From: an uncultured Flavobacteriaceae bacterium
GTDB taxonomy: Bacteria; Bacteroidota; Bacteroidia; Flavobacteriales; Flavobacteriaceae
NCBI GenBank assembly: GCA_947503005.1
Contig: CANNCA010000001.1
Span: forward strand, 186,001 to 250,000
Direction of reading: 5' to 3'
Length of the DNA: 64,000 nt
The notes beneath the pieces were generated by a model. The model saw only the letters and a list, made by a program, of their open reading frames with translations. It had not been told where the DNA came from and made no database searches. The translations under genes were made by a program, and so were the position numbers. Positions 1-64,000 of the stretch are shown piece by piece. Every line of letters starts with the position of its first letter. Position 1 is the stretch's first letter.

Positions 1-143
1 ATATTCAACTCCTTGAATAAGGTGGTGAAGATTTCTATTTGTTTTGCTATTTCGAAGAAATCACTCTTAAAACTGCTTCCGACGATCAAGAACATTACGG
101 CAATTACCGGAATCAAAACTCGTTTTTTCAAAATGCTATTCAT
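1..143 (-). CDS. S41 family C-terminal processing peptidase, N-terminal fragment (runs off the window)
   Basis: Only the first 47 codons lie in the window; the gene continues past the left edge. The start reads MNSILKKRVLIPVIAVMF, a positively charged end followed by a hydrophobic signal/anchor, then a segment with FEIAKQIEIFTTLFKEL, which is typical of the N-terminus of flavobacterial carboxyl-terminal processing proteases (S41). These are periplasmic serine proteases with a PDZ domain, neither of which is visible here. Its start codon overlaps the 3' end of rnpA by 8 bp, an arrangement common in this family of bacteria, so the two are probably co-transcribed and translationally coupled. The family call rests on the N-terminal pattern and on context. 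Confidence 0.75.
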   Translation of the reverse strand, partial: MNSILKKRVLIPVIAVMFLIVGSSFKSDFFEIAKQIEIFTTLFKELN

Positions 144-513
144 AATTGATTTTTTTATTGAATTTATCCAACACCGATTTCATTTGAAGGCTAACCTGAT
201 CAAAGGTTGGTATTTCCTTCCCAAGATATAAAAACAGGAACGCAAAAGTTCCCTCACTATTGTTAAAAACCAGGGCTTTGTTCAAACGATAGCTCTCACG
301 CAACAAACGTTTGATGCGGTTTCGTTTTACGGCACTTTTAAAGTTTTTTTTTGGTACGGATACCCCTGCTTGAACAATAACATCGAAAGGAAGTTCCGTT
401 TTTAAATAGATAAGCTTTATCGGATAACTTGAAACACTCTTGCCTTCTAAAAAAAGCTGTTCGATTAGCTTTTTGCTCTTTAATTTTTCTTTTTTTGGGA
501 AGGTTGACCGCAT
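136..513 (-). CDS. rnpA: ribonuclease P protein component
   Basis: Protein subunit of RNase P, which with the rnpB RNA cleaves 5' leaders from precursor tRNAs. The 125-residue length fits the family. The RNR-type signature is clear in the middle of the protein (SVPKKNFKSAVKRNRIKRLL, with the basic helix R-N-R-I-K-R), preceded by the usual FDVIVQAGVSVPKK strand. The N-terminal segment FPKKEKLKSKKLIEQLF is also typical. Its end overlaps the following S41 peptidase start by 8 bp. rpmH, the classical partner of rnpA, is not upstream here; the next gene upstream is divergent. Confidence 0.95.
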   Translation of the reverse strand: MRSTFPKKEKLKSKKLIEQLFLEGKSVSSYPIKLIYLKTELPFDVIVQAGVSVPKKNFKSAVKRNRIKRLLRESYRLNKALVFNNSEGTFAFLFLYLGKEIPTFDQVSLQMKSVLDKFNKKINYE

Positions 514-520
514 AACAGGG

Positions 521-528
521 CAAAATTA
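521..528 (-). promoter_or_regulatory. possible -7 box for rnpA
   Basis: The minus strand reads TAATTTTG, matching the Bacteroidota -7 consensus TAnnTTTG. It lies only 7 bases before the rnpA ATG, so a transcript from it would be nearly leaderless. No convincing -33 TTG was found, so this may be chance. Confidence 0.25.
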
Positions 529-644
529 CATATAAACCGACAGTTTCACTTCATGACATTTGTCATAGTTCTTGCGACCTGGTGCGTTTAATTTAGAGGA
601 ATTCCCCCTTGCCGTCAGGTAAGGACTCTGTAAAATGACTCATT

Positions 645-2495
645 ATGGGAGAATTAAAAGTAGAGAAATTAACAAGCAGCACCGCTAAAGTAGAATACAT
701 CAACCAGTTGCTCAACGACCTTGAGGCTTTAGAAGTAATGCTCGAAAAGGGACTGTTCGAAAAAGATACCATCCGTATTGGGGCGGAACAAGAATTTTGT
801 TTAGTTGACTCCAAATGGGAACCTTCCAATAAGGCCATGCAACTTTTAGAGGCTATTGACGATGATCATTTTACAACTGAAATAGCCCTATACAATCTTG
901 AGGCGAACCTTGATCCGTTGGAGCTTACCGGTGAGTGTTTTTCAATCTTACATCAGCAATTAAATGGACTCTTGAAAAAGGCAAAAACGGAGGCGGCCAA
1001 GCAAAACCTAAAAATATTACTGACAGGTATCTTGCCAACGATTGATTCGAGGCACCTTAAAACTTCTTACATGACCCCGATTAAGCGGTATAAGGTCTTA
1101 AATCAGATTATCTGTGATTTACGTGGTGAAGATCTAGAACTACATATTAAAGGGGTTGATGAAATTAATTTGCATCACGATTCCATTCTCTTTGAAGGGT
1201 GCAACACTAGTTTTCAGGGGCACCTACAATTGGATGTTGATGACTTCGCAAACAGTTATAATTGGGCCCAGGCTATTGCCGGCCCCATACTATCAATATG
1301 TGCCAATTCACCTATATTGATGGGTAAGGAGCTCTGGCAAGAATCTCGAATAGCACTCTTTACGCAAAGTGTAGACACCCGGGCGAGCACCTATACGCTC
1401 AATGAGCGTGACGCCCGTGTAGGTTATGGAAAGAACTGGGCCCAAGGTTCAATCGTTGACTTCTATCGAGATAGTGTTGTAAATTTCAAAAGTTGGATAA
1501 CCGGGGATCTGAAGACCGATAGCTTGAACGAATTGAACAGTGGCAACATACCAAAATTGAAAGCACTACAGCTTCATAACGGAACAGTATATAAGTGGAA
1601 CAGGCTCTGCTATGGCATAACCGATGGAAAGCCCCATGTTCGTATCGAGAATCGATACCTGCCATCGGGTCCGACAACAAATGATGAAATTGCCAATTTA
1701 ATGTTTTGGGTGGGCGTTATGAGAGGACGCCCGAAACAATTTGACAACATTCATGAAAAAATGGATTTTAAAGATGCCAAAAGTAATTTTTACAACGCCG
1801 CCAGATATGGCACCGCAGCACAGTTTTATTGGAACGGCTTACTAGTTCCGTGTCAAGAACTATTGCTAGATCAGTTTTTACCGATGGCTTACAGAGGCCT
1901 TTACCGTATGAAAGTCAAACCGAAGGATGTTGAAAAATATTTGGGAATAATTGAAAACCGGATACGCGGAAGAAACGGCTCACGCTGGATTGTTGAGAGC
2001 CTAAGAAAGCTAAGTGAGAATCATAAATCTTCTGAAGCATTGCGTATTTTGACAGCATGCATGCATGAAAATGAACAAAAAGGATATGCCATAGATGCGT
2101 GGCAATTAGCCAGGGGATACGAATATGTGCCCAAAGAGCAAGATAAAATGGTACGCCATTATATGAATACAAAAATCATTACCGCACAACAATACGACAG
2201 CGCAGCGCTAGTTTTAAAAATGATGCAATGGAAGGGTATTCATCATGTACCTATCGTTGATTCTCATTTCGATTTGGTAGGCTTGCTTACATGGACCGAT
2301 GTGACAAAGTATTTGGAAAACCCAAAAGAACTTCAAATAGCGATTAAAGATATTATGCGCAAGAAGTTGATAACAACTACTCCAGAGACCACCATCATGA
2401 AAGCCAAGCAAATCATGCTTCAGCAACAGATTAATTGCCTCCCGGTTGTTGAAGGAAAAAAACTTATGGGCATTATCACGACTAAAGATCTTTAA
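645..2495 (+). CDS. glutamate-cysteine ligase (GCS2)-like protein fused to a CBS-domain pair
   Basis: 616 residues. Residues about 35-480 resemble the GCS2/carboxylate-amine ligase family, ATP-grasp-like enzymes that join an amino acid through the glutamate side chain; visible signs are IGAEQEFCLVD near residue 45 and the conserved HVRIENRYLPSGPT segment, where the substrate-binding region lies. Residues about 500-616 form two CBS motifs (IHHVPIVDSHFDLVGLLTWTDV and INCLPVVEGKKLMGIITTKDL), a module that usually senses adenine nucleotides. The fusion suggests a ligase gated by energy charge, which is an inference. The substrate is unknown: glutathione precursor synthesis is possible but not shown. 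The M14-type deacylase starts 3 bases after the stop, so the two are an operon. GAGGAA upstream could serve as a ribosome site but is distant. Confidence 0.85.
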   Translation: MGELKVEKLTSSTAKVEYINQLLNDLEALEVMLEKGLFEKDTIRIGAEQEFCLVDSKWEPSNKAMQLLEAIDDDHFTTEIALYNLEANLDPLELTGECFSILHQQLNGLLKKAKTEAAKQNLKILLTGILPTIDSRHLKTSYMTPIKRYKVLNQIICDLRGEDLELHIKGVDEINLHHDSILFEGCNTSFQGHLQLDVDDFANSYNWAQAIAGPILSICANSPILMGKELWQESRIALFTQSVDTRASTYTLNERDARVGYGKNWAQGSIVDFYRDSVVNFKSWITGDLKTDSLNELNSGNIPKLKALQLHNGTVYKWNRLCYGITDGKPHVRIENRYLPSGPTTNDEIANLMFWVGVMRGRPKQFDNIHEKMDFKDAKSNFYNAARYGTAAQFYWNGLLVPCQELLLDQFLPMAYRGLYRMKVKPKDVEKYLGIIENRIRGRNGSRWIVESLRKLSENHKSSEALRILTACMHENEQKGYAIDAWQLARGYEYVPKEQDKMVRHYMNTKIITAQQYDSAALVLKMMQWKGIHHVPIVDSHFDLVGLLTWTDVTKYLENPKELQIAIKDIMRKKLITTTPETTIMKAKQIMLQQQINCLPVVEGKKLMGIITTKDL

Positions 2496-2498
2496 AAA

Positions 2499-3698
2499 AT
2501 GCTCCAATCATTGGAAAAGCCGACTAAGGTTTCAAATAACGCACGTTTTATCGGGAGTATCGAGGGAATAACAAAAGGCCCAACCGTGGTTTTCTTCGGA
2601 GGAATACACGGCAACGAACCTGCAGGGGTAAAAGCCTTGGAGCATGTTTTTTCAATTTTGAACAAATCGGACTTGGAAATTAAAGGAGCTATTTTTGGTA
2701 TTCGAGGAAATATACCTGCATTACTTCAAAAAAAGCGCTACATCAAAAACGACTTAAACCGTCTTTGGTCTGTCGAACAAATAACGGAGATTGTAAAAAA
2801 AGATAAAGGTAAGTTATCTCTTGAGGAAAAAGAGCTAATGGAAATCAAGCAAATTATCGAGGACATTTTATTAACTCAGTCACCTCCGTTTTACTTTATT
2901 GATTTTCATACCACTTCAAGCAAGACCTTGCCCTTTATTACCATTAATGATGCTTTGATCAATCGTAAGTTTTCTCGACAATTTCCTGTACCGATAATTT
3001 TAGGAATTGAAGAGTATTTGGAAGGACCGCTTTTGAGCCGAATGAACCAATTGGGCTATGTATCCCTAGGGTTTGAATCTGGGCAGCATGAAGAAGAGGA
3101 TGCCGTAGCCTGTAGTATTGACTTTTTTTGGTTGACGCTGGCTTTTACTAAGCTCTTGGATATAAAGCAAATCACTGATTTTGATTACCACTACAAACAC
3201 TTGACCACAGCAGCTAATGAGAATTCAAATTTTTACGAAGTTATTCATCGTCAAGAACTGAACACTAGCGATAGCTTCCGTATGGAATCTGGTTTCACAA
3301 GTTTTCAAAAAGTTAACAAAGGAATACTATTGGCTACTCAGAACGAAAACAAGGTCCATGCTAAAAAGAATACCATTTTATTCATGCCCTTATATCAAAA
3401 ACAGGGCGCGGAAGGCTTCTTTTTGATTAAGCACACGCCGCTTTGGGCATTGAGACTCTCGTCAGTACTTCGTAAAAGCAAGCTGGATAGTATGCTGACG
3501 CTACTTCCTGGGATACATTGGAGCAACTCAAAAAAAGAAAGTCTCTTAGTCAACCTAAAGGTAGCACGCTTTTTTACCAAATCCTTTTTTCACTTACTTG
3601 GGTATCGCAATCGACAAATTGATCAAACCCATATGGTCATGCATAACCGTGAACGTACCGCAAAGAACGAAATGTACCGCAAAGAAGCTTGGTACTAA
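2499..3698 (+). CDS. succinylglutamate desuccinylase/aspartoacylase family (M14-like) protein
   Basis: 399 residues. This is a zinc-dependent amide hydrolase of the AstE/AspA type, which removes acyl groups from amino acids. The zinc motif GGIHGNEPAG is at residues 34-43 (H37, E40), the substrate-binding DLNR at 85-88, the third zinc ligand in FIDFHTTS (H137), and the general base candidate in GFESGQH (E193). The C-terminal third (about 230-399) is longer than in plain aspartoacylases and includes a beta-rich region. The gene follows the GCS2-CBS ligase by 3 bases, so a ligase and an amide hydrolase are made together; they might act on the same N-acyl or gamma-glutamyl compound, which is inference. 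The end faces the M1 peptidase gene 10 bases away. Confidence 0.85.
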   Translation: MLQSLEKPTKVSNNARFIGSIEGITKGPTVVFFGGIHGNEPAGVKALEHVFSILNKSDLEIKGAIFGIRGNIPALLQKKRYIKNDLNRLWSVEQITEIVKKDKGKLSLEEKELMEIKQIIEDILLTQSPPFYFIDFHTTSSKTLPFITINDALINRKFSRQFPVPIILGIEEYLEGPLLSRMNQLGYVSLGFESGQHEEEDAVACSIDFFWLTLAFTKLLDIKQITDFDYHYKHLTTAANENSNFYEVIHRQELNTSDSFRMESGFTSFQKVNKGILLATQNENKVHAKKNTILFMPLYQKQGAEGFFLIKHTPLWALRLSSVLRKSKLDSMLTLLPGIHWSNSKKESLLVNLKVARFFTKSFFHLLGYRNRQIDQTHMVMHNRERTAKNEMYRKEAWY

Positions 3699-3708
3699 CA
3701 AGCGTTGT

Positions 3709-5568
3709 TTAATCTTTTGGCATTACCTTCGGTTCCCAAACATTATTTTCACCATTAACATCCGCCATTAATAGTGAAGGATCAATCATAACTGCTTTGA
3801 TATCTTCTAAAGGGCGGTCAATGGAGAATCCATAGTTAGGGTTTGTCCATGGCCAATCTTCTAGAACCGTTCTTTTCAGGTTTGGATAAGGATTGTCTTT
3901 TTCACCGCGCATCATCCTTAAAGGCGCATAATATGTTTCTTGAGTGCCATCATTGTAGACTACTAAAACATCTATGGGCATAGGCATTAACCCAATCCGT
4001 TCCATGGCTATTTTAGTAGTGTTTCCTTCGGCAACTACCTCTTTAATGCCATAATCGATAGTGTTGGTAGTTTGTGTCCAATCCATCAAATACCAATCCA
4101 ATTCCATTCCAGAAACTTTTTCAGAGGTACGTTTGATATCGTTTGGCACGGGGTGCTTGAACTTGAAGTCGTTGTAGTAAATGCGAATGGTTTCCATCAA
4201 CTTGTCTTGACCGATTACATAACCCAATTGGGACAAGAAGATAGCTCCTTTACTGTATGCAGAAATACCGTATGGAGTATTGGAATCATACCTATCGGCA
4301 TGGGTAGTTTGTGGCTGTTCTTTTCCAGAATTGACTAGATAGTAATAACCTTTGTACGAATTCTCAAAAGGATTTTCCTTGTTTTGCTCTCGAATTTCAT
4401 TGCTACAAAGCGCTGAAATAAATGAAGTAAAACCTTCGTCCATCCATTCATGTTTGGCTTCATTAGTAGCCAAAACGTGCTGAAACCATGAATGTGCAAG
4501 TTCATGAATCATAGTGCCGATAACGCTTCCTGGCTTGTCTCCACCTGTTATTAAGGTTGCCATAGCATATTCCATTCCTCCATCTCCACCTTGAATTACG
4601 GAATATTGGTCATAAGGATAGGGACCGATATTTTTATTGAAAAAGGTCATGGCCTTTTCGGTCAATGGCTGAACGGCCTTCCAGGTTTCGGCAAATTTAG
4701 GATCGTTCTTGTACAGGAAGTGAAGTGTTGGACCACCCTCCATTTGCAAGGTATCGTGAACATATTCCGGATCCGCGGCCCACATAAAGTCGTGCACCAT
4801 GGGCGCTTTAAAGTGCCAGGTCAACGTTTTGCCCTTTGGCTTTTTAACCTTTGTTCCGGCCACCTCATAACCATGACCGATTTCTTGGGGATTTTGTAAA
4901 TAGCCAGTTCCTCCAACAATATAATCTTTGTCGATCGTCAGTTTAACATCAAAATCGCCCCAAACACCATGAAATTCGCGGGCGATATACGGATCCGCAT
5001 GCCAGCCTTCAAAATCGTATTCTGCCAATTTCGGATACCACTGACTCATGGAGAGTGCTACGCCGTCTTTATTATTTCTGCCCGAACGACGTATTTGAAC
5101 TGGAACCTGCCCCTTAAATTCCATCTCAAAAGTAGTTTTGCCACCTGAAGGAATCGGTTTTGCCAATTCGACCACTAGAACGGTGCCCTCTTCATTGAAC
5201 TGTACGTCCACAGCATCTTGCTTTAGCGAAGTTGGATGTAAATAACCGATTTCGCTTTCCGTTAAATCGGCAATTCTACTTGACTTGTCTTCATTGGTCA
5301 TTCTACCGTCGGGGTCGGCAATGTTCTGCAGGCGCATATCCATTTCACTCCCTGGTTGAAAAGCATTGAAATATAGGTGATAATAAACCCTTTTTAATTT
5401 ATCTGGGGAATTGTTGGTATATATGAGTTTTTGAGTACCCGAGAATTGAAAGTTTTCGACATTCACGTCCACTTCCATGGTGTAATCGACATGTTGTTGC
5501 CAATAGGACGTGTTTTGGGCAAAGCTTAATGTTGAGATGAACAGTATTAGCAGGGCTACTTTTTTCAT
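3709..5568 (-). CDS. M1 family metallopeptidase (aminopeptidase N-like), exported
   Basis: 619 residues with a cleavable signal peptide (MKKVALLILFISTLSFAQ). It carries the gluzincin motif HELAHSWFQ followed 18 residues later by E in WMDEGFTSF, which supplies the three zinc ligands and catalytic Glu. The upstream GGMEYAMATL segment corresponds to the GxMEN exopeptidase motif in altered form. A beta-sandwich N-terminal domain precedes the catalytic domain and a beta-rich tail follows. It probably trims peptides in the periplasm or outside the cell. The subtilase gene lies just upstream on the same strand, 20 bases away, so the pair may form a protein-degrading unit. Confidence 0.93.
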   Translation of the reverse strand: MKKVALLILFISTLSFAQNTSYWQQHVDYTMEVDVNVENFQFSGTQKLIYTNNSPDKLKRVYYHLYFNAFQPGSEMDMRLQNIADPDGRMTNEDKSSRIADLTESEIGYLHPTSLKQDAVDVQFNEEGTVLVVELAKPIPSGGKTTFEMEFKGQVPVQIRRSGRNNKDGVALSMSQWYPKLAEYDFEGWHADPYIAREFHGVWGDFDVKLTIDKDYIVGGTGYLQNPQEIGHGYEVAGTKVKKPKGKTLTWHFKAPMVHDFMWAADPEYVHDTLQMEGGPTLHFLYKNDPKFAETWKAVQPLTEKAMTFFNKNIGPYPYDQYSVIQGGDGGMEYAMATLITGGDKPGSVIGTMIHELAHSWFQHVLATNEAKHEWMDEGFTSFISALCSNEIREQNKENPFENSYKGYYYLVNSGKEQPQTTHADRYDSNTPYGISAYSKGAIFLSQLGYVIGQDKLMETIRIYYNDFKFKHPVPNDIKRTSEKVSGMELDWYLMDWTQTTNTIDYGIKEVVAEGNTTKIAMERIGLMPMPIDVLVVYNDGTQETYYAPLRMMRGEKDNPYPNLKRTVLEDWPWTNPNYGFSIDRPLEDIKAVMIDPSLLMADVNGENNVWEPKVMPKD

Positions 5569-5588
5569 TTAAAAAACTTTTTGGAAAA

Positions 5589-7220
5589 TTATAGTTGAAT
5601 TTTTCCGGCCGCAACACTTTCTGCCATGATTAAGGCATTATAGGCGTTCACAATTCGTCCGGAGGTTGAAATATCATCCAAGGTCGCAGTTTTACCAGGC
5701 TCGCCTCCTAAGATAACTTTCGCCTTAATGGGAAGCCCGGATTTCATTATGATCTTTTTGACCTGAGGAGCTGTTAATTTTGGGTTTTGAGACCAAATAA
5801 GAGCCGCCAAACCTGCAACCGCCGGAGCAGCCATTGAGGTGCCAGGTGAATACTCATAGGTATTCTGAGGATAAGTAGAATAGATATCCGTTCCTGGGGC
5901 AAAAACATCCACATTTATTTTCCCGTAATTGGAATAATCGGCTACCAAAGTAGAACCATACTTAGGATCTAGTGCTCCAACGGTAATGACATTATCGGCT
6001 ATTTCTGGTCCGTTGTTTACTTGATCGTTTGGATAGTTGGGGTTGCTTGGGTCATCTAAATTTTCGCCATCATTACCGGCCGCATGAACAAAAAGTACAT
6101 CTTTAGAAGCGGCATATTTAATAGCTTCGTATACCCATTCGGCATTTGGCGAGAATCCTTTTCCGAAACTACCGTTGATGATTTTGGCGCCATTATCAAC
6201 CGCATACCGAATACCCAAAGCAATATCTTTATCGTATTCATCGCCGTTCGGTACGGCGCGAATGCTCATGATTTGTACGTTGTTTGCAACACCATTCACA
6301 CCTTTACCATTGTTACGCTCTGCAGCGATGATTCCAGCCACGTGGGTTCCATGGCTTTCATCCATGCTGATGCTTTGAGGGTTTCCATTGCCATAGTCTC
6401 GATCATTCAAATCATAAGGGTCATCACCCACTACTTTTCTTCCGTCATAGTTCACATTGTAATTGTAATTGGCTTGATCAGAAAAATATTTGATTCCATC
6501 GTTCAATTCTTCGATAACTTCTGGAATACTATCTTTAAATGTATACATCTGTATCAAAACACTGATATGTTGCTGCAAGGTTGGGTCTTCCGTTTTTATA
6601 CCCGAGACCTCCTTTTTGGTGTAGTCTTTTTTGCCCAGTTTTTTTTGAACTGCAGCATCCGCACTTTTAACCGCTTGGATGATTTGCTCATATTGCTGTT
6701 TGTTTTGAACCGCTTTTGAATAGCCCTCATCAACTTTTGCTTTTGCCTTTGCCTGCATCGCTGCATCGCCGATTTTAAGTTTTACAATACGGGCAGCTTC
6801 CAGTTGTTCGTTATACGAATCGCCAAGAAAATTCCATCCATGAATATCATCAACATAGCCGTTATTGTCGTTGTCTTTTCCGTCTCCCGCTCTTTCCCCT
6901 TTGTTCGTCCAAAGTACACCGTCGAGATCTTCATGTTTTAAGTCAATTCCCGAGTCAAGAACTGCTACGATTACCGTTTTTCCCTTTTTGTTTCCTATGA
7001 TTTCTTTGTAGGCTTTGTCAACGCTCATACCAGGAATGGTATCGGAGACCAAATCTAGATGCCCCCAGTTCTTTTTCTCAGCTTCAGTGAGGTCGCTTAT
7101 TTTTAAGGGTGTGGTATCGATATTTTCGATGGGCGTGGTAACCAAAGTAGTGGCGCCACATGCTGTAAACAATGCAGCCGCTGAAAATCCGAAAAAGGAT
7201 TTAATAAATGAACGTGTCAT
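5589..7220 (-). CDS. S8 family serine peptidase (subtilisin-like), lipoprotein
   Basis: 543 residues. The N-terminus MTRSFIKSFFGFSAAALFTAC ends in a lipobox-like Cys21, so the enzyme is probably a lipoprotein. The catalytic triad is complete: D89 in VAVLDSGIDLKHED, H290 in DESHGTHVAG and S462 in SPGTSMAAPAVAG; N383 in HAAGND is the oxyanion residue. Between the Asp and His blocks there is a Lys/Gln-rich, mostly helical insertion of roughly 140 residues (about 131-275), much longer than in classical subtilisins but seen in many Bacteroidota S8 proteins. No T9SS C-terminal sorting domain is evident. It lies 20 bases upstream of the M1 aminopeptidase gene. Confidence 0.93.
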   Translation of the reverse strand: MTRSFIKSFFGFSAAALFTACGATTLVTTPIENIDTTPLKISDLTEAEKKNWGHLDLVSDTIPGMSVDKAYKEIIGNKKGKTVIVAVLDSGIDLKHEDLDGVLWTNKGERAGDGKDNDNNGYVDDIHGWNFLGDSYNEQLEAARIVKLKIGDAAMQAKAKAKVDEGYSKAVQNKQQYEQIIQAVKSADAAVQKKLGKKDYTKKEVSGIKTEDPTLQQHISVLIQMYTFKDSIPEVIEELNDGIKYFSDQANYNYNVNYDGRKVVGDDPYDLNDRDYGNGNPQSISMDESHGTHVAGIIAAERNNGKGVNGVANNVQIMSIRAVPNGDEYDKDIALGIRYAVDNGAKIINGSFGKGFSPNAEWVYEAIKYAASKDVLFVHAAGNDGENLDDPSNPNYPNDQVNNGPEIADNVITVGALDPKYGSTLVADYSNYGKINVDVFAPGTDIYSTYPQNTYEYSPGTSMAAPAVAGLAALIWSQNPKLTAPQVKKIIMKSGLPIKAKVILGGEPGKTATLDDISTSGRIVNAYNALIMAESVAAGKIQL

Positions 7221-7238
7221 AAAAGTTTAATATTTGAG

Positions 7239-8144
7239 TTAGTGTATGCTCTTAAAATAGGCCCCGGCATGGTCGGCCCTAAATGTTTCAACCGCACCGC
7301 GATCCGCCATCGTTACAAAACAAGTTTTTCCATCAGGGCCACCGAAAGCGATGTTCGATGGTTTTTTTCCTTTCAATCGTATCTCTTTAATCTGCTTTCC
7401 TTCAGGAGACAGCACAACTACCGTTCCCTTATCATATCGGGTGACATAGAGATTTCCGGCTTCGTCACAGCGCATACCATCCATTCCAAAGTCTGCAAAA
7501 ATAAGAAATTTGGTTTTGTTTGTAATCTTGCCCTCTTCGGTGATATCGTATTTCCAGATATTGCGTTGTTCGGACTCATTTACGTATAGATTTTTTCCGT
7601 CTGGGCTTACCTCTATTCCGTTGGTTGTGCCCATACCATCTTCCAAAAGCACAATCTCTTTGAAGGCATTGACCATCCAAATACGACCGGTACTCTCAGC
7701 CCAATTCGGATCACTCAAATAAATCGTGCCGTTTGGGGCGATTGCCAAATCATTGGGTTGGTTCATAGTTGGATTATGTGCCCAAACCGTGACTTCTTTT
7801 GACCCTTTGGCCACGTGCAAAACGTTATGACCGATATAATCTGCGATGAACATATTACCTTTCTTATCAAAACGGATGCCATTACCAATACTCTCACCAG
7901 GAAGTTTGACAAAAATCGAACCCTCTCCACTTGTATCCACTTTTCCGATAGTGCCGTTCTCACCAAAGTTGACGGCATAGAGGTTTCCTTCCTTGTCGAC
8001 AGCAGGGCCTTCAATACCTGATGTAAAAGTATTTTCGGGCGTAAAATCAACGCTTTGAAGATTTTGTGATTTACAGGAATTGAGCTGAAAAACAATTAAA
8101 ATACCGATAAGTATATTGATGTTTAGTTTAATGGAAGAGTTCAT
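7239..8144 (-). CDS. SMP-30/gluconolactonase-like beta-propeller lipoprotein
   Basis: 301 residues, with a lipoprotein signal ending in LNSCKSQ. The body is made of repeated blades with NHL/SMP-30 character (GPAVDKEGNLYAVNFGENG, GIRFDKKGNMFIADYIGHN, GMRCDEAGNLYVTRYDKG). SMP-30-type proteins are calcium-dependent lactonases or esterases; candidate metal ligands are the Asn and Asp of TTNGIEVSPDGKNLYVNES, a characteristic block. The substrate cannot be read from sequence. Its start overlaps the end of the MBL-fold hydrolase gene by 17 bp, indicating coupled translation, so a shared pathway for lactone or ester hydrolysis is likely but unproven. Confidence 0.82.
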   Translation of the reverse strand: MNSSIKLNINILIGILIVFQLNSCKSQNLQSVDFTPENTFTSGIEGPAVDKEGNLYAVNFGENGTIGKVDTSGEGSIFVKLPGESIGNGIRFDKKGNMFIADYIGHNVLHVAKGSKEVTVWAHNPTMNQPNDLAIAPNGTIYLSDPNWAESTGRIWMVNAFKEIVLLEDGMGTTNGIEVSPDGKNLYVNESEQRNIWKYDITEEGKITNKTKFLIFADFGMDGMRCDEAGNLYVTRYDKGTVVVLSPEGKQIKEIRLKGKKPSNIAFGGPDGKTCFVTMADRGAVETFRADHAGAYFKSIH

Positions 8145-8988
8145 CGAATCGAAATGTTTCTTTTAGGCGAACGCCTTTGTCTGTAGCTTGCAAGGTACAA
8201 ATTTCATTGTGTGCGTCATGTTCGAAGAAAAGATAAAGGTCTTTTTCTACGGCAGTATTCATAAAAAGGTCTTTTTCCTTCAAGGTCAACAAAGGCCTTG
8301 TGTCATAACCCGTAAAATAGGGTACGGGAATATGCCCAACCGTCGGAACTAAATCGGCCGTAAACACCAAGGTCTTACCTTTATAACCGATATGCGGAAT
8401 CATTTGTTTTTCAGTATGCCCGTCTACAAACAGAATAGCAAAACCCAGTTCAGAGTTATCCAAAAAGGTTTTTTGGTTTCGAGAAACGAACTTGAGTTGC
8501 CCACTTTCCTGCATTGGCAGTAGATTTTCTTTTAGAAAAGAGGCTTTTTCCCTAAGGTTGGGTTCTATGGCCCATTGCCAATGACTTTTATCTGTCCAAA
8601 AAGTGGCGTTTTTAAAAACTGGCTCATATCCTGTGCGATCTTTGTTCCATTGGATGCTTCCCCCACAATGGTCGAAGTGTAAATGCGTCATAAAAACATC
8701 GGTAATGTCATCTTTATGAAAACCGTGTTTTGCCAGAGATTTGTCTATAGAAAAATCCCCCCAACGGTAATAGTAACCGAAGAACTTATCGGATTGTTTA
8801 TCGCCCATACCCGTATCAATTAAGATTAGCCGATTTCCATCTTCTATGAGCAAGCTTCGAGCGGCGATATCTATGAGGTTATTACTATCTGCAGGGTTGG
8901 TTCGTTGCCAAATGGTTTTTGGCACTACACCGAACATGGCGCCGCCATCAAGTTTAAAATTACCAGTTTCTATGGGATAGAGTTTCAT
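8128..8988 (-). CDS. MBL-fold metallo-hydrolase
   Basis: 286 residues without a signal peptide. The zinc motif HLHFDHCGG (HxHxDH) is present, followed by further ligand candidates at FVDGHTEKQM, FTADLVPT and FEHDAHNE. The layout fits the AttM/AiiA-like and related glyoxalase-II fold hydrolases, which open lactones or thioesters. A quorum-signal lactonase role cannot be claimed from the sequence alone. It is the first gene of a coupled pair with the SMP-30-like lipoprotein downstream. Confidence 0.88.
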   Translation of the reverse strand: MKLYPIETGNFKLDGGAMFGVVPKTIWQRTNPADSNNLIDIAARSLLIEDGNRLILIDTGMGDKQSDKFFGYYYRWGDFSIDKSLAKHGFHKDDITDVFMTHLHFDHCGGSIQWNKDRTGYEPVFKNATFWTDKSHWQWAIEPNLREKASFLKENLLPMQESGQLKFVSRNQKTFLDNSELGFAILFVDGHTEKQMIPHIGYKGKTLVFTADLVPTVGHIPVPYFTGYDTRPLLTLKEKDLFMNTAVEKDLYLFFEHDAHNEICTLQATDKGVRLKETFRFDELFH

Positions 8989-9199
8989 AGCCGCTATTTG
9001 TTCTTTGCAAAATAAGAATTAGCAATGAGAGATGAAATCTTTAGCAGTCTATTATGCCATCTGGTATTTCTATTTCAGTTTACAGAACTGATTTCCAAAA
9101 ACGAAATCAGCTAATCAAGAAATAGGCGAGTGATTTTAAGGGTATTTTCTCCGCTGAGACAAAAAGGTCTAATAAGGTTTGCTTTCTAATATAGTCTCT
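8989..9199. other. intergenic spacer, no gene seen
   Basis: About 210 bases between the MBL hydrolase start and the SulP stop. It must contain the promoter for the minus-strand MBL/SMP-30 pair, but no clear TAnnTTTG box, RNA or terminator hairpin was recognised. Confidence 0.3.
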
Positions 9200-11428
9200 C
9201 TATTTCATTTCATTTAATAGCGTGGCTAATTCTTTCCCATAATCAAGGAAAGCAATGGTTTCATCGGTTCTTGCCAATTTGATTTTATCAAAAATGATAA
9301 GTGCTTCGCCATTACTTTCTAAATGATAAATCTGATGATTTTCGAAAAAGCGAATTATTTCATCTGTAAAAAAGGACCGAATTTCAGACTCTTCACTTCC
9401 CATAATCAGAAACTTTTTGGAAAAATCGGGATACATCTCAAAATCAATATCCTTATACCCTGTATAAGCCATGACTCGGTCAAATAGCCTTTCCAATACT
9501 CCTTCTTTTTCCATGGTGAAAATGGGTATTTTTTTGTTCAATTTTAAGACCATTAGTGTTGTACTAAAGGTTTCGGCCGTAAAAGCGGCACCTTCACTGT
9601 AGGTGACATCCGCAATTTCCCAAGACACATCCAAACCTTTAAATATTCCTTTGAGACAATTTGATTTACGTTCAATAGGCCTAATTTCAAAAAAGTGAAA
9701 ACTCTTTAGGTACTTTGTGTTCCAATCTACTTGATGTGCAAATTCAAAATCTTTTTCATTTGCTAAATCTTGTAATCGCTTTTGCCTGGGCACTAATTTA
9801 GGGGAGGAACTGTTCAAAGAAATTTTCAAAGCTCTATTATGACTAGACGATGAAACATGCGAATCCAATCCTTTTATTATGACATTACCGCCCGTGTCCT
9901 TTTGTATTTTTAGGTAATCTACGATGTAATCCATATAGGTCATGCCAACCAATCTTGTTTCCGACAAATCGATATTGACATCTGCCCCAGAAGGAATTTG
10001 AGCCACTAATTTGTCGATTTTCAGGATGCCCAAAAAATTCGCAATCCCTTTAATGTTTAAATCGTAACTTCCATCTGGTCTCTTAACCAATTCTGAACCC
10101 GATTTATAGACCATCCTAAAAAACCGAGGTATGGAGACCCTAGCCAATAACATATGACTAAGCATGGCCAGTAATAATCCGCCAAGTAATCCAATTAGTA
10201 GATTTGTGTATAAGGTTAAAACCATCGTACCAACAAAGAATATGAGTTGCTCGGTTCCCTGACTGTACACTTGTTTAAAGACGGCAGGGGAAGCTAATTT
10301 AAACCCTGTATAAACGAGTAAAATAGCAAAAGCACAGAGCGGTACTTGCCTCATGATTGGACTTAGTACCACAATAAAAAGTAATAACAGCAGCCCTTGA
10401 TACATATTTGACCACTTTGACTTCGCACCATTGTGGATGTTGACCGTACTTCGAATAATTACGGCAATAATTGGCAACCCCCCAATCAAACCAGCTGCAA
10501 TGGTACTTAATCCAATGCCTGTCAAATCCTTATTCAAATCCGTTTTTCGCTTGTAAGGGTCAATTTTGTCAACTGCTTTAGCAATGGCCAGTGATTCAAT
10601 GCTTGTTATGATTAAAATGGAAAATACGGTTGTCCAAAATTCAATGGTATTGATTTTACCAAAATTAGGATGCATTATTGAATCCATAATATTATCAGGA
10701 ATATCTAATAATAACGCAGGCCCCACCTCATATGCCTTTCCAAAGAAGGAGAGTGTATGTTCGTCAAAGAAATTGAAAGCGTAAACAAACGGAATGGAAA
10801 GGGCAATTACCCACATTGGCGCAGGTAAAAAATGGAAAAACCGATAACTTATTTTAGAATGAAACAATAATAAAAGTAAACCGACCAGAGCGATTATTAC
10901 GACAAACGGATTCGCTTGAGGTAGGAACAAAACGGCATCGATTAGGTTTTGTATGATGCTCGGACTATCAGAATGTGTGCCCATGGCAACATGTATTTGT
11001 TTGGCAAAAATGATAATTCCGATGGCCGCCAAAATTCCGTGAATAACTGAAGAATGGAAGATATCAGCTAGTCGACCTAATTTCAACAACCCCAATAAAA
11101 CTTGAATAGCGCCTGAAACAACCACTGCCGCCAAAACATAATTAAAGGCTTGCCCCGAACCATCATCCATTAATGCAATACCCAAAAGTATGACGGCAAT
11201 TACTCCTTTGGCCGGTCCGTTGACCGAGATATGTCCACCTCTGTAAAGTGTTGTTACAACACCACCAACAATTGCAGAAATGATACCTGACATCGCGGGT
11301 GCGCCCGCTGCTAAAGCAATGCCCAATGAAAGAGGCAGAGCAATGAGTGAGACACTAACAGCTGCTATTAAATCACTTTGCCAATTTTCAATTAAACCCT
11401 TGAACCCTTTTTTTGGTGTTATTTCCAT
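9200..11428 (-). CDS. SulP family inorganic anion transporter with STAS and an extra C-terminal domain
   Basis: 742 residues. Residues about 1-430 are the SulP membrane domain with 12-14 hydrophobic segments; the family signature is recognisable near the start (IALPLSLGIALAAGAPAMSG and GGVVTTLYRGGHISVNGPAKG). Residues about 445-535 look like a STAS domain (VNIDLSETRLVGMTYMDYIVDYL). The following roughly 190 residues are not part of an ordinary SulP protein and contain FKGLDVSWEIADVTYSEGAAFTAET and a DIDFEMYPDFSKKFLIMGSEESEIRSFF block. Substrate may be sulfate or bicarbonate; no carbonic anhydrase gene is adjacent to settle it. The neighbouring gene, an antiporter, is divergent. Confidence 0.9.
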   Translation of the reverse strand: MEITPKKGFKGLIENWQSDLIAAVSVSLIALPLSLGIALAAGAPAMSGIISAIVGGVVTTLYRGGHISVNGPAKGVIAVILLGIALMDDGSGQAFNYVLAAVVVSGAIQVLLGLLKLGRLADIFHSSVIHGILAAIGIIIFAKQIHVAMGTHSDSPSIIQNLIDAVLFLPQANPFVVIIALVGLLLLLFHSKISYRFFHFLPAPMWVIALSIPFVYAFNFFDEHTLSFFGKAYEVGPALLLDIPDNIMDSIMHPNFGKINTIEFWTTVFSILIITSIESLAIAKAVDKIDPYKRKTDLNKDLTGIGLSTIAAGLIGGLPIIAVIIRSTVNIHNGAKSKWSNMYQGLLLLLFIVVLSPIMRQVPLCAFAILLVYTGFKLASPAVFKQVYSQGTEQLIFFVGTMVLTLYTNLLIGLLGGLLLAMLSHMLLARVSIPRFFRMVYKSGSELVKRPDGSYDLNIKGIANFLGILKIDKLVAQIPSGADVNIDLSETRLVGMTYMDYIVDYLKIQKDTGGNVIIKGLDSHVSSSSHNRALKISLNSSSPKLVPRQKRLQDLANEKDFEFAHQVDWNTKYLKSFHFFEIRPIERKSNCLKGIFKGLDVSWEIADVTYSEGAAFTAETFSTTLMVLKLNKKIPIFTMEKEGVLERLFDRVMAYTGYKDIDFEMYPDFSKKFLIMGSEESEIRSFFTDEIIRFFENHQIYHLESNGEALIIFDKIKLARTDETIAFLDYGKELATLLNEMK

Positions 11429-11730
11429 TTATTTAATATTTGGGTTTATAAAATTTAAGATTTTGAATCTATTTCTCCTTGGCAGCATTTTTTCTCCAAC
11501 ATTTAGTAGCACTAGTTTGCCTCAAAAAAATGAGCAATTCGTATGGTTTCAAATACATTGACCCGAAGTGAAGGTGAAAATGTAAAGCCAAACGATATGG
11601 TCTTAAAACACTATATGATGCTCGCCATAAAGAGAGCGGGAAGATAGCATAATATTAATTAAGAAAACTTAGCGTTTTAGATTATAAATCTTAGTTTTAA
11701 AATGTTTATTTTTCGACTAAAGAGCTATAT
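11429..11730. other. divergent intergenic region between the SulP and antiporter genes
   Basis: About 300 bases, AT-rich, holding the promoters of both divergent transport genes. No reading frame, RNA or convincing -7/-33 promoter pair was recognised. Confidence 0.4.
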
Positions 11731-13572
11731 ATGGTTGAGTTAGCTGGAATCATCATTTTAGGAATCGTAGCGCAATGGGTTGCATGGCGTTTGAAATTGC
11801 CGGCAATACTGCCCCTTATATTAATAGGTCTTTTGGTAGGCCCTATAGCTACATTGTTTACCGAAGATGGCGGAAAGTTAATAGAGCCGATTTGGAATGG
11901 TGAAAAAGGATTGTTCCCGGGGGAGGGGCTATATTACTTTGTTTCCCTTGCAATAAGTATTATACTTTTTGAAGGGGGACTGACACTTAAACGCTCGGAA
12001 ATTAGAAATGTGGGGCCGGTAATTACCAAACTTATCACCTTAGGAAGTATAGTGACTTTCATTTGTGCCGGTATAGCGGCGCATTATATTTTCGGCCTGA
12101 ACTGGCAAATATCCTTTCTGTTTTCAGCCTTGATCATTGTTACTGGCCCAACCGTTATTACTCCTATTTTAAGGAACATTCCGCTGAAAAAAGATGTTTC
12201 AGCGGTCTTGAAATGGGAAGGAATTTTGATTGATCCCATCGGTGCATTAGCAGCAGTATTAGTATTCGAATTTATTAGTGTCGGGGAAGGCCAAGGCTAC
12301 ACGCTAACGGCATTGATAGAGTTCGGGAAGATTTTACTTTTTGGTTTTACGTTTGGATTTACTTTTGCCCATGCGTTGGCGTTCGCCATAAAAAAGAATT
12401 TCATTCCCCATTATTTACTCAATGTAGTATCACTTTCCGTAGTGCTTTTAGTTTTTGTGGAGTCCGATATTTTTGCACATGAGTCAGGACTTCTGGCCGT
12501 TGTTGTTATGGGTATGGTCATGGGCAATATGAATTTGCCGAACATTAAAGAGTTACTTTATTTCAAGGAATCGTTGAGTGTGCTGTTGATATCGATTCTT
12601 TTCATTCTTTTGTCGGCCAATATCAACATTGCGGATCTGGAATTAATTGCCAACTGGAAAACCGTAGCATTGTTCGCAACTGTAGTTTTTGTAATTAGAC
12701 CTTTGGGCGTCTTTCTAAGCGCCTCGGGATCTAATTTGAAGTTTAAGGAAAAACTTTTTATTGGATGGGTAGGTCCTCGCGGTATCGTAGCCGCCGGTAT
12801 CGCTTCGCTTTTTGGTTCAAAACTCTTATTAAAAGGCGAACCGGGAGCCGAATACATTACCCCTTTGGTATTTATGATTGTATTGGGTACCGTACTTTTG
12901 AACGCCACTACAGCGCGGATGTTCGCAAAATTGGTCGGAGTGTTTCTAACCAAGTCGGAAGGTATTCTCATCATTGGCGCCTCCAAGGTTTCACGTTTGA
13001 TCGGCAGCTATTTACAGGACAATAATCGTCATGTGGTATTGATCGATAACAATCGTATTAACATCGAAAAAGCGAAGAAACTCGGTTTGGAGGCTTTTAA
13101 TGCCAATATCTATTCAGACTCGCTTTCGGATAATATTGAATTGAACGATGTGGGGTATTTAATGGCACTAACGGGGAATTCCGATATTAACAATTTTGCC
13201 ATTAACAAGTTCCAAGACCAATTCGGTGAAAACGGCTCATTTCGTTTGGTAACCGCCGATGAAATGAGCAATCCTGAAAATAACCCAAAGGAGGGTCTCT
13301 TCTCACATACGGACGACTTCATTAAATTAATGGAAGCCGCTAGAAAGAATCCGTTAATTCATGAAATCGAATTGAAAGACCAAGAACATTATGAAGGTCT
13401 TATCGAAATTACTAAGGCCGACGAAGATATCATCCCTATCTTTCTAAAAACACCAGAAGGTGAACTAAAAATCATAACCTCGTTCAGTAAAGAGTTTACT
13501 GATATTCAAGAAGGGCATCAACTAGTGTACTTAGGCAAGCCTTTCGATGTCCAACCTATATTAGCTTCTTAA
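11731..13572 (+). CDS. CPA-type cation:proton antiporter with TrkA-N domain
   Basis: 613 residues. Residues about 1-400 form the Na+/H+ exchanger domain with around 12 membrane segments; family landmarks are LPAILPLILIGLLVGP, the ILFEGGLTL segment and the ATVVFVIRPLGVFL and GWVGPRGIVAAGIASLFG segments. Residues about 408-530 form a Rossmann-like TrkA-N domain (EGILIIGASKVSRLIGSY, then VVLIDNNRINIEKAKKLG), which usually binds NAD(H) and regulates the pore. The last part resembles a TrkA-C region. It would exchange Na+ or K+ for protons across the inner membrane, fitting a marine lifestyle. The glycine motif of the Rossmann loop is altered (GASKVSRLIG), so nucleotide binding is not assured. Confidence 0.92.
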   Translation: MVELAGIIILGIVAQWVAWRLKLPAILPLILIGLLVGPIATLFTEDGGKLIEPIWNGEKGLFPGEGLYYFVSLAISIILFEGGLTLKRSEIRNVGPVITKLITLGSIVTFICAGIAAHYIFGLNWQISFLFSALIIVTGPTVITPILRNIPLKKDVSAVLKWEGILIDPIGALAAVLVFEFISVGEGQGYTLTALIEFGKILLFGFTFGFTFAHALAFAIKKNFIPHYLLNVVSLSVVLLVFVESDIFAHESGLLAVVVMGMVMGNMNLPNIKELLYFKESLSVLLISILFILLSANINIADLELIANWKTVALFATVVFVIRPLGVFLSASGSNLKFKEKLFIGWVGPRGIVAAGIASLFGSKLLLKGEPGAEYITPLVFMIVLGTVLLNATTARMFAKLVGVFLTKSEGILIIGASKVSRLIGSYLQDNNRHVVLIDNNRINIEKAKKLGLEAFNANIYSDSLSDNIELNDVGYLMALTGNSDINNFAINKFQDQFGENGSFRLVTADEMSNPENNPKEGLFSHTDDFIKLMEAARKNPLIHEIELKDQEHYEGLIEITKADEDIIPIFLKTPEGELKIITSFSKEFTDIQEGHQLVYLGKPFDVQPILAS

Positions 13573-13618
13573 GTACAAATTCCTTGGTAAGTCAATATTT
13601 CGGAACAAAAACTAAGGT

Positions 13619-15253
13619 CTAGTCTATGATAAGAACCCATGGGTTTTTGGTCGGAGCAGTGAAACTAGTAGAAGAGGTTGTGCCTTTTTTGAAGATGTCA
13701 CCTGTTTTAGGATTGACCCATCGGTATGCTAAATTCTGAGGAAGGCTTGAGATATCAATAGTTCCTCCTTCGGTTAGATAAGAAATGTAGCGTTCGTTCT
13801 CTTTTGCTAATAGCGGATTGCCACCAGCCAAATCCCACCTTCTTTCAATATCTGTCAAGTCTATGTTACCAAGTATTTTCCCCACTAATCCAACGTATTT
13901 TGAGCCTTCCATGTTTATAGCTTCCCGCCAAGAAGTTGGTTGATCTGTCCAACCGGGCCATCCTTCTTCGGCGGGGCTCACTTTCCATTGCCAGAGCGTT
14001 GCGGCACCATATACCACTCCCATAGTACCACCGTGCATTAATTGCATCCATGCTTCTTCTCCCTGCCACCAGCCAAGTCCGTTTTTGCCATTGTTCATAC
14101 CTTCATAGGTGGGTTCTCCATTGGCAACCGCCTTTATTGGCAGGTTATTGTACATGCGTTCGACCTTATGGTATAGATGCTTACTATCGTGTCCGGTCTG
14201 AGCCCATTGAAAATCAAGCCAATTCGCCTCTTGAAATGATTTGTTGTAATGAAAACAATGTGATTCATCACCATCCGCCCAGTTTGCCAAGTAATCATCA
14301 CAGGGATTGTAGTGAATTCCAGTAGGCTGGCCATAGCAATCCCATTTCTCTAGCATTTCACCACTTTCTAAGATACCTGGATCCTTTCCATTATGGTCTC
14401 CGCCAATCAGCCAAATGGCGGGTTGACTGCCATAGCGCGCTAAAAGGTATTTGCAGTATCGAACATACTCTTGGGGATTTATAGTTCTTCCTAAGACTTC
14501 AAGACCTTTCCATCCATAACCATGAAATACAGGCTGGAATACGGGTACAATTTGATGTCGTAAAAGTATGTCAACGATTTCATCATAATATTGAAAATAA
14601 GAAACATTCATTTTATTGATATGGCCGTCCGACAGATCGGCAAAGCCGCGCTTAAAGCCTTTTTCAGTATTTCTTGCATCCGGACCCTCAGCTTTCGTAT
14701 CGGGCTGAACGGTCATCATCAAAGCGGTATTGAAGCCTTTTTCTTGCCGGTCTTTCGCATAGGTTTTTACTTGATCAGTAGTCGCGCGAAATGGAATTGC
14801 CCATGGTGTATCACCAACCATTAAAAAAGGTTTGCCTGACCAATGCGTTATATTTCGATAGCCGGGCGACATTTTTAAAAGGCCTTTTTTCAGAAGTTGA
14901 TTTCCATTTGTATTCCTTATGGATTCTAATTGTCCAGATTTACCGTTCAACCCGTCATCTTGTGGATTGGAGGCGAAAGATTTCCATGTCCAAAGACTAT
15001 TGAAGTCAGGTGGAGCGAAACGCACTTTCCAGATATTCGTTCCATTCCAAAAGGCCGGTCTTTTTAAAGAGTCGCCATACCGATTAGTGAAAATCGCCCA
15101 AACGTCAATATCGGTATAAGGGTTTTGATAGTTTGAAACGGAGTTTAAAGTTATTTCATAAGTATGCCATTGTTGAACCCGCGGCAGTGTATCCTGTGCA
15201 TTGAACAGCAGCGTGTTTACCAACAAAATCGGTAAAATTAGATAGGAATTCAT
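13619..15253 (-). CDS. DUF5060/DUF4038 (apiosidase-like, GH140-type) glycoside hydrolase, exported
   Basis: 544 residues with a signal peptide (MNSYLILPILLVNTLLFNAQ). An N-terminal beta-sandwich of the DUF5060 type (about 25-115; HTYEITLNSVSNYQNPYTDI) precedes a TIM-barrel DUF4038 domain (KPFLMVGDTPWAIPFR, then GFNTALMMTV). Catalytic candidates are the Asp of WLIGGDHNGKD and the Glu of KAVANGEPTYEG, in the positions used by GH140 apiosidases. A C-terminal Ig-like domain (collagen-binding-domain type) ends the protein. It likely cleaves a plant or algal side-chain sugar outside the cytoplasm; specificity for apiose is only inferred from the family. No SusCD pair is adjacent, so it is not in an evident polysaccharide locus. 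Confidence 0.88.
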   Translation of the reverse strand: MNSYLILPILLVNTLLFNAQDTLPRVQQWHTYEITLNSVSNYQNPYTDIDVWAIFTNRYGDSLKRPAFWNGTNIWKVRFAPPDFNSLWTWKSFASNPQDDGLNGKSGQLESIRNTNGNQLLKKGLLKMSPGYRNITHWSGKPFLMVGDTPWAIPFRATTDQVKTYAKDRQEKGFNTALMMTVQPDTKAEGPDARNTEKGFKRGFADLSDGHINKMNVSYFQYYDEIVDILLRHQIVPVFQPVFHGYGWKGLEVLGRTINPQEYVRYCKYLLARYGSQPAIWLIGGDHNGKDPGILESGEMLEKWDCYGQPTGIHYNPCDDYLANWADGDESHCFHYNKSFQEANWLDFQWAQTGHDSKHLYHKVERMYNNLPIKAVANGEPTYEGMNNGKNGLGWWQGEEAWMQLMHGGTMGVVYGAATLWQWKVSPAEEGWPGWTDQPTSWREAINMEGSKYVGLVGKILGNIDLTDIERRWDLAGGNPLLAKENERYISYLTEGGTIDISSLPQNLAYRWVNPKTGDIFKKGTTSSTSFTAPTKNPWVLIID

Positions 15254-15309
15254 ACGAACAAATTATGAGAGGTTACCGCATGAAGATAGGAAAAATCTAG
15301 GTGTTGCAA

Positions 15310-15543
15310 TCAGCCCGAAAACGGCATGGTTTTCCAGATGGTTATCGCAATATCCTCTTCGGGAACAGGATAACTGTTACCCGCCAACAAGCGATAGAAA
15401 AGAAGCGAAGATTCCCTTTTTATTTTATCGATGAGCAGCGGTTCGTCGATTTCGCCACTTTCTTGGTGCCATGTAAAAATGGAATTTTGTTCAATTTGAA
15501 TCAAACGGTGTTTGGCTGTAAATTGTGCGATGTAGGTCGTCAT
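15310..15543 (-). CDS. small hypothetical protein
   Basis: 77 codons beginning MTTYIAQFTAKHRLIQIEQ, with no membrane segment and no motif I recognise. It lies in the gap between lepA and the glycosidase, on the same strand as both. The amino acid mix is ordinary for a folded protein, but an opposite-strand frame of similar length covers the same bases, so coding status is uncertain. Confidence 0.4.
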   Translation of the reverse strand: MTTYIAQFTAKHRLIQIEQNSIFTWHQESGEIDEPLLIDKIKRESSLLFYRLLAGNSYPVPEEDIAITIWKTMPFSG

Positions 15544-15667
15544 CTGTTTAGCTTAGTAGGTTGATGCTAAGAAACAAAATAATATCTACAAATCACAGCA
15601 ACCCCTGTTAAAGTCAGGCGGAGAGAATATTTTTGTTGTGAATTACTGTTAAAATCGACGTGAAATA

Positions 15668-17464
15668 TCAGTCATTCAATTTTAAAACGGCCATGAATGC
15701 TTCTTGCGGCACTTCAACATTACCTACTTGACGCATACGTTTCTTACCTTTCTTCTGTTTTTCTAGCAGTTTACGTTTACGGGAAATATCGCCACCATAA
15801 CATTTCGCTGTTACGTCTTTACGCAAAGCTTTTGTAGTTTCCCTTGAAATGATCTTGGCCCCAATTGCTGCTTGAATAGGAATATCGAATTGCTGTCTAG
15901 GGATCAGTTCCTTTAATTTCTCACACATCTTTTTACCAATGTTGACCGCATTGTCGGCATGAATGAGTGCAGATAATGCATCAACAGGTTGCCCGTTTAA
16001 AAGAATATCAACGCGCACTAATTTTGAAACTCGCATGCCTATCGGTGTGTAATCAAATGAGGCGTAGCCTTTAGAAACCGTTTTCAAACGATCGTAGAAA
16101 TCAAAAACGATTTCTGCTAGCGGCATGTCAAAATTAAGCTCAACACGCTCGGTAGTCAAATACGTCTGATTGGTAATTTGCCCTCTTTTTTCAATACATA
16201 AGGACATCACATTACCTACAAAATCAGATTTGGTTATGATTGTAGCTTTGATATAAGGCTCTTCCACCCGATCAATACTCGAGGGGTCAGGTAAATCTGT
16301 TGGGTTGTTTACAATTAAAGGCGTATCCGGATTTTTCCGAGTAAACGCATGGTAACTCACGTTGGGTACTGTAGTAATTACCGTCATATTGAATTCACGC
16401 TCCAAACGTTCTTGGATGATTTCCATATGCAGCATCCCTAGAAAACCACAGCGGAACCCAAACCCAAGGGCCGCACTACTTTCGGGGGTGAACACCAATG
16501 AGGCGTCATTTAATTGAAGCTTCTCCATGGAAGAACGCAGCTCTTCAAATTCTTCCGTATCTACAGGATAAATTCCGGCAAAAACCATAGGTTTTACATC
16601 TTCAAACCCGGCAATAGGGTTTTGGGTCGGATTGGCTGCGTCAGTAATCGTATCTCCAACCTTTACTTCACGAGCATCTTTTATTCCCGTAATCAGATAC
16701 CCAACATCACCAGCCTTAATGCTTTGTTTTACTTGTTGTGTCAATTTCAAGGTGCCAACTTCATCTGCAAAATAGTCTTTGTCAGTAGCAACGAACTTGA
16801 TTTTTTGTCCCTTTTTGATTTCACCGTTGATTACACGAAAATAGGTTTCCACACCTCGAAAAGGGTTATAAACAGAGTCAAAAACAAGGGCCTGCAATGA
16901 TTCATCGACATTGCCTTCGGGAGGAGGAATGCGCTCTATAATTGCAGTCAGTATTTCTTCAATTCCGATGCCAGTTTTTGCGCTTGCCGGAATTACTTCT
17001 TCAGCATCGCAACCTAAAAGATCGACAATATCATCAGTAACCTCTTCCGGGTTGGCACTGGGTAGATCTACTTTATTCAAAACGGGAATGATCTCCAGGT
17101 CATTCTCAAGCGCCAGGTATAAATTTGATATGGTCTGAGCCTGAATGCTTTGGGCTGCGTCAACCACTAAAAGTGCGCCCTCACATGCAGCAATGGAGCG
17201 AGATACTTCGTATGAAAAATCAACATGACCTGGAGTATCGATCAAGTTTAAGATATATTCTTGACCTTGATATGTATACTCCATTTGAATAGCGTGACTT
17301 TTTATGGTGATACCACGCTCGCGTTCCAGATCCATACTGTCAAGCAATTGTTCTTTTTGCTCTCTTTCAGTCACAGCACCAGTAAACTCTAACAGCCTAT
17401 CGGCCAGGGTACTTTTTCCATGATCAATATGGGCTATGATACAGAAATTTCGGATATGCTTCAT
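15668..17464 (-). CDS. lepA: elongation factor 4 (back-translocating GTPase)
   Basis: 598 residues from the chosen start, [18 protein letters not shown]. An in-frame ATG 13 codons upstream is rejected because the family begins at this point and a strong AAAGGAGG ribosome site lies just before the chosen ATG. G-domain motifs are AHIDHGKST (P-loop), RGITIKSH (switch I), DTPGHVDF and NKVDLP. The C-terminal half holds the LepA-specific region, ending with [20 protein letters not shown] and the [15 protein letters not shown] segment. It acts on stalled ribosomes in the cytoplasm. It is a reliable housekeeping call. Confidence 0.97.
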
Positions 17465-17612
17465 AAATTCTATTCCTCCTTTAGCGCTGCAAAGATAGGG
17501 CAAAATTAAAAGGGGCTCATGATATGCTTCAGACTAAATCATCAATTGTTGTGAAGCAAACAAAATTCGATAAACTGCACAAAATGCGTAAGATATTTCC
17601 GCATTATTGTGT

Positions 17613-17620
17613 TATGTTTG
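17613..17620 (+). promoter_or_regulatory. -7 box upstream of the outer-membrane barrel gene
   Basis: TATGTTTG matches the Bacteroidota -7 consensus TAnnTTTG. It lies 20 bases before the ATG at 17641, a sensible distance. No clear -33 TTG is at the expected spacing. Confidence 0.5.
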
Positions 17621-17640
17621 CATCTCGTGTTAGCTAGTTC

Positions 17641-20046
17641 ATGAAAATTATCCTTGTTTTTCTTGCGTTTGCGATGTGGCCGTTGAATGCCTTGACGCAA
17701 GATTATCGTATATCAGGTGATGTTCAAGATACGGAAAGTGCTCCTATTATATATGCTAACGTATTGCTATTAAAACGCTCCGATTCTACTGTTTTAAAAG
17801 GAACTTCCACAGATGAAAATGGAAAATTTTCGCTAGAAGGTATTACTTCTGGTAAATATTTGTTATTCGCCAGTTATATCGAAAATACTTCGGATTACTT
17901 TCCTGTTGATGTTACTTCAGATATTAAAATAGACGCTTTGATTATAGATGAGACCGCTCAAAATCTTGAAGAGGTGATCGTGACCTATCAAAAACCAAAA
18001 TTAGAACGTAAAGTTGACCGGTTGGTATTCAACGTAGCGAACACTGCCCTTTCGGATGGCACTATATGGGATCTTCTGAAACATACGCCTAGCGTTACCG
18101 ATATTCAAGGTGTCCTGACCATAAAAGGAAGTAGTGACATAACCGTAATGATCAACGGGCGAAAAATAAACCTACCTAAGTCCGACATTATCAATTTGCT
18201 CTCCGGTGCTTCCGCCAATAGTGTAGAGGCAATTGAAGTTATCACCAATCCCCCTTCAAAATATAGTGCAGAGGGAGGCATGTTGATTGATATTAAAATG
18301 AGTAAAAACCTGATAGCAGGGTATAATGGCGCCATGTTCAATAGATATCGACAGGGAGTTTTCGCAAAACATACCGTGGGTACCGATCACTATTTCAAAG
18401 GAAAGAAAACTGGTTTTTCGGCAAATTATAGCTTTAGCAAAGACAAGAACATCACACGTTTTACAGACGTGACCAATTTTTCACAGAATAGCGGAGCAAC
18501 ATCAGTCTGGACTTCAAATCAAGACAACATCGTTCGACGGAACAGACATAATTTGAGTCTTTTTTTCGATTACGATATCAATGAAAGGAACAAACTGAAC
18601 CTTTCAAGCATTAATACCTATAGCCCCAAATTAAATAGGTTAGACGATTCTGAAACTATGATTGCGGAGTCTAACGGAAACTTACTATCAAGTTTTAATA
18701 CGATAAATGATTCTGACGAGGAACAGTTGAACGCCTCTTTTTATTTGGATTGGATACATCAATTGAAAAAGAAAGGAGCCGAATTCTCAGTAAGCTCACA
18801 TGTAACCTATTACGATTCGGACAGGGGGCAAGATTTGCAAACCGACTTTTTAGATATAGGGGGAAATTTAACCGGTGAAAACAATTTCACTACGTTTTCA
18901 CAGCAAAAAATCAATTTATACAGCTTACAGGCCGACTATTCTACCACATTAGGGAAATCATCTCGATTTGAAACAGGATTACGTTATGCAGGAATAGTTT
19001 CTGAAAATACCATTGAACAACAAGGTTTTGATCGAAACCAACCCGGCATCAATCCCACCGAAGCAGGAGTTTTCGACTATGACGAATCGATTTACGCCAG
19101 CTATGTCAGTTTTGATGGAAAATGGGATAAATGGCGATTCAGATCGGGGCTTCGCGCCGAGTATACCGAAACCATTGGAAAACTTGATACCGAAACGGCC
19201 TCTAAGGAAAATTCGTATTTGGAGGTTTTCCCTTCTTTCTCGCTACAATACAGTCAAAGTGACAAGAATGATTTTATGTTACAGTACTACCGCAGAATTG
19301 CCAGACCACGATATAATGTCATCAATCCCTTTCAGTATTTTCAGAGTAATAATATTGTTGTGGAGGGAAACCCAGATTTACTGCCCACCATTCAGAACAA
19401 GCTTGCGTTAGGCTATACCTTTGACAATACTTATACGCTAGAAGTTATTTACCTAAACAAAAAGAACCATTACAACCAGCAGGTTTTTCAAGACAACGAT
19501 GCGAACCTATTACGTTTTATCAGTGCCAACCTAGATGGCAATTACAGTTTCGGGATTGATGCAACCGTGAACAAGAATATTTTTAATTTTTGGGATTGCT
19601 TTCTTTTACTTTCCTATTATTATAAGAAAGACACTTTTCGAGACTTGGATTCAGGAGTAATGCTCGAAAACTCGGTAGGAACTTGGTTGGGTCGAATGAA
19701 CAATAGCTTTAGATTGTTGAGCAACAAATCGCTTTATTTGGACGTAGATTTCTTCTATTTGTCACCAACAGTAAATGGCAATTCCAGACGAGATGCTTTT
19801 AATTACCTAGACCTTTTGTTGCGAAAAACTATTTGGAACAAAAAGGGTAGTATTTCATTGGGAGTGACCGATATTTTCAACCAAGGCAATTATTTTACTA
19901 CGAGGACCTTTCTAAACCAAAACAACTCTACGTTTTCAAGGTTCGAGAACCGCCAACTGACCTTCGCGTTCCGATATAAATTTGGAAATACTGGTATCAA
20001 GGATAATAAAAAACGCAAACGAATTGATGAGCGCAACCGGATTTGA
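17641..20046 (+). CDS. outer-membrane beta-barrel family protein (TonB-dependent-receptor-like)
   Basis: 801 residues. A signal peptide (MKIILVFLAFAMWPLNALTQ) is followed by a CarboxypepD_reg-like domain (about 22-110; SAPIIYANVLLLKRSDSTVL and the DENGKFSLEGI block), a plug-like region (about 120-220; LLKHTPSVTDIQGVLTIKGS and ITNPPSKYSAEGGMLIDIKM) and a long barrel rich in alternating aromatic strands to the end (LTFAFRYKFGN). This order matches OMP_b-brl_3 family proteins of Bacteroidota, relatives of TonB-dependent receptors that often lack a TonB box. Its ligand is unknown. It ends four bases before the convergent stop of a mini membrane protein. Confidence 0.9.
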   Translation: MKIILVFLAFAMWPLNALTQDYRISGDVQDTESAPIIYANVLLLKRSDSTVLKGTSTDENGKFSLEGITSGKYLLFASYIENTSDYFPVDVTSDIKIDALIIDETAQNLEEVIVTYQKPKLERKVDRLVFNVANTALSDGTIWDLLKHTPSVTDIQGVLTIKGSSDITVMINGRKINLPKSDIINLLSGASANSVEAIEVITNPPSKYSAEGGMLIDIKMSKNLIAGYNGAMFNRYRQGVFAKHTVGTDHYFKGKKTGFSANYSFSKDKNITRFTDVTNFSQNSGATSVWTSNQDNIVRRNRHNLSLFFDYDINERNKLNLSSINTYSPKLNRLDDSETMIAESNGNLLSSFNTINDSDEEQLNASFYLDWIHQLKKKGAEFSVSSHVTYYDSDRGQDLQTDFLDIGGNLTGENNFTTFSQQKINLYSLQADYSTTLGKSSRFETGLRYAGIVSENTIEQQGFDRNQPGINPTEAGVFDYDESIYASYVSFDGKWDKWRFRSGLRAEYTETIGKLDTETASKENSYLEVFPSFSLQYSQSDKNDFMLQYYRRIARPRYNVINPFQYFQSNNIVVEGNPDLLPTIQNKLALGYTFDNTYTLEVIYLNKKNHYNQQVFQDNDANLLRFISANLDGNYSFGIDATVNKNIFNFWDCFLLLSYYYKKDTFRDLDSGVMLENSVGTWLGRMNNSFRLLSNKSLYLDVDFFYLSPTVNGNSRRDAFNYLDLLLRKTIWNKKGSISLGVTDIFNQGNYFTTRTFLNQNNSTFSRFENRQLTFAFRYKFGNTGIKDNKKRKRIDERNRI

Positions 20047-20050
20047 TGGT

Positions 20051-20257
20051 TTAAAACCCACCCATCAATCCACCACAAATTCCTAAACTGACCAAGAGAT
20101 AAACACCTGCTAATATATAGAGCACCTTTGCGGCCTTCTTGTTCGATTTTCTTAGTAGAAGACCAATGCAAATAAATATAAGCGCAGGGCCGAGCATGAT
20201 TAGTGCGAAGAAATAAACAAGACCGTCAAAATTGGCTTCTAATGGAAGTAGCGTCAT
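20051..20257 (-). CDS. mini membrane protein, paralogue 3 of a tandem trio
   Basis: 68 residues with two hydrophobic segments (about 13-33 and 47-66) separated by a basic loop RKSNKKAAK. It shares a pattern with the next two genes: an N-terminal helix, a K-rich turn, then LYILAGVYLLVSLGICGGLMG. The function is unknown. It is the last gene of the minus-strand operon containing the radical SAM and Lgt-like genes. Confidence 0.7.
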   Translation of the reverse strand: MTLLPLEANFDGLVYFFALIMLGPALIFICIGLLLRKSNKKAAKVLYILAGVYLLVSLGICGGLMGGF

Positions 20258-20274
20258 AGTTTTAATTTATTGGC

Positions 20275-20472
20275 TTAAGCGACAAACCCACAAGCACCTA
20301 TAGCAATTAAAAAGCAGCTGCCAGAAATAATTAGGAGCACCTTGCTCTCTTTCTTCTTTTTAAGCGCACCTAGAATAATCGCAACAATCAAAAACAAAAT
20401 TGCGGGAGCAAACATGAAAAACCCAAAGGCAGCTAAATCGCTTATGTAAAACTCTAATGGGATAGGCTTCAT
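20275..20472 (-). CDS. mini membrane protein, paralogue 2 of a tandem trio
   Basis: 65 residues from the start MKPIPLEFYISDLAAFGFF; longer upstream starts run into the preceding gene and add a non-homologous tail, so they are rejected. Two hydrophobic segments flank the basic turn GALKKKKESK, and the C-terminal block LLIISGSCFLIAIGACGFVA lines up with the LAGVYLLVSLGICGG and LMGVYLLIAFGICG blocks of its neighbours. The function is unknown. It lies 10 bases after the stop of the upstream paralogue. Confidence 0.7.
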   Translation of the reverse strand: MKPIPLEFYISDLAAFGFFMFAPAILFLIVAIILGALKKKKESKVLLIISGSCFLIAIGACGFVA

Positions 20473-20482
20473 AAGATTCAAT

Positions 20483-20668
20483 TTATTTCGTATCCAAACT
20501 AAAATTGGCAAGCATGATGCCACAAATACCGAAAGCAATCAAAAGGTATACACCCATAAGTATCAAGAACAACTTCCCCTTTTTGTTATCCCTACGTATA
20601 AAAAATACTATGGCCAATATAAAGAGGATGATAGGGACACCGATCATCAAAAAAACCAATAATTCCAT
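20483..20668 (-). CDS. mini membrane protein, paralogue 1 of a tandem trio
   Basis: 61 residues with two membrane segments around the turn RRDNKKGK, followed by LFLILMGVYLLIAFGICG. It begins one base after the stop of the radical SAM gene, so translation is very likely coupled to it. This tight linkage is the reason to consider the trio as partners of the Lgt-like/radical SAM pair. No known family was recognised. Confidence 0.72.
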   Translation of the reverse strand: MELLVFLMIGVPIILFILAIVFFIRRDNKKGKLFLILMGVYLLIAFGICGIMLANFSLDTK

Positions 20669-20669
20669 A

Positions 20670-22061
20670 CTAAACTTCTGCTTTTAATTCTTCTAGGCGC
20701 TCAATTTTATCATCCCTGTAAAACAAATTCATGGTTTCAAAGGGAATAATTTTATAGTCTTTGTTCACAATGTGTACACATGATTTTTTGATGGCCCGTA
20801 CATCAAAATTATGGGCATCTATAAATTGCATGATAATGATGCGGAAAAGATTGTCATAGCCCAATTCAGGGGCATCGATTTCCGGTAGGCAGCACATAAT
20901 GCTTTTTAGATTTTCAGATGCTTTCTCAACGGAATTCCCAGTACTGAACAATTCTATCATTTTCCCGTGCAACTGTTCATCTTGCTCGTAGATGATGGTA
21001 TTCTTTCCTTCGTTCAACAAATCATCCGGATTGATATATCGGGTCAAGGGACTCACCTCATCACCTAACTTCAAAGCATAGGCCATAACCAATGCATCAG
21101 GATTACAGGGTACTGGAATCAAATCGTCGGCTTCAAAAATAGGTGATTGTTCCAAGATTTTTCTCCGCACCTCGGTCAATGTTATCCTGTTTTCATCAAC
21201 TTCGAAATTTTCTAAGCGGCCCGCGATTTGGGTAGGCTGGAAAGTTACCCCACGAATACATCTTTGTTTTAGGGCAAAATCGATAGTCGCCCCCATCTCA
21301 TGATCGTTCAATCCCTTTTGAAGGGTAACGACCAATGTGGTCGACAGGTTGAGTTTGTTGAGGTTTTCTATGGCTTTTAAGCGTACATCTGCCAAATCGG
21401 CGCCACGCAGGGTTTGCAACACCTGATTGTCTAAAGAATCGAATTGCAAGTAAATTTCAAAATCTGGAGTGTAAGTGGCTAGCCTTTCCGCAAAAGCAAA
21501 GTCCTTGGCGATTTTGATTCCGTTGGTATTCAGCATCAAATGTCGAATGGGCAATGTTTTAGCATAATCCATAATTTCAAAGAAATTTGGATGTATGGTC
21601 GGTTCGCCCCCACTGAGCTGAACCACATCGGGTTCACCTTCGTTTTTGACGATGACATCCAACATCTTTTTGACCTCGTCCAAAGTGCGATGTCTTCCAT
21701 AGGTTGGTGAAGACCCAGCATAACAGGTTGGACAAGTCAGGTTGCAGCGGTCAGTTAGTTCTACGACCGTCAAACAGGAATGCTGCTCATGGTCTGGGCA
21801 AAGCCCACAATCATAAGGGCAGCCATAATGGGTTTTGGTATTAAAGGTCTTCGGATATTCCGATACTTTATTATAGTTGCGAATGTTCTTGTAGTATGCG
21901 ATGTCGTCCGCGATTAATACCTTGCTTCTTCCGTGTTCTTTGCAGTTTTTCAACATGTACACCTTATCATTTTCAAAGACGATTTTTGCATCAACCCTAC
22001 GCAGACAATTGGGACAAAGGCTTAAGGTAAAATCATAGTAGGTGTAATTTCTTTCCGGCAT
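20670..22061 (-). CDS. radical SAM protein of the Tes/MJ0619-like type
   Basis: 463 residues. The radical SAM cluster is C106-NLT-C110-PT-C113. Upstream are two more cysteine groups: C16xxC19 with C40 (LCPNCL, then KNCKEHG), and C81, C85, C88, C96 (CPYDCGLCPDHEQHSC). This arrangement of an N-terminal zinc-like site, CPxDCGLC..H..HTC-like block and VELTDRCNLTCPTCYA is characteristic of the MJ0619/tetraether lipid synthase (Tes) group, some members of which make carbon-carbon bonds between lipid tails. SAM-binding follow-up motif QLSGGEPTIHP is present. Its start lies 29 bp inside the Lgt-like gene, and the mini membrane proteins follow directly. Lipid is the inferred substrate from family and context; it is not proven. 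Confidence 0.88.
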   Translation of the reverse strand: MPERNYTYYDFTLSLCPNCLRRVDAKIVFENDKVYMLKNCKEHGRSKVLIADDIAYYKNIRNYNKVSEYPKTFNTKTHYGCPYDCGLCPDHEQHSCLTVVELTDRCNLTCPTCYAGSSPTYGRHRTLDEVKKMLDVIVKNEGEPDVVQLSGGEPTIHPNFFEIMDYAKTLPIRHLMLNTNGIKIAKDFAFAERLATYTPDFEIYLQFDSLDNQVLQTLRGADLADVRLKAIENLNKLNLSTTLVVTLQKGLNDHEMGATIDFALKQRCIRGVTFQPTQIAGRLENFEVDENRITLTEVRRKILEQSPIFEADDLIPVPCNPDALVMAYALKLGDEVSPLTRYINPDDLLNEGKNTIIYEQDEQLHGKMIELFSTGNSVEKASENLKSIMCCLPEIDAPELGYDNLFRIIIMQFIDAHNFDVRAIKKSCVHIVNKDYKIIPFETMNLFYRDDKIERLEELKAEV

Positions 22062-22803
22062 ATTTGATTCCTTGAAGGATGGTTTTGTGGTAGTAGCTAA
22101 AACAAATTAAGCATAATAATTGGATGCTGCTCAGGCCAAGAAAGAAAAAGGTATTGGGTTTGAGGAATTCGATGAAGAAACGAAATCCGAAATAAGAAAG
22201 CATAAAAATCTTAAAAGAAGTTCCACATTTAAAGCGATTCGGTTGTTTTTGCAGTTCTTTGATGCCCATAAAAAGCAGCACTAAAAAGACGACTTCGTAT
22301 AATGCGATTGGATGCCTAAGCAGGCCATCCCCTAAATCCATTCCTAAAAAGACATCAGTTTCTTTTCCATAAGTGAACTCTTTGATTCCCGCTAAAAAAC
22401 AACCGATTCGGCCAATGATAATTCCGAAGATAATTGGCAGCGTAAACAAATCGCCCGAAGAGTGTTTTTCGCCAATAATCTTTTTGGCCAGTTCAACCCC
22501 AAGTAGTCCACCGAATAAACCACCCATAATGGTCTTGTTGTTCAAAATGGCCAACCAACCTTGCTCATAATGTAATGGTGGATTTTCTAAAAAAGCAACT
22601 AAACGCGACAAGAAAAGCGCACCAAAAATGGCTCCTATAATTATGGAAAGTCGATTTTTCGACGAAATAGAATCCGTAGTTTTCTTGCGAAGTATGACAT
22701 AATAACGGAAAGCAACAAAGAACGCCAGATACTCGATTATCAGGTGTATGTTCAATTTTATACCGAACAGTATAGGCTCAAAAGGAAGGGCTATTCCTGC
22801 CAC
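22033..22803 (-). CDS. Lgt-like (prolipoprotein diacylglyceryl transferase family) membrane protein with altered active site
   Basis: 256 residues with about seven membrane segments. The Lgt signature region reads IIGRIGCFLAGIKEFTYG (R132), followed by LLRHPIALYEV and FGFRFFIEFLKPN (R208, E212), so family membership is clear. Two usual features differ: the HGG block, containing the essential His of E. coli Lgt, reads MGG here (M93), and the Asn of GRxGNF is Cys135. It is therefore probably not the housekeeping enzyme that puts diacylglyceryl on lipoproteins but a paralogue with another acceptor or role. It overlaps the PD40 lipoprotein gene by 13 bp and the radical SAM gene by 29 bp. Confidence 0.85.
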   Translation of the reverse strand: MAGIALPFEPILFGIKLNIHLIIEYLAFFVAFRYYVILRKKTTDSISSKNRLSIIIGAIFGALFLSRLVAFLENPPLHYEQGWLAILNNKTIMGGLFGGLLGVELAKKIIGEKHSSGDLFTLPIIFGIIIGRIGCFLAGIKEFTYGKETDVFLGMDLGDGLLRHPIALYEVVFLVLLFMGIKELQKQPNRFKCGTSFKIFMLSYFGFRFFIEFLKPNTFFFLGLSSIQLLCLICFSYYHKTILQGIKYAGKKLHLL

Positions 22804-23903
22804 TCCGCAATGAACAAATTTGTATCGCGGGTTCCGCCATTGTTGCGGTTGCTTGAAAAGGCCAAATATTTACCATCATTGGAGAAAACCGGAAAAGCAT
22901 CAAAGGTTTCTCCGTGGGTTACACGTTCTAAATTCTTTCCATCGATATCGATAAAATAAAGATTGAAAGGAAAACCCTTCTCTGCTTCAAAATTGCTTGA
23001 GAACAAAATCTTTTCACCGGAAGGATGAAAAAACGGACTCCAATTAGCATTGCCCAAAAAGGTCAATTGTTTTAAATCGGTACCGTCGGCATTGCATATA
23101 AACAGCTCCATTTCCGTTGGTTCTACCAATCCATCTGCTAGTAAATCCTTGTATTTTTTAATTTCTTCCGGAGTTTTGGGCCTTGAAGCTCTAAAAATTA
23201 GTTTGGTCCCATCAGGTGAAAAGAAAGCACCGCCATCATAACCGAGTTCGTCCGTTATCTGTTTCACATCGGAACCGTCTAGGTTCATAGTATACAACTC
23301 TAAATCGCCACTTCGATCCGAAGTAAATACAATTTTATCTCCTTTAGGAGAAACAGTTGCTTCGGCATCATAGCCTTTTTCATCCGTCAGTTGTGCTGTA
23401 ATATTCCCTTCTAAATCAGCGACGAAAATGTCAAAGGAGTCGTATACAGGCCAAACGTAATTCCCGTTTTTTCGTAGTGGTACTTCAGGGCATTCCTTAT
23501 CTACCAAGTGAGTTGACCCATAAACATAATGTTTGTTGTCAGGTAAGAAATAGGCACAAGTAGTTCGGCCATATCCCGTACTGACCATGGGCGGTTTTTT
23601 ATCCTTGAAGCTTTCTTCGATGTTCATTAAAAACATTTGGTCGCAGTTCATGCCCCAAGCTTGGTTGTTCGATTGAAAAATCATTTGTTTATCGTCCCAA
23701 CTCCAATAAGCCTCGGCATTGTCACCGCCGAAGGTAATTTGACGAATTGATTTGAAGTATTTTTCCTCAGGATAGATAAGCGTATCGCTTCCGGCCATTA
23801 ACGAGGTTGTCTCCTCTTTATCAAGTTCAGGGTTTGTTTTTTTGGTTTCAGATTTACAACTTCCCAAGAGAAATAGAAGCAACAAAACAAAAGGAATTCT
23901 CAT
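22791..23903 (-). CDS. TolB-like PD40 beta-propeller lipoprotein
   Basis: 370 residues. The signal MRIPFVLLLLFLLGSCKSE has a lipobox at Cys16. Repeated PD40 blades follow, such as ATVSPKGDKIVFTSDRSG, DLELYTMNLDGSDVKQIT, GGAFFSPDGTKLIFRASRPK and VFSNDGKYLAFSSNRNN. Such propellers usually bind proteins or peptidoglycan-linked partners in the periplasm. It is the first gene of the operon with the Lgt-like and radical SAM genes (13 bp overlap), and a divergent M28 peptidase gene starts 32 bases upstream. It may be a substrate or scaffold of that system; this is inference. Confidence 0.85.
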   Translation of the reverse strand: MRIPFVLLLLFLLGSCKSETKKTNPELDKEETTSLMAGSDTLIYPEEKYFKSIRQITFGGDNAEAYWSWDDKQMIFQSNNQAWGMNCDQMFLMNIEESFKDKKPPMVSTGYGRTTCAYFLPDNKHYVYGSTHLVDKECPEVPLRKNGNYVWPVYDSFDIFVADLEGNITAQLTDEKGYDAEATVSPKGDKIVFTSDRSGDLELYTMNLDGSDVKQITDELGYDGGAFFSPDGTKLIFRASRPKTPEEIKKYKDLLADGLVEPTEMELFICNADGTDLKQLTFLGNANWSPFFHPSGEKILFSSNFEAEKGFPFNLYFIDIDGKNLERVTHGETFDAFPVFSNDGKYLAFSSNRNNGGTRDTNLFIAEWQE

Positions 23904-23935
23904 GTGATATGTATTTTTGCGTAAAAATAACGGCT

Positions 23936-25162
23936 ATGGTGCGTATTTTAATGATTTTGACGATAATTTTTATGGCTTTGTATTCCTGTAAAACCGAACC
24001 ACCTAAGAAAGTCACATTGAAAGACGACGTGGCTTTTTTAGCTGCCGATACACTGTTAGGTCGTGAAACAGGAACGGCCCAAGAATTGATGGCCGCTAAT
24101 TATCTTCAAAAAAGGTTTCAAAATTTGGGATTAATGCCCAAAGGAAAAGCCAATACTTATTTTCAGACCTATTCTTTCAAACCCAAAACCGACCCGCATT
24201 CAGAAGTACAGTTCGTTTCCGGCGATAGTACCAATACGGGCACTAATATCATCGGTTACATTGACAATGATGCATTAAAAACCGTGGTTATCGGGGCGCA
24301 TTACGATCATCTGGGTATGGGTGGCGAGGGCTCCCTGTATGCTGATGGCGTTGCGATACACAACGGGGCCGACGACAATGCAAGCGGAGTAGCGGTGATG
24401 CTGCAACTGGCGGAAAAATTAAAAGACACCCTCATGGGTAGCAACTACTTGTTTATCGCATTTTCAGGGGAGGAAAAAGGATTGCTGGGCAGTAATTATT
24501 TTTCAAAAAATCCGACCATCGACCTTGAAAAAATGAATTATATGATCAATATGGATATGGTCGGGCGTCTTCGAGATGACAACACCCTTTCCATAAGCGG
24601 AACGGGCACAGCCCCCATTTGGAATCAAGTTCTGAACGCTACAAACCCTGGATTTAAATTGGTGTTAGGAGAATCAGGAGTAGGCCCCAGTGATCATACT
24701 TCTTTTTATTTACAGGATATTCCCGTTTTGCATTTTTTTACCGGCCAACACGAAGATTATCATAAACCGTCCGACGATTATGATAAGTTGAATTATGAGG
24801 GAATGAAAATGATTGGAGACTATATCCTTAATATAATCGCAGAACTGGATGACGATCCCAAACTGACTTTTCGAACCACCAAAAACGAAAGCGAGGATGT
24901 ACCACGATTTAAAGTGGCATTAGGGGTGATGCCCGATTATCTTTTCGATGGCAAAGGTATGAGAATCGATGGGGTCACCGAAGACCGACCAGCTGCGGCA
25001 GCCGGACTTCAAAAAGGAGATATTGTCATTCAATTGGGCGATAGCACGGTCGTTGATATGATGAGTTATATGCGTGCGCTTTCTACATTTGAGGAGGGGA
25101 ATTCCACAAAAGTCGTGGTGGATCGAAACGGGAAAAAAGTTGAAGCGGAGATCACCTTTTAA
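23936..25162 (+). CDS. M28 family metallopeptidase with C-terminal PDZ domain, lipoprotein
   Basis: 408 residues from MVRILMILTIIFMALYSCKTE, a lipoprotein signal (Cys18); an upstream in-frame ATG is rejected because it lies inside the divergent gene and precedes no signal. The di-zinc site is visible: H in VVIGAHYDHLGMG, D in NGADDNASG, the EE of FSGEEKGLLG, D in NMDMVGR and H in HEDYHKPSDDYDK. A PDZ-like domain (about 325-408; GMRIDGVTEDRPAAAAGLQKGD) follows. It is probably an aminopeptidase at the outer or inner membrane. Confidence 0.92.
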   Translation: MVRILMILTIIFMALYSCKTEPPKKVTLKDDVAFLAADTLLGRETGTAQELMAANYLQKRFQNLGLMPKGKANTYFQTYSFKPKTDPHSEVQFVSGDSTNTGTNIIGYIDNDALKTVVIGAHYDHLGMGGEGSLYADGVAIHNGADDNASGVAVMLQLAEKLKDTLMGSNYLFIAFSGEEKGLLGSNYFSKNPTIDLEKMNYMINMDMVGRLRDDNTLSISGTGTAPIWNQVLNATNPGFKLVLGESGVGPSDHTSFYLQDIPVLHFFTGQHEDYHKPSDDYDKLNYEGMKMIGDYILNIIAELDDDPKLTFRTTKNESEDVPRFKVALGVMPDYLFDGKGMRIDGVTEDRPAAAAGLQKGDIVIQLGDSTVVDMMSYMRALSTFEEGNSTKVVVDRNGKKVEAEITF

Positions 25163-25180
25163 ATTTTTAACATTACCCAG

Positions 25181-25213
25181 CTGTCACATTGAGTGCAGTT
25201 GAAATGCTTCGCT
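25181..25213 (+). repeat. extragenic flavobacterial-type repeat
   Basis: The sequence between 25181 and 25213 has the TGTCACATTGAGTGCAGTTG core that recurs between genes in many Flavobacteriaceae. It is placed after the M28 gene and before the dus gene. It is related in style, not identical, to the elements at 40255-40365. Confidence 0.45.
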
Positions 25214-25295
25214 ATTGTAAAGGTCTTGGATTCCGCTCCATGCGACATGGTAGATTTTCCCTAAATTTGCCATCCAAAAAAGAAAAGTAAACCGA

Positions 25296-26291
25296 ATGCC
25301 CAAAATAGGAGATATACAACTTCCTGAATTTCCTTTGTTGCTTGCACCCATGGAAGATGTAAGTGACCCACCTTTTCGTGCCTTGTGCAAGGAACAAGGT
25401 GCGGATGTGGTATACACGGAGTTTATTTCATCTGAAGGGTTAATTCGCGATGCTGCCAAAAGCGTAATGAAGTTAGATATCTACGAGAAGGAGCGCCCTG
25501 TTGGCATTCAGATTTTTGGGGCGAATTTGGATTCTATGCTACAGTCCGTTGAAATCGTCGAAAAGTCTGGCCCAGATATTATCGATATTAATTTTGGTTG
25601 CCCCGTTAAAAAAGTGGTTTCCAAAGGTGCCGGCGCCGGAATACTCAAGGATATTGATTTGATGGTCTCTTTGACAAAGGCCATGGTCGAACATACCAAA
25701 CTTCCCGTTACCGTAAAAACCCGTTTAGGTTGGGACGATGACTCCATCAAAATCGTTGAAGTTGCCGAACGCTTACAAGATGTAGGCTGCCAAGCAATTG
25801 CCATTCATGGTCGCACACGTGCACAAATGTATAAAGGCAATGCCGATTGGAAACCCATTGCCGAGGTCAAGAACAATCAGCGGATGCACATTCCCGTTTT
25901 TGGGAATGGCGATGTCGATTCCCCCGAAGCGGCTATGAAAATGCGTGACGAATACGGTTTGGACGGTGCAATGATCGGTCGCGCGAGCATTGGGTATCCT
26001 TGGTTTTTTAAAGAAGTAAAACACTTTTTCGAAACTGGTATACACGCAGCTCCACCAACGATGGAAGAACGCGTTGAGGCCGCGAGACGCCATCTTCAAA
26101 TGGCCATTGATTGGAAAGGTGAGAAGCTAGGCGTTTTCGAAACACGCAGACATTACACCAATTATTTTAAGGGTATACCTGATTTTAAACCCTACCGGAT
26201 GAAAATGGTGACAAGCGACGAGTCGGTCGATGTATTTGCCGCTTTTGACGAGGTCTTGGAAAAGTTTGGAGACTTTCAGTTCGCGCACTAG
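25296..26291 (+). CDS. dusB: tRNA-dihydrouridine synthase
   Basis: 331 residues. FMN-dependent enzyme that reduces uridines in the D-loop of tRNA. The DUS signature IIDINFGCPVKKVVSKGAGAG includes the catalytic Cys102 in the usual place; other family blocks are LAPMEDVSDPPFRALC, TVKTRLGWDD, IAIHGRTRAQMYKGNADW and IPVFGNGDV. It looks closest to the DusB subgroup, which is the common one in Bacteroidota; the exact target uridine is not determined. Its end overlaps the convergent permease gene by 4 bp. Confidence 0.93.
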   Translation: MPKIGDIQLPEFPLLLAPMEDVSDPPFRALCKEQGADVVYTEFISSEGLIRDAAKSVMKLDIYEKERPVGIQIFGANLDSMLQSVEIVEKSGPDIIDINFGCPVKKVVSKGAGAGILKDIDLMVSLTKAMVEHTKLPVTVKTRLGWDDDSIKIVEVAERLQDVGCQAIAIHGRTRAQMYKGNADWKPIAEVKNNQRMHIPVFGNGDVDSPEAAMKMRDEYGLDGAMIGRASIGYPWFFKEVKHFFETGIHAAPPTMEERVEAARRHLQMAIDWKGEKLGVFETRRHYTNYFKGIPDFKPYRMKMVTSDESVDVFAAFDEVLEKFGDFQFAH

Positions 26292-27496
26292 GTTGCCGCA
26301 ATCAATTTTTTATTGATTCTACTACTCGCTATTTTAGAGGCGATGATTCCAAGTATAACTATAGTCCCCAATACAATGAGCACATTTTGCAACTGGTATT
26401 CTACGGGGTAGTCTATACTGCCTATTTTAACCCACCCAAAAGCCAATTGTGAACCGATAAGGATAGAGCCTAAGAGCACACCGATAATTCCACCGAAAGT
26501 GGTGACTAAAATTCCTTGCATAAAATAGATACGGCGTAATTCTTTTAAGGTGGTTCCTAAACTATAAAGGGTTTTTGAGTTTTGCTGTTTGTCCAGGATC
26601 ATCATGATTATAGCACCAACAACGTTGAAAAGCGCGATGATTAATACTAAGGTAAAAATGAGATAGGCAGCGATGTTTTCGGTATTCAGCATTCGATAGA
26701 GATCGCTGTTCAACTCTTGCCGATTCTTCAGAAGTACATTTTCACCCAGAATGGTTTTTAACTTTTCTCGAACGGAATCCTCGTTTCCCTCAGGTGTCAT
26801 TTTAAAATTGATTCCAGATACTTTCGTACTGTCTTTTTCCAACAATGCCTGCGCCAAGCCTAAATCGAGAAAGACGTATTTATTATCCAAAGAGGCTTCC
26901 ACAGAATAAACACCACTTATGATGATCGGGAGCACATTGTACATATCATTTCGATTTAGTGAACCTTGGGTCATAGAACCCGTACCGGGTTTTAAGGCTA
27001 AAATCTTTAAAGGCATACGCCCATTGGGTGCGAATCCCAGCGTACTCGCAATACCATATCCAGCAACGCCTTGCTGGTTACTGACACTCCAGTTGCCCCA
27101 AGAAACCGTACTGTCCACGCCAGTGGTAATCGTATAATTTGAATCAACTCCTTTGATGTTGGCAATATCCATTTTCTTGTCGAACGACAACACTACCTTT
27201 TCTTCGATTTCTTTGGAATAGGAGGCTACACCTTCAATATTCACAATTTCGTTTTCTTGAGTTGGGAAAATTGAAAAAACTTTTCCTATGGCAGGCTGTG
27301 CTTTTAGGTCAGGGTCAAAAGCATTAGTAAAGGATAGGCTAAATGTTTTGAGTCCTGCAAAACCGGAAAGTACTAAAAACAAGGCTGCCGAACCGATGAC
27401 GATGACCAAAAAAGTGATGAAATTGATAATATTTACAGCATTCTGGCTGCTTTTCGAGCGCACATATCGTTTCGCTATGTATAACGGAAAGTTCAA
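26288..27496 (-). CDS. ABC transporter permease, LolC/LolE (FtsX) type
   Basis: 402 residues. One N-terminal helix (about 24-46), a large periplasmic domain, then three helices in the C-terminal FtsX region (ALFNVVGAIIMMILDKQQNSK, FGGIIGVLLGSILIG and the last near 375). MNFPLYIAKRYVRSKSSQNAVN and the MMILDKQQNSKTLYSLG loop are characteristic of the LolC/E family, which extracts lipoproteins from the inner membrane with the LolD ATPase. No ATPase is next to it. It starts one base after the rbfA stop, so they are co-translated. Confidence 0.9.
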   Translation of the reverse strand: MNFPLYIAKRYVRSKSSQNAVNIINFITFLVIVIGSAALFLVLSGFAGLKTFSLSFTNAFDPDLKAQPAIGKVFSIFPTQENEIVNIEGVASYSKEIEEKVVLSFDKKMDIANIKGVDSNYTITTGVDSTVSWGNWSVSNQQGVAGYGIASTLGFAPNGRMPLKILALKPGTGSMTQGSLNRNDMYNVLPIIISGVYSVEASLDNKYVFLDLGLAQALLEKDSTKVSGINFKMTPEGNEDSVREKLKTILGENVLLKNRQELNSDLYRMLNTENIAAYLIFTLVLIIALFNVVGAIIMMILDKQQNSKTLYSLGTTLKELRRIYFMQGILVTTFGGIIGVLLGSILIGSQLAFGWVKIGSIDYPVEYQLQNVLIVLGTIVILGIIASKIASSRINKKLIAAT

Positions 27497-27497
27497 A

Positions 27498-27890
27498 TTA
27501 TGACTTTTTGCGCTTCTCCAATAAATCAGGATTCTTTACAGGATTTTCTTCGCCCTTCAACGACTTTTCGATTCCCTCGATATAATCCAACGAATCATCA
27601 AGGAAGAAAAGCAATTCTGGCACGCGTCGCAGTTGATGTCTTGTGCGCTGAGACAATTCATGTTTGATCAAGGGTGTATTAGACTGAATACCTTCAAGTA
27701 GCCCAGCGGCTTCTTTTGCCGGAAAAATGCTGACATAAACCTTTGCGATGGAAAGGTCAGAGGTTACCGCAACTTTTGAAACGGAAATCAAGGTACCTTT
27801 TAATCCTCCATCGATCGCGGCCCGTTGCAGAATATCAACGATATCCTTTTGAATAACAGTCGCTATCTTTTTCTGACGTTGTGTTTCCAT
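27498..27890 (-). CDS. rbfA: ribosome-binding factor A
   Basis: 130 residues. Cytoplasmic factor for maturation of the 30S subunit, binding the 5' region of 16S rRNA. The KH-like core is visible: METQRQKKIATVIQKDIVDIL, then ISVSKVAVTSDLSIAKVYVS and RHQLRRVPELLFFLDDSLDY. Length and order fit the family. It is followed by a LolC/E-type permease one base later, an arrangement common in Flavobacteriaceae. Confidence 0.95.
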   Translation of the reverse strand: METQRQKKIATVIQKDIVDILQRAAIDGGLKGTLISVSKVAVTSDLSIAKVYVSIFPAKEAAGLLEGIQSNTPLIKHELSQRTRHQLRRVPELLFFLDDSLDYIEGIEKSLKGEENPVKNPDLLEKRKKS

Positions 27891-27994
27891 GTGGCAAAAA
27901 TACGGAGAATACTGTGTATTTTAGTAAAATGTAACGAGCATCTCCTATTTTACGCACCTCTATGGTAAATCTTAGATGCAGAAACAAGTTCATC

Positions 27995-28423
27995 GTGAAC
28001 AAAATTGAACACATCGGAATTGCAGTAAAAGACTTAGAAGCCTCGAATACTTTGTTCGAAAAATTATTGGGGAAACCACATTATAAAATCGAGAAGGTAA
28101 TCTCGGAAGGCGTACGTACTTCTTTCTTTCAATCAGGACCCAATAAAATCGAATTGTTGGAGGCGCTGAATGACGAAAGTCCGATTGCGAAATTTTTGGA
28201 AAAAAAGGGGGAAGGGGTGCATCATATCGCTTTCGCCGTTGAGGATATAAAAGAAGAAATTAATAGATTGAAATCTGAGGGTTTTGTGATTCTGAACGAA
28301 GAACCAAAACGCGGTGCAGATAATAAGTTGGTCGCGTTTTTACATCCGAAATCTTCTAATGGGGTGTTGGTTGAGCTGTGTCAAGAGGCCCCTCCCAAGC
28401 CCTCCGCAGAAGTGCGGGAGTAA
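27995..28423 (+). CDS. mce: methylmalonyl-CoA epimerase
   Basis: 142 residues from a GTG start. An in-frame ATG lies 33 bases upstream, but the family begins at the (M/V)NKIEHIGIAVKDLEASN segment, so the GTG is preferred. A vicinal-oxygen-chelate fold enzyme that interconverts the two methylmalonyl-CoA epimers. Metal ligands are H in KIEHIGIAV, H in GVHHIAFAV and E in GVLVELCQE. The normal family end is near LCQE; the remaining residues are encoded by an extragenic-type repeat that runs across the stop codon. The mutase genes are not in this window. Confidence 0.9.
   Translation: MNKIEHIGIAVKDLEASNTLFEKLLGKPHYKIEKVISEGVRTSFFQSGPNKIELLEALNDESPIAKFLEKKGEGVHHIAFAVEDIKEEINRLKSEGFVILNEEPKRGADNKLVAFLHPKSSNGVLVELCQEAPPKPSAEVRE
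28388..28420 (+). repeat. C-rich palindromic extragenic repeat overlapping the end of mce
   Basis: A CCCCTCCCAAGCCCTCCGC stretch is followed by a short hairpin (CTCCGCA / TGCGGGAG). The same CCCCTCCC(A/C)AGCCCT opening occurs at 62319-62333. The element lies inside the last codons of mce and supplies its final residues. Confidence 0.55.
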
Positions 28424-28473
28424 TCATTTTGGTTTTTACTGACTATATCAGAGACCCAAAAGCTGTAGGCAAC

Positions 28474-28501
28474 AAAAAACCCTTCAATTTCTTGAAAGGT
28501 T
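28474..28501 (-). terminator. probable intrinsic terminator downstream of the tRNA gene
   Basis: On the minus strand AACCTTTCAA and TTGAAGGGTT form a ten-pair stem with one wobble and a GAAA-type loop, followed by a run of T. It lies just after the tRNA 3' end, as expected for its terminator. Confidence 0.7.
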
Positions 28502-28511
28502 TCTTTAGAAG

Positions 28512-28585
28512 TGGTCCCACTTGGGCTCGAACCAAGGACCCTCTGATTATGAGTCAGATGCTCTAACCAGCTGAGCTATGGGACC
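28512..28585 (-). tRNA. tRNA with CAU anticodon (tRNA-Met elongator, or tRNA-Ile2)
   Basis: A complete 74-base cloverleaf: acceptor GGTCCCA pairs with TGGGACC (discriminator A), D-arm AGCTCAGCTGGTTAGAGC, anticodon arm TCTGA-CTCATAA-TCAGA with anticodon CAT, and T-arm with GGTTCGAGCC. The terminal CCA is not encoded. CAU serves elongator methionine or, after lysidine modification, isoleucine AUA; the sequence alone does not separate the two here, though elongator Met is the simpler reading. Confidence 0.92.
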
Positions 28586-28680
28586 GAAAATTGGATTGCA
28601 ATATTACTACTTATTTTTCTACGTTGCAAACAAAACCAGCGGTGTAGTCAAAGGCTGTAGACAAATTTAAACACCATTGA

Positions 28681-31851
<3,171 letters not shown>

Positions 31852-31939
31852 AAACAAGATGGCATGGCGAATCTTTCGATTATCGCCAAAGACAGGCAAA
31901 AGTGAAGCAATGACGTTTAACTTCACCCTTCAACCTATT

Positions 31940-32110
31940 TTACGTCATAAAATAAGTGCCTATTCTCGTTAACACAAAAAGCTAAGCTATTGCGCTTTAT
32001 CAAGGTCGTTCAAATGGCAAAAGGCCCAACTTCCATAAACGAAAAAGTATAAAGGCGATATGTAAAAATGATTTTCGCTGATTCCTATAAACAGCTTTCA
32101 GCGCTTTGAC
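31940..32110 (-). pseudogene. decayed C-terminal fragment of an APC amino acid permease
   Basis: On the minus strand one frame reads a permease tail broken by three stop codons: IAFILFRLWKLGLLPFERP, two stops, SAIA, a stop, then LFVLTRIGTYFMT and a terminal stop. The intact permease at 33465-34748 ends IAFILFSIWILGYMLFERP, KESAIGLLFVLAGIGTYFM, and the two line up at the base level without gaps over most of about 170 bases. The remaining coding region is gone. It is a relic of a duplicate or a related permease gene, and explains most of the gap between the galactosidase and CPBP genes; the rest of that gap (31852-31939 and 32111-32199) shows nothing recognisable. Confidence 0.85.
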
Positions 32111-32199
32111 TAGGGCCGGTGAATAAGCATTCTCCCTACAGCGATTGACAGCTTTATTTCCGTTTTAATTTAGATTTACGGTATATAAAATTACATTTG

Positions 32200-32910
32200 A
32201 TGAAACAACTGACCAAACCAAAAGCCCTCTGGTATCATTTTTATCCTGGGATCCTACTCACCTTGTTTTTTGTAATCTCGACACCTTTTTTCTACGGAAA
32301 AGGTATTCCACCGCAATTGATTCTTTTGATTGGTATTCCGTTGACGCTTTTCCCGTCGTTATATTTTCATTTGAAGCATGCGAAAAAAGAAGAAGGAAAG
32401 ACAACCATTTCAGAATTGATAGGCTATCGTGAAAAACTTTCCCGAGGAAAACTGATCGGGTATACTTTAGGACTCATCATCTTTGCCTTTTTGGTCTATG
32501 GCGCACTGCAGCCGTTAAGTGTGATACTCGGGGAAACCTTGTTATCATGGCTTCCGGAATGGTACACGGTCTATGATATGGAAGGCTATTCCAAAACAAT
32601 GCTCACAATCACTTTGGTATTGAACCTCATCATTAATGGCTTTTTTGCCCCGATTGCTGAGGAAATCTATTTTAGGGGATACCTTTTACCCCGAATGGAA
32701 ACCTGGGTCAAATACGCCCCCTTTGTGAACGCTATTCTTTTTTCGTTATACCATTTTTGGCAACCGCAAATCTATTTGACCTTGATTATTGCATTGATGC
32801 CAATGACCTATTTAGTATGGAAAACGAAAAGTCTAAAACTCGGTATTTACACCCACTGCGGCATTAACCTTTTCGGTGCGTTACTTTCATTCGCGATGTT
32901 GAACCAATAA
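32200..32910 (+). CDS. CPBP family intramembrane glutamic endopeptidase
   Basis: 236 residues from the ATG; a TTG one codon earlier is not needed. About seven membrane segments. The three CPBP (Abi/CAAX-like) motifs are present: EEIYFRGYLLP (EExxxR), LFSLYHFWQP (FxxxH) and THCGINLFGA (HxxxN-like). The family comprises intramembrane proteases including type II CAAX prenyl endopeptidase relatives and bacteriocin-immunity proteins; the substrate is unknown. It is followed 12 bases later by a DUF2306-like gene. Confidence 0.88.
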   Translation: MKQLTKPKALWYHFYPGILLTLFFVISTPFFYGKGIPPQLILLIGIPLTLFPSLYFHLKHAKKEEGKTTISELIGYREKLSRGKLIGYTLGLIIFAFLVYGALQPLSVILGETLLSWLPEWYTVYDMEGYSKTMLTITLVLNLIINGFFAPIAEEIYFRGYLLPRMETWVKYAPFVNAILFSLYHFWQPQIYLTLIIALMPMTYLVWKTKSLKLGIYTHCGINLFGALLSFAMLNQ

Positions 32911-32922
32911 AACGACAAGCCC

Positions 32923-33426
32923 ATGTCCAATGAACTTTTTGATGTTACGAACTGGATCCGGTCATTTCCCGGAGCCATTCATTTTATAACCTCGGTCATC
33001 GGATTGTTGACCGGGGCTTACATTCTTTTTGCCAAAAAGGGTACGGGGCTACATAAAAAATTGGGGTATGTGTTCGCCGTTTCATTGGTAGCCGTAAATC
33101 TATCGGCCTTATTCATCTATGATTTTAACGATGGCGCGTTCAGCGTTTTTCATGCCTTGGTACCCGTATCGTTGTTTTTCTTGATTTTCGGTATGGTGCC
33201 ATTTATGCGGAAGAAAACCCCCAGAACCCTTAAAAACCATATTATTGGTATTAACGGGGCCGCCATCGGACTATGGGCGGCCGGGGCTACGGAATACTTT
33301 ATTCGTGAACTTTCATCAGGACTATCTCAAAATGAAAGTATCATCTATTCGTTTGCCATATCAGTTCCCTTTGCGATCTTTATTACCATCAGTATTACGC
33401 TCAATTTGAAGAAGGTAAAAAGCTAG
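32923..33426 (+). CDS. DUF2306-like small membrane protein
   Basis: 167 residues with four or five hydrophobic segments (HFITSVIGLLTGAYILFA, YVFAVSLVAVNLSALFIYDF, VPVSLFFLIFGMVPFM, GINGAAIGLWAAGATEYF and SFAISVPFAIFITISITL). The pattern of a GTG LHKKLGYV turn and a histidine-bearing FHALVPVS helix fits DUF2306 predicted membrane proteins. No enzymatic role is known to me. It probably shares a transcript with the CPBP gene. Confidence 0.75.
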   Translation: MSNELFDVTNWIRSFPGAIHFITSVIGLLTGAYILFAKKGTGLHKKLGYVFAVSLVAVNLSALFIYDFNDGAFSVFHALVPVSLFFLIFGMVPFMRKKTPRTLKNHIIGINGAAIGLWAAGATEYFIRELSSGLSQNESIIYSFAISVPFAIFITISITLNLKKVKS

Positions 33427-33464
33427 TTTAATTTATAATTCGGAGGGGGCTCTCACTTCCCTTT

Positions 33465-34748
33465 TTAAAAAGACTTCCGCTCCGACATAAAATACGTCCC
33501 TATGCCCGCAAGCACAAAAAGCAACCCTATCGCACTTTCCTTGGGACGTTCAAAAAGCATATAGCCCAATATCCATATACTGAAAAGGATAAAGGCGATT
33601 TGCAGCAATGGTTTAAATGGACTCTTATAAGCACCGGTTCTTCCCTTTAACCAAAAGATAGAGGCAACGGTTAACGTTCCCATAAGCTGCAGTACAAAAC
33701 TGGCATATAACAAAACTTCTTCAAACGTACCGGTCAAGGTGAGGAGAATGCTCACCCCAGCCTGAAACCAAAGGGCACGAACAGGAATGCCATTAGTGTT
33801 CTTTACGGATAGTTTGTGCCATAGCGAATGGTCTTTTGACATGGCAAAAGTTACTCGAGACCCAATCCAAAGATACCCACTTACCGTGGCGATGAGCTGA
33901 ATGGCGATAAAGTAGCTCACCCAATTGCCTCCTTCGGCACCAAATAGATTCTTAAAAGCAATAAAGGCTACTTCTACATTACCGGATAGTTGTTCTACCG
34001 ACGCATGCTTTAAGAACACTACTTGTATGAGTACAAAGAGTAGGGTCACGAAGGCCGTACCGATAATCAAGGCCTTGGGCAAGTTGCGTCGCACATCTTT
34101 TATTTCATCCACAATATAGGCGGCGGAGTTCCAACCGGTATAGGCATAGGTCACGTACAATAAGGCGACCGCAAAACCAGGCAACAAAATTTCGTCTTGC
34201 CAGGTCATACTGAAGTTTAGGGCGTTCTCTTGAACGGGTGCATAGGCAAACCCTAGAATTAGCAAAAGCAGTATAAATCCGACTTTAATGCCTGTAGAAA
34301 AATTGTGAAACTTTTCGCTTTGACCAATGCTGAAGGAATGCATCGCCGCCAAAATCAAGATGACCGCTACCCCGAACCAATCCGTGAACAGTGACGGATT
34401 GATCTGACTCAAATAACTCTTCATCGCCATCACAGAAATCGCAATCGGAGCCGTAAACCCTACGGTCAGCGATATCCAAGCATAGACATAGCCTACCAAA
34501 GGGTGTATCAATTTGGAAAGAAAAATATAGTCGCCGCCTGATTCGTCAAAATTGGTGCCCAGTTCGGCGTAGGTAAATGCACCTATGAGAGCGAATACAC
34601 CACCTAATACCCAAATCAAAACAATACTCCAGGTATTCTGAATATCGACCAGTTGAAAGCCCAGGCTTGTAAATACTCCAGTACCAATCATACTGGAGAT
34701 GACCAAAGCAGCAGCGGTTTTCCAGCCTATTTTTTGTTTTGGGTTCAT
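33465..34748 (-). CDS. APC superfamily amino acid permease
   Basis: 427 residues with about 12 membrane segments. It starts with the APC hallmark IGWKTAAALVISSMIGTGVFTSLGF, where the GTGVF turn binds substrate backbone. It moves amino acids or related amines across the inner membrane; substrate cannot be told from sequence. It is the last gene of a four-gene minus-strand operon with an M19 dipeptidase-like, an amidohydrolase and an exported RidA-like protein, 12 bases after the last of these. A decayed copy of its tail lies at 31940-32110. Confidence 0.9.
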   Translation of the reverse strand: MNPKQKIGWKTAAALVISSMIGTGVFTSLGFQLVDIQNTWSIVLIWVLGGVFALIGAFTYAELGTNFDESGGDYIFLSKLIHPLVGYVYAWISLTVGFTAPIAISVMAMKSYLSQINPSLFTDWFGVAVILILAAMHSFSIGQSEKFHNFSTGIKVGFILLLLILGFAYAPVQENALNFSMTWQDEILLPGFAVALLYVTYAYTGWNSAAYIVDEIKDVRRNLPKALIIGTAFVTLLFVLIQVVFLKHASVEQLSGNVEVAFIAFKNLFGAEGGNWVSYFIAIQLIATVSGYLWIGSRVTFAMSKDHSLWHKLSVKNTNGIPVRALWFQAGVSILLTLTGTFEEVLLYASFVLQLMGTLTVASIFWLKGRTGAYKSPFKPLLQIAFILFSIWILGYMLFERPKESAIGLLFVLAGIGTYFMSERKSF

Positions 34749-34760
34749 AAGGTTATAGAG

Positions 34761-35303
34761 CTACTCATATACCTCTACCACCAGCTCTATTTCTACAGCT
34801 TGTCCTCTGGGTAACGATGCCATACCTACCGCAGCTCGCGCATGTCTACCTTTCTCTCCAAACACTTCTACCATCAAATCTGAAAAGCCATTGATGACTT
34901 TTGGTTGATCTATAAAAGACGGATCACAATTCACCATTCCCAATACTTTAACGATGCGCTTTACTTTATTGAGATTACCTAACATATCCTTAAGAACCGC
35001 AAGTTGATTAATGGCGGTCAAACGCGCACCTTCATATCCTTTTTCTATGGAGACAGATTGCCCCAGTTTTCCGGTGATCTCTGTGCCGTCCGCGTAACGT
35101 GGTCCTTTCCCCGCTAGGAAGATAAGGTTGCCGGCGCGTACGCCATTGACATAATTCGCAACAGGTTGTGGAGGCGTAGGAAGCGTAATACCGAGTTCCA
35201 CAAGTTTAGCCTCAGGGTCATAATCCGCTTCTGGTGCTGACTGCGCTAGCCCCGTGGAGATAAAAAATAGCGTAGATAGAAAGGATATATAAAAAGTCTT
35301 CAT
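34761..35303 (-). CDS. RidA (YjgF/UK114) family protein with a signal peptide
   Basis: 180 residues. An N-terminal signal peptide (MKTFYISFLSTLFFISTGLAQ) precedes a RidA domain. The family ends with the motif HARAAVGMASLPRGQAVEIE, which has the substrate-binding Arg and the conserved Glu. Cytosolic RidA hydrolyses reactive imines formed by amino acid dehydratases; an exported form would have a different task, perhaps on an imine made by a periplasmic enzyme. Here it sits 21 bases after the amidohydrolase and before the permease, in a peptide/amino-acid operon. Confidence 0.88.
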   Translation of the reverse strand: MKTFYISFLSTLFFISTGLAQSAPEADYDPEAKLVELGITLPTPPQPVANYVNGVRAGNLIFLAGKGPRYADGTEITGKLGQSVSIEKGYEGARLTAINQLAVLKDMLGNLNKVKRIVKVLGMVNCDPSFIDQPKVINGFSDLMVEVFGEKGRHARAAVGMASLPRGQAVEIELVVEVYE

Positions 35304-35324
35304 AAGTTGGATATTTGATGTGGA

Positions 35325-37388
35325 TTAGTTTTTTCTTGGTTCGAAATCGGCGGCCTCCCATAAAGGATTACTTTGATAATAATTGCCATTGGTAAGCACC
35401 GCGGAGACCGTTCTAATATTGGATAGGTTTTCCAAAGGATTCTTATCCAATATTGCAATATCTGCTTGCTTGCCAACTTCTAAAGTTCCCGTTTCTGCGT
35501 CCATGCCCATCGCTCTTGCAGGAATTATTGTAGCCGTCTGTAGCGCTTCAAAAGGGGTTAAACCTCCTAAGGTATTGTAGGTTTCCAGTTCCAGATACAA
35601 TCCAAAAACAGGAACGAAATTATCCGTTCCCGCCACAATCGGAACACCTGCTCTAAATAATTGACCAACGATTTCAGCGCCTTTGGTATAACGCGCTATT
35701 CCTTTTTTTGAGGCTTCAGGGCGTTTTCCTTTCCGAAGTCTTTTGCCCTCCCAAAGCTCATAAGCGATACGAGCAGCATCAGGTTCTATGGTTTCTAATG
35801 GATTGCCCTCAGAAAGGTTAAGAATTTTACGAATATTCAAAGTAGGATCTAAGGTGATTTTATTTTCTAAAAAAAAGGCGATCGCTTTTTGAACTCGATC
35901 CACAGATACTTCTTGGTTTTCCAATAGATCTTTTACGGCCTGAACTTTTGATTTTTCAGGAAATAATGCTGAGTAAATGGCCCTGTCATGACTAAACATA
36001 TCCATCCCTAGGTTTACAGCATTTGCGGTGGTACCAACTGCTGCGGGTACATGCCCCGTAACGGTCATCCCTTTTTTGTGCGCTTCTTCAGTCAGTACTT
36101 TGAGAACATCGGGCGTTATCGAATTATATATTTTTATTTGTTTGTAACCTTTATTAAAATACCTATCAACCACTTCGCGAGCTTCTTCGGCATTGGTAGC
36201 CCGAACAATTCCATTTCCTTTGGCCCCAGCTCCGTCGGTCATACCGGCCAATAAAATATCAGGACCAAGGAGACCATCGTTTGCGATACCATCACGAAAT
36301 GAAGTAGCAAATTCAATTTCATTGCCATTATCACGAATCGTAGTAACCCCGCCCGCCAAGTAGGCAGGTGCCCATTGTACTTGGTTGGAATGGGCATGCA
36401 TATCCCACAACCCTGGCATGAGTGTTTTGCCAGTAACATCGATAAGCTTGGTATCTTCAGGAATCGCTACGGTCGAACGACTTCCTATCGCCATAATTTT
36501 ACCATCCTTAACGAGTACAGTCATATCTTTTTGAGTGGCATCCGTCAAACCATCGACAACATTGGCACCCACCAAAGCAACACGTTTAGACTGGTCTCCT
36601 TGTAAGGATTTGGTATATTCCTTCAGCGCATGTAGTTGTTCTGTTGCATGACCGGCTATAAAAATAGGCATGGCTTCTTCATAGCCCTTTTTAATGACTT
36701 CCCTTATTTGTGTATTTGCCTTTACAAGAGCTACTAGGTTTTTGTCGGCATCAACCCATATCGTGCGACCACCCCAATTAATTCCTTCTACCACATATCG
36801 GTCAAGCCGCACCTCTTTACCAGCAATGCTTGCGATATCTGTTCCTTTATGTGCCATAGAAACTTCACCACGAGGTAGGGTTGGAATTTTGAGATCACCT
36901 CCTTGCTGCAATACATATTGATACAACATGATTTCGATGCCCGCGGGAATAGTGCTGTGCAATGGAAAAAAATTGTCAGGAGTTTTACGAGTAACAACAT
37001 CATAATGCTTTTCCCAAATGGAAACGCTATCAGCGTTCAATTCCATTTTGAAAATATTGGTCGTGTCCTCTTCAACAATTCTTCGGCTGAAATAGGAGGT
37101 TGGCGATAAATCCACCCCCAATTGTAATTCAGCCTGCACCCCTGAAATTCTGCCGCGTTCGTTTTCACCTTGTAGCGATTTGACACGAATAGATGCTCCT
37201 TCCTTTTTGATGGAATAGGTCTCCTCACCAATTTGTGATTGTCTTCGATAAATCAAAAATGTACCTTCTTCATCTATGTTTTCCCATGGATTGGGAGTTT
37301 CAGAACATCCTGATAAAATCATCAAGAGTAGGAGGCATACTACTAGTTGGCGTTTTTTGATATTGAAATGTAAGAATGTCATACGCAT
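35325..37388 (-). CDS. amidohydrolase family lipoprotein with an N-terminal extension
   Basis: 687 residues. The signal ends in LLLLMILSGCSE, a lipobox. Residues about 30-270 form a beta-rich domain I do not recognise (GTFLIYRRQSQIGEETYSI onward). The amidohydrolase barrel follows from about residue 280: LMPGLWDMHAHSNQ (metal His pair), YKQIKIYNSI (bridging Lys candidate), VTGHVPAA, MFSHDRAIYS and AGTDNF (metal His, His and Asp). This fits imidazolonepropionase/prolidase-like enzymes. It probably cleaves a cyclic or linear amide of an amino acid outside the cytoplasm. Gaps to the neighbours are 34 and 21 bases, so it belongs to the operon. Confidence 0.88.
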   Translation of the reverse strand: MRMTFLHFNIKKRQLVVCLLLLMILSGCSETPNPWENIDEEGTFLIYRRQSQIGEETYSIKKEGASIRVKSLQGENERGRISGVQAELQLGVDLSPTSYFSRRIVEEDTTNIFKMELNADSVSIWEKHYDVVTRKTPDNFFPLHSTIPAGIEIMLYQYVLQQGGDLKIPTLPRGEVSMAHKGTDIASIAGKEVRLDRYVVEGINWGGRTIWVDADKNLVALVKANTQIREVIKKGYEEAMPIFIAGHATEQLHALKEYTKSLQGDQSKRVALVGANVVDGLTDATQKDMTVLVKDGKIMAIGSRSTVAIPEDTKLIDVTGKTLMPGLWDMHAHSNQVQWAPAYLAGGVTTIRDNGNEIEFATSFRDGIANDGLLGPDILLAGMTDGAGAKGNGIVRATNAEEAREVVDRYFNKGYKQIKIYNSITPDVLKVLTEEAHKKGMTVTGHVPAAVGTTANAVNLGMDMFSHDRAIYSALFPEKSKVQAVKDLLENQEVSVDRVQKAIAFFLENKITLDPTLNIRKILNLSEGNPLETIEPDAARIAYELWEGKRLRKGKRPEASKKGIARYTKGAEIVGQLFRAGVPIVAGTDNFVPVFGLYLELETYNTLGGLTPFEALQTATIIPARAMGMDAETGTLEVGKQADIAILDKNPLENLSNIRTVSAVLTNGNYYQSNPLWEAADFEPRKN

Positions 37389-37422
37389 ACTATTTTTTAA
37401 ATTTTCGTCGGAAAATCAGCGT

Positions 37423-38544
37423 TTAGGGCTTTAAGGTCTCTCTAAAAAATCGCAGCCAGTTCTGACCTAATATTTTTTCAATTTCGCCTGTGCTGAAGCC
37501 TCGTTGGTCTAGTAAGCGGGCAACATTTCGATACCGATCTGGAGTATCTAATTCTGGAATCCAAGGCGGCCATTGCACTTTATACGAAGGTTTGAATCGT
37601 GTTAGTCTCGGCTCATACCAATTCTCTTTTGTAGCCCCCGTTGCTTGTAACCCCTGAACTGCAAAATCAGCGGCCAAAGCCACATGATCTATCCCCCCCA
37701 CATTTACCGCATGTTCAATATGATTCACATAGGTTTCAACGGTTGTTTCAGTGCCTAAATTCGGTCCGATCATATAGCCGAGGCATATAATACTTATTAC
37801 GCCGCCTTTATCGGCCATCGCTTTAATTTGTGCGTCGGTTTTTGCACGAGGATGATTTTTATGCAGGGCCTCGCACATCGAATGATTGATTGAAACAGGG
37901 GTCTTGCTGAATTTGATACCGTCATTTGTCGTCGCCTGACCGCAATGTGATAAATCGATGATAATACCTAGCTCATTCATACGTGCGACCACATCGATGC
38001 CATAATCGGATAAACCCGCATTGGTGCGTTCGGTACAACCATCACCAACTAAGTTGCGCTGATTGTAGGTCAATTGCATCCATCGGGTACCCGCTTGATA
38101 CAAGATATCCATATTGTCTAGGGACTTTTCAAGCGGAGTGGTATTCTGAAAACCCATCATTACTGCCGCCTTGCCTTCTTTTTTAGCTCTGATAAAATCA
38201 TCGGCACTGGTTGCCGTGATAAACCGATCGGGGTTCTTCTTGATAAGAAAATTCCAATCTGACAACGAGGCGAGCGCTCTTTGGAGGCTACGAGAGTCTA
38301 ATGAGGCATTAAAACCGGTATAACCCGATTGGGCAAGTGCCTTGTCTGCTGCTTCATTCCAATTTCGGGTGATGACAAGACCATCGATGACAATAGCCTT
38401 ATCATAAATTTCATCGATGTTGTCCAATAAAAAGGTGGAGGCTAAAGCGTTCATGTTTCCCCCAGTGATACTGCTCAGTACCTGTTGAGGTATAAGTGCA
38501 GCAAGAGGTAAGGTTTTTACAAAATTTCTGCGGCTGGTTGACAT
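37423..38544 (-). CDS. membrane dipeptidase-like (M19) protein with Tat-like signal
   Basis: 373 residues. The N-terminus MSTSRRNFVKTLPLAALIPQ carries an RRNFVK twin-arginine motif, so it may be exported folded. M19 blocks are evident: RWMQLTYNQRNLVGDGC, IIIDLSHCGQATTNDGI, PVSINHSM and NVGGIDHVALAADFA. The first metal ligands of canonical renal dipeptidase (DGHxD) and the bridging Glu are replaced (VIDGLVITRN and MMGFQNTTPL), as in a subgroup of bacterial homologues, so it may act on another substrate or bind one metal. It is the first gene of the amidohydrolase/RidA/permease operon. Confidence 0.87.
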   Translation of the reverse strand: MSTSRRNFVKTLPLAALIPQQVLSSITGGNMNALASTFLLDNIDEIYDKAIVIDGLVITRNWNEAADKALAQSGYTGFNASLDSRSLQRALASLSDWNFLIKKNPDRFITATSADDFIRAKKEGKAAVMMGFQNTTPLEKSLDNMDILYQAGTRWMQLTYNQRNLVGDGCTERTNAGLSDYGIDVVARMNELGIIIDLSHCGQATTNDGIKFSKTPVSINHSMCEALHKNHPRAKTDAQIKAMADKGGVISIICLGYMIGPNLGTETTVETYVNHIEHAVNVGGIDHVALAADFAVQGLQATGATKENWYEPRLTRFKPSYKVQWPPWIPELDTPDRYRNVARLLDQRGFSTGEIEKILGQNWLRFFRETLKP

Positions 38545-38715
38545 ACGGTATTTTGCTCCTCAAATTAGCACAATTTCATGCAACTTCGATAGGTGCGCCA
38601 AAGTTTTCTAATATTTTACCACGAAAAGGAAAGGTTTACAATGATGTGAAGAAAATAAAATGTCCCCAAATTTCTTTATGCACGATATACCTAAAAACCG
38701 CATAAACACATTACA

Positions 38716-38913
38716 ATGAAATTAGGACGAAATCTCTTCAAAAAAGACCAGTCGATTTGGGGCAAGCCCATTATCGCCTACGACAAAACTAAAATGGACA
38801 CGCTATTTTCAGAAATTCATCAAGCTGAAGATGGCGAGCAAATGCCACTACCTGTGACAACAGGCCCCAATGTTTCGCTAGAAACGGAGCTATATCTGAT
38901 GTTACATTCCTAA
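38716..38913 (+). CDS. small hypothetical protein, first gene of the envelope cassette
   Basis: 65 residues starting MKLGRNLFKKDQSIWGKPII, with no membrane segment and no recognised motif. It precedes the coiled-coil membrane protein on the same strand by only a few dozen bases, so it probably belongs to the same transcript. The amino acid mix is that of a soluble cytoplasmic protein. Confidence 0.55.
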   Translation: MKLGRNLFKKDQSIWGKPIIAYDKTKMDTLFSEIHQAEDGEQMPLPVTTGPNVSLETELYLMLHS

Positions 38914-38953
38914 CACCGTGCACTCGAACATAGAACACCTAAAACACAAGAGC

Positions 38954-40171
38954 ATGGTATTTACAAATCAAGAACTAAAGAATATGGCGTATCGCTCAGC
39001 AAATCTGGGTATGCTGCCGCAGGAAGATTTTATCTTAGACGAAAAGAAGATTATCAATGGGTACAAGACCCAAAAGTATGGTCTGAACGAACGTATCGGC
39101 GAATTGGGAGAATCCCTCTCCGACCATATTCGTAAAATGGATATTGTAAAAGGGCAACTCTCCAAAGAGATTGTTGCGTCGAACAAGTCCAATACAGCGG
39201 CCATCGAACAAGAAATTCTACATCAAAAAGGGCTCATCACCCAGCAAAAAACGGACATTAAAAACCATATTCGTCGTTGTCAACTCAATGGCGATACCCT
39301 AGAAAGCAAGTTTAACGTAGATGAAATCAACAGCGCAGAAGATTTCGAACCGGTCAAGGAGCAACCGAAACCAAAAGCAAAGCCTAAGAACAAACAGAAA
39401 CGGATTCCGATTTGGTTGCTGTATGTCATCGAGGTGATTTTTATTTTCGGTGAAGGGGTTTTGTTCTATAACATCTTGACCGAAACCCATGACCTTCCTG
39501 AGATTATCTTACGAAGCGTCTTTTTTATTCCCATCGTATTTGCCGCTAGTTTTCTGACCTCTCGAAAGATTCCGCTGCGGTGGGTATGGCTTCCGACACT
39601 ATTGATTCTAAGTGTCTATGCGATACTGACCTTTACCGTGATGGAATGGTTCTTCGAATCCCAAGCTTTGGACGTAAACCTCACTTTCACCGACTTTTTT
39701 ATCAAAAACGGATTCCTAATACTTGGAGCCGTGATGATGGTGACGCTGGCCTTGTTCTTATCCAACGCTGTAAAGAGCATTTACAATCGTGCCGATGCCA
39801 AGGAAAAAGTAAAGAAACCTGTTGTGGAAGAAATAGAATCCACAGAAGAAAAATCCCCACAGCAACTAGATTTAGATTTGAAATTCCGTGAACTCAAAGG
39901 GGCGTATAAACGCCTGAAGAAGTTGGAAAATCAATTGATGGAATCCCACGAAACAGGAAAAAACGAATTCAAGCGCATTTTAGGCGATGTTACTGTACTC
40001 GAGCAAAAAGCAAGTGTCGTTTCCGAGAAAATAGGGGAATGTGAAAAAGAACTGAGCACATTAGAAATCAATTCGCTTGAAGAACTCAGCAAGTATCGCG
40101 AGCATTTTGAGAATTATTGCGATACCAATCAAATCATTCAATGGAAGAAGTTTGATTTTACGGCGGTGTGA
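38954..40171 (+). CDS. coiled-coil membrane protein of unknown function
   Basis: 405 residues from MVFTNQELKNMAYRSANLG; an alternative GTG start lies 36 bases upstream. Three regions are visible: an N-terminal charged helical part (about 1-130), a Pro/Lys-rich linker (KEQPKPKAKPKNKQKR), four hydrophobic segments (about 145-275), and a C-terminal coiled coil (about 300-395; FRELKGAYKRLKKLENQLME and KASVVSEKIGECEKELSTL). The layout suggests an inner-membrane anchor with long cytoplasmic helices that could bring partners together. I do not recognise the family. It is followed by a repeat-bearing gap and then a VWA-like lipoprotein. Confidence 0.8.
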   Translation: MVFTNQELKNMAYRSANLGMLPQEDFILDEKKIINGYKTQKYGLNERIGELGESLSDHIRKMDIVKGQLSKEIVASNKSNTAAIEQEILHQKGLITQQKTDIKNHIRRCQLNGDTLESKFNVDEINSAEDFEPVKEQPKPKAKPKNKQKRIPIWLLYVIEVIFIFGEGVLFYNILTETHDLPEIILRSVFFIPIVFAASFLTSRKIPLRWVWLPTLLILSVYAILTFTVMEWFFESQALDVNLTFTDFFIKNGFLILGAVMMVTLALFLSNAVKSIYNRADAKEKVKKPVVEEIESTEEKSPQQLDLDLKFRELKGAYKRLKKLENQLMESHETGKNEFKRILGDVTVLEQKASVVSEKIGECEKELSTLEINSLEELSKYREHFENYCDTNQIIQWKKFDFTAV

Positions 40172-40254
40172 GGAAGAAGAGTGAAGTACTAAGTTGGATG
40201 TACGAAGAGAGAAACGAGAAGTTGGAAGTGAAAGTAGGCTTACTAATTACTGAA

Positions 40255-40365
40255 CTGTCAGTTCGAGCGGAGTCGAGAACTACCCCTCAGAGGCAGAATG
40301 GCTTTCGAACCAAAATAGGTCTCGACTTAGCCTGTCTTGAGCGTAGTCGAAAGGCTCGACCAGAC
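40255..40365 (+). repeat. pair of extragenic flavobacterial-type repeats
   Basis: Two elements lie between the coiled-coil gene and the VWA-like gene: one at 40255-40280 (core TTCGAGCGGAGTCGAGAAC) and one at 40317-40365 (core CTTGAGCGTAGTCGAAAGG). Both match the style of short palindrome-prone repeats common between genes in Flavobacteriaceae. They separate the cassette into two possible transcription units. Confidence 0.6.
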
Positions 40366-40391
40366 AACGAGAATATTTAAAAAACACAAAA

Positions 40392-41123
40392 ATGAAAAAA
40401 CAAATCATATTAAGCGCCCTAGCAATAGGAACTCTATTATTCGCAAGCTGCGAAACAGAGTGTAAAGAGGTCACCACCAAAAACATTACGGTTTTGGTCG
40501 ATGCTACCGATTCAATTTTAATCGATAGGGCAAAGTACGAACTGCGCCAAGAGAATTTTGAACACTTGATCAATCAAGAATTGGGTCTAACCGAAAACCC
40601 CAAATGCTTTACGGTCAATTACGATTTCGGAATTATTTCTACCCACAGTTATTACAACCCTACTTCAACGGCTCTTTCACATACCGACTGGGGGCAGGCA
40701 CGAAATAAGTTGGTTATCGGGTGGCGCGATTTTTATGCCTCCCATGAGGAAAATCTCAAAAGTTTGGATTCTATCAATCAAATGGAGAGCACTTCGCTTT
40801 TCCCCACTTTGATGAAAGCCATCAACAAAACCGATGGTACCATTATCGTGGTGAGCGATCTGATTGAGAACAACCCCGTGGTGAATTTTTATAAAAATCC
40901 GCCCACTACTCCCGAGCAAATGGAAAAAACGTATACCGAAATGGTGAGCTACTATTTACCTGATAGCGTAAGAAAAGGGGCTGACCGTGAAGTTGTCTTT
41001 ATCGTAATGTCCGAACCGAAAAACTCCGGAGTCGTACATAAAGCTCGCGCCTTTTGGAAATACGCGCTCGAAGAACATTTAGGGCTCAATGTAACTTTTG
41101 CCGACGGAATCTCAACCATCTAA
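40392..41123 (+). CDS. VWA-like lipoprotein of unknown function
   Basis: 243 residues. The signal MKKQIILSALAIGTLLFASCE has a lipobox at Cys20. The mature protein has a von Willebrand A-like order: ITVLVDATDSIL (a DxTxS variant of the metal-ion adhesion motif), a middle region ending TSLFPTLMKAINKTDGT, and IIVVSDLIENNPV, the usual hydrophobic strand ending in an Asp. Such domains bind protein partners through a metal. It is followed two bases later by a polytopic membrane protein. Function unknown; fold call is inferred from pattern. Confidence 0.75.
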   Translation: MKKQIILSALAIGTLLFASCETECKEVTTKNITVLVDATDSILIDRAKYELRQENFEHLINQELGLTENPKCFTVNYDFGIISTHSYYNPTSTALSHTDWGQARNKLVIGWRDFYASHEENLKSLDSINQMESTSLFPTLMKAINKTDGTIIVVSDLIENNPVVNFYKNPPTTPEQMEKTYTEMVSYYLPDSVRKGADREVVFIVMSEPKNSGVVHKARAFWKYALEEHLGLNVTFADGISTI

Positions 41124-41125
41124 TT

Positions 41126-42007
41126 ATGCCCGCAGTAGTTGTATATATCTTGCTAATCGTATTAGCACTGGTCGCCTGTGTCTTATTCTATATTCCACGA
41201 AAGAACTGGTTCAACGTTCAAGTGGCGAAAGAAGAAGGCTGGGGAACTTTAAAAGTCCTTTTGATTGGCATGGCCACCAGTCTACTGTGTTTTGTGTTCA
41301 GCAAATTGCTTTTTTCGGCCTTGTGTCTGAGTATTTCTTCGAGCATTATCGAGTACAATATCTTGATGAACAATGTCTATTGGTTTGGGTCTGAATTGCT
41401 CTCTCCCTTGGCCAATATCAAATACCCGATTTCCTATTTCGGACTCCATGCGATTTCTTATTTCTCCGGATTATACGCGGTCCTTTTTTGCCTCAGTAAG
41501 TTGAATATTACCTCAAGTTATAACCTATCCCATGACCGATTGAAATTGCAGTTGATGTGTTTGGGCTTGTTTATGTTTTTTGAGACCCTTTTGTATGTTT
41601 CCTATCCCTTTCAAACCTTTGATAGTGGCTGGCGCATCTTCCATAATTTCTTTGCGGTCTTTATCGCCCGGCTGCATTTTACGGCCTGTCTCTTTATTGC
41701 GGCTTGGTTGCATTTTCATTATCCTTGGGTAAAAATGGCCTTGGAATCAAAAGTACTATCGATTCGTTTTTACTGGCTTACCGGGGTATTCGAATCGACG
41801 AAGAACATGCTCGTCTTTTTTGTGGCGCTAGGCACTTTGTTTTTGCTACCTGCTTATATACGAATGTATGCTCCATCAAATTTTGGGCTCTTCATCTCCT
41901 TGGTTTTTAACGGTGGCCTTCTCGTTGTTTTTTGGAGATGGGTGAGTCCTGCTATCTATCACCTCATCAAATTTATTTCTGACTTTGAAAAACGAAAAGT
42001 AGTATGA
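41126..42007 (+). CDS. polytopic membrane protein of unknown function
   Basis: 293 residues from MPAVVVYILLIVLALVACVLF; a longer frame starting upstream is rejected because it overlaps the VWA-like gene heavily and lacks a signal. About eight hydrophobic segments are spread over the length with short loops and no recognisable catalytic motif. Its stop overlaps the start of the PBP gene (ATGA), so the two are translationally coupled. No homologue is recognised. Confidence 0.8.
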   Translation: MPAVVVYILLIVLALVACVLFYIPRKNWFNVQVAKEEGWGTLKVLLIGMATSLLCFVFSKLLFSALCLSISSSIIEYNILMNNVYWFGSELLSPLANIKYPISYFGLHAISYFSGLYAVLFCLSKLNITSSYNLSHDRLKLQLMCLGLFMFFETLLYVSYPFQTFDSGWRIFHNFFAVFIARLHFTACLFIAAWLHFHYPWVKMALESKVLSIRFYWLTGVFESTKNMLVFFVALGTLFLLPAYIRMYAPSNFGLFISLVFNGGLLVVFWRWVSPAIYHLIKFISDFEKRKVV

Positions 42008-43920
42008 ACGACTGGATGAAAGCAATAGCAGTGGTTGGAGGTGTTTTTTTAGCACTGATACTTTTTCATGTGATTTGGCCATCCAAAATGAAGATGGAGC
42101 CCCATGCCAATTTTATTTCTTCAGTACGTGACGAAGACCATAAACTGTTGGCTGTTTTTGGGGAGAAGACGGTACTCAATAATCATTTAAAAGCGGAAGA
42201 GTTAGAACAGCTGAACAAGAGTGGGGAGTTGAATAAATTTCCTATTGTGCCGATACTTTCCTATAAGGAACTTCCGGAGAATTACATCTACTTTTTGACG
42301 AAGGTGGAGAGCAAGAACTTCTTTGGCTTCGGAAAGGATAATATCTATGGTATGTCCTTTTCAGGGATTGCCCGATTATTTGAAGGGAAAGCGGATGGAG
42401 GTTCAAACATTCCTCAGCAATTGTTGAAAAATGCGATTCACAAGAAGGAGGGAATAGGAACCATTTATCTTTCCCGGAAGTATGGCGAGCAGCTCGCGGC
42501 TTTTCAAATGGTGAAATCCGCCACTCCCGAGGAAATATTAATGGCTTACACCAACTACTCCGGAAACTTTTGGTACGAACGCGATTTCTCTGGACTCATT
42601 CTGGCATCGTATGACATTTTCGACCTAGCACCACATGAGTTGAACGATTTGGAAATGTTACTCACCATAAAAACCTTAAAAGGCGCTAGTGACTTAAAAG
42701 CACTTTGTAATGACCGGTTTGCGAATCAGGCAGCTATCAAGGAAAACATTTTGGGCTATTTCAAACTCATTGCGGAAGATGAGGTTGATAAAAAGAAATT
42801 GAAAGACATGCGTACTATGGAGTTGCGTTTCGCCAAACGCAACAGCCTCAGAAAAACCACGGCCTTTACCAACTTTTTAAGAGCCAACCGCGGAAAATCA
42901 AAAGAACGCTTTGCCACACAGTATGTGTCCTCCATTACCAACGAAAATCAAGAGAATTTGCAAAGTGCGGTCGAACGTTTTACTAAATATTACGGTTCCA
43001 ACTTATCTGTAAAAGGCTTTGATTTAGAAACTTCCCTCATCGCCATCGACATCAAAACGGGTCGTATAGAAGCTACGCTTGGCAATCGAAAAAATAGTGG
43101 TGCGATGGCGAATTTTGTTGATTATGGCGATGGTTTTCAGGTAGGCTCTGTGCTCAAACCACTGGTTTTCTTAGAGCTTTTTGAGAACCATGATTTTGAT
43201 GAAAATACAAGTCTGTTCAATGGTGATTTGAAGGAGTACAAATACAACCCTGCGAATGTGGGTAAAACCCTTTTGGGGAAAGAGGTTCTGATCGGCGATG
43301 TGCTGAAATATAGCTTGAACAAAGCGGCCGTGAATTATCGGGTACATGCCAAGCCTTTAAAAGTTGTGCGCGAGGTAGAGAACAAATTGGCAAAACTGGA
43401 TGTTTCTTCAAATCCATCAGCTTACAGCCTGGGAGAATCCTATATCTTGGGCACCAAAACCATGACGCCTTGGGAAGTGGCCCAGGCCTATCAAATGCTT
43501 TTTAATGGTGGGGAGGCGATTCCGCTCACGCCCTGGAAGTATATCATCGACCCCCATCTACAGGATACCATTTTCGATGGCAGCTCAAGAAAACGTAGAA
43601 CGCTCTATGCTACGGAAAGTGCCAACAGCATTAAAAGCTTGTTGCCCCTTGCTTTTGAAGCTGGCGGCACTTGTCATCGATTACTCCCCTATTTGCCCAA
43701 AGAACGCCATTACTACGGTAAAACAGGCACTACGGGTAAGGCCAAAGACGGATGGACAGTGCTCAGCGACGGTAAAAAATTAGTGATAGTTTGGGTAGGC
43801 TATGTGAAAAATGATGAAGGGGTTCTAACTCGAAAAGGTGCTCCCGCTATCCCCTCAAAATCAGGCGCGGGTTCCGCAGGAATTCTCGCCGCCATGGCCT
43901 ACTCCAAATTGTATAAGTAG
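42004..43920 (+). CDS. divergent class A penicillin-binding protein (transglycosylase/transpeptidase)
   Basis: 638 residues. One N-terminal membrane anchor (about 7-25). A glycosyltransferase-51-like region follows: LTKVESKNFFGF, where E102 is the candidate catalytic Glu though the usual ED/EH pair reads ES, and GGSNIPQQLLKN (132-143). The transpeptidase domain has all three motifs: S382VLK (SxxK), S437LN and K573TG. It would build and cross-link peptidoglycan in the periplasm, but the glycosyltransferase half is degenerate and may be weak or lost. It is coupled to the membrane protein upstream and lies last in the cassette. Confidence 0.9.
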   Translation: MNDWMKAIAVVGGVFLALILFHVIWPSKMKMEPHANFISSVRDEDHKLLAVFGEKTVLNNHLKAEELEQLNKSGELNKFPIVPILSYKELPENYIYFLTKVESKNFFGFGKDNIYGMSFSGIARLFEGKADGGSNIPQQLLKNAIHKKEGIGTIYLSRKYGEQLAAFQMVKSATPEEILMAYTNYSGNFWYERDFSGLILASYDIFDLAPHELNDLEMLLTIKTLKGASDLKALCNDRFANQAAIKENILGYFKLIAEDEVDKKKLKDMRTMELRFAKRNSLRKTTAFTNFLRANRGKSKERFATQYVSSITNENQENLQSAVERFTKYYGSNLSVKGFDLETSLIAIDIKTGRIEATLGNRKNSGAMANFVDYGDGFQVGSVLKPLVFLELFENHDFDENTSLFNGDLKEYKYNPANVGKTLLGKEVLIGDVLKYSLNKAAVNYRVHAKPLKVVREVENKLAKLDVSSNPSAYSLGESYILGTKTMTPWEVAQAYQMLFNGGEAIPLTPWKYIIDPHLQDTIFDGSSRKRRTLYATESANSIKSLLPLAFEAGGTCHRLLPYLPKERHYYGKTGTTGKAKDGWTVLSDGKKLVIVWVGYVKNDEGVLTRKGAPAIPSKSGAGSAGILAAMAYSKLYK

Positions 43921-43997
43921 AAATTATTGGTTATTTTTAAAGAACTCAATAGTCGGAAAAGAAACGACTTGCTGTTCGATTATTGACATTCCTTCCC

Positions 43998-44005
43998 TAC
44001 TTTTG
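43998..44005 (+). promoter_or_regulatory. -7 box upstream of the small acidic protein gene
   Basis: TACTTTTG matches TAnnTTTG and lies 50 bases before the ATG at 44056. Nearby TTG triplets are at non-ideal spacing. It suggests that 44056-44469 has its own promoter apart from the PBP cassette. Confidence 0.45.
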
Positions 44006-44055
44006 CCGCCAAACCTTTTGCAAGTAGATTCTAAATTTATTGGTAGTGTATTTAC

Positions 44056-44469
44056 ATGAACGATTTAAGTAAAAAGGAAGAAATAAAAATCGAGGAAACG
44101 AAAGCTTCTGGAAAAGAAGTTACGGCCACTAGCGAGTTACTACAAAAGAAACTCGAAAACTTTCTTTTGCTATTATATCAAGGTTATCTAAAAGGGGAAA
44201 TACCTATTGAACCTGAAATACGGGTCGCATTCCTCAATTTGGTGAAACAAGACCCAGACTTTGCCTTTAAAGTCCGTATGCTGCAACTCGATTACCTGCA
44301 ATTGGAAAACAGCGAGCTTGAAGGCATGTGGAACGAAGCGACGGAAGAACTCTTTCCCAAGGTTACCATAGCTGAGCAACCCGTTGATGAACAGCGAAAA
44401 AAGACACTAACGGAATACAAAGGAACTATTCATGAGCTATTAAATTCATCGGGCGAGCTGCGTTCGTAA
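44056..44469 (+). CDS. small helical protein of unknown function
   Basis: 137 residues, charged and predicted mainly helical, without a signal or membrane segment (NFLLLLYQGYLKGEIPIEPE is the most distinctive block). No known domain was recognised. Its end overlaps the convergent sigma-like gene by 24 bp. A role as partner of that gene's product is a guess from position only. Confidence 0.65.
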   Translation: MNDLSKKEEIKIEETKASGKEVTATSELLQKKLENFLLLLYQGYLKGEIPIEPEIRVAFLNLVKQDPDFAFKVRMLQLDYLQLENSELEGMWNEATEELFPKVTIAEQPVDEQRKKTLTEYKGTIHELLNSSGELRS

Positions 44470-45165
44470 GCCTAGAATATACTTTTCTATAAGTCTCGGG
44501 TCGATTTTTTTGCTAATCGGTAATCGGTGGAATTCAATAAATGCGGGCAGCAATATTTCTGCAATCATAACCGCTATTTTTTTGCCCTGTCTACAGGCCC
44601 ATTTTCGTTGTGCTTCAAAAACACTTTTGTCAACACCCCGTAGTATCTCAGGGAACTTCCGCCCCTCGATAAAGCGTTTTCGTAATACCTCTCTTTTGGC
44701 ACGCGCAAAACCTGAAAATTCTATCCAGTCTTTGATATGACGGCTCATTTCGGTCAAGACCATGTTTTTGTGTTCGCCCCAAATGGAATCGAATACGCCT
44801 TGTTCAGCTTCCACATCCAATGCCGAGGCATCTTCGGTATAGTAGGTTTCACTGCGCAATACTTTGATATAGTCCAGACACAAGTTCTTGATGACCGGAA
44901 AATAGTATGTGGTGATTTTGGCCGTACATTTTTCACGTACCAATTTTCCCGAACGGTAGCGTTTCAATTCCTTGAGAAACAGGTCTGAGAAAATACTTTT
45001 AGCGTGTCCATCAAGGTCATCTTTTACACCCAAGCGAAGCAACCAATGTTTGATTATTGGCGATACGGCGTTATAAAATTTTTGGTGTTTTGTACAATTA
45101 CCTGGGTCGTTCAGATAATCGTAGACGGTATTCCACGAAGTGTTATATAGTGTTTTGTGCCCCAT
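44446..45165 (-). CDS. sigma-70-like or related regulatory protein, uncertain
   Basis: 239 residues. The N-terminal two thirds have the spacing of a sigma-70 region 2 (YNAVSPIIKHWLLRLGVKDD, FSDLFLKELKRYRSGK, TYYFPVIKNLCLDYIKVL), a pattern in which a core-binding helix is followed by the -10-recognition helix. The C-terminal part (REVLRKRFIEGRKFPEILRG) could be a loose region-4 helix-turn-helix, but it is weak. It could alternatively be a helical protein of another kind. Convergent with the small protein at 44056. Confidence 0.5.
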   Translation of the reverse strand: MGHKTLYNTSWNTVYDYLNDPGNCTKHQKFYNAVSPIIKHWLLRLGVKDDLDGHAKSIFSDLFLKELKRYRSGKLVREKCTAKITTYYFPVIKNLCLDYIKVLRSETYYTEDASALDVEAEQGVFDSIWGEHKNMVLTEMSRHIKDWIEFSGFARAKREVLRKRFIEGRKFPEILRGVDKSVFEAQRKWACRQGKKIAVMIAEILLPAFIEFHRLPISKKIDPRLIEKYILGLRTQLAR

Positions 45166-45310
45166 GATCAGATGTTGGTCTAATGGTTTTCAAAAAATGC
45201 GCTCTAGTGCAGATTCTAAAGTAGAGGTGCTATATAACGTTGGAATTTAAAGGGTATGTTAGTATAACGGAAGTTTCGAAAACTTATTTTAAAAAACACC
45301 TAAGTATTGC

Positions 45311-46660
45311 CTAAAATACAAGAAGAAAGGCAGTCTCTTTCATAGGAACGGAATGCACACTCATACTACCGCCATGCAAATGCATGATTTGTTTTGATAA
45401 GCTTAGTCCAATACCGGTGCCCGTATCTTTTGTAGTGAAGAACGGAACGAAGATTTCATCCATGAGCTCAGGGGAAATACCAGGGCCGTTGTCTACGACG
45501 CGGATATACTTTTTGCCGTCTTTGGTGAGGCCAGCACTCATTTTTATTTTTCCATCGTCCTGCCCATTTAAAGCCTGCAAGGCATTTTTGCAAAGGTTGA
45601 TCAAGATTTGCGAAATCTGCTTTTCATCAACATACAGTTCAAGATCATCGGGGTGAACAGCCAGTTCAAAATCGGTGGGTTGATCATCGTTATCTTGACT
45701 CATCAAAACTTTGACCTTGTTCAGCAGACGTGTAGCATTAATCAGCGCTTTGTCAGGTTTTGGCAAACTCAGAAAGCTTCGGTATGATTGCACAAAATCC
45801 ATTAAATCACCGCCTTGGTCTTTGATGACTTCCAAACCTTTGACCGTATTCTGAATATGATCTTCGTTGAAATCCGCGAGTGGCACGAGCCCGTTATTGG
45901 TCTTGTAATACTTCAAAATGGATTCCGATATCGAAGTGATCGGGGTTATAGTATTCATGATTTCATGGGTCAACACACGGATTAGTTTTACCCATGAATC
46001 GGTTTCTTTTTCATCAAGTTCCTTATGAATGTCTTGTACGACCACGAGTAGTAATTCCTTACCTTCTGAAGATACCGATGTGGACTTTAGTGCCAATTGC
46101 TTCTTTTCTCGTTCATTGGTCAACTGCACCAACTTGCGTTCAAAAGGTTGTAGGCCTTCAAAAAGTTCATAGAGTTTTTGGTCTACTTGCCGTAACTGTT
46201 TAATGTGATTTAACGGCGTATAATCGAAAATATGTTCCGTAGTGGAATTGGCAAAAAGAATATGTCCCTTTTCATTGATGGTCAAGATGCCGATGTCAGC
46301 TTGTTTGATGATTTCTTGGTAATACTGCTCTTGGGCTTGTTTTTTTAGATGGATGTCTTGAATCATCTCATTAAGCATATTTAAACTATGATTCAATTCT
46401 TCTAAGGACTTAACACTCAGTTTTTCAGGAAAACGTAAGGTGAAATCCTCATTCTTTATGGCATCGAAGAAATAAGCGATTTTTCGATTGGTTTGATTCA
46501 CGTAATAAATCAAAGAATAAGTCATAAAAATCAGAAATACAAAAGCAAATCCCGCTAGGATATACCGTTCTTTGAAAAAGAGAAAACCTACTGCCAGCGC
46601 GGATGCAGAAATCAGAAGAATTCTGAAAATCAATTGTAAATATATATTTCTGCTTACCAT
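45311..46660 (-). CDS. sensor histidine kinase
   Basis: 449 residues. Two N-terminal membrane segments (about 9-28 and 34-54) with little between them, a HAMP-like stretch, a PAS-like domain (about 112-215), and a kinase core. The phospho-accepting H232 is in VLTHEIMNTITP. ATP-binding motifs are INLCKNALQAL (N box), VVDNGPGIS (G1), and FTTKDTGTGIGLSLS (G2). The lack of a sizeable periplasmic domain suggests sensing in the membrane or cytoplasm. It starts 3 bases after the response regulator stop, so the two form a pair that likely controls the efflux array. Confidence 0.93.
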   Translation of the reverse strand: MVSRNIYLQLIFRILLISASALAVGFLFFKERYILAGFAFVFLIFMTYSLIYYVNQTNRKIAYFFDAIKNEDFTLRFPEKLSVKSLEELNHSLNMLNEMIQDIHLKKQAQEQYYQEIIKQADIGILTINEKGHILFANSTTEHIFDYTPLNHIKQLRQVDQKLYELFEGLQPFERKLVQLTNEREKKQLALKSTSVSSEGKELLLVVVQDIHKELDEKETDSWVKLIRVLTHEIMNTITPITSISESILKYYKTNNGLVPLADFNEDHIQNTVKGLEVIKDQGGDLMDFVQSYRSFLSLPKPDKALINATRLLNKVKVLMSQDNDDQPTDFELAVHPDDLELYVDEKQISQILINLCKNALQALNGQDDGKIKMSAGLTKDGKKYIRVVDNGPGISPELMDEIFVPFFTTKDTGTGIGLSLSKQIMHLHGGSMSVHSVPMKETAFLLVF

Positions 46661-46663
46661 TTA

Positions 46664-48028
46664 TTACTTTCCGATTTTCTTCATTTTATTGTACAAGGTC
46701 TGTCTTGAAATTCCCAACTGCTCGGCTGCAGCACTATAATTGCCATCGTTTTGATCTAATGCGTTCGAGATCATTTGAAGTTCCATTTCTTCCAAGGTGA
46801 TTTGATTGTTTTCGGGAACGGCCGAACTTTTAGAATTCAATAAAAAATCGGCAGGTCGTAAAACATTTTCTTCGGATAAAATGACAGCTCTTTCAATCGT
46901 ATGCAATAACTCCCTCACATTTCCCGGCCAAGGGTACGAAAGCAATTTGTCTTGCGCATCTTGGTTGATTTTCAATCCTGGTTTTCCGTATTTCGAAGTG
47001 AATTTGTTTAGGTAGAAATGGGCCAAGACCAAGATGTCATCGCCCCGTTCTCGTAAAGGAGGTACTTCAACCATTATGGTGTTGATTCTATAGAGCAAAT
47101 CTTCCCTGAACAGACCATCGGCGACCATTTTATCCAGGTTTTCGTTGGTCGCACAAATTAACCGGATATCAACGGGAATCGATTTGTTAGACCCTACACG
47201 AACAATTGTTTTGTTCTGAATGGCCGATAAAAGCTTTGCTTGGGTTTGAAGTGAAAGGTTTCCGATTTCATCTAAAAACAAGGTGCCTCCGTTGGCCGCT
47301 TCGAATTTTCCGGCACGGTCGTCCTTGGCATCTGTAAACGAACCTTTGAGATGCCCGAAAAGCTCACTTTCAAAAAGATTTTCTGAAATAGAACCCATAT
47401 CCACCGAAATAAAAACCTCGTCTTTTCGATTTGAAAGTCCGTGAAGTTCTCTCGCAATCAATTCTTTTCCCGTACCGTTTTCACCGGTAACCAAAACGTT
47501 GACATCGGTTTTAGCAACTTTTCCAACGAGTTTCAAGACAGCGTTCAGGGCGCTTGAATGACCAACGATAGTATTCTTTTTTTGATTGATGACCTGTTTA
47601 AGGTTGTTTTCCTTTTGTTTGAGCTGATTAACTTCTTTACGCGACTTTCGAAGTTCGTAGGCCGATTTTACGGTGGCTAAAAGTTTATCGTTGTTCCACG
47701 GTTTTAGAATGAAATCGGCGGCACCCTCTTTTAAGGCTTTTACCGCCAAGTCTACGGCCCCGTACGCCGTCATCATGATAACTGAAATCTGTGGGGCTTT
47801 TTTCCGGATTTCCCGAAGCCAGTAAAGTCCCTCGTTGCCTGTGTTCACGCCCGCGGAGAAATTCATATCCAAGAGCACAATATCAAAATCGATTAGATCG
47901 GGAAAGGAAGAAATTTGATTTGGATTGGATATCGTCTTGACCGTTTTATACTCGAATTGCAATAGTATTTCGAGTGCGCTGAGTACACTTTTATTGTCAT
48001 CGATGACCAAAATTTTCGCGGATATCAT
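46664..48028 (-). CDS. sigma-54-dependent response regulator (NtrC family)
   Basis: 454 residues. Receiver domain with acidic pair D10/D11, phospho-acceptor D54 (VLLDMNFSAG) and K109 (ILKPW). AAA+ domain with Walker A GENGTGKE (182-189), Walker B GGTLFLDE (247-254) and the sigma-54 contact loop as GSFTDA (229-234) in place of GAFTGA. The C-terminal Fis-type helix-turn-helix is NYSAAAEQLGISRQTLYNKM. It would bind enhancer sites and activate sigma-54 promoters. Such sites occur upstream of the divergent tolC gene and again inside the permease array. The histidine kinase follows 3 bases downstream. Confidence 0.95.
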   Translation of the reverse strand: MISAKILVIDDNKSVLSALEILLQFEYKTVKTISNPNQISSFPDLIDFDIVLLDMNFSAGVNTGNEGLYWLREIRKKAPQISVIMMTAYGAVDLAVKALKEGAADFILKPWNNDKLLATVKSAYELRKSRKEVNQLKQKENNLKQVINQKKNTIVGHSSALNAVLKLVGKVAKTDVNVLVTGENGTGKELIARELHGLSNRKDEVFISVDMGSISENLFESELFGHLKGSFTDAKDDRAGKFEAANGGTLFLDEIGNLSLQTQAKLLSAIQNKTIVRVGSNKSIPVDIRLICATNENLDKMVADGLFREDLLYRINTIMVEVPPLRERGDDILVLAHFYLNKFTSKYGKPGLKINQDAQDKLLSYPWPGNVRELLHTIERAVILSEENVLRPADFLLNSKSSAVPENNQITLEEMELQMISNALDQNDGNYSAAAEQLGISRQTLYNKMKKIGK

Positions 48029-48169
48029 AACTGTGGTTTGTTGTTCATTCCCTTACCAAAAAATATTCCATTTAGTGAAAGTAGGATTGCAATGCCGTTT
48101 CAAATACCGTATTCATGGGATTTTTTTGATTTTTAAAGCTACAACTACAAATCTAGATATTTTACATAG

Positions 48170-48208
48170 TGTCCATTTTTTTGACAATTACTGTATAAGT
48201 ATTTTACA
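48170..48208 (+). promoter_or_regulatory. tandem enhancer dyads upstream of tolC
   Basis: Two 17-bp imperfect palindromes of the TGT-N11-ACA form: TGTCCATTTTTTTGACA (48170-48186) and TGTATAAGTATTTTACA (48192-48208). Their centres are 22 bp apart, two helical turns, so they lie on the same face of the DNA. They are about 98 and 120 bp before the start site predicted from the sigma-54-like element, the usual place for NtrC-type binding. The same pair occurs at 62499-62537. Confidence 0.75.
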
Positions 48209-48271
48209 GTTGAACGAAGTAATAAATTTTTTAATCTTCATAAAATACTGATAAACAAGAATTTAGGATTA

Positions 48272-48287
48272 TGGCACGGCTGTGGTA
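48272..48287 (+). promoter_or_regulatory. sigma-54-like promoter of the tolC operon
   Basis: TGGCACGGCTGTGGTA fits the -24 half (TGGCACG) exactly and the -12 half (TTGCW) only in part, at the right spacing. Transcription would start near 48298, 15 bases before the tolC ATG. The match in the -12 half is weak and the call leans on the enhancer dyads upstream and the NtrC-type gene next door. Confidence 0.6.
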
Positions 48288-48312
48288 ATAGCGTTTGGCA
48301 TAGCAATGAATT

Positions 48313-49659
48313 ATGAAGCTACTATTTTCGAAATTACTTATTTTTTGTTCCCTTTTTGGGACAGGTCTTTTCGCTCAGGAGAAATGGACGATGGATGCAT
48401 GTGTTGCGTATGCTTTGGAGCACAATCTTCAGCTAAACGATTTTGAGTTTACCTCGGATGCTGGCATGGAAAACTACCGCCAGTCGATTCGGAATCTACT
48501 GCCAGTAGTCAATGCGAATTCGAACTATACCGTAAACTCCGGTAGGGCGGAGGATCCGAATACAGGTACATTTGTTGTGCAAGATTTTTTCTCTAACAAT
48601 TATTCGCTACAATCGAACATTGATCTATTTCAGGGATTTCAGAAAATCAATTCCATCAAGGCCTCTAAATTTTTATATAAGGCGGCAAAAGAAGAGAGCT
48701 TACAACAAAAATACTTGTTGGCGTTCCGCGTCATGCAAGCGTTCAATACTATTCGTTTTTCCGAAGGGCTGGTTGCCATTGCCAATGAGCAATTGGAAGT
48801 TTCCAAAACCAACTACAGATTGGTCGAGAAGCAGATTGAACTAGGCCTGATGGCGGGTGCTGATTTGTATGAAGCAAAATCTACATTGCTAAGTGACGAA
48901 CTCAATCTGACCCAAAGCGAAAACCAACTGGCAGCGGCGAAATTAGTCTTGATCCAAGAAATGAATTTAGAAAACACTTCCAATATTGAAATTATACCGG
49001 ATATTGATCAAGTGACTGAAACGGAAACAGCGCCAAAAATGGAGTCGGACTCTATTTATACCGTAGCACGTGAATTTTTACCGTTGATCAAGGCACAAGA
49101 ACTAAGAGCACAGGCAGCAAAAAAACAGGTGGGTGTAGCTAGAGGTAATCTTTACCCTTCCCTATCGCTTTTTGCGGGGATAGGTACAGGTTATTTTGAA
49201 ACCTTTCGAGATAGTTTGGGCAATACGCTACCTTTTCGCGAACAATTCAGGGACAATACCTCACGATTTTATGGGTTGAGCCTGAACGTGCCCATCAGTA
49301 ACGGTTGGTCTGCCCGCTCACGGGTAAAACAAGCAAAAATTGAAAAACTGCGCCAAGAGAATAATCTTGAGGTACAAGAACAAGTACTCTTTCAAACCAT
49401 TCAACAATTGGTTCAGGAATACAACTCACTAGTGGTAGAAGTGGAGCAAAGTGACCAAAACATGGAAGCCCAACGAATGGCGTTCACCATTGCCCAAAAG
49501 CGCTACGAAAAAGGAATGATCAACGGTATTGAACTATTTACGGCAAAAAATCTTTTTGCAAGTGCGCAAAATGAAAATTTGCAGGTGCGATTACGCTCCG
49601 AAGTCAATAAAAGTACGTTGGATTTTTATAGCGGACTACCGGTTTTTGATATTAACTAG
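48313..49659 (+). CDS. TolC family outer-membrane efflux protein
   Basis: 448 residues with a signal peptide (MKLLFSKLLIFCSLFGTGLFAQ). It has the two repeated helical-hairpin halves of the TolC/OEP fold, with typical MDACVAYALEHNLQLN near the start and QKRYEKGMINGIELFTAKN near the end, and the beta-strand segments in the middle of each half. It forms the outer-membrane channel of a tripartite efflux system. HlyD-like, ATPase and permease genes follow on the same strand (the adaptor 56 bases later), completing a MacAB-TolC-type set. It is probably controlled by the sigma-54 regulator divergent to it. Confidence 0.93.
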   Translation: MKLLFSKLLIFCSLFGTGLFAQEKWTMDACVAYALEHNLQLNDFEFTSDAGMENYRQSIRNLLPVVNANSNYTVNSGRAEDPNTGTFVVQDFFSNNYSLQSNIDLFQGFQKINSIKASKFLYKAAKEESLQQKYLLAFRVMQAFNTIRFSEGLVAIANEQLEVSKTNYRLVEKQIELGLMAGADLYEAKSTLLSDELNLTQSENQLAAAKLVLIQEMNLENTSNIEIIPDIDQVTETETAPKMESDSIYTVAREFLPLIKAQELRAQAAKKQVGVARGNLYPSLSLFAGIGTGYFETFRDSLGNTLPFREQFRDNTSRFYGLSLNVPISNGWSARSRVKQAKIEKLRQENNLEVQEQVLFQTIQQLVQEYNSLVVEVEQSDQNMEAQRMAFTIAQKRYEKGMINGIELFTAKNLFASAQNENLQVRLRSEVNKSTLDFYSGLPVFDIN

Positions 49660-49715
49660 AGTAGAAAAATATGATTTCCCTCTTCAGGGAAATGAAAATA
49701 AAGAAGCGAATTAAG

Positions 49716-50966
49716 ATGGACATACAATTAGAAAAGAAAAAAGGATTACGACCAAAGCATTATGGTTATATAGCACTTGGCATATTACTGCTCTTTGTCG
49801 GATATCAGTTGATTTTTGCCACTTCTGTATCGACTTTTCGAACAGAGAAGGATAAACTCTCTATTGCCGATGTATCCCAGGGTAAATTTGATGACTATAT
49901 CACCATCAACGGAAACGTTGCGCCCATCGCTACCATTTATATGGATGCTTACGAAGGTGGTCGTGTAGAGGAGAAATTAATCGAAGAGGGGGCGATGGTC
50001 AAGAAAGGTGATATCATTTTGAAGCTGGATAATATTAATCTCTACGAACAGATCTTACAGAGTGAAAGTGGATTGGCCTTAAAACAAAACGACTTACGAC
50101 AAACTAGATTGACTTTTGATTCCAGACAGGTAGAAGGTAGAAGATCATTAGCCACCGCTAGTACTGAACTCCAAAGACTAAAAAGAAATTTTGAACAGAA
50201 CAAGGCCCTCTTCGAAGAAGAACTCATTTCAGCGGAAGCGTATCAACTGTCAAAAGAGAACTATGAACTATCGCAAAAACAATATGAAATCGTAAAAGTG
50301 CAGACGGAAAACGACAACAAATTGAGAGAAACTTCATTACCTGTTTTGGAAACAGATTTAAATCGCATGCAGAAAACATTGGGTATGGTTTACCAACGTC
50401 TGGATCATTTAAATGTACGTGCGCCAGCAGACGGGCAATTGGGGTTTTTAGATGCTGAAATCGGGCAAAACATTACCCAAGGGCAACGAATCGGGCAAAT
50501 CAACGTATTGACAGATTACAAAATTGAAGCCAGTATCGATGAACATTACATTGATAGGGTACAACGCGATTTAGTTGCCACAATTGAGCGTAGTGGCACA
50601 GAATATCCGTTACGTTTGAGAAAAGTGTATCCTGAAGTTAGAAACGGTAAATTCAAAGTCGACCTGGTGTTCACGGCCGATAAACCGGAGACCATTCGAA
50701 CGGGTCAAAGCTATAATATCAAATTGCAATTAGGCGAATCGAGCGAGGCCCTGTTGTTGCCCAAAGGAAGCTTTTTTCAAAGCACAGGTGGCCAATGGAT
50801 TTTTGTCGTAGGCCCAAACGGTGATGAAGCGATTCGACGTAATATCAGAATCGGAAAACAAAACTCGCGCTACTACGAAGTTCTAGAGGGATTGCAAGCA
50901 GGTGAACAAGTCATTACTAGTAACTATGACACTTTTGGAGAAGCGGAGCGAATAGTGTTAAAATAG
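49716..50966 (+). CDS. HlyD/MacA-type periplasmic adaptor subunit
   Basis: 416 residues from MDIQLEKKKGLRPKHYGYI; an upstream in-frame ATG adds 15 non-typical residues and is rejected. One N-terminal membrane anchor (about 18-36), a lipoyl half-motif (GGRVEEKLIEEGAMVKKGD), a long coiled-coil hairpin (about 105-230), the second lipoyl half (NVRAPADGQLGFLDAEIGQN) and a beta-barrel/membrane-proximal end (GLQAGEQVITSNYDTFGEAE). It links the inner-membrane transporter to TolC. Its place between tolC and the ATPase fits a MacA role. Confidence 0.93.
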   Translation: MDIQLEKKKGLRPKHYGYIALGILLLFVGYQLIFATSVSTFRTEKDKLSIADVSQGKFDDYITINGNVAPIATIYMDAYEGGRVEEKLIEEGAMVKKGDIILKLDNINLYEQILQSESGLALKQNDLRQTRLTFDSRQVEGRRSLATASTELQRLKRNFEQNKALFEEELISAEAYQLSKENYELSQKQYEIVKVQTENDNKLRETSLPVLETDLNRMQKTLGMVYQRLDHLNVRAPADGQLGFLDAEIGQNITQGQRIGQINVLTDYKIEASIDEHYIDRVQRDLVATIERSGTEYPLRLRKVYPEVRNGKFKVDLVFTADKPETIRTGQSYNIKLQLGESSEALLLPKGSFFQSTGGQWIFVVGPNGDEAIRRNIRIGKQNSRYYEVLEGLQAGEQVITSNYDTFGEAERIVLK

Positions 50967-51036
50967 AACAACAACTGTCACTAAACTGATATATAGAAGT
51001 CATTAAATTATAACAAGTAAAAAAATCAATCGAAAA

Positions 51037-51732
51037 ATGATACAGATCCAAAACTTAAAAAAGAGCTTTAGAACCGAGGAAGTGGAAACCTTGGCATTGA
51101 ACAATGTCAACCTAATAGTTGATGACGGTGAATTTGCCGCAATCATGGGGCCTTCTGGTTGTGGTAAATCCACCCTTTTGAACATCATTGGCATGTTGGA
51201 TAATCCTACTGAAGGTAGCTACCAATTTGCCGGTCACGAAGTTGGCGGACTCAAAGAACGCCAACGTACCGAATTGCGTAAAGGTAATCTGGGTTTCGTT
51301 TTCCAGAGTTTTAACCTGATCGACGAGCTGACCGTTTTCGAAAATGTAGAGCTTCCACTAATCTATTTGAAAATGGGGAAAAGCGAACGTCGCGAAAAGG
51401 TGATGAAAGTTTTGGAACGAATGAAAATTGCCCATAGGGAAAAACATTTCCCCCATCAATTATCCGGTGGTCAGCAGCAACGTGTTGCCATAGCCAGAGC
51501 GGTAGTGACCAATCCGAAGTTGATTCTTGCAGATGAACCTACAGGTAACCTAGATTCTAAAAACGGCATCGAAGTTATGAACCTCTTAACTGAACTAAAT
51601 CAAGAAGGCACCACCATCGTCATGGTAACACACTCGGATCGTGATTCGCATTATGCACACAGGGTTATCAATTTATTCGATGGTCAAATTGTCACTGAAA
51701 GTCAAAATCGGGCTATGGGAGCAATGATATAG
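51037..51732 (+). CDS. ABC transporter ATP-binding protein (MacB/LolD type)
   Basis: 231 residues. Walker [11 protein letters not shown]-loop in [13 protein letters not shown], signature [14 protein letters not shown], Walker [13 protein letters not shown] and H-loop in VTHSDRDS are all present; this is the MacB/LolD subgroup, which powers mechanotransmission rather than classic transport. It is the only ATPase gene in the window for at least five permeases downstream, so it probably serves several of them. The leader before it has no clear promoter, and it lies 70 bases after the adaptor. Confidence 0.95.
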
Positions 51733-51803
51733 TCTTCTAACCCCAAAAGGGGAACATATAGGTTTATTCATCAATCATAATCATCAATCAAAAAACGAGC
51801 AAC

Positions 51804-54233
51804 ATGTTCAAGAACTATCTAAAAATCGCTTGGCGGAATCTCGCAAAAAACAAACAACAAACGATTATTAATCTATTGGGTTTGACTGTCGGCACAGTCA
51901 GTTGTCTTTGCATTTTGCTTTATGTCTTTGGTCAATTTGGCTATGATGAACATCACACGAATGCAGAATCGATATATCGCGTAGAAACGATTATCGAACG
52001 AGAAGGCAAAGAGAGTTTTGATACTGGGGCGGCGTCTCCACCTATCGCCTTTGCCTTAAAAGAAGATTTCCCCGAGGTTCAGGAAGCCGTTCGGGTAGTT
52101 CTCACAGATGTTTTCTATAGTAATTTGATTAGCGCTGCCGAAAGCCAAGATGCCTACTATGAGCCAAGGGCCTATATTGCTGATTCTACTTTCTTCAGCG
52201 TATTCAACTACAAATTTCTAGAAGGCCATCAAGAAACCGCTTTAAATGAACCAAATTCATTGGTGCTATCCTCATATTTGGCGAAGAAATTGTTCGGTAA
52301 TCAACAAGCCCTTGGTAAGGCCGTTAAATGGGGTAGCGGGGAAGACGAGCAAACTCTTACCGTTAAAGGGGTCTTTGACGAAACCTATGCAAAATCGCAC
52401 TTGAACCCTAATTATATTGTGAGTATGAGCACTCCGGGCATGGGTACTTTCGTGCAAGGCTTCGAGAGTTTCGCAACCAATAACTTTGTTTACTCTTATG
52501 TAAAACTTGCAGCAAACACCAATTCAAAAGACCTGCAAGACAAACTGCCGAAATTTGTACAAGATAGGGGTGCCAAAGATTTGGCTAACGCGGGAATGGA
52601 CAACAAAGTACTGATATTAAAAAAGGTATCTGATATTCATTTGTATTCCGCTGGACGAAAGAATCAAATTCATGAGGTTTCCAATATAAAATACCTGTAT
52701 TTTTTATTGACCTTGGCTTTTTTCATACAACTTGTAGCTTGTATCAATTTCATTAACCTCAGTACCGCAAGAGCTAGCAAAAGAGGGAAGGAAATAGGAG
52801 TCCGAAAGGTTGTGGGAGCGGGCAAAAACAGTTTGATGAGACAGTTTTTGGGAGAGTCCATGTTATTGTCCTTATTTGCTACGATACTAAGCATTCCGAT
52901 AACGATTTTATTGCTCCCACTCTTGAACGAGCTTACCCAGGCTTCGCTGGTCTATCAAGATTTGTTCAATGTGAGTATAGGCCTGTTATTATTAGCCTTA
53001 GGCGTTGTAACAGGATTGATAGCAGGTATCTATCCTGCAATTGTGCTCTCCTCCATAAAACCCATTAAAGCCCTAAAGAATTCTACGCTATTGCAATCTG
53101 GTGGTGGTACATTTCGAAAAGCACTGGTGATTTTTCAGTTTGTTGTCTCTATAAGTCTTGTGGCTGCGGTGATTATCATAACACAACAATTCAGATTTGC
53201 ACAGAGTAAAGACCTTGGTTTTAAAAAGAATAACCTTTTGGCACTCCGCATAGGAACAGATGAAGCTTCCAGCAAGTTCGAATCCATAAAATCTTCTTTT
53301 CTGGATATTCCTGGGGTACTTAACGTTTCCAGTGGTAATTACGCTCCGTCCGAAATTGTCTTGGCTGATAACGGACTGTATCTTCCCGGAGGAAATCGTG
53401 AGAATGTCACCATTGTAAAACGACAAGGAGTAAGTGACGGTTACTTTGAAACTATGGGTATTCCTTTGATTAAAGGGAGGGATTTTACCGTCGCCGATAC
53501 TACAGACCAGATTATAGTAAATCAAGCTACCCTCAAAGCTTTTGATATCGACAAAGAGGTAGCGTTGAGCTCAAGACTTGTCCAAAGTTTTGGTGAGGAG
53601 ACTTTTGAAATGAGAATTGTTGGCGTGGTCAAGGATTATCATTTTGCCTCACTAAAAGAGGATATAGCACCTTTGTTTCTGCATAAAGAGAATAGCCCAA
53701 ACTGGTTGTTTATCAAAACGGAAGTAGATGATTACACTCGGCTGTTGGCAAGTCTTGAACAGCAATGGAAAGCAACGGTTAAAAATGTTCCCTTTGACTA
53801 TAGGTTTGTTGACAAAGAAGTCGAAAAGCTTTATGATGAAGAAAAACGTTTAGGCCAAATCTCCGTAGTATTTACAATTCTAGCAATCTTAATTAGCTGT
53901 CTCGGCCTTTTCGGTTTGGTATCCTACGTTGCAGAACAAAAGAAAAAAGAAATCGGTATCCGAAAAGTTTTGGGGGCAAGTATCAATTCCGTAGTACAAC
54001 TATTGACCAAAGATTTTCTAAAACTGGTAGGTATTGCATTTTTAATAGCATCTCCTATTGCCTATTACTTTATGCAGCGTTGGTTGGAAGATTTTACCTA
54101 TCATATCGATATTCAATGGTGGGTTTTTGTTTTGTCGGGAGGTTTTGCCATGCTCATCACCATGTTAACAGTTGGGTTTCAATCCATAAAATCGGCAATG
54201 GCCAATCCAGTAAAAAGTTTGCGTACAGAATGA
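51804..54233 (+). CDS. MacB/FtsX-type ABC transporter permease 1
   Basis: 809 residues. Duplicated architecture: an N-terminal helix, a periplasmic MacB_PCD domain, three helices with FtsX motif (EIGVRKVVGAGKNSLMRQFL), then a helix, a second periplasmic domain and three helices with KEIGIRKVLGASINSVVQLL. About eight helices in all. It starts MFKNYLKIAWRNLAKNKQQ, a segment shared by its neighbours. It likely exports a molecule or moves conformational force with the ATPase 71 bases upstream. The substrate is not known. An ATCAATCAAAA leader motif occurs just before it. Confidence 0.92.
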   Translation: MFKNYLKIAWRNLAKNKQQTIINLLGLTVGTVSCLCILLYVFGQFGYDEHHTNAESIYRVETIIEREGKESFDTGAASPPIAFALKEDFPEVQEAVRVVLTDVFYSNLISAAESQDAYYEPRAYIADSTFFSVFNYKFLEGHQETALNEPNSLVLSSYLAKKLFGNQQALGKAVKWGSGEDEQTLTVKGVFDETYAKSHLNPNYIVSMSTPGMGTFVQGFESFATNNFVYSYVKLAANTNSKDLQDKLPKFVQDRGAKDLANAGMDNKVLILKKVSDIHLYSAGRKNQIHEVSNIKYLYFLLTLAFFIQLVACINFINLSTARASKRGKEIGVRKVVGAGKNSLMRQFLGESMLLSLFATILSIPITILLLPLLNELTQASLVYQDLFNVSIGLLLLALGVVTGLIAGIYPAIVLSSIKPIKALKNSTLLQSGGGTFRKALVIFQFVVSISLVAAVIIITQQFRFAQSKDLGFKKNNLLALRIGTDEASSKFESIKSSFLDIPGVLNVSSGNYAPSEIVLADNGLYLPGGNRENVTIVKRQGVSDGYFETMGIPLIKGRDFTVADTTDQIIVNQATLKAFDIDKEVALSSRLVQSFGEETFEMRIVGVVKDYHFASLKEDIAPLFLHKENSPNWLFIKTEVDDYTRLLASLEQQWKATVKNVPFDYRFVDKEVEKLYDEEKRLGQISVVFTILAILISCLGLFGLVSYVAEQKKKEIGIRKVLGASINSVVQLLTKDFLKLVGIAFLIASPIAYYFMQRWLEDFTYHIDIQWWVFVLSGGFAMLITMLTVGFQSIKSAMANPVKSLRTE

Positions 54234-54290
54234 ACTATCATCAAATCAATCAGATGCTGAAATGAACTCAGCACAAGAAAAGCGAAAATC

Positions 54291-56708
54291 ATGTTTAAAA
54301 ACCACTTAAAAATTGCCTGGCGGAGCATCAAAAAAGATAAGCTCTTTACCACCGTTAAAATCGGTGGTTTTGCCGTTGGCATCGCTGCATGTCTTTTGAT
54401 TGCCCTTTTTATTCGAAACGAGCTGAGCTACGATCAACATTATGCGAATAAAGATCAGATTTTCAGGGTAGTCATGCAAGGTCAATGGAACGGGGAACTC
54501 ATGAAAAGCACGCATTTTCAATTGCCTTTTGCCGATGCCTTACAATCCGATTTCCCAGAGATTAAAAAAGCGGGTAAGGTCAATACCATTGAGATTTTTG
54601 GGGCCGGTAAACGAGGGATGCGCCTTTCAGGAAAATCGCAGAACAATTTTGAAGAAGGCTTTGTACTTGTAGACCAAGAGGCCTTCGATATCTTGGAAGT
54701 TGCTTTAGAGCAGGGCAATCCCGATGAAGCGTTGAAAAGTCCGAAAAGTATTGTCCTTTCCAAATCGAAAGCGGATAAATATTTTCAGAGCGGAAACGCT
54801 TTAGGGCAAACCATTGTTTTGGATAATAACACTTCTAAACCATATACTGTGACGGGTGTAATGAAAGAAGTGCCTAAGAATTCACACCTCGATTTTGATT
54901 TCCTCCTGCCTATCGAGGATACCAATATGAGCTGGACCAACCAGAACTACTTTACCTATATATTGGTCGATCCGAATGCAAATGTTCAAGAGCTGGAACA
55001 AAAAATGCAATCCATTATTGAAAACTATGTCATTCCCGCACAATTGGACAATGGCCGTGGAGCTGATTTTATAGATGTTCTAAGAACCATTGAGTATAAA
55101 CTGCAGCCCGTAACCGACATTCATCTAAAGTCGGATATAAAAATGGGCGATGGCCTAAAGCATGGAGATATACGTTTTGTTTGGTTGTTCGCTGCCATCG
55201 CGGGTTTCGTTTTGCTTTTGGCCGTAATTAACTTTATTAATCTCTCTACGGCCAAATCGGCCAATAGGGCAAAAGAGGTGGGTCTCAGAAAAACCGTAGG
55301 TGCCTTTAAGTACAATCTAATTGCACAGTTTCTGACGGAATCGGTAGTTTTCAGTATCATATCTTTCATACTCGGCATTGTATTGGCGTGGGTCCTGCTT
55401 CCAGCTTTTAATGGTATGGCGGCCAAAACCATAGCGATTCCATGGACGGCGTGGTGGTTTCTACCAATATTGCTGTTTTCCTCTTTGATTGTAGGGTGTG
55501 TGGCCGGATTGTATCCTGCCTTCTACTTATCGGCTTTCAAACCTGTCAATGTGTTAAAAGGCACTTTGTCTTTGGGTGGTAAAAGCGGAAAACTACGAAG
55601 TGGCTTGGTTATCTTTCAGTTTACCACGTCGGTCATTTTGATTATCGGAACGTTGATCATTTACCAACAAATGGACTATATCCTCAAAAAGGAATTAGGA
55701 TTCGATAAAGAGCAAGTCGTAATTCTTGAAGGTACCGATGTTTTAGGAAATCGTGCCGATACTTTCAAGGAACAGCTACGGCAATTGCCTCAGGTAAAGG
55801 CGGTAAGTGCAAGCTATTATCTGCCCATAGAGGGTGGTAATCGAAACGGAAATACCTTTAGAAGGCCCGATCAAGGAAATGAGGGCAGGGGCATTCCCGC
55901 CCAAATATGGAGGGTCGATTATGACTATATCAAAACCTTGGGAATTAAGTTGAAAGAGGGGCGTGATTTCTCAAAGGAATTCGCTTCCGACTCCATCAAT
56001 TCCATCATTATCAATTCCAGAATGGTACAGGAACTCGCATTGACAGATCCGATCGGAAAGGAGGTGGACAACAACGGGCAACTATGGAAAGTTGTCGGGG
56101 TCGTAGAAGATTTTCATTTTAAATCATTGAAAGAGGATATTTCATCGCTCTCGCTGGTAATCGGTAATGATATCGGAGCGATTTCCTTGAAATTGGAAAA
56201 GGGAAATATAAACGAAGCCTTGGCCTCCATAGAATCCGTCTGGAACAAAAACATACCCAATCAGTCCATCAATTATACATTTTTGGACCAAGAGTTTACC
56301 CAAATGCATGAGGATGTACAACGAATGGGAAAAATCTTCAACAGTTTCTCCCTCTTTGCTCTTTTTGTGGCCTGTCTAGGGCTGTTCGCGCTTTCTGCCT
56401 TTATGGTGGAGCAACGCAAAAAGGAAATTAGCATCCGTTTGGTATTGGGTGCACCCTTCAAAAGTATTTATGAATTACTTACCATTGATTTTATGAAGTT
56501 GATCTTAATATCTATTTTGATAGCAATACCTATTGGTTGGTATATGATGAGCCGCTGGTTAGAAGATTTTGCTTATAGAATTACCATTGGTTGGGAAATT
56601 TTCGCCGTCGCCGGATTAATTGCTTTGGCAATAGCGATTCTCACGATAAGCTATCAATCAGTAGGGGCCGCTTTAATTCAACCATTAAAAAGTCTAAGGA
56701 CTGAATGA
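54291..56708 (+). CDS. MacB/FtsX-type ABC transporter permease 2
   Basis: 805 residues with the same two-module layout as permease 1, starting MFKNHLKIAWRSIKKDK. The two FtsX segments are EVGLRKTVGAFKYNLIAQFL (first module) and KEISIRLVLGAPFKSIYELL (second). The family's mechanism is mechanotransmission through the periplasm. It lies 57 bases after permease 1, and no promoter was seen in the gap, so it is likely in the same transcript. It differs clearly in sequence from the others, so it is an old duplicate. Confidence 0.92.
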   Translation: MFKNHLKIAWRSIKKDKLFTTVKIGGFAVGIAACLLIALFIRNELSYDQHYANKDQIFRVVMQGQWNGELMKSTHFQLPFADALQSDFPEIKKAGKVNTIEIFGAGKRGMRLSGKSQNNFEEGFVLVDQEAFDILEVALEQGNPDEALKSPKSIVLSKSKADKYFQSGNALGQTIVLDNNTSKPYTVTGVMKEVPKNSHLDFDFLLPIEDTNMSWTNQNYFTYILVDPNANVQELEQKMQSIIENYVIPAQLDNGRGADFIDVLRTIEYKLQPVTDIHLKSDIKMGDGLKHGDIRFVWLFAAIAGFVLLLAVINFINLSTAKSANRAKEVGLRKTVGAFKYNLIAQFLTESVVFSIISFILGIVLAWVLLPAFNGMAAKTIAIPWTAWWFLPILLFSSLIVGCVAGLYPAFYLSAFKPVNVLKGTLSLGGKSGKLRSGLVIFQFTTSVILIIGTLIIYQQMDYILKKELGFDKEQVVILEGTDVLGNRADTFKEQLRQLPQVKAVSASYYLPIEGGNRNGNTFRRPDQGNEGRGIPAQIWRVDYDYIKTLGIKLKEGRDFSKEFASDSINSIIINSRMVQELALTDPIGKEVDNNGQLWKVVGVVEDFHFKSLKEDISSLSLVIGNDIGAISLKLEKGNINEALASIESVWNKNIPNQSINYTFLDQEFTQMHEDVQRMGKIFNSFSLFALFVACLGLFALSAFMVEQRKKEISIRLVLGAPFKSIYELLTIDFMKLILISILIAIPIGWYMMSRWLEDFAYRITIGWEIFAVAGLIALAIAILTISYQSVGAALIQPLKSLRTE

Positions 56709-56733
56709 TATAATCAGATAAAGAATGTTAAAG

Positions 56734-57369
56734 ATGAAAACAATTAGATTATTTCTTGTAACCCTGATATGTACAGCATGGACTTTTGCCCAACAGAATG
56801 AGATCATTCCTGATTTATCAAAAGTGAAGGATACTTCCGTATGGAGTCTTTATGATAGAGAATTACTAAATGACGACCCTCTACATCTTGGTCGTGGAGG
56901 AGGCGATGGAATATTATGGTTAAAAGACCATAGCGTTCAAAATGGCACAATTGATCTTGACATCAAAGGCAGGGATATTAGAGGTGAGAGTTTCGTGGGT
57001 CTAGCTTTCCATGGTGTAGATAGAAATAATTTCGACTTAATATATTTCCGCCCTTTCAACTTTGAAAGCAAAGAAAAACAGGGCAACTCAGTCCAATATG
57101 TTTCCCTTCCAGATTTTACCTGGCAACGATTAAGACAAGAAAACCCTGGTGTATATGAGAGCTCTCCGTCACCCGTTCCTAACCCAAGCGATTGGTTTCA
57201 TGCAACTATCGTAATTAGATATCCTAAAGTTGAGGTATATGTTGAGAATGCCGATGAGCCTTCACTGACCGTAGAACAGTTAAGTACAAGAAAGGAAGGG
57301 TGGATTGGCTTTTGGGTAGGCAGCAATTCAGAAGGAGAGTTTAAAAATTTAAGGATAAAGAAAGAATAG
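56734..57369 (+). CDS. exported DUF1080-like (concanavalin-fold) protein
   Basis: 211 residues from MKTIRLFLVTLICTAWTFAQ, a signal peptide; an ATG three codons upstream is possible. The mature part is a beta-sandwich of the 3-keto-disaccharide-hydrolase/DUF1080 kind, judged by WLKDHSVQNGTIDLDIKGRD near the start and the ending ARKEGWIGFWVGSNSEGEFKNLRIKK-like block (GWIGFWVGSNSEGEFKNLRI). Catalytic residues were not identified. It is inserted between permeases 2 and 3 on the same strand and may be cargo, a sensor or a bystander of the efflux array. Confidence 0.75.
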   Translation: MKTIRLFLVTLICTAWTFAQQNEIIPDLSKVKDTSVWSLYDRELLNDDPLHLGRGGGDGILWLKDHSVQNGTIDLDIKGRDIRGESFVGLAFHGVDRNNFDLIYFRPFNFESKEKQGNSVQYVSLPDFTWQRLRQENPGVYESSPSPVPNPSDWFHATIVIRYPKVEVYVENADEPSLTVEQLSTRKEGWIGFWVGSNSEGEFKNLRIKKE

Positions 57370-57400
57370 GTTATTTCCTCATCAATCAAAATTGAAAATC

Positions 57401-59833
57401 ATGTTTAAAAATCATTTAAAAATCGCCTGGAGAAGCTTAAAAAAGCAACCTTTTTTTACTTTTATAAACACATTCGGACTCGCCGTGGGTATGGCGGGAG
57501 CACTATTGATTTCGTTGTATATCTACGATGAATTGAGTTTTGATAGAATGTTCGCCGATACCGACCGAATTTATCGCATAGATGCAGACATTAAGTTTGG
57601 CGGTGCAGAGATTGACGCTTCCCAAACGTCGGCACCCATGGCGGGAACTTTATTACGTGATTTCCCCCAGGTCGAATCCACTGTTAGGTTTCGAGACCAA
57701 GGAAGCATGCTCTTAAAAAAAAGTGGTACTGAAGCCAATACCAAAGAACTCCGCGCCACATTTGCCGACTCCACTTTCTTTGATTTTTTCGGAATCGACC
57801 TTTTGGTAGGGGACGTGAAAACCGCACTCACCCAACCCAATACCTTAGTATTGACGAGAACGGCTGCAGAGAAACATTTTGGCGTACAGAATGCCTTAGG
57901 CCAAAGCCTTCTTTTGAACAATACCAACACCTATACGGTAACCGGGGTCATCGAAGATCTACCTAAAAATTCTTTTTTGAGAGAACATAGCGTTTTTATG
58001 GCCATGGCAGGGCTGGCGGACTCTCGTGAAAATCTTTGGGGCAATACCAACTATTATACGTTCGTCAAACTGATTCCCTCGACTACGGCCGAGGATTTTC
58101 AAATTCCGTTGGAGTCGATACTTGAAAAGTACCTGCTGCCTTGGGCGGAACAAGTTTTTCCAGGCATAACCATGGAATCTTTCGCGGCATCGGGCAACTA
58201 TTACAGGTACCATACCATGCCCCTGACCGATATTCATCTTTACTCTTACCGACAATCTGAAATGAGTGCCAACAGTAGCATTCAAAATGTATATATCCTT
58301 TCATTTATTGCTCTTTTCCTTATCGTATTGGCCAGCGTAAACTTCATGAACCTGTCTACCGCGCATTCTTTAAAAAGAGCAAAAGAGGTCGGCATCCGCA
58401 AGACTTTAGGATCCAACAAAGGAGAACTGATTCGACAATTTTTGACCGAATCAGGGCTGATCGCCTTTATTTCGTTGCTCTTGGCATTGATTATAGCAAT
58501 CGTGGTACTTCCGTTTTTTAATGACCTTTCGGGTAAATCGATTTCCATTCCTTATAGTGGTCCGTTTTTCTGGTTGATTTTATTCCTTGCAACGCTATTA
58601 CTAGGACTTTTTTCTGGAAGTTATCCAGCTTTTTTTATGTCAAGGTTTATGCCTGTCAAAACCTTAAAAGGTGGGGGTCAAACAGATGTTGGGGGCGGAG
58701 GCATTCGAAATGCTTTAGTTGTCTTTCAATTTGCCATTTCGGTTTTTTTGATAATTGCCACCTTAGTGGTTTTTCAACAACTTAATTTTATTCAAGGTAA
58801 GGACCTTGGTTTTACAAAAGACCAAGTCGTGTTGATCAATGACACTTTTGCGGCAGGAAATCAGGTGGACACTTTTAAGGAAGAGGTCCTCAAACTGGGC
58901 CAGGTTCAAAGTGTAACTTTGAGCAGTTTCTTGCCAACCCCTTCGGCACGTTCAAATTCCTCATTTTTTAAGGAAGGGTCAAGGGAACAAGAAAATGCCA
59001 TTCAGATGCAGATTTGGAATGTTGACAAAGATTATATTCCGACCTTGAATATGGAACTTGTCGCAGGACGCAATTTCGACGAGCGGTTCAGTGCCGATTC
59101 TACGGCAGTCATTATTAATGAAGCTGCCCTGCCTGTATTGGGCGTTGGTCCTGAAGAAGTGCTGGGAATGCGAATTTCCCAAGATTTGAATTTGGAAGTA
59201 CCACAATATTATACTGTCGTTGGTGTGGTAAGAAATTTCCACTATGAATCGTTGCGAGAGGGTATTGGAGCTTTGTGTCTTTCAATGAGCCGTTCTACTG
59301 GCAACATGGCTATAAAGTTAAGCGCTGGTGATTTTTCGAACGCCCTTAAAAGCATCGAGGGTATTTGGAAAAAACTGGCCCCCGGCCAGCCCTTCAATTA
59401 TCGTTTTATGGATGAATCGTTCAATTCCGTTTATGAGTCAGAACAGCGATTGGGTAAAATATTTATGGTCTTCTCCATACTCTCCATTCTGATAGCGTGC
59501 TTAGGACTTTTCGGTCTCGCCGCCTTTAATGCCCAAAAACGAACCAAAGAAATCGGTATCCGAAAAGTTTTAGGGGCAAGTGTTGGGCAAATAACCTACC
59601 GCCTGACCACCGATTTTCTGAAAATGGTAGGGATTGCCATTTTGATTTCACTCCCAATCGGATGGTTTGCCATGAACAAATGGCTAGAAGATTTTTCTTA
59701 CCGAATCGATATACCTTGGTGGGTATTTGCTATAGCGGCATTATTGGCCATTGGCATTGCAATACTGACGGTCAGCTATCAAAGCATAAAAGCCGCTATA
59801 GTAAACCCGGTAAAAAGTTTGCGCACGCAGTGA
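57401..59833 (+). CDS. MacB/FtsX-type ABC transporter permease 3
   Basis: 810 residues from MFKNHLKIAWRSLKKQP; an ATG three codons upstream is out of line with its paralogues. It has the two-module layout, with FtsX segments EVGIRKTLGSNKGELIRQFL and KEIGIRKVLGASVGQITYRL. The leader has the ATCAATCAAAA motif also found before permeases 1 and 4, which suggests duplication including upstream DNA. Substrate unknown. Confidence 0.92.
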   Translation: MFKNHLKIAWRSLKKQPFFTFINTFGLAVGMAGALLISLYIYDELSFDRMFADTDRIYRIDADIKFGGAEIDASQTSAPMAGTLLRDFPQVESTVRFRDQGSMLLKKSGTEANTKELRATFADSTFFDFFGIDLLVGDVKTALTQPNTLVLTRTAAEKHFGVQNALGQSLLLNNTNTYTVTGVIEDLPKNSFLREHSVFMAMAGLADSRENLWGNTNYYTFVKLIPSTTAEDFQIPLESILEKYLLPWAEQVFPGITMESFAASGNYYRYHTMPLTDIHLYSYRQSEMSANSSIQNVYILSFIALFLIVLASVNFMNLSTAHSLKRAKEVGIRKTLGSNKGELIRQFLTESGLIAFISLLLALIIAIVVLPFFNDLSGKSISIPYSGPFFWLILFLATLLLGLFSGSYPAFFMSRFMPVKTLKGGGQTDVGGGGIRNALVVFQFAISVFLIIATLVVFQQLNFIQGKDLGFTKDQVVLINDTFAAGNQVDTFKEEVLKLGQVQSVTLSSFLPTPSARSNSSFFKEGSREQENAIQMQIWNVDKDYIPTLNMELVAGRNFDERFSADSTAVIINEAALPVLGVGPEEVLGMRISQDLNLEVPQYYTVVGVVRNFHYESLREGIGALCLSMSRSTGNMAIKLSAGDFSNALKSIEGIWKKLAPGQPFNYRFMDESFNSVYESEQRLGKIFMVFSILSILIACLGLFGLAAFNAQKRTKEIGIRKVLGASVGQITYRLTTDFLKMVGIAILISLPIGWFAMNKWLEDFSYRIDIPWWVFAIAALLAIGIAILTVSYQSIKAAIVNPVKSLRTQ

Positions 59834-59912
59834 AACGTTTAGAAATTTTAAGAGTCCTTATATAGAGGATTTCCAAATATAAATAGCAGCATCAATCAAA
59901 AATTAAATAATC

Positions 59913-62312
59913 ATGTTCAAAAACTATTTAAAAATCGCTTGGAGAAATTTAAAAAAGAACAAAGGCTATACCGCCATCAATATAGGCGGACTCGCTTTGG
60001 GTATGGCCGTTACCTTGATTATCGGACTATGGGTCCAAGATGAACTATCGTACAATAGTTATTATCCCAACAAAAATAAAATCGCGCAGGTTTTTCAGTC
60101 GCAGACTTTTAATGGGCAAACAGGCACGGGGCCTGCAATTCCAAGACCGCTAGAAAAAGCATTGCGTGAGGGCTACGGCGATAATTTCAAGCATCTGATG
60201 ATGTCTTCTTGGACCAGCGATCTTTATTTAAAATATGGGGAGAGCAGTCTTTCACGTCCAGGTAACTACATGCAAAGAGAAGCCCCTGAACTGTTGAATC
60301 TACGAATCATCAAGGGAGAGAAAGATGGGCTTAGAGAGGTAAATTCAATTATGCTTTCAGAATCAACCGCAACGGAACTTTTTGGTTCCGAAGACCCGAT
60401 AGGCAAAGTGGTGAAAGTGAGCAACCAATTTGATTTGATGGTGACTAGTGTTTACAAAGACATTCCATTGAACAATAGTTTTAACGATACGGAATATATC
60501 ATTCCGTGGGAACAATACCTCGCGTCTCGCGAATGGGTAAAAAATGCTGAAGATAGTTGGGGCAACAATTCGTTTCAAATGTTCGTCGAGGTAGCGGAAA
60601 ATGCAGATATGGATAAAGTTTCTGCAACCATTAAGGATGTAAAAAAGACCTTGAACGAAGACTCGGCAGAGTTCAACCCACAGCTCTTTTTATTCCCCAT
60701 GAAAGACTGGTATCTGCGGAGCAATTTTGAAGATGGAAAACAACAGGGTGGGCGCATAAAATATGTTTGGCTCTTCGGGATTATTGGCGCTTTTGTATTG
60801 CTTTTGGCTTGTATAAATTTTATGAACCTAAGTACGGCCCGATCAGAGAAACGCGCGAAAGAAGTAGGTATTCGAAAGTCGATAGGTTCCCAAAGGCGCC
60901 AATTGATCAACCAGTTTTTAAGCGAATCTTTTTTAGTGGTACTTTTTGCATTTGTCGTGGCTGTGGTTATCGTCTTAATGTCGTTGAACGGGTTCAACGA
61001 TTTGTCTAAAAAGGCAATTTCTTTTCCTTGGGGAAGTGCTACTTTTTGGCTGAGTTCGTTGTTGTTTATTTTGTTCACGGCTTTGGTAGCGGGGAGTTAT
61101 CCTGCGCTATATCTTTCCTCGTTCAGACCGGTCGATGTATTAAAGGGAACGTTTAAAGCTGGCAAGTATGCAGGCCTGCCCAGAAAGATTTTGGTGGTGG
61201 TCCAATTTACAGTTTCGGTAGCCTTTATCATCGGAACCGTAATCGTAATGCAACAGATCAACCATGCCAAAAACCGCCCCGTTGGTTATGACAAGGAAGG
61301 CCTGATACAGGTTCCTACAATGAGTCAAGATTTTGAGGGCAAGTACGACTTAATGCGAAGTGAGTTTATTGGTTCGGGGGCGGTTGCCGAAATGTCTACC
61401 TCAAGCAGCCCGACCACCCAAATATGGTCTAACAGAAGCGGATTTACATGGGAAGGAAAACCGGACGGTTTTCAGGAAGATTTAGCATGGACCGAGGTTT
61501 CTGCCGAATATGCTAAATCGTTGAACCTGAAAATAGTAGAAGGGCGAGATTTTTCAAGGGAATTCGCCTCGGACTCTCTTGGGGTGCTAATCAATGAAAC
61601 GGCTAAAAAGTATTTGGGAATTACCGACCCCGTTGGAAAATTCTTAAAGGATGACGATGATGAAGACCCCAACCCACCATTGAAAATTATCGGCGTGGTT
61701 CAAGATATGATTACCCAATCACCTTATGAGCCAGTAAAACAAGGCGTGTACGTATATGACCGGTTTGACAATGCCAGTTACTACAACCTTCGATTAAACC
61801 CTGAAAAAAGCGCCAGCAATAATCTTGCCGTAATCGAACGAGTCTTCAAAGAGCACTTTCCCGATGTGCCTTTTCAATATGAGTTTATTGACGACCAATA
61901 TGGCGAAAAATTCGCGTCCGAAGAACGTATCGGCACACTATCTGGAATTTTCACAGCCTTAGCTATTCTCATAAGCTGTCTTGGTTTATTTGGCTTGACC
62001 TCTTTTGTGGCCGAACAACGTACCAAAGAAATTGGAGTTAGAAAAGTATTGGGTGCGTCTACGTTCAACGTGTGGAATATGCTCTCAAAAGATTTTTTAA
62101 AGCTGGTCACTATCTCCTGTTTTATAGCAATTCCGATTTCATACTACGTGATGAACGGATGGTTACAAGATTATCCGTATCGCGTAATTTTAGAATGGTG
62201 GATTTTTGTTTTGGCAGTTGTTGGGGCATTGGCCATTACGATTCTTACGGTCAGTTATCAAGCCATTAAAGCTGCGAATTCAAATCCTGTGAATAGTTTA
62301 CGAACGGAGTGA
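59913..62312 (+). CDS. MacB/FtsX-type ABC transporter permease 4
   Basis: 799 residues, starting MFKNYLKIAWRNLKKNKGYT, with FtsX segments EVGIRKSIGSQRRQLINQFL and KEIGVRKVLGASTFNVWNML. Two periplasmic domains and about eight helices. It follows permease 3 by 79 bases with the ATCAATCAAAA leader motif. A C-rich repeat begins five bases after its stop, probably ending this run of genes. Confidence 0.92.
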   Translation: MFKNYLKIAWRNLKKNKGYTAINIGGLALGMAVTLIIGLWVQDELSYNSYYPNKNKIAQVFQSQTFNGQTGTGPAIPRPLEKALREGYGDNFKHLMMSSWTSDLYLKYGESSLSRPGNYMQREAPELLNLRIIKGEKDGLREVNSIMLSESTATELFGSEDPIGKVVKVSNQFDLMVTSVYKDIPLNNSFNDTEYIIPWEQYLASREWVKNAEDSWGNNSFQMFVEVAENADMDKVSATIKDVKKTLNEDSAEFNPQLFLFPMKDWYLRSNFEDGKQQGGRIKYVWLFGIIGAFVLLLACINFMNLSTARSEKRAKEVGIRKSIGSQRRQLINQFLSESFLVVLFAFVVAVVIVLMSLNGFNDLSKKAISFPWGSATFWLSSLLFILFTALVAGSYPALYLSSFRPVDVLKGTFKAGKYAGLPRKILVVVQFTVSVAFIIGTVIVMQQINHAKNRPVGYDKEGLIQVPTMSQDFEGKYDLMRSEFIGSGAVAEMSTSSSPTTQIWSNRSGFTWEGKPDGFQEDLAWTEVSAEYAKSLNLKIVEGRDFSREFASDSLGVLINETAKKYLGITDPVGKFLKDDDDEDPNPPLKIIGVVQDMITQSPYEPVKQGVYVYDRFDNASYYNLRLNPEKSASNNLAVIERVFKEHFPDVPFQYEFIDDQYGEKFASEERIGTLSGIFTALAILISCLGLFGLTSFVAEQRTKEIGVRKVLGASTFNVWNMLSKDFLKLVTISCFIAIPISYYVMNGWLQDYPYRVILEWWIFVLAVVGALAITILTVSYQAIKAANSNPVNSLRTE

Positions 62313-62317
62313 AAAGT

Positions 62318-62381
62318 CCCCTCCCCAGCCCTGTGCATTCCTCTCGCAATCGCTCGTCGGATGCAAGAGGGGAGGGAGACA
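62318..62381 (+). repeat. C-rich palindromic extragenic repeat
   Basis: Starts TCCCCTCCCCAGCCCTG and ends with GAGGGGAGGGA on the same strand, giving a long imperfect hairpin with the inner arms CCTCTCGCA and TGCAAGAGG. It lies just after the permease 4 stop and resembles the repeat at 28388-28420. It may act as a terminator or transcript-stabilising hairpin. Confidence 0.55.
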
Positions 62382-62498
62382 GCCCTTATTCAAAATCATA
62401 TTTCATAAGTTGTTATATCCTTATTCTTAATAGAAAAACCTTATTCTCCTCCTTTCGGGGGGAGCTAGTGGTAGGCTTTTTAAACACTATTAAAACAG

Positions 62499-62537
62499 TG
62501 TCAATATATTATACAAAACCTGTAAAAATATTTTACA
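62499..62537 (+). promoter_or_regulatory. tandem enhancer dyads upstream of permease 5
   Basis: Two TGT-N11-ACA palindromes: TGTCAATATATTATACA (62499-62515) and a perfect 7-3-7 dyad TGTAAAA-ATA-TTTTACA (62521-62537). Centres are 22 bp apart, as in the pair before tolC at 48170-48208. They lie about 97 and 119 bp before the predicted start site. Flanks AGTGTC and CTGTA keep the same spacing in both copies. Confidence 0.75.
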
Positions 62538-62599
62538 CAAGCCACTCCCGTTTAATAAAAAAAGAATGTAACTAACTGATAATAAATAAGTTAAAAATA

Positions 62600-62615
62600 T
62601 GGCATGAAAATCGAC
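62600..62615 (+). promoter_or_regulatory. sigma-54-like promoter of permease 5
   Basis: TGGCATGAAAATCGAC has a good -24 half (TGGCAYG) and a poor -12 half. It is 63 bp after the proximal dyad, against 64 bp at tolC. Transcription would start near 62626, 48 bases before the ATG. The dyads add most of the weight. Confidence 0.5.
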
Positions 62616-62673
62616 TTCTTTTTTATGGGAACCTTCCAAAATTATCTGGAGTATTTGTAAAAAAGAAAAAACC

Positions 62674-64000
62674 ATGCTAAAAAACCACCTGAAATTATCA
62701 TTACGTAATCTTTGGAAAAATAGGTTGCTCTCTTCGCTTAATCTACTTGGGTTAAGTATTGGTATTGGTAGTGTTTTGACCCTACTTTTTTCCGTTTACG
62801 CTTATTATTCCGCAGATGTTAAAATTGAAGATCAAGGAAACATCTATTTCTTTAAAACAATAACTACAGGGGGTGACAGTTATAGGGAAAGTCCGTATCC
62901 GTTAATGGATAAAATTGTTGAGACCTCACCTCAGGTAATTGCAGCTACACATTTACACGGTTGGGGCAATATGTGGTTAGAGCAAGGGGAAAAAGAATTA
63001 CAGGAACGTACCGATTATGTTGACGCTGAATTTTTCGAGGTATTTTCATTACCTCTCAAATATGGAGATACAGAATCGGCTTTAGAAAAGAAATATTCCA
63101 TTATACTAACCGACAGGGTAAGCCAAAAGTTGTTTGGGAATAAAAACCCTGTTGGAGCAAAACTCATTGGAGCCGATTCTTTAAACCTGACCGTAACTGG
63201 AGTTTTTGAACCAATAAGTCCATATTCTTCTTTTCGACTTGGAGTGATTATGCCCAACGATATTTTAAAGGATAATTCGAATTTTGTGTCTCAGGCGAAT
63301 TGGGGCAATAGTTTTTCACCTAGTTATTTTAGGGTAAGAGCAGGAACCGATTTGGCGCAGTTGGAAAATCATGTCAATCAACTGGCGCAGAATAATTATG
63401 TAGACCCTACAATAATTGCTGGAATGAAAGCCGTTCCATATTCGGAAAGTCGAATGGATGCCATACCCGTGGTTAAAATCATCATCAATGGCTGTATTGC
63501 AGCTTCGTTTTTTGTATTGCTTATTGTATTGGTCAATTTGCTAAATTTAAATACCTCGACTATGTTCCGGCGTACAAAAGATATCACTGTGCGCAAGATT
63601 TTGGGAGGAAGTAAAAAGAATGTGATTGCTCAATTTTGTATTGAGAACGGTATTTTGGTCCTTATCTCCATTGTTATTTCGGGTGTTCTTTTTCTTGGGT
63701 TTTTATTGCCGGCAATGAACAATATTTTCGGGGCGGATTTCGGCAAAATCGCTTTTAGCTTTGAAAATGACTATGTAGTAATTCTTGCTGCTATAGCACT
63801 TGGAGTGCTGATGACCTTGGTGGTTGGGGTACTTCCTACTTTACGTTTTATCTCGGTACCCATCTCAATAGGGATTAAAGGCAAAATTGAAAATATAAAG
63901 AGCAATTTCTTCCTTAAGAATTCCTTTATTATCATGCAGTTTGCAATAGCTATTCTCTTTATCTGTGTGGCTATCATCTTGAATAGCCAGATTGGTTTTA
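62674..64000 (+). CDS. MacB/FtsX-type ABC transporter permease 5 (5' part, runs off the window)
   Basis: About 442 codons are present, open to the right edge. It starts MLKNHLKLSLRNLWKNRLL, the N-terminal pattern of its neighbours, with a first helix at about 20-42 (LNLLGLSIGIGSVLTLLFSV), a periplasmic MacB_PCD domain and an FtsX region with DITVRKILGGSKKNVIAQFC. It is more divergent than permeases 1-4 and has its own enhancer and sigma-54-like promoter, so it begins a second unit of the array. Confidence 0.88.
   Translation, partial: MLKNHLKLSLRNLWKNRLLSSLNLLGLSIGIGSVLTLLFSVYAYYSADVKIEDQGNIYFFKTITTGGDSYRESPYPLMDKIVETSPQVIAATHLHGWGNMWLEQGEKELQERTDYVDAEFFEVFSLPLKYGDTESALEKKYSIILTDRVSQKLFGNKNPVGAKLIGADSLNLTVTGVFEPISPYSSFRLGVIMPNDILKDNSNFVSQANWGNSFSPSYFRVRAGTDLAQLENHVNQLAQNNYVDPTIIAGMKAVPYSESRMDAIPVVKIIINGCIAASFFVLLIVLVNLLNLNTSTMFRRTKDITVRKILGGSKKNVIAQFCIENGILVLISIVISGVLFLGFLLPAMNNIFGADFGKIAFSFENDYVVILAAIALGVLMTLVVGVLPTLRFISVPISIGIKGKIENIKSNFFLKNSFIIMQFAIAILFICVAIILNSQIGF

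Follow-up and report, generated by a model that had tools for sequence, protein, structure and literature searches.

A conserved bacterial module of an Lgt-like protein, a Tes/TrsS-type radical SAM enzyme and mini membrane proteins with a cysteine near the C-terminus

What brings together, on one strand of a flavobacterial genome, an Lgt-like membrane protein with an altered active site, a radical SAM enzyme resembling Tes and three very small membrane proteins? The question was raised by a locus of an uncultured marine Flavobacteriaceae bacterium (GCA_947503005.1, contig CANNCA010000001.1), lying in a stretch of 64,000 nucleotides that was analysed as a whole (positions 186,001 to 250,000 of the contig, hereafter the window). 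Six genes on the reverse strand were recovered there as in the preliminary description, neighbouring genes overlapping by the same 13 and 29 bp or standing the same 1, 10 and 17 bases apart. From the highest coordinates downwards, these encode a PD40 beta-propeller lipoprotein of 370 amino acids (22791..23903), an Lgt-like membrane protein of 256 amino acids with a GTG start, which is an Lgt paralogue of the Pfam family LGT (22033..22803), a Tes/TrsS-type radical SAM enzyme of 463 amino acids with a Tes-type pattern of cluster ligands (hereafter rSAM; 20670..22061), and the mini proteins mini1, with 61 amino acids and two hydrophobic segments (20483..20668), mini2, with 65 amino acids (20275..20472), and mini3, with 68 amino acids (20051..20257). 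For mini2, the mechanical open reading frame began with a TTG at 20538, and the in-frame ATG at 20472 was used instead, the extended frame being less likely. A promoter scan gave 11 sites vs. 10.5 in shuffled sequences, that is, no excess, and terminator-like sites numbered 9 vs. 3.8. The six genes had been taken as one operon; five of them form a real unit, but the PD40 lipoprotein is a neighbour rather than a member. In particular, a PD40 gene was found within the fetched locus in 23 out of 100 loci, with an M28 peptidase gene beside all 23, and it abutted the Lgt-like gene in four. On this linkage, the PD40 lipoprotein was discarded as the target of the enzyme pair, a role that had been suggested for it.

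The Lgt-like protein, the Tes/TrsS-type rSAM and one to four mini membrane proteins constitute, with near certainty, a single module. A total of 296 Bacteroidota genomes were searched, of which 25 had both enzymes, one had the rSAM alone, one had the Lgt-like protein alone and 269 had neither (Fisher P-value of 5e−34, with relatedness ignored); as the best first-look candidates (up to nine or five) were scored in the genome searches, single misses are possible. A lack of conserved pairing had been named beforehand as refuting the proposed partnership, and given this co-occurrence it is not the case. Moreover, 110 loci with distinct rSAMs were usable; an Lgt-like gene lay on the strand of the rSAM in 107 of them, a mini gene was present in 107 and both were present in 105, while the mini rule applied to the opposite strand as a control gave matches in 7 out of 117 loci. 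Mini detection depended on the rule, being 113/120 with duplicate organisms included, 93/112 under a more stringent rule that lost minis evident on inspection (e.g. that of L034) and 107/110 under the final one. The final rule leaves out a decayed locus (L053), one of another subtype (L085) and loci truncated at the end of a contig, and it was given a reach of 2,000 bases in L084, where the mini sits behind two other genes; the mini spotted by eye in L103 is not counted among the 107. Furthermore, the distance matrices of the Lgt-like proteins and the rSAMs were correlated (Mantel r of 0.90 for 22 pairs, with none of 5000 permutations as high), which shows shared inheritance of both enzymes.

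The trio was also found in three actinobacterial records (M. branderi, M. avium and Nonomuraea), consisting of a GRxGC Lgt-like protein, minis ending in G-x-C-T-G-(L/I)-N-P and an rSAM. Exceptions were G180, with the two enzyme genes on separate contigs and a mini at neither place, G414, with the Lgt-like gene on a different contig from the rSAM, G165, with an Lgt-like gene and no rSAM in the surrounding 18 kb, and L184, where no mini was found at the locus. A literature search brought up no publication that connects relatives of Lgt with Tes-like rSAMs and with small membrane proteins; the TrsS paper was outside its reach, and an earlier description there is possible.

The Lgt-like protein matched Pfam LGT with 79.1 bits (cut-off of 24.9) and stayed below the lgt equivalog TIGR00544 (42.1 vs. 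118.9 bits). Its AF2 model (pLDDT 91.7) had a sole fold match in the PDB at E < 0.001, namely E. coli Lgt 5AZB (E-value of 7.9e−5, TMq of 0.64 and 17% identity in the fold alignment). Family, fold and the equivalents of two arginines are thus shared with E. coli Lgt (5AZB/5AZC), R143 corresponding to R132 in 109/109 module proteins and R239 to R208 in 108/109 (with one gap). In contrast, the HGG histidine is replaced by Met, Val, Leu, Ile, Ala or Thr, Y26 by His (108/109) and N146 by Cys (109/109), and, unlike canonical Lgt genes, the module gene adjoins those of the rSAM and the minis. The Cys count refers to the profile-picked proteins, because 8 of the 117 Lgt-like proteins were chosen by the GRxGC motif itself; the 11 canonical Lgt kept by the filter (32 loci) have Asn at this position. 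The claim about the HGG histidine is based on motif counts, since MAFFT misplaced that column: HGG/HGA appeared in 0/117 module proteins and [KRN][STA][IV][MVLIAT]GG in 117/117. The module Lgt-like enzymes are a separate clade without the HGG histidine.

In the window, the residues of the Lgt-like protein were those first noted, with M93 before GG, C135 in GRIGC (codon checked at 22399..22401, reverse strand; the N146 position of E. coli Lgt), RHP and FRFFIEF. The active site had been called altered, and the changes to M93 and C135 are real, but C135 by itself does not demonstrate a changed chemistry, given that GRIGC also occurs in four Lgt proteins outside the module (L250-L253) and that N146C is reported in distant Lgt (PMC13251419, accessible part); the GRIGC of L250-L253 also means that Cys135 is not peculiar to the module. 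According to the same part of that paper, the position of the HGG histidine is occupied by Y, W or F in some Lgt. Substitutions of this histidine (H103) abolish the function of E. coli Lgt (PMC4728403, as far as accessible), and it is therefore possible that the Lgt-like protein does not carry out diacylglyceryl transfer to Cys at all. Moreover, MSMEG_5408, the second Lgt homologue of Mycobacterium smegmatis, presents Y26H and N146C (PMC13251419, accessible part), the identical pair of changes found in the module proteins, and its possible membership of the module is offered as a lead only. The absence of a separate canonical lgt had also been named beforehand as refuting, and it does not apply, at least one other Lgt being present in the window genome, where two other Lgt copies both score stronger than the module protein, and another Lgt in 19/19 rSAM-positive relatives tested, which rules out a housekeeping Lgt role for the module copy.

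The rSAM comprises the Pfam domains Radical_SAM and Zn_ribbon_HMPTM. Its best relative in the PDB was Tes (7TOL, E-value of 1.6e−69), while the closest NCBIfam profile was TrsS (NF045646), a radical SAM (seleno)protein, with 329 bits vs. a cut-off of 490 that was exceeded in none of the 296 Bacteroidota genomes. The Tes equivalog (NF045702) gave 290 bits vs. a cut-off of 450; with both cut-offs missed, membership of either family was discarded. The three cysteine groups of the Tes type that had been noted were borne out, as C16x2C19x20C40x2H43, C81x3C85x2C88 and C106x3C110x2C113, together with M411, match the Tes ligands published in the available portion of PMC9433317, a pattern corresponding to rubredoxin-like, [4Fe4S]N, radical SAM and C-terminal auxiliary clusters. 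Most Bacteroidota members have the rubredoxin, [4Fe4S]N and radical SAM ligands in common with Tes (GDGT-MAS, MJ0619), as well as its Met439 (M411 in the window). The [4Fe4S]N cysteines were absent in 4 of 22 module rSAMs (three actinobacterial ones and L103), and the Met ligand of [4Fe4S]C in 6 of 22 (three actinobacterial ones, L103, L084 and G299). Unlike Tes, the module rSAM is bacterial, sits with an Lgt-like gene and minis, and has Ile431 in place of Tyr459, a position occupied by Ile or Val in 21 other module members; this tyrosine is strictly conserved in archaeal Tes, of which the Y459F/L variants are still active (PMC9433317, available portion). Tes produces lipids that span the archaeal membrane and also binds phospholipids from bacteria (same portion), its bacterial homologues have been proposed as makers of branched tetraethers (PMC8941075, available portion), and those portions of the two papers note such homologues with no known product. 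The AF2 model of the rSAM was set aside (pLDDT 60.6, with 31 closely related rows).

The three minis of the window are paralogues with a common C-terminal G-x-C motif that had escaped the first look, the cysteine being C49 in FGICG of mini1 (codon 20522..20524), C61 in IGACG of mini2 (20290..20292) and C61 in LGICG of mini3 (20075..20077), each codon having been checked on the reverse strand. Minis end with a basic loop followed by a final hydrophobic helix, G-x-C and a short tail, so the conserved Cys closes the final transmembrane helix and lies, in most minis, 4-7 residues from the C-terminus. This layout resembles a lipoprotein signal placed at the C-terminal end. Since most mini counts were preselected for a C-terminal Cys, the evidence for this residue rests on a Cys-blind set of 101 short hydrophobic ORFs whose start lies ≤60 bases downstream of the rSAM gene. 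These first minis had a Cys in the last 17 residues in 99/101 cases and [GS]xC in 98/101, compared to 189/445 and 38/445 in control ORFs further off. In L122 and L161, the first mini has no Cys (GIFG in L161) although the rSAM next to it is intact, which counts against the lipidation reading.

A total of 148 Cys-selected minis, some organisms being contained more than once, had Gly at −2 in 129 cases, a tail of 4-7 residues in 127, a net positive stretch 18-34 residues before the Cys in 141 and K/R in the tail in 11, with mostly Ile or Val at −1. A relaxed lipobox appeared in 7 and was absent in 141 of them, which sets the minis apart from lipoprotein substrates and likewise counts against the lipidation reading, and a CaaX-type tail of exactly three residues was found in three. 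Copy number varied from 1 to 4, with sequences that diverge except for one Cys and one Gly. The mini profile, for which mini3 was the best match among the three minis of the window genome, had matches in 19 out of 20 rSAM-positive genomes, always in the operon, and in one out of 20 rSAM-negative genomes, this last match having Phe instead of the Cys and no gene for either enzyme in its vicinity. No mini-like proteins outside the operon were detected at E 0.001 or better in the 20 rSAM-positive genomes, a threshold that weaker relatives could escape. The preliminary description had regarded the minis as helpers in the membrane; they are indeed a conserved third component, but they look dedicated, and the conserved Cys could be an acceptor, which would make them more than mere helpers.

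Two known C-terminal arrangements were compared with the minis. The putative C-terminal anchoring domain lipo-invert (NF058595) showed weak similarity to mini3 (13.7 bits), with 10.1 bits for mini1 and 13.9 in the genome search; as no match in the window genome reaches the cut-off of 37 bits, membership of lipo-invert was ruled out. CaaX processing in eukaryotes, on the other hand, comprises prenylation, Rce1 and ICMT, the latter acting on a lipidated C-terminal Cys. In two module loci (L084; L078/L256), a gene for a methyltransferase of the ICMT/PEMT family overlaps the rSAM gene by 4 bp. The module would share with CaaX processing the inferred attachment of a lipid to a Cys close to the C-terminus, in addition to this family of genes in two operons, and would differ from it in the acceptor, a membrane mini protein, in the tail, usually of 4-7 residues, and in that no prenyltransferase was noticed. 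The two loci with the putative ICMT link belong to one sub-clade, and the domain also fits phospholipid methyltransferases.

The best reading of these data is that the Lgt-like/rSAM pair would have a role in making a lipid or a lipid anchor. Specifically, the module may lipidate its small membrane proteins at the near-C-terminal Cys and then alter the lipid, a proposal made tentatively and with somewhat less than even confidence. The last mini helix would run from the inside to the outside, placing the Cys at the periplasmic face, where the active site of Lgt lies, and the Lgt-like enzyme would there move a lipid, of the diacylglyceryl or another type, from a phospholipid onto it; this part is thought slightly probable. 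Signal peptidase II should not cut the mini there, given the Ile/Val mostly found at −1, and the lipid would stay on the tail of the intact protein. The rSAM, by analogy with Tes, would abstract a hydrogen from the lipid tail and couple the tail to another carbon, the coupled tails perhaps belonging to two lipidated minis or to a mini and a phospholipid. Such coupling on the mini-bound lipid is conceivable, at a little under an even chance; against it, the rSAM should be cytosolic, while the mini Cys is predicted outside. In its fullest form, the proposal would amount to a dedicated bacterial C-terminal pathway resembling CaaX processing, in which the Lgt paralogue lipidates an outer-face Cys and the Tes-type rSAM joins the tails, giving minis with joined or membrane-spanning lipids, and as such it is considered unlikely.

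Other explanations share part of this evidence. The product could be a free membrane lipid, the Lgt-like protein passing either a phospholipid or the diacylglyceryl moiety of one on to the rSAM, which would join the tails into a membrane-spanning or cyclised form, with the minis as scaffold or adaptor and their Cys as a structural residue. The Tes metal ligands kept in the rSAM are consistent with this, as are the membrane-spanning archaeal lipids and the phospholipid binding of Tes (PMC9433317) and the branched tetraethers proposed for its bacterial homologues (PMC8941075), both within the portions available. However, divergent minis in 1 to 4 copies with a constant Cys and Gly are substrate-like rather than subunit-like, and a free lipid is rated as a possibility on the doubtful side. 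Short, divergent, multi-copy peptides confined to an operon and lying beside an rSAM would also suit a RiPP-like system, in which the mini peptide would itself be the substrate of the rSAM, receiving for instance a C-methyl group or a thioether close to its Cys, and would be anchored or exported by the Lgt-like protein. Yet the scores of 329 bits for TrsS and 290 for Tes far exceed the ≤57 for the peptide maturases WgkB, AlbA and others (best 25 of 56 NCBIfam matches), inspection by eye of the neighbours listed brought up no exporter or protease gene that recurs, and this origin is deemed improbable.

A thiol redox or metal site was also considered, with the Cys of the Lgt-like protein and that of the mini forming a disulfide or binding a metal and feeding electrons to the rSAM. 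Conservation of both residues (109/109 in the Lgt-like proteins and 99/101 in the last 17 residues of the Cys-blind minis) argues for such a site, but GRxGC is also present in Lgt proteins outside the module and no electron-carrier gene was noticed in passing beside it, leaving this idea very unlikely. Lastly, the Lgt-like protein could be a spare Lgt that modifies ordinary lipoproteins, the PD40 neighbour among them, and the rSAM would then have nothing to do with it. Pfam LGT membership and the R143/R239 equivalents would allow for this, while the score below the lgt equivalog cut-off, the lack of HGG/HGA in all 117 proteins, the tight linkage to the rSAM and the minis and the adjacency of PD40 in 4/100 loci make it hard to square with the existing data, and it is given hardly any weight.

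Lipidation by Lgt is known in bacterial proteins at the N-terminus. If the preferred reading, lipidation of the minis at their near-C-terminal Cys, is true, Lgt-type lipidation would be extended to protein C-termini, constituting a new way of lipid-tagging proteins, and bacterial Tes homologues would gain a physiological setting. The parts of the module are small enough to be deleted and weighed in a cultivable flavobacterium. Moreover, the module suggests a specific hypothesis for those second copies of Lgt that carry N146C, MSMEG_5408 being one example.

The six open reading frames of the preliminary description, encoding a PD40 lipoprotein, an Lgt-like protein, a radical SAM enzyme (rSAM) and three small membrane proteins (minis), were present with the geometry claimed there. 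For the rSAM, the nearest NCBIfam models were TrsS and Tes (329/490 and 290/450 bits, respectively), and the closest solved structure was Tes 7TOL (E 1.6e−69). The MJ0619/Tes-type cysteine groups attributed to it were all matched to Tes ligands: those of Tes (C9x2C12x20C33x2H36; C73, C77 and C80; Cx3Cx2C; Met439; PMC9433317) corresponded to C16, C19, C40 and H43; C81, C85 and C88; C106, C110 and C113; and M411, whereas Tes Tyr459 was replaced by Ile431. Among 22 tabulated rSAMs of the module (Lgt-like protein, rSAM and minis), C319 and C428 were invariant, and the [4Fe4S]N cysteines were absent from three actinobacterial enzymes and from L103, a locus of the window's phylum. The Lgt-like protein exceeded the Pfam LGT cut-off (79.1 bits) without passing the lgt equivalog model, and its AF2 model (pLDDT 91.7) had the E. 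coli Lgt structure 5AZB as sole match at E <0.001. The three minis were mutually similar by sequence match, and no Pfam or NCBIfam family scored above cut-off for them, for minis from six other loci or for two of M. branderi.

The rSAM appeared at ≥79% identity in 20 of 149 Flavobacteriaceae genomes (window genome counted), with a broken copy in one more. When 296 Bacteroidota genomes were scanned, 26 had a TrsS-model match of at least 190 bits (next best 94) and 26 a match of at least 216 bits to the Lgt-like profile A2 (next best 125). The proposed pairing of the two enzymes held in this set: 25 genomes had both, one the rSAM alone, one the Lgt-like protein alone and 269 neither (Fisher p 5e−34, which overstates independence as the genomes are related). 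The sole rSAM without an Lgt-like partner (G212, locus L085) had 30% identity and belonged to another subtype, G165 had the Lgt-like protein without the rSAM, and within each of G414 and G180 the genes for the two enzymes lay on separate contigs. A decaying module was seen in G072 (L024/L053), with the rSAM in broken fragments, a mini remnant and the Lgt-like gene absent.

Of 117 distinct rSAM loci, 110 were usable (adequate flank, neither decayed nor of another subtype), a count weighted to close kin since the named-genome scan was limited to the top 80 among 584 or more relatives. The Lgt-like gene occurred on the rSAM's strand in 107 of the 110, overlapping the rSAM gene in 83, within 300 bases in 14 and elsewhere in the locus in 10. 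At least one mini was found in 107 loci, and both mini and Lgt-like gene in 105; a 4-bp overlap of a mini with the rSAM gene occurred in 51, and the same mini rule applied to the opposite strand matched in 7 of 117. Moreover, Lgt-like and rSAM distance matrices were correlated (Mantel r 0.90, 22 pairs, 0/5000 permutations), which is shared inheritance and no proof of contact. At L095-L097 and L101 (family f2, of the window's order), the mini gene lay between the two enzyme genes, its Cys in the context SGYIC or GGCIC.

The PD40 lipoprotein gene (22791-23903, minus strand), previously taken as an operon member and possible target, dropped out of this unit, as it adjoined the Lgt-like gene in only 4 of 100 loci, two of which (L039 and L120) are apparently from the same organism. 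It was found in 23 of the 100, accompanied in all 23 by an M28-family PDZ peptidase lipoprotein gene, here divergent from it at 23936-25162 on the plus strand; PD40 and M28 peptidase are thus a separate conserved pair.

The window genome (G000) had three LGT-family genes, namely the Lgt-like gene (79 bits) and two strong ones at C5:236248-237009 and C4:265867-266760 (212 and 187 bits), which rule it out as the housekeeping Lgt. Forty further Flavobacteriaceae genomes were compared, 19 with intact rSAM, one with decayed rSAM and 20 without. In all 19 of the former the rSAM locus contained a weak Lgt-like copy (76-99 bits), and at least one strong Lgt was present as well, so that a separate Lgt, a check raised in the preliminary description, was found in the window genome and in each of these relatives. 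None of the remaining 21 had an LGT match below 100 bits, the second match in G033 scoring 139.5 bits. An additional weak match away from the rSAM locus was found in the rSAM-positive G017, and two strong Lgt genes were also seen in some relatives, such as G050 and G018.

Compared with 11 canonical Bacteroidota Lgt, and using E. coli numbering, the Lgt-like proteins had Cys at the N146 position (109/109) and His at the Y26 position (108/109), and kept the equivalents of R143 (109/109) and R239 (108/109). The loss of the HGG histidine, already pointed out for the window, was general: in 117 module proteins GG was preceded by [KRN][STA][IV][MVLIAT], and His was found in none. E. coli Lgt variants H103A/N/Q/R/Y are described as lacking complementation (PMC4728403), the H103Q result being partly different in a later study (PMC13251419). 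The latter, from 2026, also gives N146C in distant Lgt and, for MSMEG_5408 of M. smegmatis ('presumed low Lgt activity'), both N146C and Y26H. Part of the substitution pattern had thus been described before; our literature search found no report in which such an Lgt was tied to minis and an rSAM. GRIGC(Q/H)L was also seen in Lgt proteins from non-module genomes of the window's phylum (L250-L253). In G189 and G389 the GRIGC Lgt was the only match to the Lgt-like profile, and therefore Cys at N146 may occur in a housekeeping Lgt.

Of 20 rSAM-positive genomes, profile A3 detected minis in 19, with no matches outside the operon, and the one miss (G113) carries a divergent mini (72 aa, GFSMC). The profile also matched a remnant in G072, whose module is decayed, and, in one of 20 rSAM-negative genomes (G003), an orphan frame (L254, contig C71, about 750-920) ending in SSGFFYAIIA, with Phe where the conserved Cys is expected and neither enzyme gene within the 4 kb examined. 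Because most mini sets had been chosen by their Cys, a Cys-blind selection was made, taking small hydrophobic frames starting ≤60 bases after the rSAM, which 101 of 115 distinct loci yielded. A Cys lay within the last 17 residues in 99 of these 101 and [GS]xC occurred in 98, against 189 and 38, respectively, of 445 control frames farther from the rSAM. The first minis after the intact rSAMs of L122 and L161 had no Cys (GIFG in L161), and may be decoys, diverging extra copies or counter-examples.

Among 148 minis selected for their Cys, position −2 was Gly in 129, position −1 Ile or Val in 105, the tail after the Cys 4-7 residues in 127, and a net positive stretch preceded the last helix in 141. 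Longer minis (L093, L102, L103 and actinobacteria) had extra hydrophobic segments or a Pro-rich N-terminus with an unchanged C-terminal end. By the positive-inside rule, an established guide to membrane topology, the mini Cys is predicted to lie outside. The Lgt active site also faces outside (PMC4728403), and the two are thus predicted to share the outer side.

Beyond the Bacteroidota genomes above, a protein search of plasmid records gave rSAM relatives in 10, of which six records were examined. All three module parts were present on M. branderi (L221) and M. avium (L223) plasmids and a Nonomuraea replicon (L222), with an Lgt-like protein bearing GR(L/I)GC, an rSAM and one or two proteins with G-x-C-T-G-(L/I)-N-P at the end of their last helix, while Persicobacter (L219, Bacteroidota) had the Bacteroidota form. 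In M. vanbaalenii (L218) and Salinirubellus (L220) the rSAM adjoined a methyltransferase gene instead, marking another subtype. Thiol-redox genes (CcdA and disulfide oxidoreductase; peroxiredoxin family) were seen near the Tes-like rSAMs of these Mycolicibacterium and haloarchaeal plasmids. In the Lgt tree of 41 proteins, a branch (97/98) parted 23 module proteins, actinobacterial included, from 18 others, with L103 beside the actinobacterial ones. The rSAM tree repeated the sub-groups (L103 with actinobacterial; L084 with G299; L090 with L093) on long branches, and since other-subtype rSAMs fell between actinobacterial and Bacteroidota module members, a single origin of module rSAMs does not follow from it.

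On the best reading of these data, the mini Cys would receive a lipid from the Lgt-like protein, the lipidated mini would not be cut by signal peptidase II, and the lipid tail would then be altered by the rSAM, all of this chemistry being inferred. The G003 frame, with Phe at the Cys position and neither enzyme gene found nearby, agrees with what minis as substrates would predict, in one case. The rivals are synthesis of a free lipid, with the minis as subunits, and peptide modification. In one sub-clade (L084 and L078/L256), an ICMT-family membrane methyltransferase gene (PF04140, E 5.6e−16 and 4.3e−13; PEMT matching too) lay upstream of the Lgt-like gene and shared a 4-bp overlap with the rSAM gene, and the mini and Lgt-like genes overlapped by 17 bp; by tblastn the methyltransferase gene was absent from all other loci searched. 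An enzyme of this kind would be expected if the substrate were a lipidated C-terminal Cys, or a lipid.

Membership of the module parts in Tes, TrsS, canonical Lgt, lipobox lipoproteins or lipo-invert was tried and failed. Each part is a distant member of a known family; with the reserve that TrsS was compared by family-model score only, the module of three parts matched none of the known systems against which it was tested.
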